The notes beneath the pieces were generated by a model. The model searched no databases. It saw nothing but the letters and a program-made list of their open reading frames with translations, and was not told where the DNA came from. Below, in pieces: positions 1 to 64,000 of a DNA stretch of 64,000 nt (positions are counted from its first letter, which is position 1; each line of letters opens with the position of its first letter). A program made the translations under genes and the position numbers. The DNA lies in contig JAGAAX010000016.1 of assembly GCA_017614995.1 (NCBI GenBank), positions 1 through 64,000 of the forward strand, in the 5' to 3' direction. The DNA comes from Spirochaetaceae bacterium. Lineage in GTDB: Bacteria; Spirochaetota; Spirochaetia; Treponematales; Treponemataceae.

Positions 1-87
1 AAAAATAATCAGATTTATGAACCAAAAAAGTTCATTCCATCAGATGGACGGATTTCAAAAATTGCAGAAGAAGCTTTAGGTGCGTGA
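1..87 (+). CDS. C-terminal end of a truncated protein (partial)
   Basis: An open frame enters from the left edge and ends at TGA 85-87, giving 28 residues (KNNQIYEPKK at the start, ending EEALGA). The gene starts outside the window. Nothing in this tail identifies a family. It converges on the minus-strand gene ending at 114, with 26 bases between them and no clear terminator hairpin. That it is a real coding end is an inference from the intact frame and plausible codon use. Confidence 0.4.
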   Translation, partial: KNNQIYEPKKFIPSDGRISKIAEEALGA

Positions 88-113
88 ATAAGAGGGCTGG
101 AGATAAAATTAAT

Positions 114-473
114 CTAACTTGCTCTTGACAAAAAACATAGGGGATACCACTTCCAACGGCTAGCATCCCAACCATTTGCTTCACATACATCAATTTGTTT
201 TTTTGCCGTCTCTTTGTATTCAGATGAAAATTCCCAACCCTGTGCAACTTGCCATGAAATTTGGTCATAAATATTATTGAACACATAGACTGTCACAGTT
301 TTTCCATCAGGAAGCTGGCAGTTTTCTACAATATAGTCAGCATAGCTAGACAAATCTGATGCATGTGCTTTTTTTGCAGCATTGAAATTTGGCGTATTAA
401 ATATAGAAGCAGCAGAAGCATTATATGAAAGTATGCAAAATACGAATAACACTAAAAGAAATATTTTTTTCAA
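114..473 (-). CDS. Small secreted hypothetical protein
   Basis: 119 residues with a clear Sec signal peptide: MKKIFLL, a hydrophobic core to about residue 16, then a small-residue cleavage region (NASAAS, about residues 18-23). The mature part is rich in Tyr, Trp and Asn and has Cys at about 52 and near 98 and 113, so a disulfide-bonded periplasmic or surface protein is possible. I do not recognise the family. It is divergent from the XRE regulator at 588 and the two share a 114-base intergenic region with repeats, so control by that regulator is possible. An AGGAG-like site lies upstream of the start (AAGGAGTTG). Confidence 0.6.
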   Translation of the reverse strand: MKKIFLLVLFVFCILSYNASAASIFNTPNFNAAKKAHASDLSSYADYIVENCQLPDGKTVTVYVFNNIYDQISWQVAQGWEFSSEYKETAKKQIDVCEANGWDASRWKWYPLCFLSRAS

Positions 474-497
474 AATACAACTCCTTCATTAGTATTT

Positions 498-577
498 CTA
501 ATTTTATGCGGTAAACAATGCAATTTAGTGCATATACTAATTTTAACACAATAGTTTTTATAAGTCACTAATTTTAA
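498..577. promoter_or_regulatory. Direct repeats between divergent genes (possible operator)
   Basis: ACTAATTTTAA occurs at 536-546 and 567-577, 31 bases apart, and a related CTAATTTTA lies at 499-507. The spacing of about three helical turns and the position between a secreted-protein gene and an XRE regulator suggest regulator binding. This is inference; the sequence is AT-rich and chance similarity is possible. Confidence 0.25.
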
Positions 578-587
578 AGCAATTTAA

Positions 588-914
588 ATGACAAAATTCC
601 TTGTTTATACTAATCGCAAGATGTCGTATCAAGCAGATTTTATCGCAAACTTAAAGTATTATAGAGGGAAAAAAGGACTTTCTCAGGCAAAACTTGCAGA
701 ATTGTGCAATTGTCAGCCGGCAACAATAGGCTGCATTGAGTGCGCACGCCAGTTTCCCTCGTTTGACCTGCTTTTTAAAATTTCCGATGTTCTAGAGATA
801 AACCCTGCCGACCTTTTCATCCGCAACGCCTCACAGTCTGTTCTTAATACCCGAAATCTAATGCAGACAGAATTTCTCCCTTATGTGAGCAAATTTATAG
901 AAGAGCATTTCTAG
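588..914 (+). CDS. XRE-family helix-turn-helix regulator
   Basis: 108 residues. A Cro/CI-type HTH spans about residues 19-78: the recognition region carries LSQAKLAELCNCQPATIGCIE, followed by FPSFDLLFKISDVLEINPADLF, the usual end of this fold. The rest is a short helical tail that may dimerise. Neither ATG 588 nor the in-frame ATG at 621 has a good ribosome binding site; the HTH alone would fit the later start (MSYQADF). Divergent from the secreted protein at 114-473. Likely a local repressor; target unknown. Confidence 0.7.
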   Translation: MTKFLVYTNRKMSYQADFIANLKYYRGKKGLSQAKLAELCNCQPATIGCIECARQFPSFDLLFKISDVLEINPADLFIRNASQSVLNTRNLMQTEFLPYVSKFIEEHF

Positions 915-950
915 AAAATTATTGTTGAAAGCAGAACAGAAGCTGACAAA

Positions 951-981
951 GCAGGATTTTTTTTAAAATCTGCAATTTTTT
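951..981 (+). terminator. Rho-independent terminator after the XRE gene
   Basis: GCAGGATTTT pairs with AAAATCTGC, followed by AATTTTTT. It lies 37 bases past the XRE stop and before the Rpn-like gene, so it separates the two transcription units. Confidence 0.5.
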
Positions 982-1053
982 CCGCGAAAATACACAAAAA
1001 AAATGATTTTATTCTGATATTCATGGTAACAAACTATAAAAGGAGTTACCAAT

Positions 1054-1857
1054 ATGGAACAATTGATAAAACCCAAACCATTTGAAGAGCTGACATGTTC
1101 CGATAATTTTATGTTTGCAAAAGTTATGGAAGACAAAAGAACTTGCAAAAGCGTTCTTGAACTGCTGCTTGACATCAAGATTGACAGACTGACCTATCCT
1201 GAATATGAAAAAACTATGCTGCCGGGTCCTGACGGCAAGTCAATACGGCTCGACGTACACACATCAGACAGCCAGAGAGACTTTGATATTGAGATACAGA
1301 CCACGCTGTATAAAGAGCTTCGCCAGCGTAGCCGTTACTACCAAAGCCTTATGGACGTTGACAGCCTTAAAAAAGGACACAGCTATGAAGAACTGAAAGA
1401 CAACATCATAATCTTTATCTGTCTTGAAGACTTGTTCGGTTTAGGTCTGCCAGTATACACTTTTGAGAACACCTGCCGCGAAAATAATTCGCTTAAGCTT
1501 AAAGACAGAACCTTAAAAGTATTTTATAATTGTAGCAGTTGGCAAAATGCAGCTTCAAAAGATAAAGCCGAATTCTTGAAGTTTCTGCTTACGGACAATG
1601 CAGAAAGCAGCCTTTGCAAAAAGCTCAAAGAGCGGGAGAAACAGATAAAAATGACAGCACGCGCACAGAAAGAATACATGGATTACTGCATGCTAAAACA
1701 GGCATGCATTGATTACGGCTATGAACAAGGAAAAATGGAAAAATCATTGGAAGCGGCTCGAAATATGCTCGAAAGAAAACAACTTTCATTAGAAGATATA
1801 TCTGGATATACTGGTCTGCCTCTCGAAAAGGTACGTGAACTTGCCGAAGAAATGTAA
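1054..1857 (+). CDS. Rpn-family PD-(D/E)XK nuclease/putative transposase
   Basis: 267 residues. Matches the Rpn / PDDEXK_2 transposase-like family by its opening (PFEELTCSDNFMFAKVM) and catalytic region: D67 in IRLDVH and E80-x-Q82 in FDIEIQTT, the ExQ variant of the PD-(D/E)XK core. RSRYYQSLMDVD follows, as is usual. The C-terminus is charged and helical (AAR.MLERKQLSLEDISGYTGL), also typical. AAAAGGAG lies 9 bases before ATG 1054. Rpn proteins are DNase-type nucleases linked to recombination and, in some strains, phage defence; activity here is inferred. Catalytic positions are intact. It stands alone and converges on the chromate transporter with 4 bases between stops. Confidence 0.85.
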   Translation: MEQLIKPKPFEELTCSDNFMFAKVMEDKRTCKSVLELLLDIKIDRLTYPEYEKTMLPGPDGKSIRLDVHTSDSQRDFDIEIQTTLYKELRQRSRYYQSLMDVDSLKKGHSYEELKDNIIIFICLEDLFGLGLPVYTFENTCRENNSLKLKDRTLKVFYNCSSWQNAASKDKAEFLKFLLTDNAESSLCKKLKEREKQIKMTARAQKEYMDYCMLKQACIDYGYEQGKMEKSLEAARNMLERKQLSLEDISGYTGLPLEKVRELAEEM

Positions 1858-1861
1858 ACTG

Positions 1862-2413
1862 TTATAAATACACCAGCCCGAAAACTGCTCCCAAAACTAC
1901 AGCCAGAACAGGCGAAATCTTTTTGAAAACTAGCAGCAGGGTGCAGACTGCAAAAAATATCACGCACCAAATATCAAGCCCCAAAAGCGGCAGAGATACA
2001 GAAAACAGCGGAATAACTGCAATTTTAAAGACGTTCCAGGCGGCAACAGCTACAAGACCGGCAGAAACAGGTCTTACGCATGTAAACACAGACTTTACGG
2101 CCGGCGTGTTCTGATATTTTTCAAAAAACTTGGCGATAAACAGAATTATTATAAAAGAAGGCAGTATAGTTGCAGCCGTTACCGCTATGCCGCCGCCCAC
2201 GCCGAAAAACTTGCAGCCTATGTACGTCGCCATGTTTATGCCGATTGGGCCGGGCGTAGATTCAGAAACTGCAAGCATATTGTAGAATTCAGCTGCATCT
2301 ATATAGCCGCCTTCAACAAGCGGCTGATACATAAGCGTTATGGCAACCTGACCGCCGCCAATCGTAAAAAGCCCAATCTGAAAGAATATCCACAAAAGTT
2401 TAATCAGCGTCAT
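1862..2413 (-). CDS. Chromate transporter family protein, second half
   Basis: 183 residues, a short-form CHR (ChrA) domain with about six hydrophobic segments. The family signature is seen twice in spirit: FQIGLFTIGGGQVAI near the N-terminus and the ESTPGPIGINMATYIG segment after it. Short CHR proteins work as a pair encoded by adjacent genes; the partner (2400-3014) overlaps it by 14 bases, implying translational coupling. The family exports chromate by anion exchange in known cases, but many members have unknown anions, so the substrate is not established. Confidence 0.85.
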   Translation of the reverse strand: MTLIKLLWIFFQIGLFTIGGGQVAITLMYQPLVEGGYIDAAEFYNMLAVSESTPGPIGINMATYIGCKFFGVGGGIAVTAATILPSFIIILFIAKFFEKYQNTPAVKSVFTCVRPVSAGLVAVAAWNVFKIAVIPLFSVSLPLLGLDIWCVIFFAVCTLLLVFKKISPVLAVVLGAVFGLVYL

Positions 2414-3014
2414 TTTTTGTTCCTGCCTCTATTTTTGGTTTGCGTTTCAGCACATAAAAGATAATGCCGAGCACAATAGAGCCGAGCACCACAAGCGCAG
2501 TGTTTATCTTAAAAACGACAATAAGCACAAAACTTATGGCAAACAGCAGCACCGAAACCGGGCTTTTCAGTATTACAGAACGGAACGACCAGACGGCTTT
2601 TGCAAGCAGAGCCGCAACAGCGATATTAACGCCGGTCAACGCCTTTTTCACATAAACGTTGTCAGAAAAGCCTGCAAGAAATATTGCTATAATCGAAATA
2701 ATGATGATGGAGGGAGCTACAACACCGGTTGTTGCCAAAAGCGCGCCCCAAAAGCCGCCGCGCTCAAAGCCGATAAACGTTGCCACATTAACGGCAATAA
2801 TGCCCGGCGTAGACTGACCGATTGCAAAATAGTCCATCATGCGCTCTTTTGTCGCCCAGCCGCGTTTTTCCACAAGCTCGCGCTCAAGAATCGGTAGCAT
2901 TGCAAGCCCGCCGCCAAATGTAACAAGCCCAATCTTAAAAAAGAGCGCGAAAAGTCCAAGCAGCTCTTTAACTCCGGCTTTTTCAGTTTTTCCGTTTTGT
3001 GCGTTTTTTTCCAT
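2400..3014 (-). CDS. Chromate transporter family protein, first half
   Basis: 204 residues from the ATG at 3014 (MEKNAQNGK); the frame is open to another ATG at 3044 that adds ten hydrophobic residues of unlikely use. Neither start has a clear ribosome binding site. The CHR signature is FFKIGLVTFGGGLAML and IGQSTPGIIAVNVATFIG. A hydrophilic N-terminus of about 18 residues precedes the first membrane segment. Upstream member of a two-gene short CHR transporter; it probably forms a heterodimer in the inner membrane with the product of 1862-2413. Confidence 0.85.
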   Translation of the reverse strand: MEKNAQNGKTEKAGVKELLGLFALFFKIGLVTFGGGLAMLPILERELVEKRGWATKERMMDYFAIGQSTPGIIAVNVATFIGFERGGFWGALLATTGVVAPSIIIISIIAIFLAGFSDNVYVKKALTGVNIAVAALLAKAVWSFRSVILKSPVSVLLFAISFVLIVVFKINTALVVLGSIVLGIIFYVLKRKPKIEAGTKNDAD

Positions 3015-3064
3015 AAAGCAAGTATATAGGAGCAGTAAGTTCATGGCAATCAGATTTGCAAGGC

Positions 3065-3092
3065 AAAAAAAAATGGGGCATTACGCCCCAAA
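3065..3092 (-). terminator. Orphan minus-strand terminator
   Basis: Read on the minus strand, TGGGGC-GTAAT-GCCCCA is followed by a run of nine T. It lies upstream of the chromate transporter genes, and no minus-strand gene precedes it, because leuS to the right is on the plus strand. It would stop leftward transcripts coming out of the structured region 3100-3540. Confidence 0.5.
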
Positions 3093-3128
3093 ATGAGTTT
3101 ATGCACATATGCTCCCGGTCGCTGAACG

Positions 3129-3227
3129 GGGTTCAAAACCGCGCAATAATGCGCTATGCACTGTTTGTTGTATGGAAACTATATACGTGTCGCCTTGCGA
3201 CACAACAAACAGAGCATTTTTGAACCC
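3129..3227. repeat. Nested 99-bp palindrome (cruciform-forming)
   Basis: Outer arms GGGTTCAAAA (3129) and TTTTGAACCC (ending 3227), middle arms CTGTTTGTTG and CAACAAACAG (3161-3214), and an inner hairpin GTGTCGC-CTT-GCGACAC around 3187-3203. There is no open frame of note. It is the first of the structured parts of the 506-base gap between the terminator at 3092 and leuS. It could be a mobile palindromic element or encode a structured RNA. Confidence 0.65.
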
Positions 3228-3288
3228 AGTTCCGTGCCCTCTCGCACCTGTGCATTAGCATCAAAAGTGCAACCGTTGTATAGTCTTT

Positions 3289-3469
3289 CAAGTTTACGCG
3301 AAGCGGAATCTTGGCGTTTTGCCAGATTGTCTCCAAAACGTAGATAAATCCAAAGGCGAAACGCAAACTTGCAGCGGTGCGCTAGGTTAAGCCCTTTATT
3401 GTAGGACAGACTTTTGCGCACCCATGTGCACCAGTTACAAGTTTTTGCTTGCAAAAACTTGGCGTTTTG
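3289..3469. repeat. Palindromic intergenic repeat, GTTACAAGTTT family, copy 1
   Basis: Two related parts. CAAGTTTACGCGAAGCGG...CTTGGCGTTTTGCC (3289-3326) pairs across to GCAAACTTG near 3375. A second hairpin at 3432-3460 has the arms ACAAGTTTTTGC and GCAAAAACTTGG, followed by GGCGTTTTG. The second hairpin and its flank (GTGCACC before, CGTTTTG after) recur at 35294-35339 and, inverted, at 43903-43945. The remainder up to leuS (3470-3599) shows no gene. Confidence 0.55.
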
Positions 3470-3599
3470 TTCTTTTCGCATTAACTTGTTCTAAGAACAT
3501 GATTTAATCAGCGAAAAGCGCTGCAAAACGCGCACTAGAAAGTTATTACCGCTTTTGATATACTTCTGAACAAAATGAATCTACTAAAGAGGAATTCCG

Positions 3600-6125
3600 A
3601 TGGCAAAATATCCTTTTGAAACTATTGAACCCAAGTGGCAGAAATATTGGGAAGAAAACAAAACTTTTAAAGCAAAAGAAGATCCGTCTTTTCCAAAAGA
3701 AAAGCGCAGATATGTTCTTGATATGTTCCCTTATCCTAGCGGAGCAGGTCTGCACGTTGGTCATCCTGAAGGTTATACAGCAACAGACATTTACTGCCGC
3801 TATCTTAGAATGAACGGCTACAACGTCCTTCACCCAATGGGATACGACTCATTCGGTCTTCCGGCTGAAAACTACGCCATAAAAACAGGAACACACCCTG
3901 CAACAACAACAAACGCAAATATCGCAAACTTTACGCGCCAGATTAAATCGCTGGGCTTTTCATACGACTGGGACAGATGCGTTTCAACTTGCGAGCCAGA
4001 ATACTACAAATGGACGCAGTGGATTTTTCTTCAGCTTTACAAGAAAGGTCTTGCTTATGAAGCAGAAACACCGATTAACTGGTGCCCGAGCTGTCTTACA
4101 GGTCTTGCAAACGAAGAAGTTAAAGACGGAAAATGCGACCGCTGCGGCGCAACTGTAACACACAAAACAATCCGTCAGTGGATTTTGAGAATCACAGACT
4201 ATGCGGACAAGCTTCTTGAAGACCTTGACTCTCTTGACTGGCCTGAAAGCGTAAAGCTGATGCAGAAAAACTGGATTGGCAGAAGCGAAGGCTGCGAGAT
4301 GGGCTTTAAGATTGCCGACAAAGACGGAAAACCTACTGAAGACGAGCTCCGCATCTACACAACACGCTGTGACACACTTTTTGGCGCAACTTACATGGTT
4401 ATCGCACCTGAGCACAAGCTTGTCAAAAAGCTCACAACGCCTGAACAGAAGAAAGCTGTTGAAGACTATATCGAGGCTGCCGCAAAGAAGAGCGACCTTG
4501 AGCGCACCGACCTTGCAAAAGACAAGACAGGTGTTTTCAGCGGAAGCTACGCAATAAATCCTGTAAACAATCAGCTTATTCCAATTTGGATTGCGGACTA
4601 CGTTCTTATAAGCTACGGAACAGGTGCAATCATGGCTGTTCCGGCACACGATGACCGCGACTGGGAATTTGCAAAGAAGTTCAATCTTCCGATTATTGAA
4701 GTTCTCAAAAGCGAGGTTGATGTACAAAAACAGGCTTGGACTCAAGACGGAATCCACGTAAACTCTGAGTTTTTGAACGGTCTCAACAAGCAGGACGCCA
4801 TCGACAAAATGCTTGAATGGCTCGGCGAGCGCAAAATCGGTAAAAAAGCCATTAACTACAAGCTCCGCGACTGGGTTTACAGCCGACAGCGCTACTGGGG
4901 CGAGCCGATTCCGCTGATTCACTGCCCTAGCTGCGGCACAGTTCCTGTTCCAGACAATGAACTTCCGCTTGAGCTGCCAGCCGTTAAGACTTATCAGCCG
5001 ACCGGCACAGGCGAAAGCCCGCTTGCTGCAATTGATTCTTGGGTAAACTGCAAGTGCCCTAAATGCGGCGGTGCTGCAAAGCGCGAGACAAACACAATGC
5101 CACAGTGGGGCGGTTCATGCTGGTATTATCTCCGCTACCTTGACCCGCAGAATAAAAACGCATTTGCCTCAAAAGAAGCAGTAGACTACTGGATGCCGGT
5201 AGACCTCTATGTCGGCGATGCGGAACATGCGGTTCTTCACCTGCTTTATGCACGTTTCTGGCACAAGGTTCTCTACGATTTGGGTCTTGTAAATACAAAA
5301 GAGCCTTTCCAGCGGCTCATCAACCAGGGTCTTATCACATCTTTCGCATTTCAGCGCAAGAACAAGACTTTAGTTCCGACAGACGAAGTTGAAGAAAAGA
5401 ACGGCGAATTCTTTGAAAAGGCAACGGGCGAAAAACTTGAGCGCGTTATCGCCAAAATGTCAAAGTCTCTCAAAAACGTAATTAACCCTGACGACGTTAT
5501 CAAAGAATACGGCGCAGACAGTGTAAGAATGTACGAAATGTTCATGGGACCGCTCGAAGTTTCAAAGCCATGGAACACACAGGGCTTAATCGGTATAAGC
5601 CGCTTCCTTGAGAAAATCTGGGCACTGGCAGAAAAGCCGCTTACAGACAAGCCTGCTGAAGGCGACATCCGTAAGTCGCTCCACAAGACAATCAAGAAAG
5701 TTACAGAAGACACAGCTTCGCTCAACTTTAACACTGCAATCAGCCAGATGATGATTTTCGTAAACGATGTGTCTAAGCTTCAGGAACTGCCGAAAGACTT
5801 GTGGACAGCTTTTGTAAAGCTTCTCTCGCCTTATGCTCCTCACCTCGGCGAAGAGCTGTGGCAGAAGCTCGGCAACACAAACACAATCGCATACGAATCT
5901 TGGCCGGCATACAACGAGAGTTTCTGCGCTGACGACAGCTGCACTGTTGTTGTTCAGGTCAACGGAAAAATCCGCGACAAGATTACAGCCGCAATCAATG
6001 CCGACAAAGCAGAGGTTGAAAAAGCTGCCCTCGCAACAGAAGGCGCAAAACGCTTTATGGAAGGCAAGACAGTCGTTAAGGTTGTTGTTGTTCCTAACAA
6101 GCTCGTAAATATCGTAGTGAAATAA
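3600..6125 (+). CDS. leuS: Leucyl-tRNA synthetase
   Basis: 841 residues, full length for bacterial LeuRS. Class I motifs are HVGH at 52-55 (preceded by PYPSGAGL) and KMSKS at about 619-623. Two zinc-type knuckles are present: [21 protein letters not shown] region near residue 165 and CPSC...CPKC near 440-480. The editing (CP1) domain lies between, with the Thr-rich [12 protein letters not shown] stretch. The C-terminus ([11 protein letters not shown]) is the anticodon/tRNA-binding end. AGAGGA lies 8 bases before ATG 3600. It charges tRNA-Leu with leucine in the cytoplasm. The gene for threonine aldolase starts 3 bases after its stop. Confidence 0.98.
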
Positions 6126-6127
6126 AT

Positions 6128-7168
6128 ATGATGAAGTTTATTGATTTTAGAAGCGACAGCGTAACATGGCCGACAGAGGAAATGCGCGCAGCAATGCAGC
6201 AGGCTCTTGTCGGCGACGACGCATTCGGCGAAGACCCCACTACTGCGGAGCTTGAAAGCTATGGCGCAAGTCTTGTCGGCAAAGAAGCGGCGGTCTTTGT
6301 TCCGTCCGGCACATTTGCAAACCAGATTGCGCTTATTACGCACTGCAACCGCGGCGACGAGATAATAATCGACGACCGCTCGCATATCGTTCAGTTTGAG
6401 TCGGGCGGTGCTGCCGCGCTTGCGAATGTTCAGTTTAGAACAATTGAACCTAAAGGCAATGCTGTTACCACAGAAGAAATTATCAGCAAGATACGCAAAT
6501 CTGAAAACAGCACAGAGCCAAAAACAGCGTTAATCTGCATAGAAGACACAATGCTCAACGGCAACACAATTCCGCTTGAGACAATGCGCGAGCTCCGCTA
6601 TCTGTCGTCACGCTACCATGTGCCTGTACATCTTGACGGCGCGCGCCTGTTCAATGCCGCCGCCGCCCAGAATGTATCAGCCGCAGAAATTGCGCAAAAT
6701 GCAGATTCTGTAATGATTTCGCTTTCTAAAGGCTTGTGCGCACCAGCCGGCGCGCTGCTTTGCGGCAGCAAAAGCTTTATCGACAAGGCAAGGGCAAAGC
6801 GCAGCCTTCTTGGCGGCACAATGCACCAGAGCGGCGTTCTTGCGGCAGCAGGGCTTGTGGCTCTTAAAACCATGCGACAGCGTCTTTCCCAAGACCACGA
6901 AACTGCTTTCTACCTTGCAAACAGTCTTACACAGTTTTCAGAACTTCAAATCGACATTACAAGCGTAGAAACCAACATGGTTTACTGCAAATTCAACGAT
7001 GAGAATTTTGAAAGCGAATCTTTGTGCGATTTCTTCAAAAGCCGGAACATTCTGGTGCAGCTTAATCCGCAAGAGGACGGTTTGCGCCTGATGACCCACA
7101 GATGGATAAACAGACAGGACGTTGACACTTTTGTAAAAGCAATGGAAGATTTCCTAAAAGCAAACTGA
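6128..7168 (+). CDS. ltaE: Low-specificity L-threonine aldolase
   Basis: 346 residues. PLP-dependent beta-eliminating lyase fold. Motifs: DFRSDSVTWPTEEM at the start, VFVPSGTFANQIA (phosphate-binding), HLDGARLFNAA (Asp binds the PLP nitrogen) and the Schiff-base lysine K201 in ISLSKGLCAPAGALL. It splits threonine or allo-threonine to glycine and acetaldehyde. ATG 6128 and ATG 6131 are both possible; there is no strong ribosome binding site, and the 2-base gap after leuS suggests translational coupling. Ends before a bidirectional terminator. Confidence 0.93.
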   Translation: MMKFIDFRSDSVTWPTEEMRAAMQQALVGDDAFGEDPTTAELESYGASLVGKEAAVFVPSGTFANQIALITHCNRGDEIIIDDRSHIVQFESGGAAALANVQFRTIEPKGNAVTTEEIISKIRKSENSTEPKTALICIEDTMLNGNTIPLETMRELRYLSSRYHVPVHLDGARLFNAAAAQNVSAAEIAQNADSVMISLSKGLCAPAGALLCGSKSFIDKARAKRSLLGGTMHQSGVLAAAGLVALKTMRQRLSQDHETAFYLANSLTQFSELQIDITSVETNMVYCKFNDENFESESLCDFFKSRNILVQLNPQEDGLRLMTHRWINRQDVDTFVKAMEDFLKAN

Positions 7169-7193
7169 TACTTCTAAGAAGATATATTTAAAC

Positions 7194-7229
7194 AAAAAAG
7201 ACTGGCACATAACGGCCAGTCTTTTTTTT
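7194..7229. terminator. Bidirectional rho-independent terminator
   Basis: AAAGACTGGC pairs with GCCAGTCTTT around an 8-base loop, with A and T runs on either side. It sits between the convergent ends of the threonine aldolase and VanY-like genes and can serve both. Confidence 0.9.
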
Positions 7230-7239
7230 GTTATTTGAC

Positions 7240-8007
7240 TTATTGCGCGCTTGAAGCTTTATCCCAGGCGTACAAGAACTCAAGCATATACTGCTGAATG
7301 TTGCCGAACCACTTCTGCTGCATTTTGCATGCTTCAACGCCAATGTACCTGTAATGCCAGCATTCGTATCTATAGCCGGTTACATCTTCATAGCCGTCTG
7401 GAAAAGACAAAGAAAAGCCGTATTTCATGGCATTTTTTGCAAGCCATTTACCCTGCTTTGTCTCGACAAAATCATCTGTAATTGAACCGAAATCAATTGC
7501 TGTGCCAAGCTGATGCTGGCTTGTGCCCGGTCTTGCAGATTCTCTGTCGGCGGCAGCCTGACCGAGCTGCTTTACGTTTCTTGCATAAAGCTTTGACTGA
7601 TAATCATAAGAACGGAAAGTTGAGCTTACAAGTATAGAAATATTCTCTCTTGCAGCCGCATCTGCCATTATGCAGAGCGCCTTCTCGACAGGCACTCTCA
7701 AAGACAAATCATTGCGGTTAATTGCATAATGATTATTCTTTACAAGCGGAACTAAATCTTCAGGTACATAGTCTTTGCTCAAATAATGCTGCTTGTCAAC
7801 AAGCGTCAGAAGATAATCTTTGTCGGCGGCAAGAACAGTGTCCAAATCAGCCAAAAACTGCTCTTTGTTGGCAAGAATAAGCTTCTCACTCGGAAGATTC
7901 AATGTTCCCAGCACAGATTCCAATAGCTGGTCTTTCTCTGTATTTGCACATGATACAGAAATAAACAAGCTGAACAGCAGCGGGAGAATAAAGATTTTCT
8001 TTGACAT
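7240..8007 (-). CDS. VanY-type D-alanyl-D-alanine carboxypeptidase lipoprotein
   Basis: 255 residues. Lipoprotein signal with SVSC at 17-20. Peptidase M15B domain: STFRSYDYQSKLYA at about 129-142, zinc ligands H165 and D172 in SQHQLGTAID, catalytic E215 and ligand H218 in ECWHYRYIG. All key residues are present. It trims the terminal D-Ala from peptidoglycan stem peptides at the periplasmic face. The start lies just past the TGA of the STAS gene (8009), so it is the last gene of the minus-strand run from 11957. The link with the partner-switch genes may mean envelope stress control; that is inference. Confidence 0.9.
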   Translation of the reverse strand: MSKKIFILPLLFSLFISVSCANTEKDQLLESVLGTLNLPSEKLILANKEQFLADLDTVLAADKDYLLTLVDKQHYLSKDYVPEDLVPLVKNNHYAINRNDLSLRVPVEKALCIMADAAARENISILVSSTFRSYDYQSKLYARNVKQLGQAAADRESARPGTSQHQLGTAIDFGSITDDFVETKQGKWLAKNAMKYGFSLSFPDGYEDVTGYRYECWHYRYIGVEACKMQQKWFGNIQQYMLEFLYAWDKASSAQ

Positions 8008-8008
8008 A

Positions 8009-8335
8009 TCACAAAACTTCCGTTAAAGAGAAAATAATCGGGAAATAATCTGCAAAGCCTGTAGATTCAATTGCTTTTTGAGCAATAGCAGACGGATGCA
8101 TTATATAAATTTTGTTTCCGGCTTCTTCTGCATCGTCATAGGCAGCCAGCAAAACGCCAAGACCTGATGATGACAGGTTAGTAATTTCAGCCATATCTAT
8201 TACAAGGTTTGTTTCTTTCACAATAGAAAAAACCTTTGTCTGAAAATCAAGATATGTATAAGAATTAAGAACGCCTGAAACCTCAAGCAAAACGTAGTTG
8301 GCACCCTTCTTCTCTTGAATTACTATTTGTTCCAT
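8009..8335 (-). CDS. STAS-domain anti-sigma factor antagonist (RsbV/SpoIIAA-like)
   Basis: 108 residues, one STAS domain. The phosphorylatable serine region is IDMAEITNLSSSGLGVLL (S55-57). Such proteins are phosphorylated by a HPK-like kinase and reactivated by SpoIIE/RsbU phosphatases, two of which are encoded just upstream. GGGAGG lies 10 bases before the ATG. No anti-sigma kinase is in the window, so the switch partner must be elsewhere. Confidence 0.92.
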   Translation of the reverse strand: MEQIVIQEKKGANYVLLEVSGVLNSYTYLDFQTKVFSIVKETNLVIDMAEITNLSSSGLGVLLAAYDDAEEAGNKIYIMHPSAIAQKAIESTGFADYFPIIFSLTEVL

Positions 8336-8415
8336 AAGCTAAAAGCCTCCCTTTCCTTTAGACCAAACCTATCTATAAACAGCAATAATTTTACCTATTT
8401 TCGACAAAAACGCAT

Positions 8416-10563
8416 TTACTCTTGAGATTTAAGCATTCTCATCGATACAATGGTTACATCATCCTGCAATTCTTTTGAAACAAATTGCAGCATGTCATCA
8501 AATATAAACTGAATCATTCTGCTTGAATCATAAGTCTTGTTGTCAAGAATAAGTTTCTGAACGCGGTCTTTGCCGTAGAATTCGCCGCGCAAAGAAACTG
8601 AATCCAAAAGACCGTCTGTACAAGCCAGAACAATATCGCCCGGATTGAGCTTTATCTTCTTAACCTTGACAAGAGAGCCAATCTTCTTTGCAAAGCCCAA
8701 AACCTTACCGTCACCCTGAATCTCGATTACGTTGTTGTAAGCTTCAGTGTACAGGTACAAGACCGGCAAACCACAGTTTACATAGTACATAACATTCTCG
8801 TTGAAATCAAAAAGCGCAAACACACCTGCAAAGAATGTTCCGCGTGGCAGGTTATACTTGATAAAGTAATTGACCTTTTCGACAAGCTCTTTGAAATCGC
8901 CGGTTTCAGCAAGCAGAGTGCGGATAATCGACTTCAAGATGACCATAGACATACTTGCGTTCAAGCCCTTGCCCGATACGTCGCCCATAATCATCATGTA
9001 GCGGCTGTCCGTCAGTCTGATAAAATCTATAAAGTCGCCGCCAAGACTGCGCGCTGACTGCGAGATGTAACCCAAGTCAATAGAAGGAACATTGATGCGG
9101 TCAACGTTATCCTGAATTGAGCGGATAATCTGAGACGACATCTGGATTTCGCGGTCAACTGTACCGATAACCGACTGGTTCGCAATGTTCTTCAAATAAA
9201 AGCCGAACAGGAAGAAGTAAGAATAAAGATTGTTCAAAGCCTTATGGTCATAATCTGTGAAACCGTTGCCATGCCTTTTTACGCCGAGCGAAATAATGCC
9301 GAATATGTGGCGGCCTTCCCTTAGAACAATAAAAAGCTCTGAATCCCATTTATTGAAAAGCTCAAGAAGCTCATCTCTAAATGTAGAAAATTCGTGCCTT
9401 GAATCAGCCATTGTCTTTGAAATAATAGAGCTTGTACAGCCTGAAAGCGAGTCAACCAAAGCCTCTTTTGTAGATATAGAAGGCGACAGCTTTCCGTCTG
9501 AATGGTGAATAGACTTAATCTCACCGGCATCATTGTCAAGAAGCAGCTCAACATGCATTGTTTCTGTATACTGCTTCATCAATGCAACAAAATCATCAAT
9601 TAGTTTTGAAGGCTCTTCGTTATAGTCAAACGCAGCCATCTTTTCTTCGAGAGCAGCCTCATAGTTAGAGCCCTGGGCAAAGCTCATTTTTCTAATTTTG
9701 AATGCAATAATACGCTGGGCAATAACAAGCAGAGCCGCGCCAATAGCAAAAGCACACCAGAAGAACATCGGCATTGACTGTCTGAACGGAAACAATATTG
9801 CGAACACCAGACCGGCCAATACAGATGGAAGTGCAAAGTCAATCAAGAACTTCAGCAGCCAGCTTTTTACTGTATTGAAGTCAACCATTACAGAAGAGCG
9901 GACTGCAATAAAACAAACTACAACGGTAATAACCAGACAATATGTAAAGAGCAGATAATACAAAGGAGAATAAGACGACGCAACGCCGAGCAGCCAATAA
10001 AGCCCCGCGCTTACAAGAACGCCAAGAATAATTATTATCATCTGCTGCCGGAACAGCTTAGTTTTATTATTCAAAGCCTTGCGCGCCAGAATAATAACAG
10101 AAACAGCCGGGAACAGGTAAATGAAAATCATTCTGAAAAGCGTATACCAGTCAAAGCCCAAAACCGGCGATATAGATTCTGCAACAGAAAGTCTTTCAGT
10201 TGAGCTTATTGAAATAGTGCCGAATTCCCAGACAAGAACAAGAGCAAGAGCAAGCAGAACATATCTAAAGACTGTGTAAATTTTGTGCGGCTCAAATTTC
10301 GGATACTGCATTATAAAAATAAGGAAAGAAACCCCGAACAAAGCATAGCCGAACAGCATCAGCTTGCCGGTCAAATTGATAAGCTGCGGATTGTCGGCGA
10401 ACAGCGCAAGAAATAAAAAAATGACAAAAATAACTTCAACAGCCAAAGACAAAACTAAATTAGTTAAAGCTTTTGACTTTGTCTCTTTTTCATCAAGATC
10501 TACATATAATGAAAAGAATATGATTCCGGCAATAAGCAAAACATTCAACAAAAAGAAAATCAT
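8416..10563 (-). CDS. Membrane PP2C-type SpoIIE phosphatase (RsbU-like)
   Basis: 715 residues. Seven or more hydrophobic segments fill about residues 1-290, a GAF-like soluble linker follows (about 310-470), and the C-terminal SpoIIE domain carries the metal-binding aspartates: SLGGDFIDFI, MIMGDVSGKGLNASM, ACTDGLLDS and DDVTIVSMR. It dephosphorylates a STAS-domain antagonist, most simply the product of 8009-8335, in response to a membrane or ligand signal. Its start is 5 bases from the stop of the second phosphatase gene (10569). Confidence 0.9.
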   Translation of the reverse strand: MIFFLLNVLLIAGIIFFSLYVDLDEKETKSKALTNLVLSLAVEVIFVIFLFLALFADNPQLINLTGKLMLFGYALFGVSFLIFIMQYPKFEPHKIYTVFRYVLLALALVLVWEFGTISISSTERLSVAESISPVLGFDWYTLFRMIFIYLFPAVSVIILARKALNNKTKLFRQQMIIIILGVLVSAGLYWLLGVASSYSPLYYLLFTYCLVITVVVCFIAVRSSVMVDFNTVKSWLLKFLIDFALPSVLAGLVFAILFPFRQSMPMFFWCAFAIGAALLVIAQRIIAFKIRKMSFAQGSNYEAALEEKMAAFDYNEEPSKLIDDFVALMKQYTETMHVELLLDNDAGEIKSIHHSDGKLSPSISTKEALVDSLSGCTSSIISKTMADSRHEFSTFRDELLELFNKWDSELFIVLREGRHIFGIISLGVKRHGNGFTDYDHKALNNLYSYFFLFGFYLKNIANQSVIGTVDREIQMSSQIIRSIQDNVDRINVPSIDLGYISQSARSLGGDFIDFIRLTDSRYMMIMGDVSGKGLNASMSMVILKSIIRTLLAETGDFKELVEKVNYFIKYNLPRGTFFAGVFALFDFNENVMYYVNCGLPVLYLYTEAYNNVIEIQGDGKVLGFAKKIGSLVKVKKIKLNPGDIVLACTDGLLDSVSLRGEFYGKDRVQKLILDNKTYDSSRMIQFIFDDMLQFVSKELQDDVTIVSMRMLKSQE

Positions 10564-10568
10564 AATTC

Positions 10569-11957
10569 TTACCTCTCAATTTTAACTGCAAGCATTGTTA
10601 CATCGTCCCTGAGCTTTTTGTCACCATTATAGTCAAGAACCAAATCTGAAATATCATTTACAAAGTGCTGTGCTGATTTGAACGCACTGTTCTGCAATGT
10701 CTGCTTGAACAATTCTGTATCGCCAAGCTCTATGCCTTCGTCATTCATAACTTCTGAAACACCGTCTGTGGCAATCAGAATCATATCATCATAGAAGAGC
10801 TTTCTTGTTTCAACTTTAACGTCATCAAGCTCGATAATACCGACAAGACTACAGTTTGATTCAAGCGGTTTAAGGTTAAAGCCGCCCGGAGCTTTTGTTA
10901 TGATAATCGGGTCAGACATTGAGGCGTTGATATATGTAATTGTCATAGATTCTGTATCAACTACACCGACAAACATAACTGTATATTTGTCATCAAATTT
11001 CATGCCTTTAATAGCGCGGTCTACGGCGCGTATCATTGTAGGCAAATCTTCTTTGTTTTTGATGTTCTTAACTGTATTGATAACAATACCCATAACAAGC
11101 GCGGCTGCAAGACCCTTGCCCGAAACGTCACCGAGCAAAAGCAGTGTCTTTGTTTCATTTATAGGAAGCACTGTGTAATAGTCACCAGAAACGTTAACAA
11201 GCGGACGGAAATAAGCAGCAATATCAAGATGCTTTATTTCAGGCATAACTTTCGGAAGGAACGACCGCTGAGTTTCAGCAACCATGTTCCATTCCTTTGA
11301 CAATTCAGAAATGCGGGTCAATTCAGTAATAATTTCACTGCGGCTTGTAAACGAAACGAATTCATCATAAAGCTGGTTGAAAATAATAGGGTCAAACAGG
11401 CGTGTATAGCGGCAGAAAACATAAAAATGCTTTTTCTGGTATGCAATGAAAAAACCGCGTGCAGCATTCTGGTTAGAAACAATGCCGAATTCTGCATCAA
11501 GGAAATAAATGCCGTCTGAATGTCTTGCAGGAAAATTCCGCTCAAGTGTCTGCATAGTCTGCGTGTCACTAACAATACGGTCAGGGCTGTTATAGATTAC
11601 ATACTGGCTCTGGCGGTCTATAAGAAGAACTGAACAGTCGCCCCTGTCTTCAAGTTCCTGTCTTACAGCAGTAAACAAATCATCAAGGCTGTATGCAAAA
11701 CGGATTTTAGAAATAAATGCACTCAAAATTTCAGTTTCTTTTGTATACAAAACATTTTCTTTAAGCTTATCGCCCAAAAGTCTGTCTATAAAAGTTGAGG
11801 AAGCAAGCAAAATGCAGAATGCCACCGTTGCCACAAGAAAACTGAATGAAAAAGTTGCTTCTTGTGTCGGAATAAGAAAATTTGCAAGAAGAACAAAAAA
11901 CAATACGCAGAGAAAACCGGAAAGGAAGAACAATAACTTTCGTCGAGTAGTATACAT
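10569..11957 (-). CDS. SpoIIE-type phosphatase with two N-terminal membrane helices
   Basis: 462 residues. Two hydrophobic segments (about 9-28 and 35-60), a divergent sensory region (about 75-215), a helical linker (LSKEWNMVAETQRSFLPK) and a SpoIIE/PP2C domain with VSGDYYTV, LLGDVSGKGLAAAL, IATDGVSEVMN and DDVTMLAVK. First gene of the minus-strand phosphatase-phosphatase-STAS-VanY run. AAGGATT precedes ATG 11957, and TATACT at about 11992-11997 is a candidate -10. Two phosphatases for one STAS protein suggests two signal inputs. Confidence 0.9.
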   Translation of the reverse strand: MYTTRRKLLFFLSGFLCVLFFVLLANFLIPTQEATFSFSFLVATVAFCILLASSTFIDRLLGDKLKENVLYTKETEILSAFISKIRFAYSLDDLFTAVRQELEDRGDCSVLLIDRQSQYVIYNSPDRIVSDTQTMQTLERNFPARHSDGIYFLDAEFGIVSNQNAARGFFIAYQKKHFYVFCRYTRLFDPIIFNQLYDEFVSFTSRSEIITELTRISELSKEWNMVAETQRSFLPKVMPEIKHLDIAAYFRPLVNVSGDYYTVLPINETKTLLLLGDVSGKGLAAALVMGIVINTVKNIKNKEDLPTMIRAVDRAIKGMKFDDKYTVMFVGVVDTESMTITYINASMSDPIIITKAPGGFNLKPLESNCSLVGIIELDDVKVETRKLFYDDMILIATDGVSEVMNDEGIELGDTELFKQTLQNSAFKSAQHFVNDISDLVLDYNGDKKLRDDVTMLAVKIER

Positions 11958-12025
11958 TTTGAATCCTTAAAAAACATGTGGAGTGTGCTAATAGTATATC
12001 ACAACTTTTAGAAATCTGTAAAACA

Positions 12026-12060
12026 AAAAAAGCAGGCTCTTATGCAAGAACCTGCTTTTT
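12026..12060 (-). terminator. Terminator downstream of dnaJ
   Basis: AAAAAGCAGG and CCTGCTTTTT form a perfect ten-base stem around a 14-base loop, with a U run on the minus-strand side. It ends the grpE-dnaK-dnaJ unit and insulates the phosphatase genes. Confidence 0.88.
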
Positions 12061-12084
12061 AAGCTAATGCCGGCATTAACGGCA

Positions 12085-13215
12085 CTAATTATTCAACTCT
12101 GAAAGGTGAAGCGGTTCTGGCAACTCGTTCTCGCCTTCGATTCTTGAAACTTCTTCAAGAAGCTGCTTTGACTTTGAAGAAAGCTTTGAAGGCACTTTTA
12201 CGATGACCTTTATGTAAAGGTCGCCCTTTCTGCCTGTGTTGCCGATCGGCACACCTTCATCTCTTACGCGGAGAAGCTTGCCGTTCTGAGTTCCTGCCGG
12301 AATGCGGATTTTAATCTTCTTGCCGTCAAGCACAGTAACTGTAAGCTCTGCACCAAGCGCTGCCTGCATAATCGAAATAGGAACGGCACAGTACAAATCT
12401 TCGCCTGAGCGTTCAAACTGCGGATGAGACTGCACATGCATAAAGATGAACAAATCTCCGGCTGGTCCGCCGTTTCTTCCGGCATCACCCTGCTTCGGGA
12501 TATTGATACGCTTGCCGTCGTCAATTCCTGGCGGAATAGTAATCTGAATCTTGCGCTTGCGTTTCTCTAAGCCTGAGCCGCCGCAAGCCTTACAAGGATT
12601 ATCGATAATGCTTCCTGCACCCTGACATGTAGGACAAGTCTGTGTCATAGAGAAGAAGCCTGAATTACGGCGAATCTGACCCGCGCCCTGACAAGTCGGG
12701 CAAGTCTTGCGCTTTGCACCGTCTGCACCGCCTGTTCCTTTACAGGCTTCGCAAGGCTCGTTGTGCGTAAACTGAATTTCAGTCTTTGTACCGTATACAG
12801 CATCTTTAAATGATATTTCCATATCATAGCGGAGATTTGCACCCTGATTGTTCGCCTCTCCCCTGCCTCTTGAACGGCTGCCGCCGCCAAAGAAACTGCC
12901 GAAAATGCTGTCAAAGTCAAAGCCGCCGAACAAGTCCTGAAAATCGCTGTAAGCATGTGAATAGCTTCCGCCGCCACCTGCGCCCATGCCTTCAAGACCG
13001 GCAAAACCATACTGGTCGTAAATCTGACGTTTTTGATCATCAGAAAGAACTTCGTAAGCTTCTGTAGCCTCTTTAAACTTGTCTTCGGCTTCTTTATTAC
13101 CAGGATTTCTGTCCGGGTGATATTGAATTGCCAGCTTTCGATAGCCTTTCTTTATCTCTTCCTTAGTAGCACCTTTCTGAACACCAAGAACTTCATAATA
13201 ATCACGTTTTGCCAC
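12085..13215 (-). CDS. dnaJ: Chaperone protein DnaJ
   Basis: 376 residues with a complete type I layout: J domain (residues 1-70) with HPD in YHPDRNPG, Gly/Phe-rich linker (about 75-115), four CxxCxGxG zinc repeats ([32 protein letters not shown], about 150-220) and the C-terminal substrate domains. It stimulates DnaK ATPase and delivers unfolded clients. Starts at GTG 13215 ([11 protein letters not shown]) with AAGGG upstream. It lies 200 bases beyond dnaK, separated by a structured repeat, so it may be read through or have its own promoter. Confidence 0.98.
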
Positions 13216-13262
13216 GGTTTTACCCTTATTTAAAAACTATAAAAAAATCTAATTAAATGGAT

Positions 13263-13292
13263 AAAGCCGCCTGCAAAAACTGCAAGCGGCTT
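13263..13292. terminator. Hairpin after dnaK and the 115-bp element (weak terminator)
   Basis: AAAGCCGC pairs with GCGGCTTT around a 14-base loop. The T runs on either side are short (GCGGCTTT then CTTTA on the plus side), so termination would be partial. It sits between dnaK and dnaJ, and may set their relative expression. Confidence 0.4.
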
Positions 13293-13301
13293 TCTTTAAA
13301 C

Positions 13302-13416
13302 GTGTTCGGAAACATCAGCTTTCCGAACACGAACTTTAGTAAAGCGCAATTTTGCAAGGCTTTAGCCTGAAAAATTGCTGATTTGTTCGAAAACTAACCG
13401 AGTTTTCGAACAAATC
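13302..13416. repeat. 115-bp triple-hairpin intergenic element, copy 1
   Basis: Three consecutive hairpins: GTGTTCGGAAA/TTTCCGAACAC (13302-13330), GCAATTTT/AAAAATTGC with inner AGGCTTTAGCCT (about 13346-13380), and TGTTCGAAAACT/AGTTTTCGAACA (about 13384-13413). An element of identical length and about 87% similar by eye is at 41934-42048. Both copies start within 6 bases of the end of a gene (dnaK here), so the element may act as a 3'-end stabiliser or terminator. Confidence 0.85.
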
Positions 13417-15363
13417 CTATTTCTGCTCGTCAACAACTTCGTAGTCAACGTCGTCAGCCTTGCCTTTTGAAGGGCCGCTTGAAGCAGAAGCACCGGCATT
13501 GCCTGCGCCAGCATTGCCGCCCATATTTGGACCGGCACCAGCTGCACCTGCGCCTGCTGCGCCCTGCTGCTTGTAGATTTCTTCGGCAATCTTATAAGAA
13601 GCTTTCTGAAGCTCTTCTGTCTTTGCCTTGATTTCTTCAACATTGTCGCCTTCAAGTGCGCGCTTCAAAGCAGCAACTGCATCGTTGATTTTCTGCTTGT
13701 CAGCATCAGAAACTTTGTCGCCCATGTCCTTAACAGCTTTTTCAGTTGAATAAATCATTGAATCAGCTTCATTGCGTACATCTACACGCTCGCGCTCTTT
13801 CTTGTCAGATTCAGCGTTAGCTTCAGCTTCTTTAACCATGCGGTCAATTTCAGCATCGCTCAAGCCTGTTGAAGACTCAATGCGGACACTCTGCTCTTTG
13901 CCTGTTCCCATATCTTTTGCTGAAACGTGAACAATACCGTTTGCATCGATATCGAATGTAACTTCAATCTGTGGAACACCGCGTGGTGCAGGTGGAATGC
14001 CCTCAAGGTCGAAACGTCCGAGTGTACGGTTCTGGCTTGCCATTTCACGCTCACCCTGAAGAACATGGATTGTAACTGCGCTCTGGTTATCAGCAGCAGT
14101 TGAGAAAATCTGGCTCTTGCGGGTCGGAATTGTTGTATTACGCGGGATGAGTTTTGTACAAACTGCACCCATTGTCTCAATACCAAGAGAAAGCGGTGTA
14201 ACATCAAGAAGAAGAACGTCCTTAACGTCTCCGCCAAGAATACCGCCCTGAATAGCAGCACCGATTGCAACAGCTTCATCAGGGTTTACGCCCTTAGAAC
14301 CTTCCTTACCGAAGATTTCTTTAACTGTCTGCATAACTTTTGGCATACGTGTTGAACCGCCGACCAAAAGAACTTCGTCAATCTTGTCAGCCGTAATGCC
14401 TGCATCAGCAATAGCTTTGCGGCAAGGCTCTTTTGTGCGCTCAAGCAAATCTTCTGTCATCTGCTCAAACTTTGCGCGTGTCAAAGTTTTCTGCAAGTGT
14501 TTTGGACCTGTTGCATCAGCTGTAATAAACGGAAGGTTGATTTCAGTTGATGACTGTGCAGAAAGGTCAATCTTTGCCTTTTCAGCAGCTTCGCGGAGTC
14601 TCTGCAATGCCATGCGGTCTTGAGAGAGGTCAATGCCTGTATCAGCCTTGAATTCGTCAATAAGCCAGTTGATAACCTTGCGGTCAAAGTCATCACCGCC
14701 GAGGTGTGTATCACCGTTTGTAGACTTAACTTCAAAAACGCCGTCGCCGAGTTCAAGAATAGAAATATCGAATGTACCGCCGCCGAGGTCGTATACAGCG
14801 ATAATCTTGTCTTTTGACTGGTCCTTGTTAAAACCATAAGCCAAAGAAGCGGCTGTCGGTTCGTTGATAATACGCTTTACATCAAGACCGGCAATCTTGC
14901 CTGCGTCTTTTGTAGCCTGACGCTGTGCATCGTTAAAGTAAGCAGGAACTGTAATAACAGCTTCTGTAACTGTTTCGCCGAGATAGTCTTCAGCAGTTTT
15001 CTTCATTTTCTGAAGAATGAATGCGCTGATTTCCTGAGGAGAATATGGTTTTCCGTTAATGTCAATGCGTACATCTTCGCCATGATCAATAACCTTATAA
15101 GGAACCATCTTGGCTTCGCCAGTAAGTTCATTATAACGGTGACCGATGAAACGCTTGATTGAATAAACTGTGTTCTCAGGGTTTGTTACCATCTGGTTTT
15201 TAGCAGGCTGACCGACGATGCGCTCGCCTTTTGCTGTAAAACCTACAATAGACGGTGTTGTGCGTCCGCCTTCAGAGTTCTGAATAACGACTGGCTCGCC
15301 GCCTTCCATTACAGAAACACAAGAGTTGGTTGTACCCAAGTCAATACCGATAATTTTTCCCAT
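13417..15363 (-). CDS. dnaK: Chaperone protein DnaK (Hsp70)
   Basis: 648 residues. Nucleotide-binding domain opens [19 protein letters not shown]; phosphate-2 motif [28 protein letters not shown] near 330; linker [16 protein letters not shown] near 385; lid helices and an Ala/Gly-rich disordered tail before the terminal [13 protein letters not shown]. It binds exposed hydrophobic peptides in an ATP cycle driven by DnaJ and GrpE. AGGAGAT lies 7 bases before the ATG. grpE is 49 bases upstream; no CIRCE element was seen. Confidence 0.99.
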
Positions 15364-15412
15364 AATCTATCTCCTATAGTATGCAATATTTTCAAACAAA
15401 GCCTTTGCGCTT

Positions 15413-16042
15413 TTAGTCTTCGGCGCTTGTTTCGGCTTCTTTTTCAGTTTCTTCAGTTTTCGGTTTCGGCATATTAACCAAAACCTTTGCGTGACGGATC
15501 ACGCGGTCTTTAAGCTTATAGCCTTTAAGATAAACTTCCGCGCAGACCGGCTCTTCAACATCAGCCGGAACACTCGACAAAGCTTCGTGAATGTTCGGGT
15601 CAAATGCATCGCCCGGCTCGCAATAAGAAGAAAGGTCATATTTTGATTCCAAAAAGCCTTTCATCTGTTTATTTATCATCTTGACTCCGTCTATAACAGA
15701 CTTAACGTCTGTTGCGTCCTGCATTGCTGCAAGACCGCGGTCAAAGTCATCAAGAATAGCTACCAAATCCGTAAGAATTGCAGTGTTTGCATAGTCAAAT
15801 GCGTCCTGCTTTTCTTTAATCATTCTTTTGCGGTAATTGTCAAAGTCAGCAACTTTGCGTAAATAGTCGTCTTTAAGCTTTGCGTTCTGCTTTTCAAGCT
15901 CTGCATATTTTTCTTCAAGAGTAGGCTCTTTCGGCTCTTCCTGAGCAGGCTGTTCAGCAGGTGCTGCCTCTTCTTTTTCTTCGGCAGCGGCTGTCTGTGC
16001 GGCTTCCTTTTCTTCTTCTATTTTCTTTTTGCTTTCACTCAT
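15413..16042 (-). CDS. grpE: Nucleotide exchange factor GrpE
   Basis: 209 residues. An acidic, Ala/Glu/Pro-rich N-terminus of about 55 residues is followed by the dimer-forming coiled coil (about 40-95) with DYLRKVADFDNYRKRM, and the beta domain with DAFDPNIHEALSSVPAD and GYKLKDRVIRHAKVLV. It exchanges ADP on DnaK. First gene of the minus-strand grpE-dnaK-dnaJ unit. The upstream 120 bases have TTGAAA and TTAATT motifs on the minus strand but no recognised heat-shock operator. Confidence 0.97.
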   Translation of the reverse strand: MSESKKKIEEEKEAAQTAAAEEKEEAAPAEQPAQEEPKEPTLEEKYAELEKQNAKLKDDYLRKVADFDNYRKRMIKEKQDAFDYANTAILTDLVAILDDFDRGLAAMQDATDVKSVIDGVKMINKQMKGFLESKYDLSSYCEPGDAFDPNIHEALSSVPADVEEPVCAEVYLKGYKLKDRVIRHAKVLVNMPKPKTEETEKEAETSAED

Positions 16043-16167
16043 ATACTGAAAATACTAAAACCGCCAGCCAATCGGCAAGGGAAAAATTAACTTTTTTGTG
16101 TTTTTTTTCAATTAAGGGGTTCTTCCATAAATTAATGACAAGTCACCAGATTTGAAATATAATAAGT

Positions 16168-16195
16168 GTTATACGGACGCCCACACTGGGGCGGC
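16168..16195 (+). other. Cassette-joint motif, right half of an attC-like site
   Basis: GTTATACGGACGCCC is followed by a short GCCC/GGGC hairpin ending GGGGCGGC. The same 26-base string, with four changes, follows the complete attC-like palindrome at 23748-23773. In integrons, recombination leaves this GTT... half before each new cassette. Here it precedes the HARE-HTH gene and marks the left end of the accessory island. Confidence 0.5.
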
Positions 16196-16207
16196 TAGGA
16201 GATAAGA

Positions 16208-17164
16208 ATGATTCAATTTTTAGAATTTGCAGAAAAAGTATTAGATAATTCTGAAAAACCATTAATATATCAGGATATATGGAAAAAAGGTGTAGAAATG
16301 GGGTTAGATAAAAGTTTGTCTACTTCCGGTAAAACCCCTTGGCAGACTTTAGGTGCAAGACTATTTTGCGAAGTAAGAGATAATCCAAATTCAAAATTTA
16401 CTAAAGTAGGAAAAAGACCTGCAAAATTCTTCTTAAAAACAAAAATGAATCTTCTTTCTACTGAAGCTATTGAAAATATTGACAAAGAAGAAAATATTCA
16501 AATAAAAAAAGAAAATACTTCATATACAGAAAGACAATTGCATCCATTACTAAGCTATTTTGCATATACAAATACATCTTTCAATAATGGGAAAGCTATT
16601 CTTACAAAAACTATTTTCCATGAAAAATCTAAAAAAGATGGCTTAAATGAATGGATTCATCCAGATATTGTAAGTGTTTATATTCCTATAGAAGATTGGA
16701 ACTCAGAAATAATTGAATTGAATAAAATCATCAATTCAAACTCGATAGAATTATTGTCATTTGAAATGAAGAAAGAAATAAACCGCTCAAATTACAGAGA
16801 GTATTTCTTCCAAGCAGTATCAAATTCTTCTTGGGCAAATGAAGGATACTTAGTTGCTGCTAAAATAACAGATGATGATGAACTAATGAATGAATTAGAA
16901 AGATTATCATCGGCTTTTGGTATAGGTCTTATAAAATTAGATTTAGATGATATAGATTCTTCTACAGTAGTATTTCATTCAAAAAAGAAGAAAGAATTAG
17001 ATTGGGAAACAATGAATAAACTTTGTGAAATAAACTCTGATTTTAAAAAATTTATTCAAGATGTAAAAATAGATTTTGATTCAAAAAGAATTCATAAATC
17101 AGAATATGATGAAATTTTACCAGAACCAGAAAACTATATTAATAAAATAAGGAAAAACATCTAA
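16208..17164 (+). CDS. HARE-HTH domain protein (COG2958-like)
   Basis: 318 residues. Residues 1-78 match the HARE-HTH fold (FLEFAEKVLDNSEKPLIYQDIW, then TPWQTLGARLFCEV and FTKVGKRPAKFFL), a DNA-linked module found in restriction and chromatin proteins. The C-terminal half, from TERQLHPLLSYFAY on, looks like a PD-(D/E)XK-type or DNA-sensing domain seen in COG2958: FEMKKEINRSNYREYFFQAVSNSSWANEGYL carries the ExK-like feature. Function is not established; a role in restriction or defence is plausible. AGGAG lies 7 bases before ATG 16208. Very AT-rich compared with grpE beside it. Its stop codon overlaps the attC-like motif at 17162. Confidence 0.7.
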   Translation: MIQFLEFAEKVLDNSEKPLIYQDIWKKGVEMGLDKSLSTSGKTPWQTLGARLFCEVRDNPNSKFTKVGKRPAKFFLKTKMNLLSTEAIENIDKEENIQIKKENTSYTERQLHPLLSYFAYTNTSFNNGKAILTKTIFHEKSKKDGLNEWIHPDIVSVYIPIEDWNSEIIELNKIINSNSIELLSFEMKKEINRSNYREYFFQAVSNSSWANEGYLVAAKITDDDELMNELERLSSAFGIGLIKLDLDDIDSSTVVFHSKKKKELDWETMNKLCEINSDFKKFIQDVKIDFDSKRIHKSEYDEILPEPENYINKIRKNI

Positions 17165-17220
17165 CATGCACTTAAAATCGGATTTTGCGGTCAAGCCGCA
17201 AAACCGTTTAAGCGCATACA
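17162..17220 (+). other. attC-like palindrome following the HARE-HTH cassette
   Basis: AACATGCACTT (17163-17173) and AAGCGCAT (about 17210-17217) form the outer arms; the inner stem is CGG-TTTTGCGG / CCGCAAAA-CCG with a TCAAG loop and one unpaired A on the left arm. The same structure, almost base for base, is at 23690-23754. The right terminal GTTATG box is missing here (CACATC instead), so this copy looks recombined or decayed. Confidence 0.6.
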
Positions 17221-17260
17221 CATCTATTTTATTCTGTTGAAATAATTGCTAATACAACTA

Positions 17261-17289
17261 TTGACTTCTGCAATATTCAAGGCTATATT
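17261..17289 (+). promoter_or_regulatory. Sigma-70 promoter of the ToxI-like RNA
   Basis: TTGACT (17261-17266), a 17-base spacer, and TATATT (17284-17289). A start site at about 17296 would fall two bases before the first tandem repeat, which is what a type III antitoxin RNA gene needs. Confidence 0.75.
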
Positions 17290-17297
17290 TAAATTAT

Positions 17298-17401
17298 TGG
17301 GAGCTTTCCTGCCCTAAGTGGAAAACTTAAACTGAGTACGTTCCGACTCAAAGCGGAAAACTTAAACTGGGTACGCTCCGACCCAAACTGGAGAACTTAA
17401 C
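17298..17401 (+). ncRNA. Type III antitoxin RNA (ToxI-like), three tandem repeats
   Basis: Three direct repeats abut: 17298-17332 (35 nt), 17333-17367 (35 nt) and 17368-17401 (34 nt). Numbering each unit from its first T, positions 1-5 can pair with 14-18 (TGAGT/ACTCA in unit 2, TGGGT/ACCCA in unit 3: an A-U to G-C compensatory change). Positions 9-13 pair with 22-26 (TTCCG/CGGAA in unit 2, CTCCG/TGGAG in unit 3: U-A to C-G, and G-C to G-U). The stems interleave as an H-type pseudoknot, the fold known for ToxI repeats. Unit 1 keeps the core pairs of both stems. The A-rich linker between units is where the toxin would cut. A terminator follows directly. Confidence 0.88.
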
Positions 17402-17428
17402 GGGCGACTTAAATGTCGCCTTTTTTTA
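17402..17428 (+). terminator. Terminator between antitoxin RNA and toxin gene
   Basis: GGCGAC-TTAAAT-GTCGCC followed by seven T. In type III systems this terminator sets antitoxin RNA in excess over read-through toxin mRNA; the position here is the canonical one. Confidence 0.9.
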
Positions 17429-17480
17429 TATTGTAAGCGATGAATATATCGCTTATCTTTCAAAAATCGAAACTCATGTA

Positions 17481-17924
17481 ATGAAAAACAAGCCAGATGA
17501 ACGAACATATCACAGAAAATATGTCGGTATTATAACTGAAATAAATGGTTTTAAATATTTTGTTCCAATGTCTTCTCCAAAAGCTAAAGATTATGAAAAT
17601 GGTAAAATCCGCAAAAACAATCTTACAACAATTTATATGAGAAGTAAGGAAAAATTATATGGAACACTTCGCTTTAATTCTATGATACCAGTTCCATCTT
17701 CCGAACTTACAGACTATAAAATCAATGATGAAGGTGATTTCAATTACAAAATGCTTATGCTTGCAGAATATAACTTTTGTAAAGACATTCGTGAAAAAAT
17801 AGAAAAGACAGCAAAGAATTTATATGAAAAAAAATGTAATGCAACAGAAGCAGAATTTCCTGTTGGAAAAATTGTAATTGATTTTAAGAAGGTAGAAGAA
17901 GCTTGTAAAACCTTTATGAAGTAA
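17481..17924 (+). CDS. ToxN/AbiQ-family endoribonuclease toxin (type III TA)
   Basis: 147 residues from ATG 17481. Family features: RKYVGIITEINGFKYFVPMSSPK (the SSPK/TSPK active-site region), GTLRFNSMIPVP, and the helical YKMLMLAEYNFCKDIREKIEKTAKNLY. ToxN enzymes cut mRNA and process their own repeat RNA, which inhibits them; several give phage-abortive infection. The same frame is open upstream to the terminator and reads FYIVSDEYIAYLSKIETHV, which matches the conserved first strand and helix of ToxN, but contains no ATG, GTG or TTG. So either an unusual start (ATT at 17430) is used, or the annotated start gives a shortened protein. A 13-codon frame from ATG 17440 ends in TAATG overlapping ATG 17481 and could couple translation. 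Confidence 0.88.
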   Translation: MKNKPDERTYHRKYVGIITEINGFKYFVPMSSPKAKDYENGKIRKNNLTTIYMRSKEKLYGTLRFNSMIPVPSSELTDYKINDEGDFNYKMLMLAEYNFCKDIREKIEKTAKNLYEKKCNATEAEFPVGKIVIDFKKVEEACKTFMK

Positions 17925-17968
17925 TGACTATCATACGCATCAAATCGGGTATCAGTTTTAAAAATAAC

Positions 17969-17998
17969 TTGACTATATAGAAAAATACATATTATTAT
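17969..17998 (+). promoter_or_regulatory. Promoter of the Phd/RelE-type pair
   Basis: TTGACT (17969-17974), then TTATTA at 17992 or TATTAT at 17993, giving a 17- or 18-base spacer. ATTATTATAC around the -10 could be an autoregulatory site; this is inference. Confidence 0.5.
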
Positions 17999-18016
17999 AC
18001 AATGCGAGGTGATGAT

Positions 18017-18289
18017 ATGATGGTAGATACGGCTCAGATTATGCCAATTACTCAATTGCAGAAAACTCTTACTCAGACTGTCAGAAAAATTTCTGAAGAC
18101 AAGCAGCCTGTTTTTATTATGAAAAATAACACAATGGAAGCGGTTATTATGCCATTTGACCGTTATGAAAAACTCGCTGAATTGGAAGAGCTTGAAGAAC
18201 AGAAAGAAATTTATTCAATGGTACAGGAAAGAATGAGTCATTATGATGCTTCAAAAAATGTAAGCTGGTCTTCTTTGAGGAATAAGTAA
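18017..18289 (+). CDS. Phd/YefM-family antitoxin
   Basis: 90 residues from ATG 18017, which has GAGGTG 7 bases upstream; an upstream in-frame ATG at 18002 precedes that site and is less likely. The N-terminal DNA-binding fold (MPITQLQKTLTQTVRKISEDKQPVFIMKNN, then AVIMPFDRYEKLAELEEL) matches Phd/YefM. The C-terminal acidic tail would wrap the toxin. Its stop overlaps the toxin ATG by one base. It neutralises the toxin and represses the operon. Confidence 0.88.
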   Translation: MMVDTAQIMPITQLQKTLTQTVRKISEDKQPVFIMKNNTMEAVIMPFDRYEKLAELEELEEQKEIYSMVQERMSHYDASKNVSWSSLRNK

Positions 18290-18627
18290 TGGCTAAAAAA
18301 TGGGAAGATAAAAAAGATGAATTCGATAAAATTCAGCTTATTCCAGAAGCTGCTGAAGAATACAATAATTTGGACGGCAGTATAAGAGTTGAAGTAGATA
18401 AAAAATTTGAAAAACTTGATAAGAATCCATTTCTCGGCTATCCGTTAGGAAACAAGGCAAATATGGATTTAACAGGCTTTTACAAATTATATGCTTGTGG
18501 AAAAGCAGTCCGTATTGTTTACCGTCTTTTGGCTCCAGAAAAAGTTGAAATCATAGAAGTTTGGGGCATTGGTAAAAGAGAAAACATGGAAGTCTATAAA
18601 GATGTAGACGACAGAAAAAATGGATAA
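18289..18627 (+). CDS. RelE/ParE-superfamily toxin
   Basis: 112 residues. LIPEAAEEYNNLDGSIRVEVDKKFEKLDKNPFLGYPLG, then GFYKLYACGKAVRIVYRLL and VEIIEVWGIGKRENMEVYK, is the RelE fold with the basic and Arg residues used to cut ribosome-bound mRNA. The N-terminus carries about 15 extra charged residues. Paired with 18017-18289. Followed 6 bases later by AACATGCGCTT, the cassette-end motif, so it looks like one mobile cassette. Confidence 0.88.
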   Translation: MAKKWEDKKDEFDKIQLIPEAAEEYNNLDGSIRVEVDKKFEKLDKNPFLGYPLGNKANMDLTGFYKLYACGKAVRIVYRLLAPEKVEIIEVWGIGKRENMEVYKDVDDRKNG

Positions 18628-18719
18628 ACGCCCAACATGCGCTTACGCCCTGCGGTCGTTTGCATTAAGGAAATTATTTAACTCGTCGCTTGCGCAACTT
18701 GCGCATCAAAGCCGATAAA
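18628..18719 (+). other. Degenerate attC-like cassette end
   Basis: CCCAACATGCGCTT (motif at 18634-18644) is followed by TGCGGTCG and a run with GCGCAAC/TTGCGC elements, but no clean right arm. This is the left half of the same site seen at 17163 and 23692. It fills the gap before the convergent TetR gene. Confidence 0.4.
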
Positions 18720-18722
18720 ATC

Positions 18723-19286
18723 TTATTTCAAAATTCCATTTAAGCCGGTAAATGTAATTTTCTCGATAATGTCGGAAAGTTCATTCAAAGGCATTTTGCG
18801 TTCTGCACTGAACCATATTCTGAACGTCTCCACAACGCCAGAAAAAATAAAATCCAGCACAGCAGAAACTTTTTCAGGATTTTTTCCGGGATATTCTTTT
18901 AAAAATTCAGATTCAATTTTTGCTTTTACAACTTTCACAATTTTCGTATTCAGGCTGGAATTTCCTTTCATGCGCAATAGATTTCCGTAATATTCCAGAT
19001 CCTGATTTACAATCAAATCAAGCTGATGAATAACATTGTGAGGATTATCCAAAAAATCATGCATGTGAAGATCCTTAGTTGTCTCTTCAAAAATATCAGC
19101 GAGTTCATCTTCAATATCATCTATTACTTCATATATGCCGGCATAATAAGTGTAAAAAGTTTTTCTATTCACGTCCGCAGCATTTGCAATATCTGTAATA
19201 GTAATTTCATTCAAATCTTTCTGAGAAAGCAGATAAGCGAAAGCCCGCTTTATTGATTTTCTTGTCCTTGCAATTCTTCTGTCCAT
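18723..19286 (-). CDS. TetR-family transcriptional regulator
   Basis: 187 residues. N-terminal HTH (residues 8-55): ARTRKSIKRAFAYLL, then ITITDIANAADVNRKTFYTYY, the classical TetR recognition helix. The C-terminal part is the ligand/dimer domain. Divergent from the MMPL exporter gene, with about 100 bases to its likely ATG; TetR proteins in this position usually repress the pump until its substrate binds. AT-rich like the neighbouring island but no cassette-end motif follows it. Confidence 0.9.
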   Translation of the reverse strand: MDRRIARTRKSIKRAFAYLLSQKDLNEITITDIANAADVNRKTFYTYYAGIYEVIDDIEDELADIFEETTKDLHMHDFLDNPHNVIHQLDLIVNQDLEYYGNLLRMKGNSSLNTKIVKVVKAKIESEFLKEYPGKNPEKVSAVLDFIFSGVVETFRIWFSAERKMPLNELSDIIEKITFTGLNGILK

Positions 19287-19384
19287 AATTTATTTATCCA
19301 CAAATTTTGCAACAAGTGTTACTTTTTATACACTTCTCACTTTTTTTGTTCAACCCTTTTTCGCGTATTATGTATTTTCATAAT

Positions 19385-21481
19385 ATGATAAAGCTTGGAA
19401 AAATTATTGTTAAACAAAAAATCCCGATTCTCATTATTTCCCTTCTGCTGATTATTCCTTCTGTAATCGGCATGGTAAAAACACGCGTGAACTACGACAT
19501 GCTGACTTACCTTCCCGATTCAATGGATACAGTCAAGGGACAGAACATTCTTCTGGATGATTTCGGTAAAGGCGCCTTCTCAATTGTTCTTGTAGAAGGA
19601 ATGGAACCCAAAGAGATTTCTTCTCTAAAAAAACAGATGGAAAAAATCGACCATGTTGATTCTGTCATCTGGTATGATTCTTTTGTTGATATTTCCGTTC
19701 CAATGGAAATTCTGCCTAAAAAGTATTACGACGCTTTCAACCGCGAAAATTCAACTTTAATGGCCGTATTCTTTGACACATCTACAAGCTCTGACGAAAC
19801 AATGATTGCCATAAATGAACTTAAAAAAACTTGCGGCAAAAACTGTTTTGTAACCGGCATGTCGGCTCTTGTTACGGAGCTAAAAGATTTGTGCGAGGCA
19901 GAAGAACCAGTTTATGTTGGAATCGCAGTTGCTCTTGCAATTGTTGCAATGCTTATTTTCATGGATTCTTTCCTTGTGCCTTTTGTTTTCATAACAAGTA
20001 TTGGAATAGCAATTCTATGGAACTTGGGAACGAATATATTTTTTGGCGAAGTGTCTTACATTACTAAGGCTCTAGCTGCTGTACTTCAGCTTGCAGTTAC
20101 AATGGATTATTCAATTTTCCTTTGGAACAGCTATTCAGAACAAAAAATCCGCTTTGACGGAGACAAAAACCGTGCGATGGCTCATGCAATTTCAAACACA
20201 ATCACTTCGGTTGTGGGCAGTTCGATTACAACAATTGCCGGATTTCTTGCATTGTGCTTTATGACTTTCACACTTGGAAAAGACCTTGGACTGGTTATGG
20301 CAAAAGGTGTTGTTCTGGGCGTTATCGGCTGCATTACTGTTCTTCCTGCCCTGATTCTTATTCTGGATAAACCGATTGAGAAAACAAAGCATAAAGCCAT
20401 TCTTCCCAAAATGGACAAAATTGCAGAGTTGATTATAAAAAGCCGCTATATAATTCTTGTAGTCACAGTCCTTATAACTATTCCGGCTTACTACGGATAC
20501 AAAAACACACCGGTCTATTACGATCTTGGAAAGTGTCTTCCTGAATATCTGGATTTTGTGCAAGCCACTAAAAAGCTGAACAATGAATACAGCATGGCAA
20601 ACACTCACATGATTCTTATCGATTCATCTTTAAACCGTAAGGATGTAAAGAAAATGATGAAGGAGTGCGATGCTGTAGACGGCGTAAAAGTCACTCTTGG
20701 AATGTCTGGTGAGATTGGTTCACGTATTCCTGAAAGCATGCTTCCCGAAGAGCTGAAAAAGACCCTGAAAAGCGACAGATATGAACTCGTTCTTGTTACC
20801 TCTGAATATTACACAGCAACTGATGAAGTAAACAAACAAATTGATGACCTCACTTCTATCATCAAAAAATATGACCCGAATGCAATGCTTATTGGTGAAG
20901 CAGCCTGTACAAAAGACATGATTGCAATTACAGACCACGATTTTACCGTTGTAACCTGGCTCAGTATCGGTGCAATCTTTTTGATAATAGCTTTTGTTTT
21001 CACGAGTGCTTCCCTTCCGTTTATTCTTGTTGCAGTTATCGAACTTGCAATTTTTATAAACCTGGGGCTTCCGTATTACACTGGAACAGAACTTGCCTTC
21101 ATCGGTCCAATCTGCTTAAGCACAATTCAGTTGGGAGCAACCGTTGATTATGCAATTCTTATGACAACACGTTACCTGAAAGAACGCCGTAAAGGAATTG
21201 AAAAACGGGAGTCTGTTACAACTGCACTGAAAACTTCCATGCCTTCAATTATCGTAAGTGCCGCAGGTTTCTTCGCAGCCACTTTCGGAGTCGGTATTTA
21301 TTCCAACATAGATATTATCAGCACTATGTGTAACCTCATGGCCCGTGGAGCAGCAATCAGTATGTTCGCAGTAATTCTTGTTATGCCTACACTGCTTATG
21401 CTTCTGGACAAAATTATTATTCACACAACCAGCATGAAGAAAATAGAAACCAAAAAAGAGATTAGTAAGGAGAATAACTAG
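19385..21481 (+). CDS. MMPL/RND-superfamily exporter
   Basis: 698 residues from ATG 19385 (MIKLGKIIVKQKIP); the frame is open to 19307, but the extra 26 residues are low-complexity and overlap the promoter. Two repeats of one large extracytoplasmic loop and a bundle of membrane helices, with about 12 segments in all. The RND-type VTMDYSIFLWNSY and the second-half ATVDYAILMTTRYLKERR carry the conserved Asp-Tyr proton-relay pairs. Likely exports a lipid or drug using the proton gradient. Followed after 2 bases by the secreted partner at 21484. Confidence 0.9.
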   Translation: MIKLGKIIVKQKIPILIISLLLIIPSVIGMVKTRVNYDMLTYLPDSMDTVKGQNILLDDFGKGAFSIVLVEGMEPKEISSLKKQMEKIDHVDSVIWYDSFVDISVPMEILPKKYYDAFNRENSTLMAVFFDTSTSSDETMIAINELKKTCGKNCFVTGMSALVTELKDLCEAEEPVYVGIAVALAIVAMLIFMDSFLVPFVFITSIGIAILWNLGTNIFFGEVSYITKALAAVLQLAVTMDYSIFLWNSYSEQKIRFDGDKNRAMAHAISNTITSVVGSSITTIAGFLALCFMTFTLGKDLGLVMAKGVVLGVIGCITVLPALILILDKPIEKTKHKAILPKMDKIAELIIKSRYIILVVTVLITIPAYYGYKNTPVYYDLGKCLPEYLDFVQATKKLNNEYSMANTHMILIDSSLNRKDVKKMMKECDAVDGVKVTLGMSGEIGSRIPESMLPEELKKTLKSDRYELVLVTSEYYTATDEVNKQIDDLTSIIKKYDPNAMLIGEAACTKDMIAITDHDFTVVTWLSIGAIFLIIAFVFTSASLPFILVAVIELAIFINLGLPYYTGTELAFIGPICLSTIQLGATVDYAILMTTRYLKERRKGIEKRESVTTALKTSMPSIIVSAAGFFAATFGVGIYSNIDIISTMCNLMARGAAISMFAVILVMPTLLMLLDKIIIHTTSMKKIETKKEISKENN

Positions 21482-21483
21482 AT

Positions 21484-22950
21484 ATGAAAATCAGAAATCA
21501 AAAACTTTTATTTCTAATCGTATTAACCGCAATTGTTTCTAAAACCTTGTGGGCATTGCCTGCTCAAAAAGCAGTCAACAAGGAAGAAAATGTTTATGTC
21601 CTTTCTGACACAGAAGGAAATGTAAATAAAATAATTGTCAGTGCCTGGCTTAAAAACCCGGAAAAGAAAAAGGAACTTACAGATATTTCAGATTTGAAAG
21701 ATATTACCAACGTAAAAGGTGATGAAACTTTTAAAGAAAGAGACGGAAAGAAAATCTGGGCTGCAAACGGAAATGATATTTTCTATCAGGGAACAACAGA
21801 TAAAGAAGTTCCTGTTTCTATAAGTATCAGTTACAAACTTAACGGAAAAAAAATCTCCTCACAGGATTTGGCTGGAAAAAACGGAAAGGTTACAATCCGA
21901 TTTGACTATAAACCGAATGTTTATGAAACTGTTGTTGTAGACGGAAAAAAATGCAAAATCACTCCTGCATTTTTAGTTATGAGCGGCGTACTTCTGGACA
22001 ATGAAAATTTCCGCAATATTAAGGTAAACACTGGAAAAATCATTAACGACGGAAACCGCTCAATTGTAATCGGAGTTGCACTTCCGGGTATGCAGGAAAA
22101 TCTGGGATTAAGCAAAAAAGATTTTGATATTCCGTCTTTTGTAGAAATCACTGCTGATGCAGCAGATTTTTCACTTATCACAATGATGTCTCTGGCTTCA
22201 AATGATGCAATCAGTTCACTGAACCTGGATCAGTTAAACTCAAGCAATGACCTTTCAAATATGATTTCAAGCCTGACAGAAAAACTGAACGAAGGAATAG
22301 ACGAACTCTATGACGGTGTAAATCAGCTTAACCAGGGAATGGGACAACTGAGTTCAGGTCTTTCACTGCTTTCTAAAAACAGTCCTGCTCTTACATACGG
22401 TGCAATGCAAGTGTTCCAGGCTCTCTTTGATACAGCAGAAAAAACTTTCGAACAGAATCACATAAAAATAGAAAAACTTACAGTTGAAAATTATCATCAG
22501 GTGCTGGAACCTGTAGCTGAAAAATTGATTTTGAAAAAAGACAAAAAACAAGTACTGGATCTGATTGAAAGTCTGGACAAGTATAAAAAATTCTATGACG
22601 GAATTGTGGCTTACACCAACGGAGTAAATCAATGCTATGAAGGCAGCATTCTTCTTGCTGAAGGAACTGACCAACTCTACACTGCGGTTACAGCCGTAAA
22701 ACATGGAAGCACTGAACTTGCCAAGGGAATTGCAAATTTTCAGGATGATTCTTTAAGTATTCTAAACGGAATGCAGGGCTTTGACATAGAAATACTAAAA
22801 AAACTTGCGAATGCAGTTTCAAAAAGCGAAACCGTTCTTTCCCATCTGAAAGCAACAGTAGACGTAACACAAAAGTACCAGAGCTTTACAGGAATCAGCC
22901 CTGAAATGAACGGAAGCGTCCGCTTTATTTACAGGACAAGCTCTATATAA
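21484..22950 (+). CDS. Secreted accessory protein of the MMPL exporter
   Basis: 488 residues with a signal peptide (residues 1-25, cleavage near LWA-LPA). N-terminal half is beta-rich (SISYKLNGKKISSQDLAGKNGKVTIRFDY). A helical middle with repeated GxxQLxxGxxQL heptads (ELYDGVNQLNQGMGQLSSGLSLL, then LYTAVTAVKHGSTELAKG) matches the YhgE/Pip-type repeats often encoded next to MMPL pumps. No catalytic motif seen. It probably forms a periplasmic coiled-coil part of the exporter. Same operon as 19385-21481. Confidence 0.7.
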   Translation: MKIRNQKLLFLIVLTAIVSKTLWALPAQKAVNKEENVYVLSDTEGNVNKIIVSAWLKNPEKKKELTDISDLKDITNVKGDETFKERDGKKIWAANGNDIFYQGTTDKEVPVSISISYKLNGKKISSQDLAGKNGKVTIRFDYKPNVYETVVVDGKKCKITPAFLVMSGVLLDNENFRNIKVNTGKIINDGNRSIVIGVALPGMQENLGLSKKDFDIPSFVEITADAADFSLITMMSLASNDAISSLNLDQLNSSNDLSNMISSLTEKLNEGIDELYDGVNQLNQGMGQLSSGLSLLSKNSPALTYGAMQVFQALFDTAEKTFEQNHIKIEKLTVENYHQVLEPVAEKLILKKDKKQVLDLIESLDKYKKFYDGIVAYTNGVNQCYEGSILLAEGTDQLYTAVTAVKHGSTELAKGIANFQDDSLSILNGMQGFDIEILKKLANAVSKSETVLSHLKATVDVTQKYQSFTGISPEMNGSVRFIYRTSSI

Positions 22951-23057
22951 AGACGCTCAATTCCGGCATGGTGCACATCCGTCATGCACTTATATATCAG
23001 AACAGCCTGTGCCCAACCGGAATGTGGCTTTCAGTTGTAAATAATACAATTATCCGT

Positions 23058-23086
23058 TTGACATATACACGCTGCACAGATATAAT
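23058..23086 (+). promoter_or_regulatory. Consensus promoter of higBA
   Basis: TTGACA (23058-23063), 17-base spacer, TATAAT (23081-23086): both boxes match the sigma-70 consensus. The expected start site lies at about 23093, on the A of the HigB ATG, so the toxin mRNA would be leaderless. Confidence 0.85.
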
Positions 23087-23092
23087 AAAACA

Positions 23093-23374
23093 ATGATAAA
23101 GAGTTTTGCGGATAAAGAAACAGAACTTATCTATAATCAGAAATTTTCAAAGCGGCTTCCGAATACAATTCAGAAAGTAGCTTTGCGAAAATTGATGATG
23201 ATAGATAATGCAAAGTGTCTGGAAGATTTAAGAGTTCCACCAAGCAATCATCTAGAGCAGCTTTCCGGAAACAGAAAAGGTCAGCATTCAATCCGCATAA
23301 ATGATCAGTGGCGTGTCTGTTTTACAGAAAAAGACGGACATTATTATAATGTAGAAATTGTGGATTACCACTAG
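23093..23374 (+). CDS. higB: HigB-type mRNA interferase toxin
   Basis: 93 residues of the RelE/HigB (plasmid maintenance killer) family: MIKSFADKETELIYN at the start, LRVPPSNHLEQLSGNRKGQHSIRINDQWRVCF, and the final VEIVDYH. The full set of family residues is there. HigB cuts mRNA on the ribosome. Toxin precedes antitoxin, as is normal for higBA. Likely leaderless. Confidence 0.94.
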   Translation: MIKSFADKETELIYNQKFSKRLPNTIQKVALRKLMMIDNAKCLEDLRVPPSNHLEQLSGNRKGQHSIRINDQWRVCFTEKDGHYYNVEIVDYH

Positions 23375-23383
23375 GAGTAAACC

Positions 23384-23680
23384 ATGTCTGATTTTATCGA
23401 AACACCAACAATTGGAGAAATCCTCAGCGAAGAATTCCTTATTCCTCTTGGAATTTCTGCATATAAACTGGCACAGGCGATAAATGTTCCAACTTCACGC
23501 ATTCAGGATATTCTTCATAACCGCAGAAAAATTACTGTAGATACATCTTTAAGACTTGCAAAGTTTTTCGGATTATCTGACGGATATTTTATGTCTTTGC
23601 AGGACGATATTGATATAAGAAATGCAAAGATAGAACTTGCACCACAGTTAGAAGAAATTAAAGCTTATGTGTATGCATAA
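23384..23680 (+). CDS. higA: HigA-type XRE antitoxin
   Basis: 98 residues. HTH: IGEILSEEFLIPLGISAYKLAQAINVPTSRIQDILHNRRKITVDTSLRLAKFFG, the HigA/VapI type, then GYFMSLQDDIDIRNAK. It binds HigB and represses the operon. GGAG lies 7 bases before its ATG; 9 bases from higB. A complete attC-like palindrome follows 10 bases after its stop. Confidence 0.94.
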   Translation: MSDFIETPTIGEILSEEFLIPLGISAYKLAQAINVPTSRIQDILHNRRKITVDTSLRLAKFFGLSDGYFMSLQDDIDIRNAKIELAPQLEEIKAYVYA

Positions 23681-23689
23681 AAAATTGCT

Positions 23690-23773
23690 ATAACATGCGC
23701 TTCAAATCGGATTTTGCGGTCAAGCCGCAAAACCGTTTAAGCGCGTAGTTATGTGGACGCCCTCATTGGGGCG
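23690..23773 (+). other. Complete attC-like site plus cassette joint
   Basis: Left arm ATAACATGCGCTT (23690-23702), inner stem GGATTTTGCGG/CCGCAAAACC (23709-23733), right arm AAGCGCGTAGTTATGT (23739-23754). The left and right ends pair as inverted complements with an extra base on one side, the hallmark of folded integron attC sites. GTTATGTGGACGCCC (23748 on) repeats the joint at 16168. No integrase gene is in the window. Confidence 0.65.
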
Positions 23774-23810
23774 CAATGTATTAGAATTAAAATGTTTTAA
23801 GAGATAAAAA

Positions 23811-24173
23811 ATGACAAAAATTAGAACAATCATAATTTCTATAGCTTCGTTCTTTGTTTTCATTGCTTCTATCTTTGCTTTTTTTCTCTGGTGGCATATT
23901 GGAGGCGGTTATATAAAATATGCTGAAAAAACAGCAATGCCATTAATAGTAAAAATAGAAAACTACAAAGAAATTAATGGAAAAACTCCTGATTCATTTG
24001 TTGATTTGGGGTTTACCCCTGATGATTTCTGGGGTGGCATGAGAACAGAGAGAAAGGGCATTGCTTATTGGTATGAAAAAATCTCAGACACAGAGTATCT
24101 TGTTTATTTTGACTTATCCGTTGGAGAATCTTTATATTATCATTCTTATACGAAAGAATGGGATATTAATTAA
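23811..24173 (+). CDS. Small membrane-anchored hypothetical protein
   Basis: 120 residues. One N-terminal membrane segment (residues 8-30, ISIASFFVFIASIFAFFLWW), then a short extracytoplasmic domain with MPLIVKIENYKEINGKTPDSFVDLGF, a pattern like the pilin-like or general-secretion G-type domains that follow a single helix. No known function. Stands alone as a cassette between the attC-like site and MazEF. AAGAGATAAAAA before the ATG is a weak ribosome binding site. Confidence 0.6.
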   Translation: MTKIRTIIISIASFFVFIASIFAFFLWWHIGGGYIKYAEKTAMPLIVKIENYKEINGKTPDSFVDLGFTPDDFWGGMRTERKGIAYWYEKISDTEYLVYFDLSVGESLYYHSYTKEWDIN

Positions 24174-24194
24174 TCCAAAAAACTACACTTTTGC

Positions 24195-24222
24195 TTGACA
24201 GTAAGAATATACAATGTATACA
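24195..24222 (+). promoter_or_regulatory. Promoter of mazEF
   Basis: TTGACA (24195-24200) and TATACA (24217-24222), 16-base spacer. AATATACAATGTATACAC overlaps the -10 and has a TATACA..TGTATA inverted repeat, a natural site for MazE autoregulation. Confidence 0.6.
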
Positions 24223-24244
24223 CTTTGAATATTGGAGGTTCAAT

Positions 24245-24478
24245 ATGCAGGCAGTAGTTCAGAAATGGGGCAACAGCCTCGCTTTTAGAATTCCTTCCCT
24301 TTGGGCAAAAGATAACAACGTAAAAAACGGAAGCAAAATAGAAGTAATCGCAGAAAAAGGAAAAATAACCATTCTTCCGCAGAAAAAGACCCTTGATGAT
24401 ATGCTTGAAATGGTTACTCCAGAAAATATTCATTCGGAAATCTCAACAGGTCATTCGGTAGGTAATGAAGAATGGTAA
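24245..24478 (+). CDS. mazE: MazE-type antitoxin (AbrB/SpoVT fold)
   Basis: 77 residues from ATG 24245, with GGAGG 8 bases upstream; an in-frame ATG at 24191 would place 18 residues over the promoter and is rejected. MQAVVQKWGNSLAFRIPSLWA, then GSKIEVIAEKGKITI, is the swapped-hairpin AbrB DNA-binding domain. The tail (LDDMLEMVTPENIHSEI) is the MazF-binding part. Overlaps mazF by 7 bases. Confidence 0.95.
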   Translation: MQAVVQKWGNSLAFRIPSLWAKDNNVKNGSKIEVIAEKGKITILPQKKTLDDMLEMVTPENIHSEISTGHSVGNEEW

Positions 24479-24810
24479 ACTCAAATTATATCCCCGAAAA
24501 AGGTGATTTAGTCTGGCTTGATTTTGACCCGCAAACCGGTCATGAACAAAAAGGCCGCCGCCCGGCAATTTGTGTTTCCCAGAAGAAATATAATCAAAAA
24601 ATTGGTCTTGCCTTATTCTGCCCTATTACCAGTCATGTAAAAGGCTATCCGTTTGAAATTGTATTGGATAAACATTCGATAAATGGATGTATTCTTAGTG
24701 ACCAAATAAAAAATCTCGACTGGAAACAAAGAAACTGTGATTTTATAGAAAAAGCAACAGATGAAGAAATTGATTCTGTTGTTGAGAATATAAAACTGTT
24801 AATAGAATAA
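24472..24810 (+). CDS. mazF: MazF-type endoribonuclease toxin
   Basis: 112 residues. YIPEKGDLVWLDFDPQTGHEQKGRRPAICVS, then FCPITSHVKGYPFEI and GCILSDQIKNLDW, are the PemK/MazF motifs, with catalytic Arg in KGRRPA and Thr/Ser in PITS. It cuts single-stranded mRNA at short sites. Coupled to mazE by overlap ATGGTAA. Cassette-end motif AACATGCACTT follows at 24817. Confidence 0.95.
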   Translation: MVNSNYIPEKGDLVWLDFDPQTGHEQKGRRPAICVSQKKYNQKIGLALFCPITSHVKGYPFEIVLDKHSINGCILSDQIKNLDWKQRNCDFIEKATDEEIDSVVENIKLLIE

Positions 24811-24811
24811 T

Positions 24812-24828
24812 CACATAACATGCACTTG
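24812..24828 (+). other. Cassette-end motif after mazF
   Basis: CACATAACATGCACTTG; the core AACATGCACTT is at 24817-24827. Only the left half of an attC-like site remains, ending in the ribosome binding site of the next gene (TAGGAGG at 24851). It suggests deletion of the right half. Confidence 0.4.
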
Positions 24829-24863
24829 TGCTCTACATTCGTTTGCATATAGGAGGTAAAAAT

Positions 24864-25274
24864 ATGGAAAAGATTTGGGAAGAAATGTATAAAGCTGCTA
24901 AAAAGGTACTGAACGACAGACAAATTTCTGAATACGTTTCAGCCGGCGGTGTATCTGCCGCAGTTTTATCAAGTTCCGGCAAAATATATACAGGTGTCTG
25001 CATAGATACGGCTTCTACACTTGGTATTTGTGCCGAACGCAACGCCATCTTCAACATGATTACAAACGGTGAGAATGAAATATCCAAAGTTCTCTGCCTG
25101 TTTCAAGATGAAAACGGCATACGCGATGGCGGTGCTCCATGCGGTGCTTGCAGAGAATTGATGGTTCAGTTAATGCCAGATGGCCGTTACAAAGACATTG
25201 AAATAATGAAAGATTTTAGAAAAGGCATCACTTTGAAGCTTGGCGATTTAACCCCTGAATGGTGGATAAAATAA
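24864..25274 (+). CDS. Cytidine deaminase-family protein
   Basis: 136 residues from ATG 24864 (AGGAGG 7 bases upstream). Zinc site: GICAERNAI (CAE, with catalytic Glu) and GGAPCGACRELM (PCxxC). The layout is the CDA/blasticidin-S-deaminase type, not the larger CMP/dCMP type. ALSO has the TPEWWIK terminal motif seen in several stand-alone members. It deaminates a cytidine-like nucleoside or base; the substrate is not sure from sequence. First gene of a run with two unknowns. Confidence 0.85.
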   Translation: MEKIWEEMYKAAKKVLNDRQISEYVSAGGVSAAVLSSSGKIYTGVCIDTASTLGICAERNAIFNMITNGENEISKVLCLFQDENGIRDGGAPCGACRELMVQLMPDGRYKDIEIMKDFRKGITLKLGDLTPEWWIK

Positions 25275-25321
25275 GAAGCAAAATAGATGATACTGCCCGC
25301 GTCGGGCGCAGGAGAGAAAAA

Positions 25322-26032
25322 ATGAAAATTTCAAAAGATGAAATTAAATATAGAGCCTCAGAGGCGATAGCACTTGATAAACTGTCCTCTGATACCTCAA
25401 TGTATGTAGATTTTGCTTTCTATCTTCTTGATAATAATATTGAGTCTAAAAATATTTATATACTGGCAGGTCTGGAAAATGACTCGTATGACGATAAAAT
25501 TCATTACTTCAAAAAAATACTGGAAGAATTGCAGATAAACATTCCGGAAAATGAAAGAATAGATTTTCCCTATGCAAAGGGTATTGCCAGACAGGTGTTG
25601 AACGATAAAATTGATCCAGTGACTGCTGTATATACTTTTGTAAAATTGTATACACAAACAGAGGATTCAAGGTATCTCGAATTTTTAGAAATCTCTGATG
25701 GAATTGACCTTTTAGAAGAGGGCTACAAACTTGTTCCAGACATGGATAAAGATAATTGCAACGAGTATATTAAACACGCATTTGAACTGTTCCTGATATT
25801 TGCAGAGCTGGAGCTTCCAGAAAATTTTTATAAACAAAGATATTGTAAGAAATGTCTGAAAAGAGTTTCTCCAATTAAAAAAATCAAAAGACACGGATTA
25901 TTCGGAAAAAAATATACGATAGAAGTATGTCCTGAATGCGGTGCCGATGATTTTTACTGGACACGATACAATCATGGAAAAGATTTGTATCTTAAGGAAA
26001 TACACTGGGAGAGAAAAAATGAAAGAAGATGA
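25322..26032 (+). CDS. Hypothetical protein with C-terminal zinc ribbon
   Basis: 236 residues from ATG 25322 (AGGAGAG 8 bases upstream). N-terminal two-thirds is helical and acidic with no known motif (VDFAFYLLDNNIESKNIYILAGLEND). A four-cysteine zinc ribbon closes it: RYCKKCLKR and EVCPECGADDFYW, about residues 173-212. The gene overlaps the next by 14 bases. I do not recognise the family; the ribbon and the run with a cytidine deaminase leave a nucleic-acid role possible but unproved. Confidence 0.6.
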   Translation: MKISKDEIKYRASEAIALDKLSSDTSMYVDFAFYLLDNNIESKNIYILAGLENDSYDDKIHYFKKILEELQINIPENERIDFPYAKGIARQVLNDKIDPVTAVYTFVKLYTQTEDSRYLEFLEISDGIDLLEEGYKLVPDMDKDNCNEYIKHAFELFLIFAELELPENFYKQRYCKKCLKRVSPIKKIKRHGLFGKKYTIEVCPECGADDFYWTRYNHGKDLYLKEIHWERKNERR

Positions 26033-26462
26033 GCTTTTTACATATAGTGATGCATGGATTTTTTTATCACTTAGCGAAATTTTATATAATGGCAGTTTCG
26101 ATTATGAACAATTAATAATGATTGCAGATTGCTTTGAACATGCAATTCCAAACTATAATGAAGTAAAAAGTGCTATTGAAAAAATCTTGAGATATTCACT
26201 TATGTATTACAAAAAGAATGAATTGTGCTTAAGCGATAAGGGAATTGAAATATTTTCAAAATATAACAAAACAAAAGGCGGACAATTTTCTCGCGTTGAA
26301 ATTATGTATAAGAAATTAAATTCAACGAGAAAAAAATTTCTCGAAATTACGGATACTCCAGAATTTCCTTTTATAAAAGAAGATAAATATTTGGAATTAT
26401 GCAGGAATTATTCTGAAAAATCAACAACCTCGCCGCAGAGCGACGAGGTATGTTGTTCTTGA
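26019..26462 (+). CDS. Hypothetical protein whose 3' end lies in a dispersed repeat
   Basis: 147 residues from ATG 26019 (GGGAGAG 8 bases upstream), overlapping the zinc-ribbon gene by 14 bases. Helical; MKEDELFTYSDAWIFLSLSEILYNGSFDYEQLIMIADCFEHAIPN is a pattern I have seen for small unknowns near such zinc proteins, but no function is known. The last 13 residues (STTSPQSDEVCCS) are encoded by the first hairpin of the 116-bp element at 26421, so the natural C-terminus was probably replaced or extended by insertion. Confidence 0.6.
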   Translation: MKEDELFTYSDAWIFLSLSEILYNGSFDYEQLIMIADCFEHAIPNYNEVKSAIEKILRYSLMYYKKNELCLSDKGIEIFSKYNKTKGGQFSRVEIMYKKLNSTRKKFLEITDTPEFPFIKEDKYLELCRNYSEKSTTSPQSDEVCCS

Positions 26463-26536
26463 TAAGTAATTGCACTCGGCTTTGATACCCTTTGTTTCGA
26501 CGCAGAGCGTCGGGGTATCAAACCCTCGGCACGAAT
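26421..26536. repeat. 116-bp double-hairpin dispersed element, copy 1
   Basis: Hairpin 1: CCTCGCCGC-AGA-GCGACGAGG flanked by AACAA and TTGTT. Hairpin 2: TTTGATACCC paired to GGGTATCAAA with inner GACGC-AGA-GCGTC. It ends with CCCTCGGCACGAAT. A copy about 94% identical lies at 60616-60730. No coding capacity of its own; the left end supplies the stop of the preceding gene. Confidence 0.88.
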
Positions 26537-26634
26537 CAAAACAAATCCTCACACAAAAATCGCTATAGTATAAAAACTGATTTTATGTCATATTGGGAGA
26601 ATCATATACTCCGGACAAGCGAGAGGTGTCAGTT

Positions 26635-27867
26635 ATGAAATTAGACCCGATTATCAACAGTCTGCTTGAAACAGACCTTTACAAGTTCTCAATGGGACAG
26701 GCTATCTACCATCAGTATGCTTCATACAAAACGAAATGGAGTTTCAAGTGCAGAAACGAAGGCGTTAAATTCAGCGCCGAAATGGTGCAGGAAATCAGAG
26801 ATCAGATTAAGCATTACTGCAACGTGCGCTTTACAGAAGAAGAGCTTGAGTATCTTTCAAAAATTGAATGGCTGCACGAAGACTATGTTGATCACCTGCG
26901 CTTGTGGAAGCCGCGCTACGAAGATTTTGAAATTTCAGACAAGGCAGAATGTGGCTTGGCTTTAGAGGCAACCGGCACATGGCTCAATACATCAATGTAT
27001 GAAATTCCTGTTCTGGCAATTATCAACGAAGTCTATTTCAGAATGTCTTATAAATATGAAGACCTCATCACGCAGTACAAAAAGCGCCTTGACCAGAAAA
27101 TCCAGTGGCTTATAGACGGAACTTATAACATCGGAAGCTTTTCTGAATTTGGGCTTAGACGCAGACTTTGCGCAGAGGCACAGGAACTTGCGGTTCAAAA
27201 GCTTTGCGCAAACAACAAAAACTATAAGAACAGCTTCTGCGTTGGTACTTCAAATGTTTATCTTGCAAAGAAATACAACGTCATTCCGGTCGGCACTATG
27301 GCGCACGAATTTGTAATGTGCGTCGGTCAGGGCAACCCGATGTACAATCCGGCTTATTCTAACAAGCTCGCAATGGATTCTTGGACAAAAGAATACGGCG
27401 TATTGAACGGAACATACCTGACCGACACAATCGGAGACGAGACAACGCACCTTGACATGGGCTACACTTTCTCAATCTGCTTCAGCGGCGTGCGCCACGA
27501 TTCAGGCGACCCGTACGAATGGGGCGAGGCATGGATAAAGCATTACGAAAACTTCTATAATAAGTACAAAGATGAGCGCGTAAACCCAAAAAACAAGACT
27601 CTGCTTTTCAGCGACAGCCTCGATTTTGAGCGCGCCTCGGCATTGTACGCAAAATTCCACAACAGAATCAAAGTTGCTTTTGGAATCGGCACTTATATCT
27701 CGAATGACACTGACGTTGAGCCGCTTAATATCGTTATGAAGGTTTCTGAATGTAACGAGCGTCCGGTCGCCAAGCTTTCTAACGCAATAGGCAAGACAAT
27801 GTGTAAAGACGACGAATATATTGAGTATCTTCAGAAAACAATCAACTGGAGATTGAACCACAAATGA
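26635..27867 (+). CDS. pncB: Nicotinate phosphoribosyltransferase
   Basis: 410 residues from ATG 26635 (GAGAGG 10 bases upstream); the frame is open to 26593. Type II PRTase fold: SLLETDLYKFSMGQAIYHQ, FSEFGLRRRLCAEAQ, GTSNVYLAKKYNVIPVGTMAHEFVM and GVRHDSGDPYEWGEA carry the phosphate- and PRPP-binding residues. It makes nicotinate mononucleotide from nicotinate and PRPP for NAD salvage. Overlaps nadE by 4 bases (ATGA), a salvage operon. Confidence 0.96.
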   Translation: MKLDPIINSLLETDLYKFSMGQAIYHQYASYKTKWSFKCRNEGVKFSAEMVQEIRDQIKHYCNVRFTEEELEYLSKIEWLHEDYVDHLRLWKPRYEDFEISDKAECGLALEATGTWLNTSMYEIPVLAIINEVYFRMSYKYEDLITQYKKRLDQKIQWLIDGTYNIGSFSEFGLRRRLCAEAQELAVQKLCANNKNYKNSFCVGTSNVYLAKKYNVIPVGTMAHEFVMCVGQGNPMYNPAYSNKLAMDSWTKEYGVLNGTYLTDTIGDETTHLDMGYTFSICFSGVRHDSGDPYEWGEAWIKHYENFYNKYKDERVNPKNKTLLFSDSLDFERASALYAKFHNRIKVAFGIGTYISNDTDVEPLNIVMKVSECNERPVAKLSNAIGKTMCKDDEYIEYLQKTINWRLNHK

Positions 27868-28625
27868 GCATAAAAGATGAAGCTGTCGCATGGGTTAAAG
27901 ACTATTTTGAGAAAAACGGAAACGCGGACACAAAGGCTTTAATCGGCATTTCAGGCGGAAAAGACTCAAGCACAGTCGCTGCACTCTGCTGCGCGGCTCT
28001 GGGCAAAGACCGCGTAATCGGTGTAATGATGCCGAACGGCGTGCAGAAAGACATAGACGACTCAAAACGCCTGTGCGAATTCCTCGGTATACGCAATTAC
28101 ACAATAAACATTGCAGAAGCTTACAAAGGTCTTTCTGAAGAAATAGCTTCAAAAATGAATGCCGGAAAGCTTTCTGACCAGTTTACGTCTAACGCGCCTG
28201 CACGCCTTAGAATGGCGGCACTTTACGGTGTTGCAGCTACCGAAGGCAACTGCCGTATTTCGTGCAACGGCAATTTAAGCGAGCGCCTTACAGGCTTTTT
28301 TACACTGTGGGGCGACGGTGCAGGCGACTTTGCGCCGCTTGCCTATCTTTTTGTAAGCGAGGTTGTTCAGCTTGGGATTGAGCTTGGTCTGCCGCAAGAT
28401 TTGTGCCGCAAAGCACCGAGCGACGGCATGTGCGGCAAGACTGACGAGGACAAATACGGCTTTACTTATGACGAGCTTGAAAAAGTGGCACGCGGCAACG
28501 AAAAGCTTGTAGACGGCGCAAAGGTGCGTCTTATAAAGACCAAGCTTGAAAGCATGGCTTTTAAGCGCCGGCTTTTGAACCTGCCCTGCTTTGTGCCGTC
28601 AGACAAAAACCCGAAAGACTGGTAG
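27864..28625 (+). CDS. nadE: NAD synthase (ammonia-dependent)
   Basis: 253 residues, the short form without a glutaminase domain. P-loop LIGISGGKDSSTVAALC at 27-43; SCNGNLSERLTGFFTLWGDGAGDFAPLA carries the substrate and ammonia sites; RKAPSDGMCGKTDEDKYGFTY follows. It amidates nicotinate adenine dinucleotide. Converges on the ECF transporter; the two stops abut with no gap, and no terminator is seen between them. Confidence 0.96.
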   Translation: MSIKDEAVAWVKDYFEKNGNADTKALIGISGGKDSSTVAALCCAALGKDRVIGVMMPNGVQKDIDDSKRLCEFLGIRNYTINIAEAYKGLSEEIASKMNAGKLSDQFTSNAPARLRMAALYGVAATEGNCRISCNGNLSERLTGFFTLWGDGAGDFAPLAYLFVSEVVQLGIELGLPQDLCRKAPSDGMCGKTDEDKYGFTYDELEKVARGNEKLVDGAKVRLIKTKLESMAFKRRLLNLPCFVPSDKNPKDW

Positions 28626-29453
28626 CTAATTAAACGGGTTGTAGAATCTTGAGCCGTCGTAGTAGGTTATAACAAGCGCGGCGGCGGATAATGCAAAAAC
28701 TGCCGCAATAATCAGAATGTCGGCAGCCACAAGCTTTTTGCCCGAATACCATGTGCGCTTTTTGTTCTTGCCGAATCCGCGAAGTTCCATTGCGCTGCTT
28801 ATAGAGTCAATTCTTTCCATGCTTGTAAAAATAAGCGGAAACAGAATCGCGGACATATTCTTCAGTCTTGAAAAAATGTTTGCCTTGCCCGACATTTCAA
28901 TGCCGCGCGCTTCCTGTGCATTCTTAATCCGGTTAAAGTCAGACTGAACATCTGGAATATAGCGCAGCGCAATCGCCACCGAATAGCAGATTGTATACGG
29001 GAAGCCTATTCTGTTGAGCGAGGCAGCAAATTCACTTGGGTTTGTCGATGTGATGAACATAAAGACAGACGGAACAATCGTAAAATATTTCAGCACAACA
29101 TTCAGTTCGTAAAAGAGCTGCTCATAAGTCAAAGTATAATCTCCGGTAATGTGCAGCCAGTCAGTTCTTGAGCCGTAAATCTTGCAGCCCTCGTATGGCG
29201 AGAACAAAAAAATAGCCGTTACATTCAAAGCAAGAAAAAACATAACAAACAGAAAAACAGTTCTTACCTGGCTCCACTCTGTTTTAGACAGAAAAAATAT
29301 GACAACGCTTACCACAACCATTACAGCAAGAATTCTTGTATCATAAGTGAGCATTGTAACCAGCGTCCACATTAAGAAGAAAATCAACTTTGTTAGTCCG
29401 CTGAGCTTGTGAATTAAGCAGTCTTTTTCTTTATATGTTATTATACGGCTCAT
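28626..29453 (-). CDS. ecfT: ECF transporter T component (EcfT)
   Basis: 275 residues, about five to six membrane segments. The two Ala-Arg-Gly-type coupling motifs are present: IKNAQEARGIEMSG and AMELRGFGKNKKR. It links the two ATPases to the S component in the membrane. ATGA overlap (29450-29453) with the ATPase gene upstream. Confidence 0.92.
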   Translation of the reverse strand: MSRIITYKEKDCLIHKLSGLTKLIFFLMWTLVTMLTYDTRILAVMVVVSVVIFFLSKTEWSQVRTVFLFVMFFLALNVTAIFLFSPYEGCKIYGSRTDWLHITGDYTLTYEQLFYELNVVLKYFTIVPSVFMFITSTNPSEFAASLNRIGFPYTICYSVAIALRYIPDVQSDFNRIKNAQEARGIEMSGKANIFSRLKNMSAILFPLIFTSMERIDSISSAMELRGFGKNKKRTWYSGKKLVAADILIIAAVFALSAAALVITYYDGSRFYNPFN

Positions 29454-31180
29454 AAAGCACCTCTGCGTTCACGTTCAAAATGAATAAATACATCTACAAG
29501 TTCGTCCGGCTTTTCTATTCCGCATTTTAAAGCCAGATCATAGAGGCTTGTTTTTTTAAGGCTTGCCTCTTCTGTAATTTTTTCATCTGTAAGAATTACC
29601 GAGCTTTTTCCGTCTGCTATAACATGACCGTCTGAAATAACAATGGCTCTGTCTGTATACTCAAGCATAAGATGCATGTCATGTGTCACCATCAGAATTG
29701 TCAGATTCTGCTCGCGGTTCAGCTTTCTAAGAAATTCCATTATTTCTGTGTAATGCGCGTAATCCTGTCCGGCGGTCGGCTCATCAAGAATAATGATTTC
29801 AGGGTTCATCACAAGAATAGAAGCTATTGTTATGCGCTTTTTCTGGCCAAAGCTGATGGCGCTGACCGGCCAGTTTCTGTACGGATACATTCCGCATATT
29901 TTAAGCGCGTTATTGACCCGCTCTTTGATTTCACTCTCAGGCACTTTTCTGACCTTAAGACCGAGCTCAACTTCATCAAAAATTATAGGCTTTGAAATCA
30001 TCTGATTCTGGTTCTGCATAACAAACCCGACTTTTTCGCCGCGCTGTTTTATTGACAAATCAGATATTTCCTCGCCGTTTATAAAAATCTCGCCTTTGTT
30101 CTGCCTGTTGAATCCACAAATCAAAGAGGCAATTGTAGACTTGCCTGCGCCGTTTGTGCCGACTATGCTCACCATTTCACCTTTGTTTATAGCAAAACTG
30201 ATATTTTCAACTGTATACGGTTTTTCTTCTTCATATTTAAAGCAGACATTTTTCAGCTCAAGCACCTTTTCTTTTGCAGGAACAAGCGGAGGTCTTTCTG
30301 TTTTTTTGAACCAATTCAGAAACTGAGCTTTATACGGCTCAACATTCATCGTCTCGATGTGCATAGGCTTGTCTTTTGGGTCAAGAGCGCAGCCGGCATG
30401 TTTAAGCGCGGCAATATAAAGCGGCTCTCTTATGCCCTTCTCTCTGAATAAATCTGTACAGAGAAGCTTGTCAGGCGTTTCGTCTGCTGCAATCTGCCCT
30501 TCTTCTACAATGATTATTCTGTCAACGTCTTTGTAAAGCACATCTTCAAGGCGGTGCTCAATAATTATTACTGTTTTTCCTTTTGTTTTATTGATTTCAT
30601 CTATTAAAGAAATAATGCGTTTGCCGGCTGCCGGGTCAAGGTTGGCAAGCGGTTCGTCAAACAAGAGGATTTCAACGTCATCAACAAGAATGCCTGCAAG
30701 CGAAACGCGCTGCTTCTGCCCTCCGCTTAATGCGCCTGGCACAGATTTCAAAAGCTTTTCTACGTCTACAACCTTTGCGGCTTCTTCTACTTTTTTGTGC
30801 ATCTCTTCAAAGGGCACATTGTCGTTTTCAAGAGCAAACGAAATATCTTCGGCAACGGTTAAGCCTATAAACTGGCCGTCTGTGTCCTGCAGCACTGTGC
30901 CAACGTGTTTAGACATTCCGAAGATGCCTTCTTTTTCGGGGTTCAAACCGCAGACAGTCAATCCGCCGCTTATTTTGCCCGGAAAACTTGAAGGGATAAG
31001 CCCGTTTATGCATTTTGCTATTGTAGATTTGCCCGAACCAGAGCTGCCTATTATGAGGACTTTTTCGCCTTTATTTATTGTGAGATTGATGTTTTTTAAA
31101 GTCGGTTCGCTCTGCGTTCTATATTTGTAAGTAAAATCTTTAAATTCAATAATGGGAATTGACTGCTCTTTATTCTGCAT
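29450..31180 (-). CDS. ECF transporter ATPase, two ABC domains fused (EcfA-EcfA')
   Basis: 576 residues from ATG 31180; a GTG at 31186 adds two residues. Domain 1 (about 8-245): Walker A GSSGSGKSTIA, LSGGQKQRVSLAG, Walker B ILLFDEPLANLDP. Domain 2 (about 305-545): Walker A GTNGAGKSTIAS, a degenerate signature SFGQKKRITIAS in place of LSGGQ, Walker B IIILDEPTAGQD. Fused A-A' forms power vitamin ECF importers. Same transcript as ecfT, ending the operon order S - A-A' - T. Confidence 0.93.
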   Translation of the reverse strand: MQNKEQSIPIIEFKDFTYKYRTQSEPTLKNINLTINKGEKVLIIGSSGSGKSTIAKCINGLIPSSFPGKISGGLTVCGLNPEKEGIFGMSKHVGTVLQDTDGQFIGLTVAEDISFALENDNVPFEEMHKKVEEAAKVVDVEKLLKSVPGALSGGQKQRVSLAGILVDDVEILLFDEPLANLDPAAGKRIISLIDEINKTKGKTVIIIEHRLEDVLYKDVDRIIIVEEGQIAADETPDKLLCTDLFREKGIREPLYIAALKHAGCALDPKDKPMHIETMNVEPYKAQFLNWFKKTERPPLVPAKEKVLELKNVCFKYEEEKPYTVENISFAINKGEMVSIVGTNGAGKSTIASLICGFNRQNKGEIFINGEEISDLSIKQRGEKVGFVMQNQNQMISKPIIFDEVELGLKVRKVPESEIKERVNNALKICGMYPYRNWPVSAISFGQKKRITIASILVMNPEIIILDEPTAGQDYAHYTEIMEFLRKLNREQNLTILMVTHDMHLMLEYTDRAIVISDGHVIADGKSSVILTDEKITEEASLKKTSLYDLALKCGIEKPDELVDVFIHFERERRGAL

Positions 31181-31235
31181 AAGCACATTCTAGCAGATAT
31201 TGTGCATTTTCGGAAACCCTGAAACACAGACAGCG

Positions 31236-31278
31236 AAAAAAAAGCTGCTTCAAAAGCTTTTGACTAAAGAAGCAGCAT
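31236..31278 (-). terminator. Terminator/attenuator between S component and ATPase genes
   Basis: On the minus strand GCTGCTTC pairs with GAAGCAGC around an 18-base loop that itself contains AAAAGC/GCTTTT, followed by eight T. It lies 30 bases past the S-component stop and before the ATPase start, so it would give more S protein than ATPase. Confidence 0.75.
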
Positions 31279-31307
31279 ATTCAAATTAATTATTGCTTAT
31301 TCAAGCA

Positions 31308-31868
31308 TTATTCTTCAGTTTTAAGTGAACCTGACTTTGTCTTTACCTTTGAATAACCCCAGGCAAGCAAAGAACCAAGAATAAGAATAATTACAAAGTT
31401 AGTGGCAAAAGCTACAAAGCCCTGTGCAAAAACTTTGTTTGACGGCTCTTTATAAATAAGAATGTCAAGAACTGGTGCAAGAAGAATCCATGCAACAGCG
31501 TTTGCAATTAACTGAACAAGGTTAAAACCGATAAGCTGATTAATGCCGAAGCCGCCCTCTTCAATTGCATATTTCTTTGCGAAAAGACCAACCAAAAGGC
31601 CGAAAACTGCATCCGGGAAAACCCAGCTCCACCAGACACTTCCATAAAAGAGTGCATCACCCAAAGCATGACCAATCAAACCGATCGCAAAACCTGCAAT
31701 TGGTCCGAATACGGCAGCAAAGAAAGCAAGAACAGCAGCACGAACTTGCAAAGCAACATTCGGCACAAAACCTACCGGAATCTGAACTGTTGTTAAAGCA
31801 ACAAACAATGCTGCTCCAATACCGATGGCAACAACCTGACGAATAACCAATTTTTGTTTATCAGCCAT
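31308..31868 (-). CDS. ECF transporter S component (UPF0397 family)
   Basis: 186 residues, about five to six membrane helices. VVAIGIGAALFVALTTVQIP, GFAIGLIGHALGDALFYGSVWWSWVFPD and the C-terminal KVKTKSGSLK are strong UPF0397 signatures. It is the substrate-binding membrane unit of the ECF importer encoded downstream. UPF0397 members are often labelled riboflavin transporters; that substrate is not proved by the sequence. No FMN or other riboswitch was seen in the 110 bases upstream; a TATAGT -10 lies near 31930. Confidence 0.88.
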   Translation of the reverse strand: MADKQKLVIRQVVAIGIGAALFVALTTVQIPVGFVPNVALQVRAAVLAFFAAVFGPIAGFAIGLIGHALGDALFYGSVWWSWVFPDAVFGLLVGLFAKKYAIEEGGFGINQLIGFNLVQLIANAVAWILLAPVLDILIYKEPSNKVFAQGFVAFATNFVIILILGSLLAWGYSKVKTKSGSLKTEE

Positions 31869-31981
31869 TTTAGTCTCCGCTCAATAAATTAAGGTTTTCT
31901 TTGAACATAATCAAAGACATAAATACTATACTACATCTTAAAGATATTTGCATTGTATTTTTGTAGGAAAATGCAAAATGC

Positions 31982-33064
31982 TTACTTAGAGTTGTTGGGC
32001 TGAAACTCCGCATAATTATCATCGTAGTAGAGAATTCCATCATCATATGCCGTAACAGAAATATCATCCCAACTTTTTTTATAAATTCCAGTTTTCACAT
32101 TCATACCTGCAAAATAATCAACATTATAATCATTTGCTATTATATGTTTTTCAATAATATTCTTTTTCCACGCATCTTCTTCTGATTCTGATGTATCTTC
32201 AAGAATCATATTTACAAAGAATTTAAAGTTATCTTCATCTAAACGATTTTGTACAAGATTAAAACAAGTAAGAACAAAACTATCATTATCACTGTTTTTT
32301 TCATTAAGAAGATGATGCGTAATAACGCTACCAAAATTGTCTATATTAGGATCAAAAAACTGTCCTATTACAAGATCCTCTTTCTCCTCTTCTTTACAAT
32401 CAAAATGTCCAAGAATAGTATGACAAATTCTAGAATAATCTGAATAAGGATCTTCATGCGGAATATTAATCAAGGCTTGAGACATAAGCATCATATTATG
32501 AATGAACATTGAACGGAACCATGTTGGCTTTTCAAAAACGTCCTTTTCTAAAAGCGCATCCTTACAGACAGAAAGACTGTTATTAATATCCTTTGCAACA
32601 AGAGAACCAAGCAAGAAACTATAGGCTGCAAGAATAGGCTTTTCTTCGATATTATTGAATGTTAAGTCAAAAAACTGTTTATCATCTATGCCACTTTTTG
32701 ATAAACGTTGTCTGTATTTATAAATCGTTATACATTGAAACAAACTGTTATGTGCATAGTTATCAGATAACGGAACATCAAGACCACCACAAAAAGCCCA
32801 ACGAATCTTTTGCATCATCAAATAGAAAATATAGACTTTGTCTTCTGGCGGTGTGCTTTTGTTTTTCAGCTCTTTTGTAAGTGTCTTTATAAAAAAGTCA
32901 TCATTAATAAGCTTCATTACATCATACTTGTCAACCTGTTGAACAAGAGATTCGGGATATTCACGGATTTCGCTCAACTTATCTTTTGGCATGTTTTCAG
33001 CAAAAACTGACGAACCTAAAAGGCAACCAAAAACCAGACTGCACAAAAAAACTTTTAATTTCAT
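31982..33064 (-). CDS. Secreted hypothetical protein
   Basis: 360 residues from ATG 33064 (GGAG 6 bases upstream; the ATG at 33076 would overlap that site). Signal peptide MKLKVFLCSLVFGCLLGSSVFA. The mature part is helical, TPR-like in rhythm but without a clear repeat, with a small charged C-terminal patch (YYDDNYAEFQPNN). AT-rich compared with the arginine operon. No function recognised. Monocistronic. Confidence 0.6.
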   Translation of the reverse strand: MKLKVFLCSLVFGCLLGSSVFAENMPKDKLSEIREYPESLVQQVDKYDVMKLINDDFFIKTLTKELKNKSTPPEDKVYIFYLMMQKIRWAFCGGLDVPLSDNYAHNSLFQCITIYKYRQRLSKSGIDDKQFFDLTFNNIEEKPILAAYSFLLGSLVAKDINNSLSVCKDALLEKDVFEKPTWFRSMFIHNMMLMSQALINIPHEDPYSDYSRICHTILGHFDCKEEEKEDLVIGQFFDPNIDNFGSVITHHLLNEKNSDNDSFVLTCFNLVQNRLDEDNFKFFVNMILEDTSESEEDAWKKNIIEKHIIANDYNVDYFAGMNVKTGIYKKSWDDISVTAYDDGILYYDDNYAEFQPNNSK

Positions 33065-33227
33065 TTCTTTCTCCATAAAGTTACATTGTTTTTACATTAT
33101 ACACATTGTTACTTGATTTAACTAGATATCTTCTTGTATTTATATCGAAATAGAAAACCAAACACGCAGATATTCGGGTCTAGCTCGAATATGACAATCT
33201 ATAAAGTTTTTGAATAAACGTGCCTTA

Positions 33228-35006
33228 TCAGAGAATCTCGTAGTCGGGGCCGTCTTTACCGACAAAAATGCGCACCTTAAAATGTTCCATGCAGGCTTCA
33301 TCGGCAAAAGCGAGTATGTCCATTGCCTCGCCTGAAAAAATGGATTCAGGATCATATGAAACATCAAGGATTGTTTCTTCGCCTTCACCGCAAGCCCGAG
33401 AAAGCGCGCCGTTGAGCCTTACAACATCTCTTACAGCCGGAAGAGCAAACGAGAGGTGCTTTTCTTCATACTTGAACTGCAAGAACGAAAGCTGCATGCG
33501 TTCAATTTCTGTATGCGGCTGCGTGCATGGGTCAAAGCCGGTGTTGCGCGCGCAATTGTTGCAGCGCTGCCACTCGGCAAAATCTGCAAGAAACTGCGAC
33601 GGCTTAATCTTGAGAGGATGAAGCAGACTCAAAAACCATGTTACGGCGCGGCCAGCTGAATAAAAGACATTGCAGGCAAAAGCAAGGTGCTCCGCCTTCA
33701 AAAGGTCGCTCTGAGAAAATGTCGGTGAACACTGAACGTTATACGGCGGCTTTGAATCAAACTTTAGACCGAATTTAAGCGCCTGCTCGTATAAAGCTGT
33801 GCCCGGCAAGACAGAAAGCCTGAAAAGCTCAAGATGATTCGGATAAAGGCTCAGCGCATAATCGATGCTGTCTTTAAATGAAGGCAGCGTATCGCCCGGC
33901 AGGCCGTAAATCAGATCAAAACCAAAAACAAGCCCATAATCGTTCAGGATTGCTACTTTCCTGCTGAAGTTTTTGCGGTCAAAAGAGCGGTTTATATTCT
34001 TTAAAACTTGAGGATTTGCGCTCTGAAGCCCAATCTGCAGAGAGCATGAAAGGTTTGTAAAAGCTTCTGCGAGCGCTTTGTCCATGCATTCAGCGCGCAC
34101 TTCAAACTGATAGTGCGCATCGGGCAGTTTTTTTGCCATAAGCTTTAGAAGCTTAAGCGCACGCTCTCTGTCAGCGTTAAACGTGGGGTCAAGAACAAAA
34201 AACTGGGGAACTTTTTTGCGCGCAAAAAGCTCAATCTCTTTTTCAAGACGCTCCATCGGAAATTTGCGCACACGCCGCTCGCCTTTTGACTCAAAGCAGT
34301 AGGAACAGGCATAAGGGCAGCCGCGCGAAAGTTCCCAAAGCACGCCGTTGTACGTAACAGGGTCAATCGTGCCGTCAAGCCAGGGCGAGCTTAATTTTGC
34401 ACAGTCTTCTGTTTTGCCGACAATCAGCTTCGGGCGTTTCTTTGCGGCGTTTGCAGAGCTTGCGTTGTTCGCTGTGTTCGCGGATGAGCCCACCATACTG
34501 TTGTCTATCTTTTTTAGCAGCTCTACAAAAGCAGTCTCGCCTTCTCCCTGAATGAGATAATCAAAAACAGCAAGGTCATCAAACTGGTGTGCGGCCGCAT
34601 TTGTCTGCGCATGGTCTGTTTGCAAAGCCGAGACGCGCGCCCTTGCCGTAATTTCAGGGCCGCCGCAGACAAACACAGTGCGCACTTTTGTTTTTGCTTT
34701 TACTATTTCAGCAGTGCGAACACAATCGGCAACATTCCACACAAAGGCAGAAAACGAAACCATAAGAACATTGCTGTCAGACTTCTCCGCAGCTTGAAGG
34801 ATTTTTTCCGCAAGAAATTCTGCCGCATCTTTATTCTGCTCTTTTGCTTCATCATAGGAAATATCGCAGAGGGCGGTCTGTACATTTTTCAGCTTTGCGC
34901 TGCGTACAGAAGAGACAACACAAGCTGTGCCCAAAGGCAGCGCCTGCGGACTTGTTTCTGCCAGAATCGTCGCAAAGACAACCTGAATTTTTGCATTTTC
35001 AGCCAA
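33228..35006 (-). CDS. B12-binding domain/radical SAM protein (DUF4080-like)
   Basis: 592 residues from TTG 35006, which has GGGGG 6 bases upstream; a GTG at 35060 adds 18 residues but has no ribosome binding site. N-terminal cobalamin-binding-like domain (KIQVVFATILAETSPQALPLG to VFVCGGPEI). A low-complexity Asn/Ala/Ser linker (about 183-201 in the longer form) is followed by the radical SAM core with C-x3-C-x2-C in LSRGCPYACSYCFES. The C-terminus resembles DUF4080. Radical SAM enzymes of this group do methyl transfer or rearrangement; the substrate is unknown. Neighbour asnA is probably unrelated. Confidence 0.85.
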   Translation of the reverse strand: MAENAKIQVVFATILAETSPQALPLGTACVVSSVRSAKLKNVQTALCDISYDEAKEQNKDAAEFLAEKILQAAEKSDSNVLMVSFSAFVWNVADCVRTAEIVKAKTKVRTVFVCGGPEITARARVSALQTDHAQTNAAAHQFDDLAVFDYLIQGEGETAFVELLKKIDNSMVGSSANTANNASSANAAKKRPKLIVGKTEDCAKLSSPWLDGTIDPVTYNGVLWELSRGCPYACSYCFESKGERRVRKFPMERLEKEIELFARKKVPQFFVLDPTFNADRERALKLLKLMAKKLPDAHYQFEVRAECMDKALAEAFTNLSCSLQIGLQSANPQVLKNINRSFDRKNFSRKVAILNDYGLVFGFDLIYGLPGDTLPSFKDSIDYALSLYPNHLELFRLSVLPGTALYEQALKFGLKFDSKPPYNVQCSPTFSQSDLLKAEHLAFACNVFYSAGRAVTWFLSLLHPLKIKPSQFLADFAEWQRCNNCARNTGFDPCTQPHTEIERMQLSFLQFKYEEKHLSFALPAVRDVVRLNGALSRACGEGEETILDVSYDPESIFSGEAMDILAFADEACMEHFKVRIFVGKDGPDYEIL

Positions 35007-35142
35007 GATGATGCCCCCTGTATCCGACTTTCTTACAGCTAATTTAAAAGAAAAAGGCACGTTCTGTCAATTTAACAGCACGCGCTTTTCAAGTCATACA
35101 GAACAAGCCGTCAATCAAGTGTATATATGCAATAAATACAGA

Positions 35143-35228
35143 ACGGCACAGGCAAATTCCGTTCCATGAATTAGATTCGCACCTACGGTGCTCATGTAAT
35201 TCACGTCACAAAATCCGCCTGCGCCGTT
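35143..35228. repeat. 86-bp imperfect palindrome
   Basis: Arms ACGGCACAGGCAAAT and ATCCGCCTGCGCCGT, inside them GAATTA/TAATTC, and a tip GCACC-TAC-GGTGC. Shares AGGCGGATTTTG and the GCACC..GGTGC tip with the palindrome at 41244-41341. No coding frame of value. Together with the next repeat it fills the 328-base gap between asnA and the radical SAM gene. Confidence 0.6.
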
Positions 35229-35293
35229 TCTTGCATTATACATACGCCAATGGTTGCAGGGCAAAACCGACAGACTACGTACATGGGAGCGTT

Positions 35294-35339
35294 GTGCACC
35301 CGTTACAAGTTTGCGCAAAGCGCAAACTTGGCCGTTTTG
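35294..35339. repeat. Palindromic intergenic repeat, GTTACAAGTTT family, copy 2
   Basis: GTGCACCCGTTACAAGTTT, then the hairpin TTGCGCAAAGCGCAA, then ACTTGGCCGTTTTG. Matches 3426-3469 in order and flank, with changed but still paired loop bases. Sits 50 bases from the asnA stop. Confidence 0.6.
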
Positions 35340-35388
35340 CAAGATAAATCTAATGCCGTAGATAAAGCTAATGCAAAACGCTTCCCCT

Positions 35389-36426
35389 TTATAACAGCGG
35401 TATATTATTCTTTGCACATTCGTCAATCATAGACTGAGGCCATGTGCTTACCTGGGTTTCGCCGATGTGTGCTTTTCTTAAGAAATACATACACAATCTT
35501 GACTGACCAATACCGCCGCCAATTGACTGCGACAATTCTCCGTTGAGCAGTCTTTTGTGGAAATAAAGCTTTGCACGCTCAGGGCAGCCGCGCTCTTCAA
35601 GCTGGCGCTTCAAAGATTCTGGCGAAACGCGCACACCCATTGAAGAAAGCTCAAAAGCTGTTTCAAGCACAGGGTTCCATACAAGCAGGTCGCCGTTAAG
35701 ACCGCGCTTTCCGTCACCAGTTTCGCTGATCCAGTCGTCATAGTCTGGGGCACGGCCGTCATGTGCCTTGCCGTCAGAAAGCGGAGCACCAATGCCGATA
35801 ACAAAAACTGCACCATATTTCTTTGCAACTTCAGTTTCACGGTCTTTTACAGAAAGCCCCGGATATGCTTTAAGCAGATCTTCAGCATGAATAAATGTAA
35901 TCTCTTCCGGCAGAATCGGTGTAATTTGAGGGAAGCGGTCGTAAATATAGAATTCTGTGCGTTTCAGACAACGGTAAATCTTCTTTACAGTGTCTTTCAA
36001 AAAATCAATAGTTCTGTCGCTTGAGTCAATCGCCATTTCCCAGTCCCACTGGTCAACATAAAGCGAATGAATATTATCAAGATCTTCGTCAGCGCGGATT
36101 GCATTCATGTCTGTGTAAATACCAAAACCTCTTGCAAGCCCAAGCTCTGTAATCTTTACTCTCTTCCATTTTGCAAGAGAATGAACAATTTCCATTGTCT
36201 GTTCGCCCATGTCTTTAACAGGAAAACTTACAGGGCGTTCAACACCGTTCAAGTCATCGTTCAAGCCGGTGCCTTTCGGAACAAAAAGCGGTGCTGTAAC
36301 ACGGGTTAAATTAAGTTCAGTTGAAAGCGACAACTGGAAAAAATCTTTAATCATAACGATTGCATGTTCAGTTTCTTTTACTGAAAGCAAAGGCTTGTAT
36401 TTTTTGGGAATTGTAAGCTGAGACAT
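35389..36426 (-). CDS. asnA: Aspartate-ammonia ligase
   Basis: 345 residues, full length. AsnA class II-like fold: SQLTIPKKYKPLLSVKETE, LTRVTAPLFVPKGTGLNDDLNG, ELGLARGFGIYTDMNAIR, SLYVDQWDWEMAI and LNGELSQSIGGGIGQSRLCM. It makes asparagine from aspartate, ammonia and ATP. AAGGA precedes ATG 36426. It follows argD by 77 bases in the same direction and may be the last gene of the arginine run. Confidence 0.97.
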   Translation of the reverse strand: MSQLTIPKKYKPLLSVKETEHAIVMIKDFFQLSLSTELNLTRVTAPLFVPKGTGLNDDLNGVERPVSFPVKDMGEQTMEIVHSLAKWKRVKITELGLARGFGIYTDMNAIRADEDLDNIHSLYVDQWDWEMAIDSSDRTIDFLKDTVKKIYRCLKRTEFYIYDRFPQITPILPEEITFIHAEDLLKAYPGLSVKDRETEVAKKYGAVFVIGIGAPLSDGKAHDGRAPDYDDWISETGDGKRGLNGDLLVWNPVLETAFELSSMGVRVSPESLKRQLEERGCPERAKLYFHKRLLNGELSQSIGGGIGQSRLCMYFLRKAHIGETQVSTWPQSMIDECAKNNIPLL

Positions 36427-36503
36427 CTGTTTAATCCTTCAATTTAGTCTGAGTTAATCTGCGCCGGCTTCACACGCCTTAGCATCTGAAACCGGCAGTC
36501 AAA

Positions 36504-37673
36504 TTATACGCTTTCAAGCACGCTCTTGAAAATCTTAAGACCGGCAAGAGCCTGTTCTTCTGTGAGCACAAGAGGCGGCAGAAAGCGCACTGTCTTTGTT
36601 CCGGCTGTTGAAACACACAAGCCGTTTTCAAGACATTTTTTCTGAATATCGCCCGGTACCTGGGTAACGTCAATGCCAATCATAAGGCCTTTGCCATGCA
36701 CTTTTGTTACACATGGCAGTTTCCAAGATTCTATTGTCTTGAAAATCAAATTGCCCACTTTGTTGACGTGCTCAAAAAATGCCGGCTTAAGCATTTCTGC
36801 AAGAACTGCTCTGCCGCCTGCACATGCAAGAGGGTTTCCGCCGAAAGTTGACTGATGGTCTCCGGCAACAAAAACGTCAGTTGCCTTGCCGCCGAACAAG
36901 CATGCACCCATCGGAACACCGCCGGCAATGCCTTTTGCAGCTGTAATCACATCTGGATTAAGCCCCATTGCAAGGCTTGCAAACAAAGAACCTGTTCTTC
37001 CCATGCCGGTCTGAACTTCATCAATCATTACAAGTGCGCCTGATTTGCGTGCTGCATCGCATGCGGCTTTTGCCCATTTTTCGTCAACTAAGTTTACGCC
37101 TCCCTCGCCCTGAATACACTCCATTAAAAAGGCGCAGACTGAATCGTCAAAAGTTTTTTCAATTGCGTCAAAGTCGCCCGGCTCAATATACTTGAAACCT
37201 GCCGGGTACGGCGCAAAGCAGTCAGGGTGAAATTTGTCCTGACCGGTTGCCATAAGCGTTGCCAAAGACCGGCCGTGAAAAGACTGCTTGAGCGTTACAA
37301 TTGTCTTTCTGTTGCCGCCCTTGTCTTTGCTTTCAAGCCAGCCGTATTTGCGTGCAAGCTTGACGGCAGCTTCGTTTGCTTCTGCGCCAGAGTTGCAGAA
37401 ATAAACGCGCTTCATGCCGGTTGCCTTTGTCAGTTCTTCCGCAAAAGCAAGGTTTGTGTCAGATGTATAGTAATTTCCGATATGAATTTCTTTCTTAATC
37501 TGGTCTGTAAGTGCCTTAACCAGAATCGGGTTATTATGTCCAAGGCAGTTGACACCAATGCCAGAGACAAAATCAATATATTTCTTGCCGTTTTTATCAA
37601 CAAGTTCTGCACCATTACCATTTACAAAAGTTACGTCAAAACTTCCGTAATTGTTTGCAACAATACCAACCAT
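36504..37673 (-). CDS. argD: Acetylornithine aminotransferase
   Basis: 389 residues. Class III aminotransferase: FVSGIGVNCLGHNNP, YFCNSGAEANEAAVKLAR (phosphate loop), MIDEVQTGMGRTG and the PLP lysine in VITAAKGIAGGVPMGA. It converts N-acetylglutamate semialdehyde to N-acetylornithine, and such enzymes often also act in lysine synthesis. AAAGGA precedes the ATG. The argB stop is 20 bases upstream. Confidence 0.95.
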   Translation of the reverse strand: MVGIVANNYGSFDVTFVNGNGAELVDKNGKKYIDFVSGIGVNCLGHNNPILVKALTDQIKKEIHIGNYYTSDTNLAFAEELTKATGMKRVYFCNSGAEANEAAVKLARKYGWLESKDKGGNRKTIVTLKQSFHGRSLATLMATGQDKFHPDCFAPYPAGFKYIEPGDFDAIEKTFDDSVCAFLMECIQGEGGVNLVDEKWAKAACDAARKSGALVMIDEVQTGMGRTGSLFASLAMGLNPDVITAAKGIAGGVPMGACLFGGKATDVFVAGDHQSTFGGNPLACAGGRAVLAEMLKPAFFEHVNKVGNLIFKTIESWKLPCVTKVHGKGLMIGIDVTQVPGDIQKKCLENGLCVSTAGTKTVRFLPPLVLTEEQALAGLKIFKSVLESV

Positions 37674-37693
37674 AATTTATCCTTTATATAAAA

Positions 37694-38557
37694 TTAGAGA
37701 ATCATCGTACCAACACCGCGGTCACTGAAAACTTCAAGCAAAAGCGCATGTGGAACTCGGCCGTCAATAATATGCGTTCTAAGAACACCGCCGTCCAAAG
37801 CTTCGGTACAGCACGCAACCTTAGGAATCATGCCGCTTGAGATAACGCCTGTCTCAACAAGCTGCGGAATATCCTCTCGCTTAATAACCGAAATAAGCGA
37901 ATTAGGATCATTCACATCGCGCAAAAGCCCCGGAACATTCGTCATCTGCACAAATTTTTCAGCTTTAAGCGCAACCGCAATTTTGGCTGCTGCTGTATCT
38001 GCGTTAATGTTATACGAATGCGGATCACCAGGACCACCGGCTGCAACAGTGGAAATAACCGGAATAAAACCTTCTGCAATTACCTGATTAATAATAGAAG
38101 GATTTATTGCCGTAACCTCGCCTACAAAGCCCAGATCTGCGCCGTTAGAAGTAAGCTTGGTTGCTGTAAGCATTCCGCCGTCTATACCGCAAAGACCAAC
38201 TGCCTTGCCGCCTGCTTTCTGAAGCAGCCCGACAATCTCTTTGTTGATTTTGCCGGCAAGCACTTCCTGAACAATTTCCATTGTCTCTTCGTCAGTGTAA
38301 CGCAGACCGTTCACAAACTTAGATTCTTTGCCGACCTTTTCGAGAGCCGCATTAATTTCAGGGCCGCCGCCATGAACAAGCACAGAACGGATGCCTACAA
38401 GACTCATCAAAACAAGGTCTTCCATTACAGCCTGTTTCAGTTCTGTATTAAGCATGGCGTTTCCGCCGTATTTTACAACGATTGTCTTGCCGGCATAGCG
38501 CTGAATATAAGGCATTGCCTGAACAAGCACATCGGTCCAGTCTTCATTAGAAATCAT
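37694..38557 (-). CDS. argB: Acetylglutamate kinase
   Basis: 287 residues. Amino-acid kinase fold with [10 protein letters not shown] (Lys in KYGG), [14 protein letters not shown], and [17 protein letters not shown]. Phosphorylates N-acetylglutamate; the N-terminal helix ([17 protein letters not shown]) resembles arginine-inhibited forms, so feedback by arginine is plausible. Overlaps argJ by 4 bases (ATGA). Confidence 0.96.
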
Positions 38558-39774
38558 GTGCGATAATCTCCGTTAATCTTTACATATTCATAAGTCAGGT
38601 CGCAGCCCCAGGCAGTGCCTGAAGCATTGCCGTCTTTCAAGGTAATAAGAATCTTTACCTCTTTCTCGCCCAGCACAATTTTTGCCTTGTCCTCATCAAA
38701 AGGAAGGTCAGCGCCGTCTTTGCAGACATCAATTGTTCCTTTGCTGTTTGTAAAGGAAACGCTTGTCTTAGTCTGGTCAAATAATTCGCCAGAATAGCCC
38801 ATTGCACAAAGAATGCGTCCCCAGTTTGCATCAGCACCAAAGAAGGCAGCCTTTACAAGACTTGAGCTGATAACAGACTTTGCGATTTTTCGCGCTGTCT
38901 CAACAGAAGAAGCGCCCTGAACAGTACACTCAATCAGGCGTTCTGCACCCTCGCCGTCTGCCGCAATTTTTCGTGCCATCATCGTGTTTACTTCGTTGAG
39001 GGCAGCCAGAAATGCGTCATAATCTGCGCCTTTTGTCTTTATCTCAGCATTGCCTGCCATGCCGTTTGCAAGAATCGACAAAGTATCGTTTGTGCTTGTG
39101 TCACCGTCAACAGACACGCAGTTATAAGTGCCTTTAATGCTTTCAGACAAGGCAGCTTGAAGCATTTCGCTTGAAATGGCGCAGTCTGTTGTAATAAAGC
39201 CGAGCATTGTTCCCATGTTGATGTGAATCATGCCGGAACCTTTTGCCATAGTTCCGATGCGCACAGCCTTTCCGCCGATTGTGGTTTCTACAGCCACTTC
39301 TTTGTATACAGTGTCTGTAGTCATAATGGCTTCGCGGGCAGCAACGTTGCCTGAACGGCTTAAGCCCTTCTTTAATTCGGGCACAGCTTTTTCGATTACG
39401 TCTATATTAATCTGCTGACCGATAACACCGGTTGAGCAGACAATAACATCAGTTTCTGAAATAGAAAGAGCATTTGCAGCTGCACGGGCCATTCGCAAAG
39501 CATTTTCCGCACCTTTTTCGCCGGTGCAGGCATTTGCGTTACCAGAATTAGCAATTACAGCCTGTGCTCTGCCGGTCTTTACATGTTCTCTTGTCAGTTT
39601 GACAGGTTCAGCTTTTACAAGATTTGACGTAAAAACAGCACCGACACTGCATGGCTTTTCTGAATAAATCAGAGCTAAATCATTCTTTGTTCTTCCAGGT
39701 TTAATGCCTGCAAGAATACCATTTGCGCTAAAACCCAGCGGAGCACAAACACCGCCATCAATAAGTTTAGTCAC
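38554..39774 (-). CDS. argJ: Glutamate N-acetyltransferase/amino-acid acetyltransferase (ArgJ)
   Basis: 406 residues from GTG 39774 ([15 protein letters not shown]), which fits the family start; AGAGG lies about 9 bases upstream. A longer form from 39813 is possible. The self-cleavage region is [20 protein letters not shown]: the nucleophile Thr follows Gly, where most relatives have Ala-Thr. The oxyanion pair is in CSTGVIGQ. It transfers acetyl from acetylornithine to glutamate (cyclic pathway) and may also use acetyl-CoA. Confidence 0.94.
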
Positions 39775-39821
39775 TTTCGTACAGCCTCTAAAAATGTAGT
39801 TAAAAATTGTCAAAACCGGTA

Positions 39822-40883
39822 TTAGAAAGCAGGAGGAATCATATCGATTCCCATATCTTCCTTATAACCGAACATAATATTCATATTCTGAACAGCCTGA
39901 CCTGCCGCACCTTTAAGCATATTGTCCAAAGCTGAACAAACTTCAAGCATTTTGCCGTCATGCACAACATGAACCGAAATGTCGCAATAATTTGAATAAC
40001 GGACATTTTTTGTTGCAGGCACCATTCCAGAAGGAAGAACACGGACAAATGGCTCGTCTGAATAAAAGTCGCTGTAAAGGCGCTGGATTATCTTGCTGTT
40101 AATTTCAGCTCCGGCAGCTTCACAGATTGTATCATTCAGCTGGGCATATATTGTGCTGACAATACCGCGGCTCATCGGAATCAGATGCGGAGTAAAAACA
40201 ACGCCGCAACGCTCGCCTGCCGCAATCGAAAGATTGCGTTCAATTTCAGGCTGATGTCTGTGTGCGCCGACCGCATACGGAGAAATAGATTCGCCGCATT
40301 CGCAGAACTGATTCTTAATAGAAGGATTTCTGCCTGTTCCTGTTACGCCGCTCTTTGAATCAATAATAATCGGGTCAAACTTAATAAGACCGTTCTCTAT
40401 TGCAGGCAGCAGCGCCAATGTTGCAGATGTTACATAACAGCCTGGGTTGCCAATAATGCGTGCCTTTGCAATCTTCTTGCGGTTCATTTCAGGCAGACCA
40501 TAAACTGATTCTGCATGAACAGCAGGATATTTCCAGCTTTCTTTGTACCATTTTGTAAAGGTAGCCTCATCATCGTCAAAGCGGAAATCAGCAGACATGT
40601 CGATGAGCTTCTTGCCCTTTTTGATACATTCGTCTGCATATTTTTCAGCAACACCATGCGGCAAAGCTGTAAAAATAACATCAGATTCATTTACAATAGA
40701 ATCTGCGTTTATAAGCTTTATATCAATGCAGCCTGCAAGATTCGGATACACGTCCTGCATCTGCTGTCCTTCAAAACTGACAGAGCTTAAATTCAATCGT
40801 TTTACTTTCGGATGGCGGGCAAGCAAACGAACCAATTCAGCACCAACATAACCGGTTGCACCAATAATTCCTACGTGTATCAT
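39822..40883 (-). CDS. argC: N-acetyl-gamma-glutamyl-phosphate reductase
   Basis: 353 residues from ATG 40883 (GGAGGG 6 bases upstream; the frame is open to 40931). NADP-binding GIIGATGYVGAELVRLL; catalytic Cys in GNPGCYVTSATLALLP; His in AHRHQPEIERNLS. Reduces acetylglutamyl phosphate. First gene of the minus-strand argC-argJ-argB-argD operon. Confidence 0.97.
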   Translation of the reverse strand: MIHVGIIGATGYVGAELVRLLARHPKVKRLNLSSVSFEGQQMQDVYPNLAGCIDIKLINADSIVNESDVIFTALPHGVAEKYADECIKKGKKLIDMSADFRFDDDEATFTKWYKESWKYPAVHAESVYGLPEMNRKKIAKARIIGNPGCYVTSATLALLPAIENGLIKFDPIIIDSKSGVTGTGRNPSIKNQFCECGESISPYAVGAHRHQPEIERNLSIAAGERCGVVFTPHLIPMSRGIVSTIYAQLNDTICEAAGAEINSKIIQRLYSDFYSDEPFVRVLPSGMVPATKNVRYSNYCDISVHVVHDGKMLEVCSALDNMLKGAAGQAVQNMNIMFGYKEDMGIDMIPPAF

Positions 40884-40951
40884 AATCCCTCCTTTCAGAG
40901 CCGGCGAAAACACAGCCGGGTAGCAAAACAATCAAGTTTACAAGATTATTT

Positions 40952-40976
40952 TTGCATAAAACGTATATTTATGCAA
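40952..40976 (-). promoter_or_regulatory. Palindromic site upstream of argC (candidate ARG box)
   Basis: TTGCATAAA and TTTATGCAA arms, 7 bases apart, 69 bases before the argC ATG. On the minus strand TGCATAAATATAC fits the core of the ArgR/AhrC consensus TGNATWWWWATNC at all defined positions. Likely the arginine-responsive operator; no regulator gene is in the window. Confidence 0.5.
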
Positions 40977-41120
40977 TACCAATGTATAAAATTACAACAA
41001 ACAGTATATTTCATAACATTTTCTGAATATTGCACTGATATTATAATATCTAATATCGGAATAAACAAACGTATTTTTTGAGCACCGCTTCAGTATGTAA
41101 GATATAAAAGTGTAGTTCAT

Positions 41121-41212
41121 CTTGGCGGAAATCCGTTCCTTGCGTCCGACGTCCTGCTCGCATGGCAAAGCCATGAGGCAGTCCTCGTCCGCCAGTCACT
41201 GTTTTCCGCCAG
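41121..41212. repeat. 92-bp imperfect palindrome
   Basis: Outer arms CTTGGCGGAAA and TTTTCCGCCAG; inner CTGC-TCG-CATGGC-AAA-GCCATG-AGG-CAG. In the divergent space between argC and the lipoprotein gene at 41440. No gene here. Confidence 0.55.
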
Positions 41213-41243
41213 AAAAACACAATCTATAGCAATATGCACCAAC

Positions 41244-41341
41244 AAGAACCTGCGTAGGCGGATTTTGGCGCGCAAAAAATTCTGCAGGCACGAAGTGCCG
41301 AAGCCTTTTTGCGTGACGGAATCCGACGAGAGCAGGTTCTT
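41244..41341. repeat. 98-bp imperfect palindrome
   Basis: Perfect ends AAGAACCTGC and GCAGGTTCTT, then GGCGGATT/GGAATCCG and GCGCAAAAA/TTTTTGCG, with a GGCAC-GAA-GTGCC tip. Related to 35143-35228. Such long self-complementary DNA may be a small mobile element or give a stable RNA; it is not a typical terminator because no T run follows. Confidence 0.65.
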
Positions 41342-41439
41342 ACATGGTACAATTTCTAGATTAGTTTTTCATAATGAAGCCTTGATTTTTTTGAGATGCT
41401 TCTATTGAATCTTGTGGCGGTGCATGGTAGACTTACAGC

Positions 41440-41928
41440 ATGAAAATTACAAAGTCAATTTATTTAGCAATTATTTTTCTTTTAAGTTTAGTATTTATCT
41501 CATGCAATACACTTCCAAAAGATATTGATGAAGAAGTCGGACCAGAGGACATGATTATAAAGGCGCAGCAGTATTCTGACGCAGGCAAAACAAACGCCGC
41601 AGAGATTATGTACAACAGACTGCTCGACCAGTACGGTTCAGACACAAACTACAGAGTTATTGCAGAATTTGAAATTGCCCATATAAAGTTAAAGGCTCAT
41701 AAATACGCAGAAGCAAAACCATTATATGAAGATATCATCAATATTTATGATTCAACTTATGAGTCTCTGCCGGGCAAATATCTTGTGCTTACCAAAAACG
41801 ACCTTGCACGTCTTAACGACGAATATAAGTACGGCGGCGACAGAAAGAAAAAGAAGCTTTCTAAAAAAGAAAAAGCTAAACAACAGCAGCAGGAAGAAGA
41901 GGAAGAAAACTCAGCCGCTTTCTGGTAA
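41440..41928 (+). CDS. Hypothetical lipoprotein, TPR-like
   Basis: 162 residues. Lipobox FISC at about 19-22. IIKAQQYSDAGKTNAAEIMYNRLLDQYGSD and FEIAHIKLKAHKYAEAKPLYEDIINIYD are two TPR-type helical pairs. The tail is Lys/Gln/Glu-rich. Probably an outer- or inner-membrane scaffold; function unknown. Ends 6 bases before the second 115-bp element. Confidence 0.7.
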   Translation: MKITKSIYLAIIFLLSLVFISCNTLPKDIDEEVGPEDMIIKAQQYSDAGKTNAAEIMYNRLLDQYGSDTNYRVIAEFEIAHIKLKAHKYAEAKPLYEDIINIYDSTYESLPGKYLVLTKNDLARLNDEYKYGGDRKKKKLSKKEKAKQQQQEEEEENSAAFW

Positions 41929-41933
41929 TAGAT

Positions 41934-42048
41934 GTGTTCGGAAACTTCAGTTTTCCGAACACAAACTTTAATAATTCGCAATTTTGTAAGGCTTTAGCCT
42001 GAAAAATTGCTGACCTGTTCGAAAACTAACCGAGTTTCCGAACAGGTC
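41934..42048. repeat. 115-bp triple-hairpin intergenic element, copy 2
   Basis: Same order, length and orientation (plus) as 13302-13416: GTGTTCGGAAA/TTTCCGAACAC, GCAATTTT/AAAAATTGC with inner AGGCTTTAGCCT, and TGTTCGAAAACT/AGTTTCCGAACA. Differences in hairpin arms are few and mostly keep pairing or bulge. Sits 6 bases after a gene end. Confidence 0.85.
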
Positions 42049-42081
42049 TAATATTCAGCTGTTCAAACTTTTTCAAGCAAG

Positions 42082-42112
42082 AGCCTGCACAATACGTTGC
42101 AGGCTTTTTTTT
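42082..42112 (+). terminator. Terminator after the TPR-like lipoprotein and 115-bp element
   Basis: GCCTGCA and TGCAGGC arms with an 8-base loop, then eight T. It ends the plus-strand unit that includes the repeat and precedes the GTG of the next gene by 40 bases. Confidence 0.85.
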
Positions 42113-42153
42113 GTGCTTTTCTTGAAATGAGTTTTATGATACAATTTTAAGCT

Positions 42154-43251
42154 GTGGAAACTTCAGAGAAGAAAGAAGAAATAGTATTTACACCTGTAGC
42201 TCTCGATGAATTTTTCGAAGATGAACAGTATGCTCAAAAAATTGATGAGTATAATACCAACATTATTATACTTACGCCCAAAGAGCGTAAACTCGTCAAT
42301 ATGGTATTTGAGCGGCTTAGAACCACCGCACCAGAAGCACTTGAAAATCTTGCAGCGCGCATAAGCGACCTTGAACGGCTTACAGCCACAATCGCGCGGT
42401 TCCCTTCTTTGATGCAGCGGCAGGTCATTGCCGGGCAGGAAGTACGCACACAGGAATCGCTTATACACGCGCTTCTCGACTTCCGCAACGGAGACCGAAT
42501 GCTTCACCTGCCTACAAAGGCTATTCTTGGTAAAGGATTCCTTGTAGCTAAATTCCACACTTTCGTGGCTATTTCTAAAACAGCAAGAAACCAGCATTTT
42601 CCGCGCGTTGAGCTTGAACAGCTGCGCTCTGCAACTCTTGCAATTATGTTTACGATTATGGCAGAAGACGTTTATCTTTCTCTGCTGGAAGATACTTCCA
42701 TTTCTCTAGATATACGCGAACAGATTGCAACTTCACTCATAATACTTTGGGAACACCGAAGTGACCAGACTGTAGCCGACATTGCGCCGGTTCTTGAAGC
42801 CGTATGGCTTGCAAGAGACAAGATTGTTCCGGCTTTCGGTACAATGGTCGGCACAAGCGAACTGCTGAGACTCACAATCGAGCTTGACGAGCAGTGGACT
42901 TCGTTCATCAAAAACAGGCTTGAAGACCCCGATGTTTCAAAATCACTTGAGGAATTCCTCTTCGGGCTTTCTTTTGAGCAGATAAACTTATTGAAAGAAA
43001 AAATCAAAGAACAGAAGTATCTTTCAATAAGCAGAGATGACGTTTATGCCTTGCTTGGCGAACACACTCCGATTGACATTGAATTTGACCCGCGTAACTT
43101 TTATTTACGCTACACTATAAGACGCGATAACGCACGCGCCAGAACCAGAATGAACAAAGAAGGCCCGCACAAGACGCTTGAAGACCACTTTATTAAGTTC
43201 ATTCTGGAACAGAACAAGGAAAAACAACACAACGACGCTTATGCCAGATAA
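42154..43251 (+). CDS. Conserved hypothetical protein
   Basis: 365 residues from GTG 42154. Acidic N-terminus (EIVFTPVALDEFFEDEQY), then helical, with a long amphipathic middle (IATSLIILWEHRSDQTVADIAPVLEAVWLARDK). The end is Arg-rich (RRDNARARTRMNKEG). No membrane segments or catalytic motif. A Treponema-type protein that I cannot place in a family. Its last 11 bases overlap the XRE-cupin gene, so the two are translationally coupled and the regulator may control it. Confidence 0.65.
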   Translation: METSEKKEEIVFTPVALDEFFEDEQYAQKIDEYNTNIIILTPKERKLVNMVFERLRTTAPEALENLAARISDLERLTATIARFPSLMQRQVIAGQEVRTQESLIHALLDFRNGDRMLHLPTKAILGKGFLVAKFHTFVAISKTARNQHFPRVELEQLRSATLAIMFTIMAEDVYLSLLEDTSISLDIREQIATSLIILWEHRSDQTVADIAPVLEAVWLARDKIVPAFGTMVGTSELLRLTIELDEQWTSFIKNRLEDPDVSKSLEEFLFGLSFEQINLLKEKIKEQKYLSISRDDVYALLGEHTPIDIEFDPRNFYLRYTIRRDNARARTRMNKEGPHKTLEDHFIKFILEQNKEKQHNDAYAR

Positions 43252-43831
43252 AAATGCACCTGAAAAAAAGCCATTCCGCTTCGGCGAAAAATTAAGACAA
43301 GTTCGTGAAAGAAAAGGGCTTACCCTGAAAGTTGTTGCACAACAGGCAGGAGTAAGCGAAAGTCTCGTATCGCAGATTGAGCGCAACAAGGTTTCGCCTG
43401 CAATAGACACACTGCTTGCCCTTGCCGATGTTCTCGATATAAGCCTTGAATATCTTTTTGAGGAATACCGCCCGTCGCGCCCTGTGCGTGTAATTACAGC
43501 CGGAAACAGGCGCAAAGTTGCCGAGGCAGAAATAACCTACGAAGAGATTACGCAGCCTGCCGAAAGCGACGGACTTCATGCGCTTGAGTCTTACATCATA
43601 ACAATTCCGCCAAAGTCGCAGACCCACCGCGGCTCTTACGGACATCCGGGCAGAGAATTCGGCTACATAATGGAAGGCACAGCCACGCTTCAGTATGAAA
43701 CTTCGTCCTACACGCTTAACGAAGGTGACAGCGTATCTTTTGCGGCTTCGTCTCCGCATGTGCTGACAAACACAAGCGACAAAACCCTGCGCGCCCTCTG
43801 GGTCGTTACGCCTCCACAGAGATTTGTATAA
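43241..43831 (+). CDS. XRE regulator with C-terminal cupin domain
   Basis: 196 residues from ATG 43241. HTH at about 15-70 (LRQVRERKGLTLKVVAQQAGVSESLVSQIERNKVSPAIDTLLALADVL), then a beta-barrel cupin (about 110-190) with IPPKSQTHRGSYGHPGREFGYIMEGTATLQ and GDSVSFAASSPHVLTN. The cupin usually senses a small ligand; the His/Glu set for a metal is partly there. Overlaps the upstream unknown by 11 bases. Confidence 0.9.
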   Translation: MPDKNAPEKKPFRFGEKLRQVRERKGLTLKVVAQQAGVSESLVSQIERNKVSPAIDTLLALADVLDISLEYLFEEYRPSRPVRVITAGNRRKVAEAEITYEEITQPAESDGLHALESYIITIPPKSQTHRGSYGHPGREFGYIMEGTATLQYETSSYTLNEGDSVSFAASSPHVLTNTSDKTLRALWVVTPPQRFV

Positions 43832-43894
43832 AGGGAAAGAGAAAACCCCTACTTCCGAAGCCCGGGTGCGCATAAGCTTATTCTGGAAAACAGG

Positions 43895-43962
43895 CTTTAT
43901 CTAGCGCACCACTGCAAGTTTCGCGCTCCGCGCAAAACTTGTAACTGATGTACAACGCCCAA
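43895..43962. repeat. Palindromic intergenic repeat, GTTACAAGTTT family, copy 3 (inverted)
   Basis: Read on the minus strand: GGGCGTTGTACATCAGTTACAAGTTTTGCGC...CGCGAAACTTGCAGTGGTGCGC; the core hairpin is AAGTTTTGCGC-GGAG-CGCGAAACTT. It matches copies 1 and 2 in the GTTACAAGTTT core and loop pairing. It lies between the convergent XRE-cupin and NADase-type genes; the rest of that 267-base gap, with CGGTTTTTGTG/AAAACCG elements near 43990-44030, has no gene. Confidence 0.55.
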
Positions 43963-44098
43963 TTTTTTGAGCTGGCACACATTGGCTGTCGGTTTTTGTG
44001 AAACAGTTTTTGTGCAATCAAAACCGACACTTTTCGCCGATTGGACTTTATTCGTAGAATAAGCTGTTGCGAAAAGAGCCTTAGGAATCCCACTGGTT

Positions 44099-45376
44099 TT
44101 ACGGAATTGGTAATTCTGCCTTTATCAGATAAATATCGGAAATACAGGTGTCGTTGTATTTTGTGCCGGGATACACTTCGAGAATCTCAATTTCGATATT
44201 CTTATCAACATGGAAAGCAGCGGCATTAGTCCATGTCTTTCTTGTATCACTTGCAAAAAAATCACCGCAGAGATTTAAAAGCTCGCCTTCATCTAAAATA
44301 TTTGACATATTGACCGGATGATACGGTCTGTCCGGGAAAGTCATTTCGCCGAGCCTTATTCCGTCAACATAAAGCGCAATCTTCTTTACACGGTTATTTT
44401 CGTAATATGTCTTTGATGATTTTCTAAAACCGTTTACAAGTAGAAGCTGCGTTATCAATTCATTTCCATGAACACTTTCGATTTTAATTTTTTCGTTTTT
44501 GCCGAAATCATCCTTTGCTTCAACCCATGCAGTATTGCAGTCTCCGTCCAAAAGATTTGAAGCAGAAAATATAGTAGAACCTTCTTTTAATTCTGATGCT
44601 GCAGAAATTCCAAAAAATCTAGTTCCATATTTTTCATACAGCTTTGCAAAATAGAAATTCTTTATGTTATAGGAAATTTTAAGCTGCTTATGTTTGTTCA
44701 AATCGAAGTTCTTAAAAGATTTTGTAACAATCCGCTCTGAACCGCTGAAAGCAATGTCAATTCCTTCAATTTTAGAAATTTTACCGTTCCAGCCGAAAAT
44801 ATCAGACGCATCAACCGTTAAAGTAAAATCTTCTATAATACCATCGCCAAAACTCAAAGCCGGGAAAAGGTTGTAGACAAAGCTGTTATCTCTGAAAAGA
44901 CTTCTGTAATAAGTACCGTCGTTTGATGTTTCAATGCGGTAGCAGATAGAAACATTTGTTTCTTTGTTTGAAGCAAGCTTTATTTTTGAAAGCTCCCAAT
45001 ATTTGTAGCTCCTCTCGTCGCCCCAGTCAACTTTTTCCAGATGAAACTCCGACTCAAGTTTTATTCCGTCTACAGAGATATTGTAATAGCTCAAAGAAGA
45101 AGCGCGCGATGCTTCTGTAACGTTAAATGCAAAATCAATCTGCTTTTCGCTGCTATGCCTGTTGAACAGAACATAGTCGCAGACTACAATAACAGAATCA
45201 TCAACAAAGCGCAGCGTAAGGTTTTCTTTTTTAAGCACAATGTCAGAATCGTTTTTCAATGTGATTTCGGCCGGTTTTGTTCCGCTGCCGTTTGCCCACC
45301 AGTGTATTCCGCCGTTTGCAAATAACAATGCCGAATTTGCCGCTATACATAGCAAAACAAATAATACTCTTTTCAT
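44099..45376 (-). CDS. Secreted NADase-type glycan-binding domain protein
   Basis: 425 residues from ATG 45376. Signal peptide MKRVLFVLLCIAANSALLFA. The N-terminal part is a beta-rich DUF4424-like region (TKPAEITLKNDSDIVLKKENLTLRFVDD). The C-terminal third is a discoidin-like NADase-type glycan-binding fold: SASNLLDGDCNTAWVEAKDD, ITQLLLVNGF, RVKKIALYVDGI, and IEILEVYPGTKYNDTCISDIYL. It probably binds sugars at the cell surface; no catalytic domain is seen. Follows cimA by 36 bases on the same strand but function need not be related. Confidence 0.75.
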   Translation of the reverse strand: MKRVLFVLLCIAANSALLFANGGIHWWANGSGTKPAEITLKNDSDIVLKKENLTLRFVDDSVIVVCDYVLFNRHSSEKQIDFAFNVTEASRASSLSYYNISVDGIKLESEFHLEKVDWGDERSYKYWELSKIKLASNKETNVSICYRIETSNDGTYYRSLFRDNSFVYNLFPALSFGDGIIEDFTLTVDASDIFGWNGKISKIEGIDIAFSGSERIVTKSFKNFDLNKHKQLKISYNIKNFYFAKLYEKYGTRFFGISAASELKEGSTIFSASNLLDGDCNTAWVEAKDDFGKNEKIKIESVHGNELITQLLLVNGFRKSSKTYYENNRVKKIALYVDGIRLGEMTFPDRPYHPVNMSNILDEGELLNLCGDFFASDTRKTWTNAAAFHVDKNIEIEILEVYPGTKYNDTCISDIYLIKAELPIP

Positions 45377-45411
45377 CTTTAATCCACGTTCTTCGTACTG
45401 AAGCACCATCT

Positions 45412-47040
45412 TTATAGAAATTTCTTATACTTCTTCTCGAAGTCTTTTATGAGCTTGTATTCGATTGAATCAACAAGCGCGAGCCACGAGGCTTCAATAA
45501 TGTCGGTTGAGACGCCAACTGTAGTCCAGTCTTCCATACTGTCAGAGCTTTCGATTAAAACCCTTACTTTTGAAGCCGTAGCACTCTGCGAGTCAAGAAC
45601 ACGAACCTTGTAGTCAGTGAGCCTTATCATAGAGACATTCGGATAAAAGCGCTCAAGCGCCTTTCTGAGCGCGGTATCAAGAGCATGAACCGGACCGGCA
45701 CCCTCGCCTGCCGTTATCTCAATCTGATTGTCTACCTCAATTTTAATCTGTGCAAACGAGCACGCCGCACCGTTGTGCATAGACTGCTCGCCCATAGTCT
45801 TATAATAATGCAGTTTGAAAAACGGCTGGTATTTTCCGATTATCTTGCGGACAAGCAGCTCGAAACTTCCGTCTGCGCCCTCAAATTTGTAGCCGTCATG
45901 CTCAAGCTGCTTAACCTTTGCAACAATCTCTGAAACAACAGGCGAGCTTTTGGTTATGTTCGTGTCAAATTTGCGGATTTTCTCTATAATAAGCGAACGT
46001 CCAGCAACTTCACTCATCAAAAATACGCGCTCGTTTCCTACGCTTTCCGGCGGAATATGCTCGTAGGCAAACGGATTTTTCATTACGGCATCGATATGCA
46101 TTCCGGCTTTGTGCGCAAATGCGTTTGTGCCGACATAAGGCATGCTGCTGTCAAGGCTTATGTTCGCAATTTCGGCAAGGCGGCGCACTGTCGGCGTAAG
46201 CTCCGCAATTTTGCCTTCAGGCAGACACTTCATTCCGCATTTCAGCTCAAGGTCGGCAATAACCGACGAAAGATTTGCATTGCCTGTCCGTTCGCCAAAA
46301 CCGAGCATTACGCCCTGAACCAGAGAGACGCCGCCTTCAACAGCCATAAGCGTGTTTGCAACCGCAAGACCGCAGTCATTGTGCGTGTGTATTCCTATCT
46401 GAATCGGCTTAAGCGAATGCTTGCGGCAAAAATCCTCAAAATAAGCCACAACCTCTTTTGTTATTGAAAGCACCGCAAGCGGCATAGAACCGCCCTTTGT
46501 ATCGCACAACGTAATTGACGAAACACCGCCGAGAGCCGCCGCTTCTAGCGTTTTAAGCGCGTAGTCTTTGTTGCCCTGCCAGCCTGCAAAAAAGTGTTCC
46601 GCATCAAAATGAACAGTACGGCCGGCAGCGACAAGAAACTGCACAGTTTCTTTAATCATGTTCAGATTGTCTTCAAGGCTGGCCTTAAGAATATCTGTTA
46701 CCTGAAAATCCCATGATTTTCCGAAAATCACAATGTTTTCTGTTTCTGCGGCAAGCAGGCTTTGAAGCTGCCTGTCTTCCTGCGGCTTTAAGTCTTTGCG
46801 CCTTGTTGAACCGAATGCGGCAATCTTTGAATGCACAAGCTCTAATTTCTGTGCAAGCTGAAAAAACTCAAGGTCTTTCGGATTGGAATCAGGGTTTCCG
46901 GCTTCTATAAGGTCAACGCCGAGTGCGTCCAAAGTCTGTACAATATGAATTTTGTCCTGCACCGAAAAACTGATACCCTCGCCCTGAGCGCCGTCCCGAA
47001 GTGTAGAATCGAGTACTGTTATTTTTCGAGCTTCTGCCAT
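45412..47040 (-). CDS. cimA: (R)-Citramalate synthase
   Basis: 542 residues. HMGL-like TIM barrel: VLDSTLRDGAQGEGISFSVQDK, IEAGNPDSNPKD, HFDAEHFFAG, LCDTKGGSMP, GIHTHNDCGLAVANTLMAVEGG and GFGERTGNANL. A LeuA-type C-terminal dimerisation/regulatory domain begins near 400. CimA condenses pyruvate with acetyl-CoA to citramalate, giving 2-oxobutyrate for isoleucine without threonine dehydratase. The length and motifs fit CimA (TIGR00977-type) better than 2-isopropylmalate synthase. Direct repeats upstream may set its control. Confidence 0.92.
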   Translation of the reverse strand: MAEARKITVLDSTLRDGAQGEGISFSVQDKIHIVQTLDALGVDLIEAGNPDSNPKDLEFFQLAQKLELVHSKIAAFGSTRRKDLKPQEDRQLQSLLAAETENIVIFGKSWDFQVTDILKASLEDNLNMIKETVQFLVAAGRTVHFDAEHFFAGWQGNKDYALKTLEAAALGGVSSITLCDTKGGSMPLAVLSITKEVVAYFEDFCRKHSLKPIQIGIHTHNDCGLAVANTLMAVEGGVSLVQGVMLGFGERTGNANLSSVIADLELKCGMKCLPEGKIAELTPTVRRLAEIANISLDSSMPYVGTNAFAHKAGMHIDAVMKNPFAYEHIPPESVGNERVFLMSEVAGRSLIIEKIRKFDTNITKSSPVVSEIVAKVKQLEHDGYKFEGADGSFELLVRKIIGKYQPFFKLHYYKTMGEQSMHNGAACSFAQIKIEVDNQIEITAGEGAGPVHALDTALRKALERFYPNVSMIRLTDYKVRVLDSQSATASKVRVLIESSDSMEDWTTVGVSTDIIEASWLALVDSIEYKLIKDFEKKYKKFL

Positions 47041-47080
47041 TGTACAAACCTCCGCTTTTTGTACATTTCAGCATTTTTCA

Positions 47081-47187
47081 CATGGAATGTCAACGAAAAG
47101 CCCAAAAACATGAAATGTGAAAATTCAGAAAAATTTTGTTCATAAAATGTGAAATTCTGCACTATATTTTGTTCATAAAATGTGAAA
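47081..47187. promoter_or_regulatory. Repeated CATNNAATGTGAAA sites upstream of cimA
   Basis: Related strings start at 47081 (CATGGAATGTCAA), 47109 (CATGAAATGTGAAA), 47141 and 47174 (both CATAAAATGTGAAA, with a shared TTTTGTT before them). Spacing is 28, 32 and 33 bases, near whole turns of the helix. They cover the 175-base gap between cimA and the HEPN gene, so the minus-strand cimA promoter. A repressor or activator array is likely; the regulator is unknown. Confidence 0.5.
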
Positions 47188-47215
47188 ATGCTTTTAGACT
47201 GAGAAATTGGTTAGT

Positions 47216-47641
47216 TTAGGCTTTTATATTTAATTTGTCTTTACACCAAATTCGCACATTTTCCATATCGGCAAGGGCTGCCCTTACATGGGAGTCAGAC
47301 ATTTCAAATTCCTGAGGATAGCGGATTTTTACGCCGTATTGGGTAAGCTTTGCGCAAGAAACAAGAACATTTTGTGGAACTTCAATGCTTTCAGAGATAG
47401 TAGTTGCAAGGTTACCTAAATCATGAGTTTTTTCTATCTCTTTTCCAAGATATTCGGTAAGAGCCTTTAAATATTTTTCTGCACACTGCTGACAGTGATA
47501 ACAGATTATTTCCATCGGCTTTGGATAAAGGGTTTTATCGAGATGATTTGCAGTTATATAGTCCATTTCAGCAAAGCGTTCCCATTCTAAGACTTCGTTA
47601 GAAACTTTGGGAGCATTATTGTCAATATTTTTATCGCTCAT
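47216..47641 (-). CDS. HEPN-domain toxin-like protein of a MNT-HEPN pair
   Basis: 141 residues from ATG 47641 (GAGGGCG about 14 bases upstream; ATG 47659 is also in frame). HEPN fold of the PF05168 type: ERFAEMDYITANHL, then ICYHCQQCAEKYLKALTEYLG and KTHDLGNL, then RYPQEFEMSDSHVRAAL. A clear R-x4-6-H catalytic motif was not found. It overlaps the MNT gene by 11 bases. In known pairs the MNT protein adds AMP to the HEPN partner. Confidence 0.85.
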   Translation of the reverse strand: MSDKNIDNNAPKVSNEVLEWERFAEMDYITANHLDKTLYPKPMEIICYHCQQCAEKYLKALTEYLGKEIEKTHDLGNLATTISESIEVPQNVLVSCAKLTQYGVKIRYPQEFEMSDSHVRAALADMENVRIWCKDKLNIKA

Positions 47642-47945
47642 ACAACAAAACGCCCTCATTTGCTACAGTTTTTTCTATTGAGTTAATAGTTTTTCGCCTT
47701 TCAAAAAGTGACTGGTTTCCGATTAAAATATCTACTGGCTTTCGCTTCATTCCTATGAGTGAACAATAAGCAGTGTTAGTTTGTTCGATATTGTCATAGT
47801 TTTCATCAGGAACGATGATGTAAAAATCATAATCGCTTTTTGCGTTATAGTCGCCTCTAGCATAAGAGCCAAAAAGATATATCCGCAATGGATTGAGAGC
47901 TTCCCTGAATTTTTCTGTAATAGTGGTGATTTCTCCATTTACCAT
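47631..47945 (-). CDS. MNT-type nucleotidyltransferase antitoxin
   Basis: 104 residues. Minimal nucleotidyltransferase: IYLFGSYARGDYNAKSDYDFYIIV holds GSxxRG and the DxD metal ligands, and VDILI the third Asp. AMPylates and inactivates HEPN partners in characterised pairs. It is the first gene on the minus strand, followed by HEPN. The region to the right (47946-48177) has no gene. Confidence 0.9.
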   Translation of the reverse strand: MVNGEITTITEKFREALNPLRIYLFGSYARGDYNAKSDYDFYIIVPDENYDNIEQTNTAYCSLIGMKRKPVDILIGNQSLFERRKTINSIEKTVANEGVLLYER

Positions 47946-48177
47946 GATTTTATTTTATCATGAAAAGCGTGGATTTGAAAGTTGATTATTTTGCGGAAAG
48001 TAAAATCGGAAAAATTTTTTGCTTGGTATTTTTACCGCAAGGTAACATCACTGATTTGATAAGAGTATATCATCTGTTCATTGGTTGTTATTAATGTATA
48101 GTTTGAAAAACTATAATCTACCCTTTAACATAGACAACACAAGCTTTTTGCTTTGCCTTTTTTCCATGCTTGAATCT

Positions 48178-48615
48178 TTATCTTGAAGCTTTATATCGTT
48201 CAATTGTATCTAAAAGAACATCTCTAAAATGTTCTGGGTGTGATATAAACTGAAAATTATATTTGCCTGAAATTGAATGAACTACAATTGTTCCATATCC
48301 TAAAAGCTTGCCGCCTAATCCACTTTCCACAGAAACATGATCTATTTTATCAAAGGGCGAAGCAAGATCTTTGGTGTTTATAAAACCTACCTTGCCGTAA
48401 ATAAGTTTATTGGTAAAATAGAGCTCAGTTGTAAGCATCGCAATAAGCTTTTTAGCAAATCCCAGAAACAGAGAGATTATAAGTGTAATTAAGAAGCCAT
48501 ATTTTCCACCCAAATAAGTTCCAATGGCAATCAAAATGATATATGGAATTATGATTACCCAATGAATTTCAGCCTTACAAACAATGTTTTTATCTTCTCT
48601 CATACTATTAGACAA
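48178..48615 (-). CDS. PH-domain membrane protein (bPH2/YdbS-like)
   Basis: 145 residues. Two adjacent membrane segments (about 19-60), then a bacterial PH fold: LYFTNKLIYGKVGFINTKDLASPFDKIDHVSVESGLGGKLLGYGTIVVHSISG and FQFISHPEHFRDVLLDTI. These are the usual bPH2 features. Role unknown; often at membranes. No lipobox. Confidence 0.85.
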   Translation of the reverse strand: MSNSMREDKNIVCKAEIHWVIIIPYIILIAIGTYLGGKYGFLITLIISLFLGFAKKLIAMLTTELYFTNKLIYGKVGFINTKDLASPFDKIDHVSVESGLGGKLLGYGTIVVHSISGKYNFQFISHPEHFRDVLLDTIERYKASR

Positions 48616-48656
48616 CCTTTTTGCATTTTATTATTCTCCTGCCATTGTTACAGGCA

Positions 48657-49112
48657 TTATGGTTTTGAATATGGAATGATAAAGTATCTTCCATTATTTC
48701 CTATCTCATAACTTTTAGTGGTAACTTCTGAATCATACAACAACTTTACCAGCATATTAACTAAATCATTGTCTCCCAAAGTTGCAAGCAGTCTATACGC
48801 TTCAAACAGGTCTTTTGAATCTGCGGCATCATCTCCATTGATAATCAGCCGGGTAAATGCTGATGTTAAAGGAATATGAGTTACAGCAAAACCCTTCGCA
48901 TTTCCATATCGATGATGTGGATAATATGTTACAAGCAGACAATATCCATGTTCGTAGCTATATACAACTCTATCTGTGGCATATTTTCCGTCATAATTTA
49001 TAGATGTAGATTTTGTACAACTTAAAAACAATGGACATAACACAAAAACTGCAATAACTATTAAAAATAATTTGCGAAATTTCAAAAGAGTTTCTGTTGT
49101 AGATTGTTTCAT
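48657..49112 (-). CDS. Hypothetical lipoprotein
   Basis: 151 residues. N-terminal hydrophobic segment and lipobox LFLSC (about residues 28-32). The mature part has no known motif; IINGDDAADSKDLFEAYRLLATLGDNDLVNMLVKLL is helical. Its ATG overlaps the stop of a short coding remnant (49109-49150) that copies the end of the DUF975 gene, so it seems to have been joined to a duplicated tail. Confidence 0.6.
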   Translation of the reverse strand: MKQSTTETLLKFRKLFLIVIAVFVLCPLFLSCTKSTSINYDGKYATDRVVYSYEHGYCLLVTYYPHHRYGNAKGFAVTHIPLTSAFTRLIINGDDAADSKDLFEAYRLLATLGDNDLVNMLVKLLYDSEVTTKSYEIGNNGRYFIIPYSKP

Positions 49113-49150
49113 GCTTGTTCCTCGCTTTTTTCTTGATTTTCTGTTGAGAC
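49109..49150 (-). pseudogene. Remnant of the DUF975 gene 3' end, copy 1
   Basis: VSTENQEKSEEQA followed by a stop that overlaps the next ATG. It matches the last codons of the DUF975 protein (VLTENQEKSGNQI). Too short to be a gene; a copied 3' end. Confidence 0.6.
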
Positions 49151-49158
49151 CATAACTA

Positions 49159-49980
49159 CTAATGATGAATCATTTTAACTGGATAGTTTGATGACCTATA
49201 AACGATGCGTCTTTTTTTAGTACCATCTATTCTGAAAATGTATTCAGTCCATTCTTCATAGCCTTTGCTGTCTTTATAATGAATCTCATTTCCCTTGCTG
49301 TCGTATTCACACCATTCTTCATAGCCTCGATTGTCTTTAGAATGAATCTTATTCCCCTTGTTGTCGTATTCATACCATTCTTCATTGCCTAAGCTGTTTT
49401 TGTAATAAATTATATTTCCCTTACTGTCGTATTTCCACCATCCTTCATAGCCTGTACTCGTTTTAAAATGAATCTTATTCCCCTTGTTGTCGTATTCATA
49501 CCATATTTCATCACCCACGCTGGATTTGACATAAATCAAATTACCCTTATTGTCGTAATTTTTATCGTCGTACCCTTCACAAATCTCTTCCAAGAAATTT
49601 TCGATGCTAACTTCCTCCATTTTTAAACAATTGCTGGATTCATGATAAAGAATCTCAGCTCCTTTGATATCGTATTCGGTAATATCAGATACAATCAACC
49701 ATTTTGAAATTGTTTTACCGTTTACAGATACTTCTTTGTATACTTTCTCGCCAACATTTACACTGAGATTATCATTTATCTGTGTTTCAGCATTATCTGT
49801 GGAATATTCATTTTCTTTTTCTGAAACACGCGTCTTGGAATAATCATCAGTTTTTACGGAAGAAGTGTCGTTTTTCACACTATCTTTACTGCCGGGCATA
49901 TTCAGAGCTTGTTTTATATCCTTGCTACATGAAACAAAAAGCAATGAAATAACAATAATTGATAAGGCTAGTCTTTTCAT
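49159..49980 (-). CDS. YD-repeat lipoprotein, short paralogue
   Basis: 273 residues. Lipobox FVSC at 15-18. A charged linker to about 110, then five clear and one degenerate repeat of about 21 residues built on EYDNKGNKIHYKDS and GYEEW. These resemble RHS/YD repeats, a beta-rich scaffold, but the long RHS core is missing. The start and end (MKRLALSIIVISLLFVSC; EWTEYIFRIDGTKKR) match the gene at 50040-51398, so they are recent paralogues. Probably a surface-exposed binding protein; no known activity. Confidence 0.75.
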   Translation of the reverse strand: MKRLALSIIVISLLFVSCSKDIKQALNMPGSKDSVKNDTSSVKTDDYSKTRVSEKENEYSTDNAETQINDNLSVNVGEKVYKEVSVNGKTISKWLIVSDITEYDIKGAEILYHESSNCLKMEEVSIENFLEEICEGYDDKNYDNKGNLIYVKSSVGDEIWYEYDNKGNKIHFKTSTGYEGWWKYDSKGNIIYYKNSLGNEEWYEYDNKGNKIHSKDNRGYEEWCEYDSKGNEIHYKDSKGYEEWTEYIFRIDGTKKRRIVYRSSNYPVKMIHH

Positions 49981-49982
49981 AT

Positions 49983-50039
49983 TTAATTACCGCTTTCTTT
50001 CAAAATTTCTGTTGAGACAGGTTCTTCTTTTATTTCTAA
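49983..50039 (-). pseudogene. Remnant of the DUF975 gene 3' end, copy 2
   Basis: LEIKEEPVSTEILKESGN then a stop, directly before the ATG of the short YD-repeat gene. The true DUF975 end reads EIKEEPVLTENQEKSGNQI. The copy begins right after the stop of the long YD-repeat gene, so the duplicated unit was tail plus YD gene. Confidence 0.75.
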
Positions 50040-51398
50040 CTACTCTGTCGCATAGACAACACAGCGCTTTTTATTACCATTTTTCCAGAAAGTATATTCA
50101 TACCACTTTTCATTGCCGTTGCTGTCTTTATAATGAATTTCATTTCCTTTGCTATCGTATTCGTACCATTTTTCATCACTGCCGTCTTTGGAATAAATCA
50201 GATTCCTTTTACTGTCGTACCTCTGTTCATGACCATGGCTGTCTTTGTAATAAATAGTATCTCCGTTATTGTCGTATTTATGCCATTCTTCATCACCGTC
50301 GCTGTTTTTGTAATGAATTTTATTTCCTTTACTATCATATTCAGACCACTCTTCCAATATTCCTAGAATACCTCGGTCGCATTTGTAATGAATCTTGTTT
50401 CCTTTACTATCATATTCAGACCACTCTTCCGATATTCCTTGAAAACCTCGGTCACATTTGTAATGAATCCTGTTTCCTTTACTGTCATATTCAGACCACT
50501 CTTCATAGCCTGTACTCTCTTTTAAATGAATCATATTACCTTTGCTGTCGTACTCATACCACTTTTCTTGACCGTAATCGTCTTTGTAATGAATCAGATT
50601 CCCATTACTGTCGTATTCATGTTCGAACCAAGCTTCATAACCGTCGCTACTTTTGGTATGGAAATGATTTCCTTTGCTGTCATACTCGAACCAAGTATCA
50701 GAACCATTAAAATGTTTGATATGAGTTGTATTACCGTTACTGTCGTACCATTCTTCTTGACCAACGCTACTTTTGTAATGGCTTTTATTACCTTTGCTAT
50801 CGTACTCATACCAATTTTCACAGCCATTGCTATCTTTGTAATAGGTCTTATTACCTTTGCTGTCGTATTCATACCACATTTCATCACCATCGATGGTTTT
50901 CTCATAAATCATATTACCATTGCTGTCGTACCATTCTTCTTGACCAGCACTATTTTTGTAATGGCTGCTTTTATTACCTTTATTGTCATATTCAGTTAGC
51001 CTTTCAAAACCTCTGCTGTCCTTGTAATGGGTCTCATTCCCATTACTATCATATTCATACCACTCTTCATAGTTGTTAATAACATTAGAGAATGCTGCAT
51101 CCTGCCCATATACTATCTTATTGCCTTTGTAATGAATTAGATTTCCTTTATTGTCGTATTCGGAAATTCCAGAAACTACCAGCCATTTTGAAAAAGTTTC
51201 ACCGTTTACAGATACTTCTTTGTATACTTTATCATCTACATTTATACTGATAGTATCATTTTTTTGTGGTTCAGTATTATCTGTAGTATTCGCTCCGATA
51301 TTCTCGTCATTTGGTATATTCAGAGCTTGTTTTATAACCTTTCTACATGAAACAAAAAGCAATGAAATAACAATAATTGACAGGATTAATCTTTTCAT
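50040..51398 (-). CDS. YD-repeat lipoprotein, long paralogue
   Basis: 452 residues. Lipobox FVSC at 15-18. About 16 repeats of EYDSKGNKIHYKDSxGxEEW cover residues 80-440. Repeats differ by single residues and two are lengthened (CDRGFQGISEEW, CDRGILGILEEW). RHS/YD-like. ATGA overlap with DUF975 (51395-51398) suggests co-translation. The repeat number difference from the short paralogue (16 against 5-6) points to slippage or unequal crossover. Function unknown; likely surface. Confidence 0.8.
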   Translation of the reverse strand: MKRLILSIIVISLLFVSCRKVIKQALNIPNDENIGANTTDNTEPQKNDTISINVDDKVYKEVSVNGETFSKWLVVSGISEYDNKGNLIHYKGNKIVYGQDAAFSNVINNYEEWYEYDSNGNETHYKDSRGFERLTEYDNKGNKSSHYKNSAGQEEWYDSNGNMIYEKTIDGDEMWYEYDSKGNKTYYKDSNGCENWYEYDSKGNKSHYKSSVGQEEWYDSNGNTTHIKHFNGSDTWFEYDSKGNHFHTKSSDGYEAWFEHEYDSNGNLIHYKDDYGQEKWYEYDSKGNMIHLKESTGYEEWSEYDSKGNRIHYKCDRGFQGISEEWSEYDSKGNKIHYKCDRGILGILEEWSEYDSKGNKIHYKNSDGDEEWHKYDNNGDTIYYKDSHGHEQRYDSKRNLIYSKDGSDEKWYEYDSKGNEIHYKDSNGNEKWYEYTFWKNGNKKRCVVYATE

Positions 51399-52318
51399 AT
51401 TTGATTACCGCTTTTTTCTTGATTTTCTGTTAAGACAGGTTCTTCTTTTATTTCTTGATTAGCCTGTGTCTGCGTTGACTCAGTTTCTTGTCTGTTTTGA
51501 GTCTCCGGAGATTCAGGCATTTCTTGTTTGTTGTCTTTGTTTTCTGCCGGTTCTACTTTTTCTTGTTTAGATTCGTTTACTTCCGGCGCTTTTGCTGCTT
51601 TTTGTTGTTTTTTCTGCTTTTCTTGAGCTGCATGTACTTCTGCTATCTTCTTATAATACATTGCATTTACAACTTGAAAGTAGCCTAGCGCAAAAAGCAA
51701 ACCTAAACCGCAGGTTATAATACCAAACAATACCCATCCGATAAAACTTAAATCAAGAACAAACAGCTGGGACTTGTTTTCATATGTCAATTCCTTTGAT
51801 TTTTCAATTGCCTCTCCTGCTGTTATATCTTCTGTTGTCGCTAATATATAATGTGCATATCTATACCTATAAGCCGCTATTAAACCTGGAAAAACCAAAA
51901 GAAGATTCCACATGTATGTACAAACAAATATTTCTACACCGGCAATTGCATATTCTATAAAATATCGAAATTTAGAAATTGGAGCAAAAATCTTTGCTAC
52001 TGTGATTTTTTCGTTATTGACAATGGCAAGTGGAACAGTTGTAAGACAGACATAATAAGGAAATACAATTGCATTAAAAATAATAAGAAATATAAACCCT
52101 AAAACGGCTTCGTATACCAGTTCATTATAAATATCATATTTTGTAAGTACATCTTCTAAAATGGAAGATGGAGTCTCGGCTATTAAATACCCAATTAATA
52201 CTGCTCCACTAACAAATGCCAGAAAACATAGATTGCATAACAGTAAAATCCATATTTTTCCATCAAGCAGTTTCTTTGCTTCTTTTTTAACCTCTACTCT
52301 GTCAATTTGAACTTCCAT
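51395..52318 (-). CDS. DUF975-family membrane protein
   Basis: 307 residues. Four to five membrane helices over about 30-225, with FPGLIAAYRYRYAHYILATTEDITAGEAIEKSKELT the clear DUF975 signature. The last 80 residues are a Glu/Gln/Lys-rich disordered tail (QKKQQKAAKAPEVNESKQ). Its last codons have been copied twice downstream. Function unknown. Same transcript as the YD-repeat genes. Confidence 0.85.
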   Translation of the reverse strand: MEVQIDRVEVKKEAKKLLDGKIWILLLCNLCFLAFVSGAVLIGYLIAETPSSILEDVLTKYDIYNELVYEAVLGFIFLIIFNAIVFPYYVCLTTVPLAIVNNEKITVAKIFAPISKFRYFIEYAIAGVEIFVCTYMWNLLLVFPGLIAAYRYRYAHYILATTEDITAGEAIEKSKELTYENKSQLFVLDLSFIGWVLFGIITCGLGLLFALGYFQVVNAMYYKKIAEVHAAQEKQKKQQKAAKAPEVNESKQEKVEPAENKDNKQEMPESPETQNRQETESTQTQANQEIKEEPVLTENQEKSGNQI

Positions 52319-52346
52319 ACAATTGTCTCCTTCAAAACATTATATA

Positions 52347-52365
52347 TTACTCTTACTTTGAGTAA
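52347..52365. promoter_or_regulatory. Palindrome TTACTC-N7-GAGTAA between DUF975 and XRE
   Basis: Six-base arms TTACTC and GAGTAA. It lies 29 bases before the DUF975 start and 77 before the XRE start. A plausible operator of the adjacent XRE regulator. Not the same sequence as the array at 52879. Confidence 0.4.
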
Positions 52366-52441
52366 AAACAATATTACTTAATATAACATTAATATTTCTC
52401 AAAGTCAATTTAACCTATATTTTCCGTAATATCATATACAC

Positions 52442-52783
52442 ATGGGGCAGATAAAACAGATTTTAGGAGACAATATACGGAGACTTAGAGTTTCTAAAGG
52501 CTGGACGCAAGTTTATCTTGCTGATGTACTTGAATTAACGCCTTCGTTCTTTACACTTGTTGAATCAGGTCAGCGCGGAATGTCACTTGAAGTCATAGAA
52601 GCAACTGCAAAGGTCTTTGATGTTCCTGTAGCAAGTCTTTTTATTGAACATAACAATACCTCTAAAGTATCTGACGATGCTCCACTTCTACGGAATGCAG
52701 AACTTCTTCAGCTAAAACAAAAACTTCTACAAGATATTCAAAAAAGCCTTAACGAATCTATAGATGCACTGATAGTTGAATAA
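52442..52783 (+). CDS. XRE-family regulator
   Basis: 113 residues. HTH at 6-62: LGDNIRRLRVSKGWTQVYLADVLELTPSFFTLVESGQRGMSLEVIEATAKVFDVPVASLF. A short acidic/helical tail follows (LLQLKQKLLQDIQKSL) that may dimerise. No ribosome binding site is seen; ATG 52442 may be leaderless. Divergent from DUF975. The palindrome array starts 96 bases past its stop. Confidence 0.88.
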   Translation: MGQIKQILGDNIRRLRVSKGWTQVYLADVLELTPSFFTLVESGQRGMSLEVIEATAKVFDVPVASLFIEHNNTSKVSDDAPLLRNAELLQLKQKLLQDIQKSLNESIDALIVE

Positions 52784-52878
52784 CGCAGATTCCGTACAGA
52801 CATAATTTACGAGAGCATTTACATAGAAAATAAAGTTACACTTTTGACACTTCCAACTTTTCAAGCTCATAATACTTG

Positions 52879-53060
52879 CTTACCTCGTGTAAGAATTCTT
52901 AAAAAATTGCACTTTCTTACACAGTGTAAGAATTCCTCAAAAAACGCACTTTCTTACACAGTGTAAGCATGTACATCTTACACTGTGTAAGATACGAATC
53001 TTACCTTGTGTAAGAATCATATCTTACCAATGTTAAGATGTGCTTCTTACATTTAGTAAG
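52879..53060. promoter_or_regulatory. Seven-copy array of CTTACAC-N-GTGTAAG palindromes
   Basis: 15-bp units start at 52879, 52916, 52953, 52977, 53000, 53023 and 53046. Steps are 37, 37, 24, 23, 23, 23. Copies 2, 3 and 4 are perfect palindromes (CTTACACAGTGTAAG type); the outer ones drift. They lie just upstream of two tandem promoters for the XRE gene at 53163. Best read as an operator array for cooperative regulator binding; an iteron-like origin is the other option. Confidence 0.85.
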
Positions 53061-53065
53061 CATAC

Positions 53066-53139
53066 TTGACAAAAATTATCATTCATTTTGTAATTTAATT
53101 ATAATATTACTTGACAATATTATAATTTACTTGTATATT
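53066..53139 (+). promoter_or_regulatory. Two tandem promoters of the XRE gene at 53163
   Basis: Promoter 1: TTGACA (53066-53071) and TGTAAT (53089-53094). Promoter 2: TTGACA (53111-53116) and TATATT (53134-53139). Both have 17-base spacers. The first -35 starts 6 bases after the last palindrome. Confidence 0.75.
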
Positions 53140-53162
53140 TGACACTGAAAAGAGGTTAAAAG

Positions 53163-53489
53163 ATGGGAACAGAATTCGGAGAAAAACTTGAAAGCACGCT
53201 CAGAGAACAGGGCATGACACAAAAAGAACTTGCAGAAAAGGCAAACATTACGGAATCAGCCGTAAGCCATTATGTAAAAGGCGACCGCGAACCGCGCGGA
53301 GCTACCATAGGTGTTATTGCAGGTGTTCTTGGAGTAACAGCAGGTTTTCTCCTTGGCGCAGGAACTGCCAATTCTCTTTCCGACAGAAACCGTCAGACTT
53401 TTGATGAGCTGAAAGATGCAATAAAGAAAAACAAAGCATCACTTTCAGAATCACAAAGATTTGAACTGATAAAACTTCTTTCAAACTAA
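53163..53489 (+). CDS. XRE-family regulator
   Basis: 108 residues. HTH at 6-60: LESTLREQGMTQKELAEKANITESAVSHYVKGDREPRGATIGVIAGVLGVTAGFLLG. C-terminal helix (DELKDAIKKNKASLSESQRFELIKLL). GAGG 8 bases before the ATG. Candidate ligand of the upstream array. Followed by a GGGGG-led five-codon frame near 53507 (MKTKV) and then the HU-like gene. Confidence 0.9.
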   Translation: MGTEFGEKLESTLREQGMTQKELAEKANITESAVSHYVKGDREPRGATIGVIAGVLGVTAGFLLGAGTANSLSDRNRQTFDELKDAIKKNKASLSESQRFELIKLLSN

Positions 53490-53728
53490 AATAAAGGGGG
53501 CATGATAATGAAAACAAAAGTCTAACGTCCGTCCGGCAAATATGAACCGTACGGACAACAAAAACAAGGTTCAGTTTAGTACAATAAGCTGAAAATACAA
53601 AACATGATTCTGAACATATTCGTTGAATAAACAGTATCGTGTAGCTCGTAAATAAACTTTAGTAAGGTAAAACACTATGAAATCAATTATTAAATTAATC
53701 ACCGTTGGTGAAAAAAGGAGAACAAACA

Positions 53729-54499
53729 ATGAACACAAACTTAATAGAACCTTTGAATGGTTCTGTAAACGTAACAATCCATAAAAACTATCTTAAAGAA
53801 GATAACAGCTCTTATGCAAAAGTTCAGCGTACCACAGCAGGTATGCACAACGTAATTGCAGCAATTCTTGCCAAAACAAAAGTTATTGACAAGGCAACAC
53901 TTGTAGCAGCAGAAATGCTTTTCAAAGAGGCAATTCTTGAACTGCTCTCGCTCGGTATATCCGTAAATCTGTTTGAACTTGGGACTCTCTATCCGAGTGC
54001 TCAAGGCAACATCGCTTCAGAAAATCCCAATTTATCTGAAATTCCAAATCTCTCACTGAATTTCACACCGTCTCAAGAAGCTCTTAGTGCAGTTGCAAAA
54101 GCTGACATATCAATGGCAAAACTTGAGGAAAATGCACCTCAAATAAGCATGATTGAAGATCTTTCAACTCACAAAAAAGACTTTACAGTAACAGCAGGCA
54201 AGCCAATCCGCATAACTGGTCGCAGACTTAGGGTTGCAGGAGAAGCTGAAAAAACTGGTCTGTTCTTTGCTCCTCAAACTGAATCAGGCAAAATTGATGA
54301 AACTGAATCAGATTGGATTAAGCTTGAAGAAGGTGACTTTTTCAAGAATACAAATACTTTTATCGAAATAATTTTACCTGACACATTGCAAAGCGGTAAA
54401 AACTACACTCTTGTAATAAAAACCTCCTCTGGCAGAGGTAAAGCAGTAAACAAGACTGTGCGAAAACTGGAGTATGAAAGAGCTATTACAGTAAATTAA
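53729..54499 (+). CDS. HU-like DNA-binding protein with DUF4469 domain
   Basis: 256 residues from ATG 53729 (AGGAG 8 bases upstream; the in-frame ATG at 53705 precedes that site). N-terminal HU/IHF-like domain (about 1-125): KVIDKATLVAAEMLFKEAILELLSLGISVNLFELGTLYPS, with long helices. C-terminal DUF4469/Ig-like domain (about 145-250): FTVTAGKPIRITGRRLRVAGE and LVIKTSSGRGKAVNKTVRKLEY. Usually nucleoid-associated or regulatory. Neighbours suggest it belongs with the XRE array unit. Confidence 0.8.
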   Translation: MNTNLIEPLNGSVNVTIHKNYLKEDNSSYAKVQRTTAGMHNVIAAILAKTKVIDKATLVAAEMLFKEAILELLSLGISVNLFELGTLYPSAQGNIASENPNLSEIPNLSLNFTPSQEALSAVAKADISMAKLEENAPQISMIEDLSTHKKDFTVTAGKPIRITGRRLRVAGEAEKTGLFFAPQTESGKIDETESDWIKLEEGDFFKNTNTFIEIILPDTLQSGKNYTLVIKTSSGRGKAVNKTVRKLEYERAITVN

Positions 54500-54523
54500 G
54501 CATAGTCTGAATTAAGAACACTT

Positions 54524-54560
54524 CACCCCATTCCAGTTCTGCGAATGGGGTGTTTATTTA
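54524..54560. terminator. Terminator between the HU-like gene and radC
   Basis: CACCCCATT and AATGGGGTG arms, 11-base loop, then TTTATTT. Serves the plus-strand unit; may also help the convergent radC. Confidence 0.85.
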
Positions 54561-54579
54561 AAAAAAGAGTTTGTATCTA

Positions 54580-55281
54580 CTAAACCAGGTTTGCGGCGGA
54601 AAAGCTGTAGAAGCTTTCGCGGGCAATTATCAGGTGGTCTAGCAGGTTTATGCCTAAGAGGTCGGCACACTCTTTTAAGCGCGCGGTTATCTCTATATCA
54701 CTGTCGGAAGGTTCGGTTCTGCCAGACGGATGGTTGTGGCAGATGATTATTGCCGCGGCATGATCTTTAAGCACATCTACAAAAACCTCTCTTGGATGAA
54801 TAAGCGAGCGGTTGAGCGAACCGACGCTGATTTCTCTTATCTTTATGATTTCATGCGCTCCGTTCAGGCTTACACACAAGAAATGCTCGCGCGTTTCAAG
54901 CGTATAATGCTGCACAAGAGGTATCAAATCTTTGGGTGTCTTTATTATTGTTCCGCCCGGCCCGTAATTACGCCGCCCAAGCTCTAGGCTTGCCATGATG
55001 GCGGCAGCCTTTCCCAGAGAAATGCCTTTTATGCACTTCAACTCAAAAAAAAGACACTCGGGGTCTGTTCGTGCAATGCATGAAATAACTTCTTTGGCTA
55101 TTGAAGCTAAGCTGCGGTCTTTTGTGCCTGTGCCCAGAATGAGCATAACCAGCTCTTCGGTTGTTGCATTTTCAATGCCCTCTTTCCAAACTCTTTCGCG
55201 AATATCTAATTTTTTATTCTCACAATCGTCAGACAAGTTACCGATACTAGAGAAGACAGCAGATTGGTCTAATGAAATCAT
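54580..55281 (-). CDS. radC: RadC-family JAB/MPN domain protein
   Basis: 233 residues from ATG 55281, chosen because AGGAGG lies 5 bases upstream of it and would be inside the longer form from 55296. N-terminal helix-hairpin-helix-like region (ELVMLILGTGTKDRSLASIAKEV, IKGISLGKAAAIMASLEL), then the JAMM metal site HNHPSGRTEPSDSD. The RadC name is historical; repair function is doubtful. Divergent from the GH73 lipoprotein. Confidence 0.95.
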   Translation of the reverse strand: MISLDQSAVFSSIGNLSDDCENKKLDIRERVWKEGIENATTEELVMLILGTGTKDRSLASIAKEVISCIARTDPECLFFELKCIKGISLGKAAAIMASLELGRRNYGPGGTIIKTPKDLIPLVQHYTLETREHFLCVSLNGAHEIIKIREISVGSLNRSLIHPREVFVDVLKDHAAAIIICHNHPSGRTEPSDSDIEITARLKECADLLGINLLDHLIIARESFYSFSAANLV

Positions 55282-55370
55282 TAAATCCTCCTGCATATAT
55301 ATAGAAAATATCTATCTTTTTTCCGTCAATTTTTGACAGAAATATTGTAAAACTTTTAGAGGTCTCGTTC

Positions 55371-56531
55371 ATGAAATTACGAACAGTCGGATTGTTTGCG
55401 CTGATGGTTGCAGCTGTGCTTATGCTTAACAGCTGTAAGTCAACCAAAAAAGTAAAAACTGCTGCCCCAGCAGAAAACGCAGAGTCTGTTGAAACAGAAG
55501 TTTTTACCGCTACAGAAGAAACTTTTGATGATACACCTGCACCAGAAACAGCTACTGGTGAAGATGATTATTATTACGATGATACAGAAGAAGTTTTTGT
55601 TGACGTTAACGAAAATGATTATATGTACGTTGACGACAAAGATGACTACAGCGATATTTATTCAAGCTATGATAATTTTGACTCTGAATTCATTGAAACA
55701 GGTTATGATGATTCATTGATCAATAATGACTACTCTGACGATTATCCGGCAGAAAAGACAGAAGTAGCAGCAACAACAACACCTGCACCACAGACAACTG
55801 CACCTGCAACACAAACAAAGCCTGTTGAAGAAACTAAAAAGCCGGTAGAAACTTCTACAGCATCTACAACTGCTGCTTCTACAGCTACATCAAGCACAAC
55901 AGACAGCAAGAAAGGCACTGTATCAAGCGGTTCATTTTACATTGATTACAACAGCCCTGAATACAGCGACTACAGCGGCTATGATTATGGCGACAAATCA
56001 TACAACGAAACATTGCAGAAATTCGGGCCTGCCTCATTCCCTTCTGACAAGATTATGGCAAAAGGCAGAAAGAGCGCAAAACAGCTTTACAACTACTTCG
56101 CGTCAAAGAACCCGAAAGGCGACTTACAGCGCGCATGGATTCTGGCACAGCTCTATGTCGAAGAATGTGCTTACGAAGGTGTAAACTCTGACCTGGCATT
56201 TGTACAGATGTGCCATGAAACCGGCTTCTTGCGGTTCGGCAACCTTGTTACACCAGACATGAACAACTTCTGCGGCTTGGGTTCAGTTTCTAAGGCAAAT
56301 CCGGGACACCGCTTTGCAACAGACCGCGAAGGCGTCCGCGCCCATGTTCAGCATTTGCAGGCTTACGGCTCAACAAAAAGCCTTAACGGCACGTTGATTG
56401 ATCCAAGATACAAGTACGTTAAGCCGAGAGGAAAAGCAAAAACTCTTGCAGGCTTGACCGGCACTTGGGCAGCAGACCCCAACTATGACCGCAAAATCTA
56501 TTCGTTTATGAAGGAACTTGCACACTTCTAA
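55371..56531 (+). CDS. GH73 glucosaminidase-domain lipoprotein
   Basis: 386 residues. Lipobox LNSC at about 19-22. An acidic Asp/Tyr-rich segment (about 55-135), a Pro/Thr-rich linker (about 140-185), then the glucosaminidase domain (about 225-386): LAQLYVEECAYEGVNSDLAFVQMCHETGFLRFG with the likely catalytic Glu in CHETG, FCGLGSVSKANPGHRFAT, and AHVQHLQAYG. It cuts peptidoglycan glycan strands. GAGGTCTCG precedes the ATG. Ends before a strong terminator. Confidence 0.9.
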   Translation: MKLRTVGLFALMVAAVLMLNSCKSTKKVKTAAPAENAESVETEVFTATEETFDDTPAPETATGEDDYYYDDTEEVFVDVNENDYMYVDDKDDYSDIYSSYDNFDSEFIETGYDDSLINNDYSDDYPAEKTEVAATTTPAPQTTAPATQTKPVEETKKPVETSTASTTAASTATSSTTDSKKGTVSSGSFYIDYNSPEYSDYSGYDYGDKSYNETLQKFGPASFPSDKIMAKGRKSAKQLYNYFASKNPKGDLQRAWILAQLYVEECAYEGVNSDLAFVQMCHETGFLRFGNLVTPDMNNFCGLGSVSKANPGHRFATDREGVRAHVQHLQAYGSTKSLNGTLIDPRYKYVKPRGKAKTLAGLTGTWAADPNYDRKIYSFMKELAHF

Positions 56532-56550
56532 AAGTGCGCTTCAAACAAAA

Positions 56551-56579
56551 AGCCCGATGACAATCATCGGGCTTTTTTA
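56551..56579 (+). terminator. Terminator after the GH73 gene
   Basis: AGCCCGATGA and TCATCGGGCT arms with a 3-base loop, then six T. Clean rho-independent terminator. Confidence 0.92.
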
Positions 56580-56626
56580 TTTTTTCAGATAACTAAACGG
56601 TCAAATGCCTAGTTCTAATAAATTCG

Positions 56627-56765
56627 GTGGCTGAGCGTAGTCGAAGCCACAATAAGCAGAAGTTTTATTAGTTAAAATTGAAAAACCGGTCATTTCGACT
56701 TCGCTCAATGACCGATTTTCATCTGCTTCTGATGTTGTATTGAGATCCCGAAACTAGTTCGGGAT
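56627..56765. repeat. Three palindromes sharing TGAGCG-W-AGTCGAAR
   Basis: GTGGCT...AGCCAC (56627-56650), CGGTCATT...AATGACCG (56687-56714) and ATCCCGAA-ACTAG-TTCGGGAT (about 56745-56765). TGAGCGTAGTCGAAG in the first and the inverse of TGAGCGAAGTCGAAA in the second are the same word, a common intergenic repeat in many bacteria. Fills the 223 bases between the terminator and pyrH. Confidence 0.65.
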
Positions 56766-56802
56766 GACACCAATCCATTAACTTTCCAGACATTCCTTTA
56801 CT

Positions 56803-57492
56803 TCAGCAGATTGTTGTGCCAATAAACGGCTTTTCATCTAAAATATTGCGGATATTCTCAATGTTTTTGCCGCCGGCGCAGATTACCGTAAGACCGGCAG
56901 ATTCAGCTTTTTTGCTTGCAATCGGGTCAAACGGGCAGTTTTTGCCCGGAACCCACTCATCGCCGACCATCTTTCTAAAGTCTGCCCAGCTTATTTTGTC
57001 AAGTGGCTTTGCGTCCGGGTTTTTCTTCGGGTCATCTGTGTAGACTTTTTCAATATTTGAAAGATTTACAACAGTTTTTGCACCAAAACGCTCGGCAAGA
57101 TAAACAGCGTCTGTATCTGTTGAAAAGCCAGGTTTCCAGCCGGCTGCAACAAGAACGCGCCCTGTAAAGTCGCCGCACTGTGTCGGGTCATAAACTACAG
57201 GCTCTTTGCACAAATCAGAGAAAATGGCGCGCAAAAGCTGTGCGTTAAGGCGCGTTGCCATAATGCCAATCCAGTCAGCTTCATCTGCGTTAGACGCAGA
57301 ACCTTCGTTTACGGCTTTATAAGCTGTCTGATACGCGCGTGCAGGGCCGCCGCCGCCAACTACGAGAATCAATTTATGAGAAGAATCTTCTTTAAGCCAG
57401 TCGCGCACAAGAGAAGCAAATTTCTTCAAGAATTCAGAATCAGGCTTGTCAGGTGCGACAATTGAACCGCCGACAGATAAAACTTTAACCAT
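56803..57492 (-). CDS. pyrH: UMP kinase (archaeal/spirochaete type)
   Basis: 229 residues from ATG 57492 (AAAAGGGG 6 bases upstream); the frame is open to 57543 over the end of the next gene. Amino-acid-kinase fold: VKVLSVGGSIVAPDKP, LILVVGGGGPARAYQ, PGFSTDTDAVYLAERFGAKTVVNLSN and FDPIASKKAESAGLTVICAGG. Phosphorylates UMP. The short form fits the archaeal-like branch found in spirochaetes. Downstream of the sigma operon, 18 bases from 57510. Confidence 0.93.
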   Translation of the reverse strand: MVKVLSVGGSIVAPDKPDSEFLKKFASLVRDWLKEDSSHKLILVVGGGGPARAYQTAYKAVNEGSASNADEADWIGIMATRLNAQLLRAIFSDLCKEPVVYDPTQCGDFTGRVLVAAGWKPGFSTDTDAVYLAERFGAKTVVNLSNIEKVYTDDPKKNPDAKPLDKISWADFRKMVGDEWVPGKNCPFDPIASKKAESAGLTVICAGGKNIENIRNILDEKPFIGTTIC

Positions 57493-57509
57493 AGCAAAAC
57501 CCCTTTTAT

Positions 57510-59237
57510 TTAGTATACACCGGTTACGTTCGGTGTTGTCCAATAAGACGAATATCTTGTAACTTTGTCAGAACTTTCTTCCCATATAGACTGAAGGGCG
57601 TAGGTTTTAGGCTGGCAGACAATCTTGCTGTAGGCAATTGTCGGATGCAGTTTGTTGTAGCCCCTTGAAAACGTAATGTGCTGCGCGTCTAAATTGCCGA
57701 AGTAAAAATCTTTTACATTTGTCCGCTTCTTAAAGCACTCAAACGGAAGCCCTGCGCCCAAAGCCACATCTACAGGCACCCAGCCGAAAGATTCAATGTA
57801 GAACTCGCACCACCAATGCGGTCTTGAGCTTGAATCAGCGTCAACCAGAATGCCTGCACAAGGGCGCACAAGCACATTGCCGGCTAAAAGCAGCGCATCA
57901 TAAAGCATCGCAAAGTCGTATGCGTCGCCCTTCTTTGTTTCAAGCAAATCTATTACAGGCGCATCAGGCGAGCGCACATCAGAAAGCACTGTAAAGTTCT
58001 TTATCATATAGCTATAAATCAAATGTGCCTTTGTGTACGGGTTTGTTGTCTTGCCTATAATGGAACGCGAAAGCGCGGTAACTTTTTCGTTTTTTAAAAG
58101 TTCATTGATTGAATCCAAAGAAGCAGAAGAAGCCTGCTGAATCTTTGATATAGTATCTTTCTTAGAATATGGCTTTACAAGCTGTTCTTTAATTTCAGTG
58201 GAAACGGCTGAAGTGGTAACAACAAATGTCTGACCAATATTAACATTTGCAGCCGGAATTACCTGCTCTGTTTTTGAATCAGTTTTTTCAATCACAACAG
58301 AAGCATTAATTTCCTCGCCGTCAAACTGATGAACTATTGTACCTGCAATTTCTTCAATGGCAGGCTTGTGAGTAGCGGCTGTAACATCAACACCAGGCTG
58401 AGAGGCAAAAACCGGCGGCTTGGGCACTCTCAAGAAAATCAGCCCGTCATTGTCTGTTACAATTTCCCTAAGCTCAACAGAAGTATCAATGACATAAGTC
58501 CGTTTATCCAAAAAAGTCTTCTTCCCGAGAGTTTTTTGCAGCTCAAAAGGATAATTGTTGCTTGAGCCTTTTTCTGTTTCTATAAAGACAAAACCGTCAG
58601 AAGTTCCGTCAGGAACTCTTATGCGGACAAGCTCGTCACTCCAATATTCGTAGTCCTCATTTTCGCAGTAGATTTTCTCATCATTCTGGCTCAAGTCTGA
58701 ACTCTTGAACGAGAAATAAACTTTTGAATTATTGCGCATAAGCCCGAAGTTTTTTCCGTGAATGGAAAGCAGACCGCCGACGCACTGGCTTTTTTCTTCA
58801 ATTCCATAAATTACAGGAATTGATGTTGCCGGATCTGAAATAACTTTTACAGGTACTACCGTCTTGTTTGTAAAAATCTTAGGCTCACTTCTGCCGCCCT
58901 GCGTAACAACGTACACAAGCCCGTCGCGGACATTTGCCGGCAGTGTTATTACTATTTTGTGGTCGCTCCATTCAATGCAATTTGAAGCCGTAATGCGCAG
59001 ACCGCCGATTTCTACAAAGCTTTCTGTCTGTTCGTTTCCAAAATTGCTTCCATAAATCGAAAACACATCGCCCGGATTTCCAACTTTAGGATCAATAACG
59101 GTTATTTGAGGTTCTTTTATTTTTGTAGATGATATAATAGCCATTAAAAAAAGCAGCACTCCGATGAAAGACATCAGGAGAACTGCTCTTAATAACGGAT
59201 ATTTCCGAATTAGATAGGGAAATTTTTTATTACTCAA
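57510..59237 (-). CDS. TIG-domain protein with inactive transglutaminase-like domain
   Basis: 575 residues from TTG 59237, a 4-base TTGA overlap with the anti-sigma stop. One N-terminal membrane helix (17-37), two IPT/TIG domains (about 45-140 and 145-235: PKVGNPGDVFSIYGSNFG; SIPVIYGIEEKSQCVGGLLSIHGKNFG), a less clear middle, and a transglutaminase-like core (about 405-520). The His is in HWWCEFYI and the Asp in WVPVDVALG, but the nucleophile position reads GDAYDFAMLYDAL where active enzymes have GDCxDFA, so Cys is replaced by Ala. Probably a binding or structural envelope protein. Confidence 0.82.
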   Translation of the reverse strand: MSNKKFPYLIRKYPLLRAVLLMSFIGVLLFLMAIISSTKIKEPQITVIDPKVGNPGDVFSIYGSNFGNEQTESFVEIGGLRITASNCIEWSDHKIVITLPANVRDGLVYVVTQGGRSEPKIFTNKTVVPVKVISDPATSIPVIYGIEEKSQCVGGLLSIHGKNFGLMRNNSKVYFSFKSSDLSQNDEKIYCENEDYEYWSDELVRIRVPDGTSDGFVFIETEKGSSNNYPFELQKTLGKKTFLDKRTYVIDTSVELREIVTDNDGLIFLRVPKPPVFASQPGVDVTAATHKPAIEEIAGTIVHQFDGEEINASVVIEKTDSKTEQVIPAANVNIGQTFVVTTSAVSTEIKEQLVKPYSKKDTISKIQQASSASLDSINELLKNEKVTALSRSIIGKTTNPYTKAHLIYSYMIKNFTVLSDVRSPDAPVIDLLETKKGDAYDFAMLYDALLLAGNVLVRPCAGILVDADSSSRPHWWCEFYIESFGWVPVDVALGAGLPFECFKKRTNVKDFYFGNLDAQHITFSRGYNKLHPTIAYSKIVCQPKTYALQSIWEESSDKVTRYSSYWTTPNVTGVY

Positions 59238-59908
59238 CGATAAAAATCCACAGTCGGATATACAGTACTCTGATATGATTCTGAATCAATAAGCGGAAGT
59301 TCTGATACATCCGTAAGTTTAATATTCATTGGCAAAGTTTTTGTATTTGAAAATTCCGGCTTGAATACATCAACCTGTGTAAGGTTTGATACATGCAAAG
59401 AAACAGGCTGCACTGGAGTAGCAGTACGGTTTGTATCTGCAACCTGAAATGCCGAAACATTCACATTCTGATCTGCGGCAATTCCTGTCTTGTTAATCAA
59501 TTCAATTGAAGATGTTACAGGAACAAGTGCAATATCATTGAAATGCTGCTTTACCTGTGAGCGGATATTTGCAGCCGGCATAATTACAGCAGCAAGGAAT
59601 GCAGCCGCAGCGGCATAAGGAACAAACTTTCTTGCAGCGTTTGTATATCTGCCAGAAGTCTTGGCGGCAACTTTCTTGTAGCGCAATCTTGACTTCAAAA
59701 GCTCATAGCTTGCATCAAGTTCTGTCTTATCAAGATTTAAAGCAGCAGAATCAGCGGCAAAAGCATCGCGGATAGACTGAAGTCTTTCAACATGAGCTTT
59801 GCAATCAGGACACGCTTCTACGTGCGTTTTAATTTCATCATACCATGGGCTAGCAATTTCTCCATCAAGAAATGCTGAATGAAGTTCCATATTAGGGCAA
59901 GTAGACAT
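59234..59908 (-). CDS. Zinc-finger anti-sigma factor
   Basis: 224 residues. ZAS motif HVEACPDC (residues 29-36, H-x3-C-x2-C) with another Cys at position 4, as in zf-HC2 anti-sigma factors. A membrane segment lies at about 93-112 (YAAAAAFLAAVIMPAANI). The rest would be outside the cytoplasm. Overlaps the sigma gene by 17 bases. AGGAGAAGAGG precedes the ATG. Holds the ECF sigma inactive until a membrane signal. Confidence 0.9.
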   Translation of the reverse strand: MSTCPNMELHSAFLDGEIASPWYDEIKTHVEACPDCKAHVERLQSIRDAFAADSAALNLDKTELDASYELLKSRLRYKKVAAKTSGRYTNAARKFVPYAAAAAFLAAVIMPAANIRSQVKQHFNDIALVPVTSSIELINKTGIAADQNVNVSAFQVADTNRTATPVQPVSLHVSNLTQVDVFKPEFSNTKTLPMNIKLTDVSELPLIDSESYQSTVYPTVDFYR

Positions 59909-60452
59909 CCTCTTCTCCTATTAACTTAGATAACTGTTCGCGTGCTCTAAAAACACGTACTTTTACATTTCCTTCAGTAATTCCCAGAACGCGTCCGATT
60001 TCCTTGTAGTTAAGCTCCGCATATTCACGCAAAACAAGAACCATTTTTAAGTTCTGCGGAAGCTTCTCAAGTGCAGCCAAAACACGCTTCTGCGAATCAT
60101 TTTTCAGGTATTCAGTTTCACCTGAATCAACCTGACGCCGGTCTTCGTGCAGTGCCTTTTCGTAAGCACGCCGTTCGCGGCCTTTTCTTTTTGCATAGTT
60201 AAGAGAAGCATTCTTAACTACGCGTATCAACCAATATTTTGCATCGTCGATTGACGGAAACTCAAGATTCTTTTCGTGCATCTTTATCAGAGAATCGTGA
60301 ACCAAATCTTCTGCGGCTTCTTCATCTCCAACAACACGATAGGCAACCTTAAAGAGCACCTGCATCGTTGCATCATATATTTTTTTGAAATCTGATTCAT
60401 TACCAGCGCGAATCACTGTTGTTTCTGAATCAAGCTTTCTATCATTAAACAA
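59892..60452 (-). CDS. ECF RNA polymerase sigma factor (sigma-24/RpoE-like)
   Basis: 186 residues from TTG 60452 with GGGGG 8 bases upstream. Region 2: FKKIYDATMQVLFKVAYRVVGDEEAAEDLVHDSLIKMHEK, then YWLIRVVKNASLNYAKRKGRERR. Region 4: LAALEKLPQNLKMVLVLREYAELNYKEIGRVLGITEGNVKVRVFRAREQL. First gene of sigma - anti-sigma - TIG protein, all overlapping, so the TIG protein is a probable part of the same regulon or sensor. Confidence 0.93.
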   Translation of the reverse strand: MFNDRKLDSETTVIRAGNESDFKKIYDATMQVLFKVAYRVVGDEEAAEDLVHDSLIKMHEKNLEFPSIDDAKYWLIRVVKNASLNYAKRKGRERRAYEKALHEDRRQVDSGETEYLKNDSQKRVLAALEKLPQNLKMVLVLREYAELNYKEIGRVLGITEGNVKVRVFRAREQLSKLIGEEDVYLP

Positions 60453-60615
60453 TGGTTGCCCCCATTACGTTACAAACAATTTTAATTTTTTTTTAATCTT
60501 TATCTAATTTTTCTAATGGAAACCGGATAAAGATTCTATTGTAATATTCCGGTAAAAAGCCTTCTTTTCAGTATCGGCATAATTAAAACATAACTTTTCA
60601 AAAAAATAGAAACAA

Positions 60616-60730
60616 TCAACAACCTCGCCGCAAAGCGACGAGGTATGTTGTTCTTAATAAGTAATTACACTCGGCTTTGATACCCTTTGTTTGACGCAAA
60701 GCGTCAGGGTATCAAACCCTCGGCACGAAT
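60616..60730. repeat. 115-bp double-hairpin dispersed element, copy 2
   Basis: Matches 26421-26536 along its length: CCTCGCCGC-AAA-GCGACGAGG and TTTGATACCC...GGGTATCAAA with inner GACGC-AAA-GCGTC, end CCCTCGGCACGAAT. The changes in the inner loop (AGA to AAA) keep the stems. Here it is truly intergenic, in the 402-base gap between sigma and cysS; the gap also holds a cysS terminator and an AT-rich piece (60453-60615) with the sigma promoter. Confidence 0.88.
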
Positions 60731-60773
60731 GAATTTTACCGAAAATGAATACTTCCGCACGGATAATTTAAAA

Positions 60774-60817
60774 TAAAAAGGCTGTCAAAAAGGTATGCTT
60801 TTTAACAGCCAAAAAAT
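60774..60817 (-). terminator. Terminator downstream of cysS
   Basis: GGCTGT and ACAGCC, with inner CAAAAAGG/CTTTTT, and a T run on the minus-strand side. Ends cysS transcription. Confidence 0.8.
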
Positions 60818-60854
60818 CTTATACTGAGGCTGAAAGAACTTTTAACATTACCTA

Positions 60855-62474
60855 TTAAGCTCTAACCCAGGTTGTTCCCTGCGGTGTATCCTTAAGAATA
60901 ATACCTTTAGAGGTCAATTGGTTACGGATTTCATCTGCTTTTGCGAAATCTTTGTTCTTTTTCGCATCTGCGCGCGCCTGAATCAAGGCTGAAATCTCTG
61001 CGGCTTCAGGGTCATTGGCAAGCGCGGCTGCCTGAGCTTCTGCTTCTTCAGCCTGTTTTTTGAGCACCTCAAATGCACTCTCAATAAGGCTCAGCGACAG
61101 AACAGTGTCCATCTTCCATATATTGGCAAGAACCCAGGCTGCGCTGCGCTTTGAAGCACTGCCGATTTCGCCGTTTAATGCAGCCAGCGCTTTAGGCGTG
61201 TTCAAGTCATTTTCGAGAGCTTCTGTAAAAAGGCGGAGAGAGCCGTTTTCTTCGTCTGTACGCTTAACAAGCTTTTCATCATTAAGTTTTGCAAGCACTT
61301 CCTTGAAGTTTGCTTCTGTCAATTCAGAAACCTTAAGCTCAGGAATCTTTTCCCACAATTTTTTAGAATTTGCTTCACTAATCAGTTTTGCAATTTTCTC
61401 GTTGAGAGAAGCCCTGCCCGCTTTTGCACTTTCCATTGCTTCAAGACTGAAAACAAGCTGTTTACGGTAGTGTCCGCCAAGCAGGAAAAATCTGTAATCA
61501 AGCGGCTCGAAGCCTTTGTCTTTTAGAGAAAAGCCTTTTTCTGGCGGAAGCTCTGCAAGCAGCGTGATAAAATGTCCCTTAGATTTTGACATTTTTCCGC
61601 CTTCAAGAATAAGAAACTCGTTGTGCATCCAGTAGTTGACCCAGGGGCGTTTTGTGCCGTCAGGGTTCAGAGCTTCTTCTTTAGTAAAGCTGCCCTCACT
61701 CTGTGCAATTTCGTTTGTATGGTGAACCGGAATGTGGTCAATGCCGCCGGTATGAATGTCAAAATGCTTGCCGAGATATTTCATGCTCATTGCGGAACAT
61801 TCAATATGCCAGCCCGGATAGCCGCGTCCCCATGGAGAATCCCAGGTCATTGCCTGATTTTCAAATTTAGATTTAGTAAACCAAAGCACAAAGTCGTTAG
61901 GGTTGCGCTTGTTCGCATCAATTACAGAAACAGCGCGGCGGCCTGCACCGGCTTTAAGTTCGTCAAGATTAAGCCTTGCAAGCTTGCCGTAATCCGGGTA
62001 AGTCGAAATATCATAATAAAGGTTGCCGTCTGCCATATATGTGTGGCCGTTTGCCTCAAGCTTCTTAATCAGCTCAATCATTTCTGCAATATGCTCTGTA
62101 GCCTTGCACTCGTGGTCTGGGCGTCGTATGTTAAGCGCGTCAATGTCTTTGTGGAATGCTTCTGTATAAAATTTTGCAACTTCCAAAACGCTCTGATGGC
62201 GCTCCTCGGCAGTCTTAACCATTTTGTCCTCGCCGTCGTCAGCGTCGCCTGTCAGGTGACCTACATCGGTAATGTTCATAACGTGGTTGACCTTGTAGCC
62301 GAGAAAAGTCAAAGTCTTATCCAAAATATCAAGAAAAACATAGGCGCGGAGATTTCCGATATGAGCATAATTATAGACTGTCGGACCACAGCCGTAAAAA
62401 CCGACCTCGCCGGGCGTAATCGGTTTAAATTCCTGCATTGTGCGTCCCATTGTGTTATAAAGTCTTAAGCTCAT
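60855..62474 (-). CDS. cysS: Cysteinyl-tRNA synthetase
   Basis: 539 residues from ATG 62474 (AAAGAGG 8 bases upstream; the 62498 start adds eight residues that overlap this site). Class I: GFYGCGPTVYNYAHIGNLRAY (HIGH-type HIGN and zinc Cys), GWHIECSAMS (zinc Cys/His), MSKSKGHF (KMSKS). A long helical insertion (about 355-420, KLWEKIPELKVSELTEANFKEV) lies before the DALR-like end; slightly longer than the usual 460-500 residues. Charges tRNA-Cys. Divergent from murB. Confidence 0.97.
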   Translation of the reverse strand: MSLRLYNTMGRTMQEFKPITPGEVGFYGCGPTVYNYAHIGNLRAYVFLDILDKTLTFLGYKVNHVMNITDVGHLTGDADDGEDKMVKTAEERHQSVLEVAKFYTEAFHKDIDALNIRRPDHECKATEHIAEMIELIKKLEANGHTYMADGNLYYDISTYPDYGKLARLNLDELKAGAGRRAVSVIDANKRNPNDFVLWFTKSKFENQAMTWDSPWGRGYPGWHIECSAMSMKYLGKHFDIHTGGIDHIPVHHTNEIAQSEGSFTKEEALNPDGTKRPWVNYWMHNEFLILEGGKMSKSKGHFITLLAELPPEKGFSLKDKGFEPLDYRFFLLGGHYRKQLVFSLEAMESAKAGRASLNEKIAKLISEANSKKLWEKIPELKVSELTEANFKEVLAKLNDEKLVKRTDEENGSLRLFTEALENDLNTPKALAALNGEIGSASKRSAAWVLANIWKMDTVLSLSLIESAFEVLKKQAEEAEAQAAALANDPEAAEISALIQARADAKKNKDFAKADEIRNQLTSKGIILKDTPQGTTWVRA

Positions 62475-62534
62475 AAAAATACCTCTTTTGCTATACATTT
62501 GTTCATTATATTAGTAAAATAACTACGGAAAATC

Positions 62535-63503
62535 ATGAATACTTTACGGAAAATAGCAGAAAATTTCAACAAGAATATTAAAGTTCTCTATGAAGAACCT
62601 ATGTCAAACCACACAACTTTCAAAGTCGGCGGCAAGGCTGATGTGTTTTTTGAGCCGCATACAATAGAAGAACTTGAACAGATTGCCGCGTGCCTAAAAG
62701 AAAACAGCCAGAGCTTTTTTGTGCTTGGCGGCGGCTCAAACCTTGTTGTAAGCGACGCCGGAATAAGCCGCGCCGTAATCTCAACGCAGAAACTCAACCA
62801 AATAAGCTTAACAGGCACAGCAGATGCCGCCGCTTCAGCCAATGCAGATAATGCAGAAAGCCTGCTCTTAAAATGCGCGGCAGGCGTGCTAATGGACAAT
62901 ATCGCAGCCTTTTGCGAAACAAACAGCATAACAGGACTTGAAACTTTTTCAGGGCTGCCCGGCACTATAGGCGGCGCAGTCTACATGAACGCACGCTGCT
63001 ACGAGCGTTCAATTTCTGATGTTTTAGAGAGCGTGCTTTATCTTGATACAAAAACCGGCAAGACAGCTACCTATCAGTTTAACGGAAAAGACTGGGCTTA
63101 TAAAAAGTCGCCTTTTCAGAACAGCGGAAACATAATTCTTGAAGCAACGTTAAAATGCGCAAAAGGAAACGCAGAGCAGATAAAAGCAGAAAACAGCCGC
63201 TATGTTGAGGACAGAAAAAGCAAAGGGCACTTTAAATTTCCGTCTGCCGGCAGCGTTTTTAAGAACAACCACGCATTCGGCAGCCCTTCAGGCAAGATAA
63301 TTGATGAGGCGGGTTTACGTGGTTTCAGCATTGGCGGGGCGCAGATTGCGCCATGGCACGGCAACTTCATTATAAACACAGGAAATGCCACCGCAAAAGA
63401 TATTCACGACCTTGTTTTGTACATAACCGAAACGGTAAAACGCAAGACAGGCTTTGAGCTTGAGCCGGAGATTATCTTTACAGGCACAGGCTTTGACGCA
63501 TGA
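62535..63503 (+). CDS. murB: UDP-N-acetylenolpyruvoylglucosamine reductase
   Basis: 322 residues. FAD-binding type 4 fold: NHTTFKVGGKADVFFEP, VLGGGSNLVVSDAGI, GLETFSGLPGTIGGAVYMNARCY, and SAGSVFKN with the catalytic Ser, then the last Glu in ELEPEIIF. An Ala/Asn-rich stretch (about 95-110) looks like an insertion. It makes UDP-MurNAc for peptidoglycan. Only 60 bases from cysS on the other strand. Confidence 0.96.
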   Translation: MNTLRKIAENFNKNIKVLYEEPMSNHTTFKVGGKADVFFEPHTIEELEQIAACLKENSQSFFVLGGGSNLVVSDAGISRAVISTQKLNQISLTGTADAAASANADNAESLLLKCAAGVLMDNIAAFCETNSITGLETFSGLPGTIGGAVYMNARCYERSISDVLESVLYLDTKTGKTATYQFNGKDWAYKKSPFQNSGNIILEATLKCAKGNAEQIKAENSRYVEDRKSKGHFKFPSAGSVFKNNHAFGSPSGKIIDEAGLRGFSIGGAQIAPWHGNFIINTGNATAKDIHDLVLYITETVKRKTGFELEPEIIFTGTGFDA

Positions 63504-63558
63504 CCGTTCATTTTGACATTATTAACAAAACAAACAACCGCGAATATCATTTAGGCAT

Positions 63559-63677
63559 CTCTAAAAACTCACTATCGTGATTTTTTAGAGATTGCCGCCG
63601 AGTTGTAAATCGCTAAAATGGCGCGATTTACAACATCGCATTTTCAAAGTTACCTCTAAAAACTGAAGTTTTTAGAG
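63559..63677. repeat. Tandem triple-hairpin element
   Basis: CTCTAAAAA...TTTTTAGAG (63559-63590), GTTGTAAATCGC...GCGATTTACAAC (63602-63634), and CTCTAAAAACT-GA-AGTTTTTAGAG (63654-63677). The outer two share arms and could pair with each other. Same three-hairpin plan as the 115-bp element, unrelated sequence. Between murB and the cNMP gene; a TTGACA at 63733 and TATACT near 63755 are a candidate promoter for the latter. Confidence 0.7.
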
Positions 63678-63784
63678 CTTCCCATTTATATTGAAGAAAA
63701 TTATGCCGAAAAATAAAATACAAAACTTTGATTGACAAAGCTCTATAATGACTTTTATACTAAGTTTTTAAGAGGGACAGAAAC

Positions 63785-64000
63785 GTGCTTCAATTATCAT
63801 TTGTAAATTACAGAAAAGGTTCCTATATTCTCGTAGAAGGAAAACCTGATTCAAGTCGTTTTTTCATCATACAACGTGGCGAAGCACAATGTATTCGTGA
63901 GATTGACTTTGCGACAGCTCCTAAAGCTAATCTTTTAGGTCCAGGCGATTTCGTAGGCGTTATTCCCTGTATGTCTAACCACAACCAGATTGAATCTGTT
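63785..64000 (+). CDS. Cyclic nucleotide-binding domain protein (partial)
   Basis: First 72 codons from GTG 63785 (AGAGGGA 8 bases upstream); the gene runs past the window. VNYRKGSYILVEGKPDSSRFFIIQRGEAQCI and LLGPGDFVGVIPCMSNH are the start of a CAP/cNMP-binding barrel. A fuller domain plan cannot be seen. In Treponema such proteins sit next to murB, as here. Confidence 0.85.
   Translation, partial: MLQLSFVNYRKGSYILVEGKPDSSRFFIIQRGEAQCIREIDFATAPKANLLGPGDFVGVIPCMSNHNQIESV

Follow-up and report, generated by a model that had tools for sequence, protein, structure and literature searches.

The toxin gene of a type III toxin–antitoxin locus in the window (the whole stretch of 64,000 nucleotides that was analysed) has no standard start codon ahead of its conserved coding sequence. 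This start-lost ToxIN allele very probably arose recently, through loss of the DNA between two short T-rich direct repeats, and we are similarly confident that the loss of the toxN start reflects an ordinary deletion and gene breakage, not a new mode of translation initiation. The locus is a member of the ToxIN/AbiQ family in a rumen-type Treponema. The toxin frame (17421–17921) was identified as ToxN by its match to Pfam PF13958 (E-value of 5.7e-39, 134 bits, the cut-off being 25), and PADLOC called it as AbiQ (E-value of 1.3e-39). The features of the locus are as follows.

17261–17289, forward strand: toxI promoter, sigma-70-like, with a −35 element TTGACT, a 17-nt spacer and a −10 element TATATT.
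17306–17399, forward strand: toxI antitoxin array found with a repeat finder, comprising 35-nt units at 17306–17340 and 17341–17375 and a shorter third unit at 17376–17399.
17402–17427, forward strand: intrinsic (Rho-independent) terminator at the toxI/toxN boundary, GGGCGAC TTAAAT GTCGCCT then a T-run, from a terminator scan and RNA folding.
17422–17427, forward strand: junction of the 36-nt deletion, lying in the T-run with five equivalent placements, from alignment with the closest relative (L004) and others.
17421–17924, forward strand: remaining, start-lost toxN frame, running from FFYIVSDEYI... to the stop codon TAA at 17922–17924.
17440–17481, forward strand: 13-codon frame with a TAATG overlap with the ATG at 17481; its own ATG lies inside a predicted hairpin (RNA folding).
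17481–17483, forward strand: first remaining in-frame ATG; a product started here would lack the first strand and helix of ToxN.

Upstream of the toxin, the locus is well preserved. The promoter matches at 10 of 12 positions in a consensus scan, and its TTGAC and TATATT elements are invariant across seven aligned sequences. The 35-nt toxI units are 83% alike, the array is near-invariant in an alignment of relatives, and long matches to it in another genus are 91–99% identical. The known ToxIN/AbiQ systems (Pectobacterium atrosepticum, 2xd0; Bacillus thuringiensis, 4ato; and AbiQ, 4glk) share a layout of a sigma-70-like promoter, toxI repeats, a Rho-independent terminator and a ToxN-family frame. 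The window presents the same elements, namely a ToxN/AbiQ toxin, tandem RNA antitoxin repeats upstream of it, a promoter, and a terminator between antitoxin and toxin, and the catalytic residues of its toxN are conserved by alignment. In contrast to the family, its toxin has neither a start codon nor a ribosome-binding site, the N-terminal initiation region being deleted. A start codon and toxin frame after the terminator are part of the definition of a type III locus (criterion iv; PMC8860590), and because no ATG, GTG or TTG is present in the toxin frame before 17481, we file the locus as a start-lost relic and not as a complete member of the family. An Rfam search of 17100–18000 gave no match up to an E-value of 1.

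The preliminary description had reported a toxin frame that stays open back through the terminator with no standard start, and we found this to be correct, with the frame open from 17331, after an upstream TAA at 17328. Across the end of the terminator it reads ...FFYIVSDEYIAYLSKIETHV, where FF occupies 17421–17426 and the codons at 17427–17480 encode YIVSDEYIAYLSKIETHV. Two details required amendment: ATT 17430 is not the sole near-start codon, as the frame also holds CTG (17367 and 17388), ACG (17373 and 17400) and ATC (17448 and 17466), and a start at ATG 17481 would cost 25 residues compared with intact relatives, not about 20.

Where the start should lie is evident from the relatives, nineteen of which came from public genomes and more from 274 genomes of the family. 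All close full-length relatives (82–95% amino acid identity) have an ATG between the terminator and the frame, seven codons before a conserved tyrosine (the same tyrosine in L004–L011 and L024–L035), and every intact close relative carries this ATG in a piece of DNA that is absent from the window. Distant full-length homologues (49–60% identity) start with ATG, TTG or GTG. A GGAG-type Shine–Dalgarno sequence precedes the ATG in most of the relatives and is weak in L006, with energies of −5.5 to −9.3 kcal/mol in seven of the eight intact relatives measured and −2.9 kcal/mol in L006.

The closest relative is the intact Treponema toxIN locus L004 (JAEELR010000059.1, genome G108, from another genus of the family), with a toxin 95% identical in amino acid sequence and an array and promoter 99% identical to those of the window; L004 keeps the 36-nt piece, whereas the window does not. 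The two sequences are identical through the array, the terminator stem and six T's, after which exactly 36 nt are absent from the window and the same frame resumes, with 51 of 55 matches to L004. In L004 the layout is GTCGCC-TTTTTTAT-TTTTGGGGACAGA-ATG-GCAGAAGATAATG-TTTTTTAT-ATTG, with TTTTTTAT at both ends of the piece, while at the junction in the window it is GTCGCC-TTTTTTTAT-ATTG. The absent piece holds GGGGA and ATG in L004, and with it toxN lost its Shine–Dalgarno sequence, start ATG and opening codons. That the piece is missing is an observation; replication slippage between the short direct repeats would have removed this initiation region, leaving the toxI promoter, array and terminator untouched. 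Transcripts reading through the terminator would then no longer be productively translated, and the toxin would fall silent while toxI RNA would still be made. The loss of toxN would be tolerated by the cell because the antitoxin was not lost, and further decay may have had too little time to appear.

Substitutions in the rest of toxN speak to the timing. Between the window and L004, dN is about 0.02 and dS about 0.44 (NG86). L005 and eight other sequences served to polarise the changes, which number 4 nonsynonymous and 13 synonymous on the window branch, and 5 and 17 on the L004 branch; of the nonsynonymous changes in the window, A53, I121 and T162 were scored by script, and K164M was read from the alignment, outside the scripted range. 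At a neutral nonsynonymous to synonymous opportunity of about 3.5, about 46 nonsynonymous changes would be expected on the window branch in the absence of constraint. A fully unconstrained branch is rejected (P(≤4) = 3e-15), and the unconstrained share of the branch is at most about 13% at the 5% level. Of the 166 bases in 17261–17426, all but 2 (17283 and 17291) match L004, with no difference in the toxI repeats or after 17291. The toxin body shows no decay, and the toxI antitoxin is likewise preserved. The preliminary description had offered an unusual start, or a start-lost and decaying gene; start loss stands, with the ATG of the relatives lying in the missing 36 nt, and decay does not, the body being as constrained as that of its intact sister. 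The unrelaxed body implies a recent deletion or, with lower probability, continued translation of the body, since a gene that is still translated would likewise keep its body intact and under strong constraint.

Judged from its sequence features, the window toxin is probably silent, because there is no Shine–Dalgarno sequence at the candidate starts and the product of ATG 17481 is without fold-stabilising residues. The Shine–Dalgarno energy is 0 at ATT 17430, ATG 17440 and ATG 17481, and no in-frame candidate tested has such a sequence; the out-of-frame ATG 17413 has a weak one (−2.9). In a product that begins at ATG 17481, the positions that align with the catalytic residues Lys33 (here Arg), Thr52, Ser53 and Lys55 would be retained, and the counterparts of Phe3, Tyr10, Ile11 and Leu14, which in ToxN are conserved and stabilise the fold (PMC8860590), would be missing.

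We consider it improbable that transcripts reading through the terminator still yield a little toxin by initiation at ATT 17430 or another non-standard codon close to it. The frame is open, the body is constrained like that of the intact sister, and the deleted length is divisible by three, which leaves the frame upstream of the toxin open as well, but a Shine–Dalgarno sequence is lacking, the T-run and terminator stem lie directly upstream, and a recent deletion accounts for the constraint equally well. Such a start is used by no relative, and the unusual start suggested in the preliminary description thus gained no positive support from the relatives or from the candidates tested. That the deletion tuned the toxin down and did not kill it, with very low translation from a non-AUG codon in the terminator T-run, is similarly improbable.

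There is also little reason to expect that ribosomes, perhaps reinitiating once they have read the 13-codon frame, start at ATG 17481 and make a shortened ToxN that has kept some activity or binds ToxI. The 13-codon frame opens at ATG 17440 and stops in TAATG on ATG 17481, as had been described, and the catalytic residues and RNA contacts of PMC8860590 fall downstream of Met 17481 in the alignment with 2xd0. (AlphaFold gave a mean pLDDT of 33.6 for L004 ToxN without an alignment, and the published structures were used for residue mapping.) However, the shortened protein would be without the four fold-stabilising residues named above, neither ATG has a Shine–Dalgarno sequence, and ATG 17440 sits in the predicted hairpin. 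The 13-codon frame and its TAATG are also found in the intact L004 and are absent from L005, so we take them to be an incidental by-product of the coding sequence.

An assembly or sequencing error, with the genome really carrying the 36-nt piece, is very unlikely. The window does come from one genome in 64 contigs that is 95% complete, but the 36 nt are lost cleanly at an 8-bp repeat, which is neither a homopolymer error nor a typical assembler collapse, the stretch shared at the junction (about 8 bp) is far below assembler k-mers, and a similar deletion occurs elsewhere, in L048. A mixed population, in which some members carry the piece, is a formal alternative to start loss by deletion, with a single assembly examined. 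Correction of a base in the T-run, the error that the preliminary description had in mind, cannot account for the absent 36-nt piece, and the ATG that lies in the terminator loop (17413) is one frame off the toxin; the intact L004 and L005 have this ATG too and do not start there.

Toxin loss with the RNA antitoxin kept is a recurrent path here. In L048 (G095:C16; L048:1501–1960, minus strand), an independent deletion of 96 nt, again a multiple of three, has removed the ATG and N-terminus, and 486 of the 488 bases that follow are identical to the intact L044. As in the window, promoter, array and terminator are kept; unlike the window, L048 belongs to a more distant toxIN lineage and retains its ribosome-binding region. 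Broken or truncated toxins, several of them beside arrays, are present at L012, L013, L047, L049, L050, L051, L070, L071 and L075. Loss of the toxin with the antitoxin kept is expected for such systems, and the reverse order is expected to harm the cell. The window, together with the independent L048, provides a clean example of how a type III system dies, with the toxin initiation region going first and the RNA antitoxin staying; in the literature searched we found nothing specific on toxin-dead type III loci.

Other remnants were also seen. The Treponema berlinense lineage (L012:3001, L013:3001 and L051) carries a remnant of toxN that is broken internally and lacks a start. Two toxI arrays stand without any toxN: at L063:1501–1646 (minus strand, G155) all three units and the terminator are present, and at L083:743–853 the array is partial, with a promoter that looks intact. 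The latter is in G108, which has an intact toxIN as well.

Sequence comparison indicates that the toxIN locus is horizontally acquired. The toxI arrays of the window and of G108, a genome from another genus, share 99% identity, compared with 73% for dnaK. In G001, a sister species, only about 90 bp separate the sequences that correspond to the flanks at 16112 and 24848, which places toxIN in an insert of about 8.7 kb (16113–24847) that G001 lacks. An attC model, built from the genome's own integron and relatives (L008 and L031 included, L004 left out), matches the window at 23688–23754 (E-value of 8e-9) and weakly at 17164–17219 (E-value of 0.13). Cassette leaders, GGACGCCCNCACTGGGGCG, occur at 16175–16193 and 23755–23773, and also in the genome's own integron on contig C28, where its integron integrase is found (420 bits). 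In L004 (3500–3565), L008 (3500–3565) and L031 (1433–1495, minus strand), an attC site directly follows toxN, a few bases past the stop codon. With attC in this position in several Treponema genomes, type III toxin–antitoxin loci appear to move as integron gene cassettes, a subject on which the literature searched held nothing specific. A search of viral contigs with the junction DNA and the toxin gave no match.

The genome has two further toxN-like genes, L002 (G000:C29:143396–143860) and L003 (G000:C10:2068–2547), at 34% and 32% identity; in both, an ATG follows a stretch that resembles a terminator. Directly after toxN in the window, at 18002–18627, a Phd/YefM-type antitoxin gene (PF02604) precedes a 112-residue gene with no Pfam match, and this pair is probably a type II toxin–antitoxin system.

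Follow-up and report, generated by a model that had tools for sequence, protein, structure and literature searches.

An ECF sigma factor operon of three genes lies on the minus strand of the window (the whole 64,000-nucleotide stretch of DNA from a Spirochaetaceae bacterium that we analyzed). The genes encode the sigma factor, an anti-sigma factor and a membrane-anchored protein with two TIG domains and a transglutaminase-like core, hereafter TG (Table 1). The preliminary description of this DNA had proposed such an operon, and the ORF list of the window confirms it, with overlaps of 17 and 4 bases between successive frames. On the 5' side stand cysS and then a divergent murB, names that we presume from synteny across loci. 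On the 3' side, 17 bases past the TG stop, comes the ATG (57492) of an AA_kinase gene. The scan that located the terminator-like hairpin after cysS found no significant excess of terminators in the whole region (6 versus 4.4 +/- 2.3 in shuffles).

Table 1. Features of the sigma factor operon, in positions of the window
Feature	Position	Strand	Basis
ECF sigma factor gene, 186 aa from TTG	59892..60452	-	Pfam Sigma70_r2 and Sigma70_r4_2
Anti-sigma gene, 224 aa, ATG start	59234..59908	-	zf-HC2 and motif conservation
TG gene, membrane-anchored TIG-TIG-pseudo-transglutaminase, 575 aa from TTG	57510..59237	-	Pfam, AlphaFold2 model
TIG domain 1, residues 44-124	58866..59108	-	Model strands; nearest is the cyclodextrin glycosyltransferase TIG domain
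TIG domain 2, residues 142-233	58539..58814	-	Pfam, model, structure match
Transglutaminase-like core, residues 375-500 (Ala439/His474/Asp490)	57738..58115	-	Pfam, model, alignment
Codon GCA of Ala439, replacing the catalytic Cys, motif GDAYDFA	57921..57923	-	Alignment of core
Promoter-like dyad TGTAAC-N16-TTGTT, conserved, at the sigma start	60448..60474	-	Located by pattern
Terminator-like hairpin after cysS, between cysS and the operon in this genome	60780..60810	-	Terminator scan

The sigma factor matches Sigma70_r2 (residues 26-92) and Sigma70_r4_2 (residues 123-174) above the Pfam cut-offs; it has regions 2 and 4 but lacks 1 and 3, as ECF sigma factors do. It is 58% identical to the sigma factor of a T. 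pallidum-like genome (G026), which we take to be T. pallidum. The anti-sigma protein consists of an N-terminal zinc-finger domain (H29-x3-C33-x2-C36), a single hydrophobic helix and a periplasmic tail. Its zf-HC2 match falls just below the Pfam cut-off (E 6.8e-4, 20.1 bits against 22.2), and residues C4, H29, C33 and C36 are invariant across 28 anti-sigma sequences. The H-x3-C-x2-C motif that it carries is given, in the part of the source available to us, as the criterion for zinc-binding class I anti-sigma factors (PMC7406223). From gene position alone we infer that it binds and inhibits the cognate sigma factor. Most of residues 121-224 have a pLDDT <50 in the structure model. The tail is thus predicted to be disordered, and sensing would fall to a partner. 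In many lineages the tail ends in a pattern like LP....F...GEP..hRxADY.

TG matches Transglut_core well above the cut-off (E 8.5e-16, 58.6 bits against 23), and two stretches exceed the cut-off for TIG. In the AlphaFold2 model (mean pLDDT 83.2), a membrane helix (residues 14-39) precedes the two TIG domains; next come a beta domain and the core, and the C-terminal stretch closes with a conserved VTGVY-like end. Residues 241-575 of the model match the Cytophaga hutchinsonii transglutaminase-like protein 3isr_A (Z 18.2, 251 residues); for the TIG domains, the matching structures are the TIG domains of cyclodextrin glycosyltransferases (Z ~14). The Pfam match and the matching fold together place TG in the transglutaminase-like superfamily; fold likeness by itself is no proof of function. 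Pfam, the model and the alignment therefore support the two TIG domains, the anchor and the dead core that had been read from the letters. In at least 8 loci outside the window family the anchor resembles a lipoprotein signal and not a plain helix, according to a rough pattern that also hit L187.

The window TG keeps two members of the catalytic triad, His474 and Asp490, and has Ala439 in place of the Cys. The preliminary description had noticed this Ala and had allowed that it would be a single mutation if relatives kept the Cys in the same operon. We therefore compared the Cys column across the class Spirochaetia, in 181 C-terminal halves of distinct sequence. Cys is absent from 180 of them: the column contains Ala in 121, Ser in 28, Thr in 9, Pro in 8, Val in 6, Gly in 4, Met in 2, and Asp, Ile and Cys in one each. 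Distinct sequences were counted because loci L164-L243 come partly from the same genomes as L001-L163. L145, a generic transglutaminase with no such operon around it, was left out of the final count, as were L136, L162 and L090 (partial). The 90 loci of the order give 45 Ala, 18 Ser, 9 Thr, 6 Pro, 5 Val, 3 Gly, 2 Met, 1 Asp and 1 Cys, all with both His and Asp, and the 80 loci of a separate collection give 75 Ala and 5 Ser. On the tree, the column underwent at least 40 residue changes, one of them toward Cys. The only one of the 181 with an intact Cys (TGT codon) is locus L089 of genome G041, where the TG gene is split across two contigs; the four other genomes of its genus that were searched have Ala. 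Of the residues expected in an active transglutaminase-like enzyme, TG lacks the Cys and has the His and Asp, which are both retained in 176 of the 181 sequences. One of the others is unaligned. The cleft is not absolute, since His is replaced by Tyr in 4 of the 181.

As a control, we aligned 21 transglutaminase-core proteins of the phylum that are encoded outside the operon, and all 21 have Cys at this column. They were hand-picked from the non-operon matches and include near-copies (L245/L246 and L247/L248); the Cys of L145 was known beforehand and that of the other 20 was not. The window genome has three further transglutaminase-core matches, of which two have Cys and one apparently has Ser, judging from an alignment of that one by eye, so Cys loss is not confined to the operon. 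The dN/dS values for the TG gene are 0.056-0.115 where the pair lies outside Borrelia (eight pairs) and 0.19-0.31 for the four Borrelia-like pairs. Judged by these ratios, it is maintained under purifying selection and is not decaying. By its sequence, TG is a pseudoenzyme of the transglutaminase fold throughout the class; its nucleophile was lost long ago, with the His, Trp and Asp of the cleft retained.

The gene order murB-cysS-sigma-anti-sigma-TG recurs throughout the class Spirochaetia. TG is preceded by the sigma and anti-sigma genes in 87 of 90 loci, and the same holds for 79 of 80 loci of the separate collection. In the four exceptions (L062, L089, L090 and L200) a contig end cuts TG or lies within ~300 bases of its start. 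Each half of the operon is also found alone. All 17 Borrelia-like genomes have a TG match and none has this sigma factor; in the four of their loci that we read, TG directly follows cysS (order murB-cysS-TG, without sigma, anti-sigma or X, a further protein described below) and the Cys column has Ala in three and Ser in one. Conversely, the sigma factor occurs in all 12 genomes of family f13. Genome-wide, 11 of these 12 have no TG, and the match in the twelfth (G323) is a Cys-bearing non-operon protein. The 12 f13 loci contain the anti-sigma gene, and neither X nor TG was seen in them, with one locus (L289) stopping just past the anti-sigma gene. The T. pallidum-like genome has the order cysS-sigma-anti-sigma; neither TG nor X was found in this genome, nor a TG remnant at the locus. 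Neither half needs the other, and the persistence of TG alone in the Borrelia-like genomes indicates a role independent of the sigma factor, although TG probably originated as part of the sigma switch.

Outside the window family, a secreted protein of ~170-190 residues, here called X, usually lies between the anti-sigma factor and TG. Genome-wide profile searches found X in 0 of 12 window-family, 0 of 3 Borrelia-like, 0 of 3 f13 and 0 of 2 f11 genomes, and in 6 of 6 controls. By this measure, X is lost in the window's family (Treponema). When 19 X members were scanned against Pfam (E up to 0.1), no family was hit by more than a single member, and a comparison with PDB sequences returned two weak matches only, both to designed proteins (E 0.02 and 0.026). 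Of 47 loci that have X, 41 carry a GxPx-hydrophobic motif in the anti-sigma tail; of 166 loci lacking X, one does. On the sigma tree this link comes down to two independent losses of X (two pairs) and is not significant. The tree comprised 85 rows selected from a larger set (23 hand-picked window-family loci, L144 and the loci outside the family), after L053, L055 and L079 were dropped by name together with rows <150 aa. Because the tail motif tracks X, the pattern suggests that it is X, rather than TG, that the anti-sigma tail likely contacts directly.

Both the first and the third gene had been assigned TTG starts. For TG this assignment is supported: TTGA at the coupling point is kept in the close relatives L164-L167, and many other loci have GTGA. 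For the sigma gene, TTG is a plausible start codon, but a promoter -10 element is a rival reading of the same bases. The TTG is preceded by a G-rich Shine-Dalgarno-like run and is in frame with sigma in 150 of the 174 loci that have the TGTT word (145 of these 150 are stop-free); an alternative in-frame GTG lies 12 codons downstream. ECF promoters of the shape used here for comparison have GTAAC at -35 and TGTT at -10. In 208 of 210 loci, GTAAC occurs in the 200 bases that precede the first conserved sigma residue; it is the top 5-mer of this region (shuffled mean 39), and in 67 of 132 loci (the set without L164-L243) it does not resemble the stop codon of an upstream frame. The combination GTAAC-N14,19-TGTT is found in 174 of the 210 loci, as against 0.45% of shuffles. 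TTGTT follows the near-universal GTAAC after ~15-16 bases, and in the window family its TTG also fits well as a start codon. Given this spacing, and because the TTG is out of frame in 24 of the 174 loci, TTGTT also resembles a -10 box. In 75 of the 174, the stretch from the dyad to the first conserved sigma residue offers no in-frame start codon. The two readings of TTGTT conflict at some loci. Overall, the dyad has the appearance of a self-regulated ECF promoter. When 12 genomes were searched for a regulon, TGTAAC-N15,16-TTGTT matched 47 times, compared with 30 for the reversed control. Eleven of these 47 matches belong to the operon, so the search singled out no additional target, and we grade the dyad as promoter-like at most.

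In the E. coli RseA-RseB-sigmaE system, a membrane anti-sigma factor is combined with a periplasmic co-regulator that senses the state of the envelope. The putative co-regulator here is instead a dead transglutaminase: a Pfam scan of TG at E up to 1 gave only Transglut_core and TIG, and no RseB/MucB domain. Bacterial inactive transglutaminases are already known. RloB of P. aeruginosa is one, with seven transmembrane helices and an operon encoding an ATP-grasp protein and an aspartic protease, as described in the accessible text (PMC12239564), and an RloB-like inactive transglutaminase was found in an extracellular-vesicle screen (PMC12096838, available in part). Mutations in proteins of this type affect stress or vesicle phenotypes, according to the same excerpts (PMC12239564, PMC12096838). 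TG differs in having a single N-terminal hydrophobic helix and other operon partners; the available portions of the two reports mention neither TIG domains nor a sigma operon (PMC12239564, PMC12096838). Inactive transglutaminase domains have also been described in polymorphic toxins, with peptide binding proposed, in the part of the study available to us (PMC3482391). As far as that part goes, these domains resemble TG in the loss of catalytic residues and in their place next to a TM helix or signal peptide, in some cases together with Ig-like domains, but they belong to large RHS toxins with a proposed anchoring role, and the loss is among C, H and D, whereas TG retains H and D (PMC3482391). 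The matched structure, 3isr, shares the beta domain and core fold of TG but is titled a putative cysteine protease, is 14% identical, and leaves the TIG domains and anchor outside the match.

Taking the bb gene numbers to correspond to the murB-cysS-TG order of the Borrelia-like genomes, we consider Borrelia burgdorferi bb0600 a probable TG orthologue, standing without sigma, anti-sigma or X. It is listed with a cyclodextrin transglycosylase (CGTase) domain in the accessible part of the source (PMC2845121), a label that fits a TIG domain. Similarly, TP0092 (RpoE) of T. pallidum, which has a published regulon attributed to Giacani 2013 in the available passages of two sources (PMC4222731, PMC4368718), is probably the orthologue of the window sigma factor. 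The cysS-sigma-anti-sigma order is common to the window and the T. pallidum-like genome, although the latter has neither TG nor X. The probable TP0092 sigma factor and a Borrelia protein without an assigned role can thus be traced to one ancestral operon. Our literature search, which covered mainly open-access papers, found no account of this operon or of a transglutaminase in a spirochaete ECF operon; within the literature searched, this architecture and context were not found.

TG probably binds some component of the cell envelope instead of cutting it. Our main reading, to which we give a probability of roughly 0.45, is that TG is a ligand-binding periplasmic pseudoenzyme that is co-expressed with the ECF module and probably feeds into it. 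The cleft would hold a peptide-like periplasmic ligand without cutting it, such as a peptidoglycan stem peptide or an exposed segment of an envelope protein. Made together with the sigma and membrane anti-sigma factors, TG would be a member of an envelope-surveillance module. In most of the class, X would probably contact the anti-sigma tail, with TG as the ligand-binding part. In Treponema, which lacks X, TG may be a looser accessory of the anti-sigma factor, or chiefly a product of the regulon. It would also have a sigma-independent role, as it is kept alone in the Borrelia-like genomes.

A possible, though less favored, alternative is that TG is an output of the switch and not a sensor, i.e., an envelope-maintenance or scaffold protein made under envelope stress through the sigma operon. 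This would fit the Borrelia-like murB-cysS-TG arrangement, which persists without the other three genes and in which TG is still under purifying selection, as well as the f13 and T. pallidum-like genomes, which use the sigma pair without TG. Self-regulation of the operon, as suggested by GTAAC at the sigma start, points the same way. It leaves unexplained, however, both the operon order with X across most of the class and the link between X and the tail motif.

The preliminary description had gone further and suggested that TG could be the sensor that controls the anti-sigma factor. A dedicated sensor that binds the anti-sigma factor and governs its release or cleavage would be consistent with the overlapping genes, with the order conserved in the window family, and with an apparently disordered tail that lacks its own sensor domain. 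However, the tail motif tracks X and not TG, and the two halves are found apart: the 17 Borrelia-like genomes have TG without the sigma factor, and the 12 f13 genomes and the T. pallidum-like genome have the sigma pair without an operon TG. This separation is the main result against TG as an obligate sensor, and we consider the dedicated-sensor explanation unlikely.

It is very improbable that TG is still an enzyme acting through Ser or another residue. The Ser found in 28 of the 181 sequences would allow it, but Ala predominates, and Thr, Pro, Val, Gly, Met, Ile and Asp also occur at the column. A nucleophile moved to another Cys is ruled out, as the only other column with >25% Cys is that of residue 477 (30%). 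A local mutation or sequencing error at Ala439, for which the Cys of G041 might be cited, is ruled out for practical purposes by the absence of Cys from 180 of the 181 sequences and from all 80 loci of the separate collection.

The distribution of the four proteins can be tentatively arranged into a history. An ancestral, four-part envelope-surveillance system of Spirochaetia may have stood beside cysS under a self-regulated promoter, consisting of sigma, anti-sigma, the secreted docking protein X and the dead transglutaminase, which would bind an envelope ligand. X would then have disappeared from Treponema, and both X and TG from the syphilis spirochaete, while the Lyme spirochaete would have retained TG alone as an orphan receptor. 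In TG, an enzyme fold has become a probable binder, a natural case that spans a class to which the agents of syphilis and Lyme disease belong, and the comparison of operons yields clear tests of what the sigma switch senses. X, as it figures in the four-part arrangement, would be a family not described before.

The only Cys-bearing transglutaminase-like protein (TG) of the operon was found in genome G041 (loci L089 and L162), where it is spread over two contigs and the Cys codon is TGT. The four other genomes of the same genus have Ala at this position. Elsewhere in the window's own genome, a further transglutaminase-like protein (locus L267) seems to carry Ser in place of Cys. In Borrelia-like genomes (L126, L128, L129 and L130), TG directly follows cysS, and sigma, anti-sigma and the secreted protein X are all absent beside it. 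This TG evolves faster, yet constraint remains.

Features described in this section
Feature	Position	Strand	Remark
Further transglutaminase-like protein	L267:1044-1376		contig C39, window's own genome
GTAAC-N-TTGTT dyad	60448-60474	minus	at sigma start
X	L065:3426-3971; equivalent position in additional loci not belonging to the window's family		secreted protein family
Uridylate-kinase-like (AA_kinase) gene	56803-57492	minus	starts 17 bases past TG stop

The GTAAC-N-TTGTT dyad is conserved class-wide and may have a double role, as promoter -10 and sigma start codon; genome-wide scans of 12 genomes revealed no clear further targets. Outside the window's family, the X gene is usually flanked by those of anti-sigma and TG, and the X family has no match in Pfam. 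Within the window's family, the AA_kinase gene is often next after TG, and the two may share one transcript.
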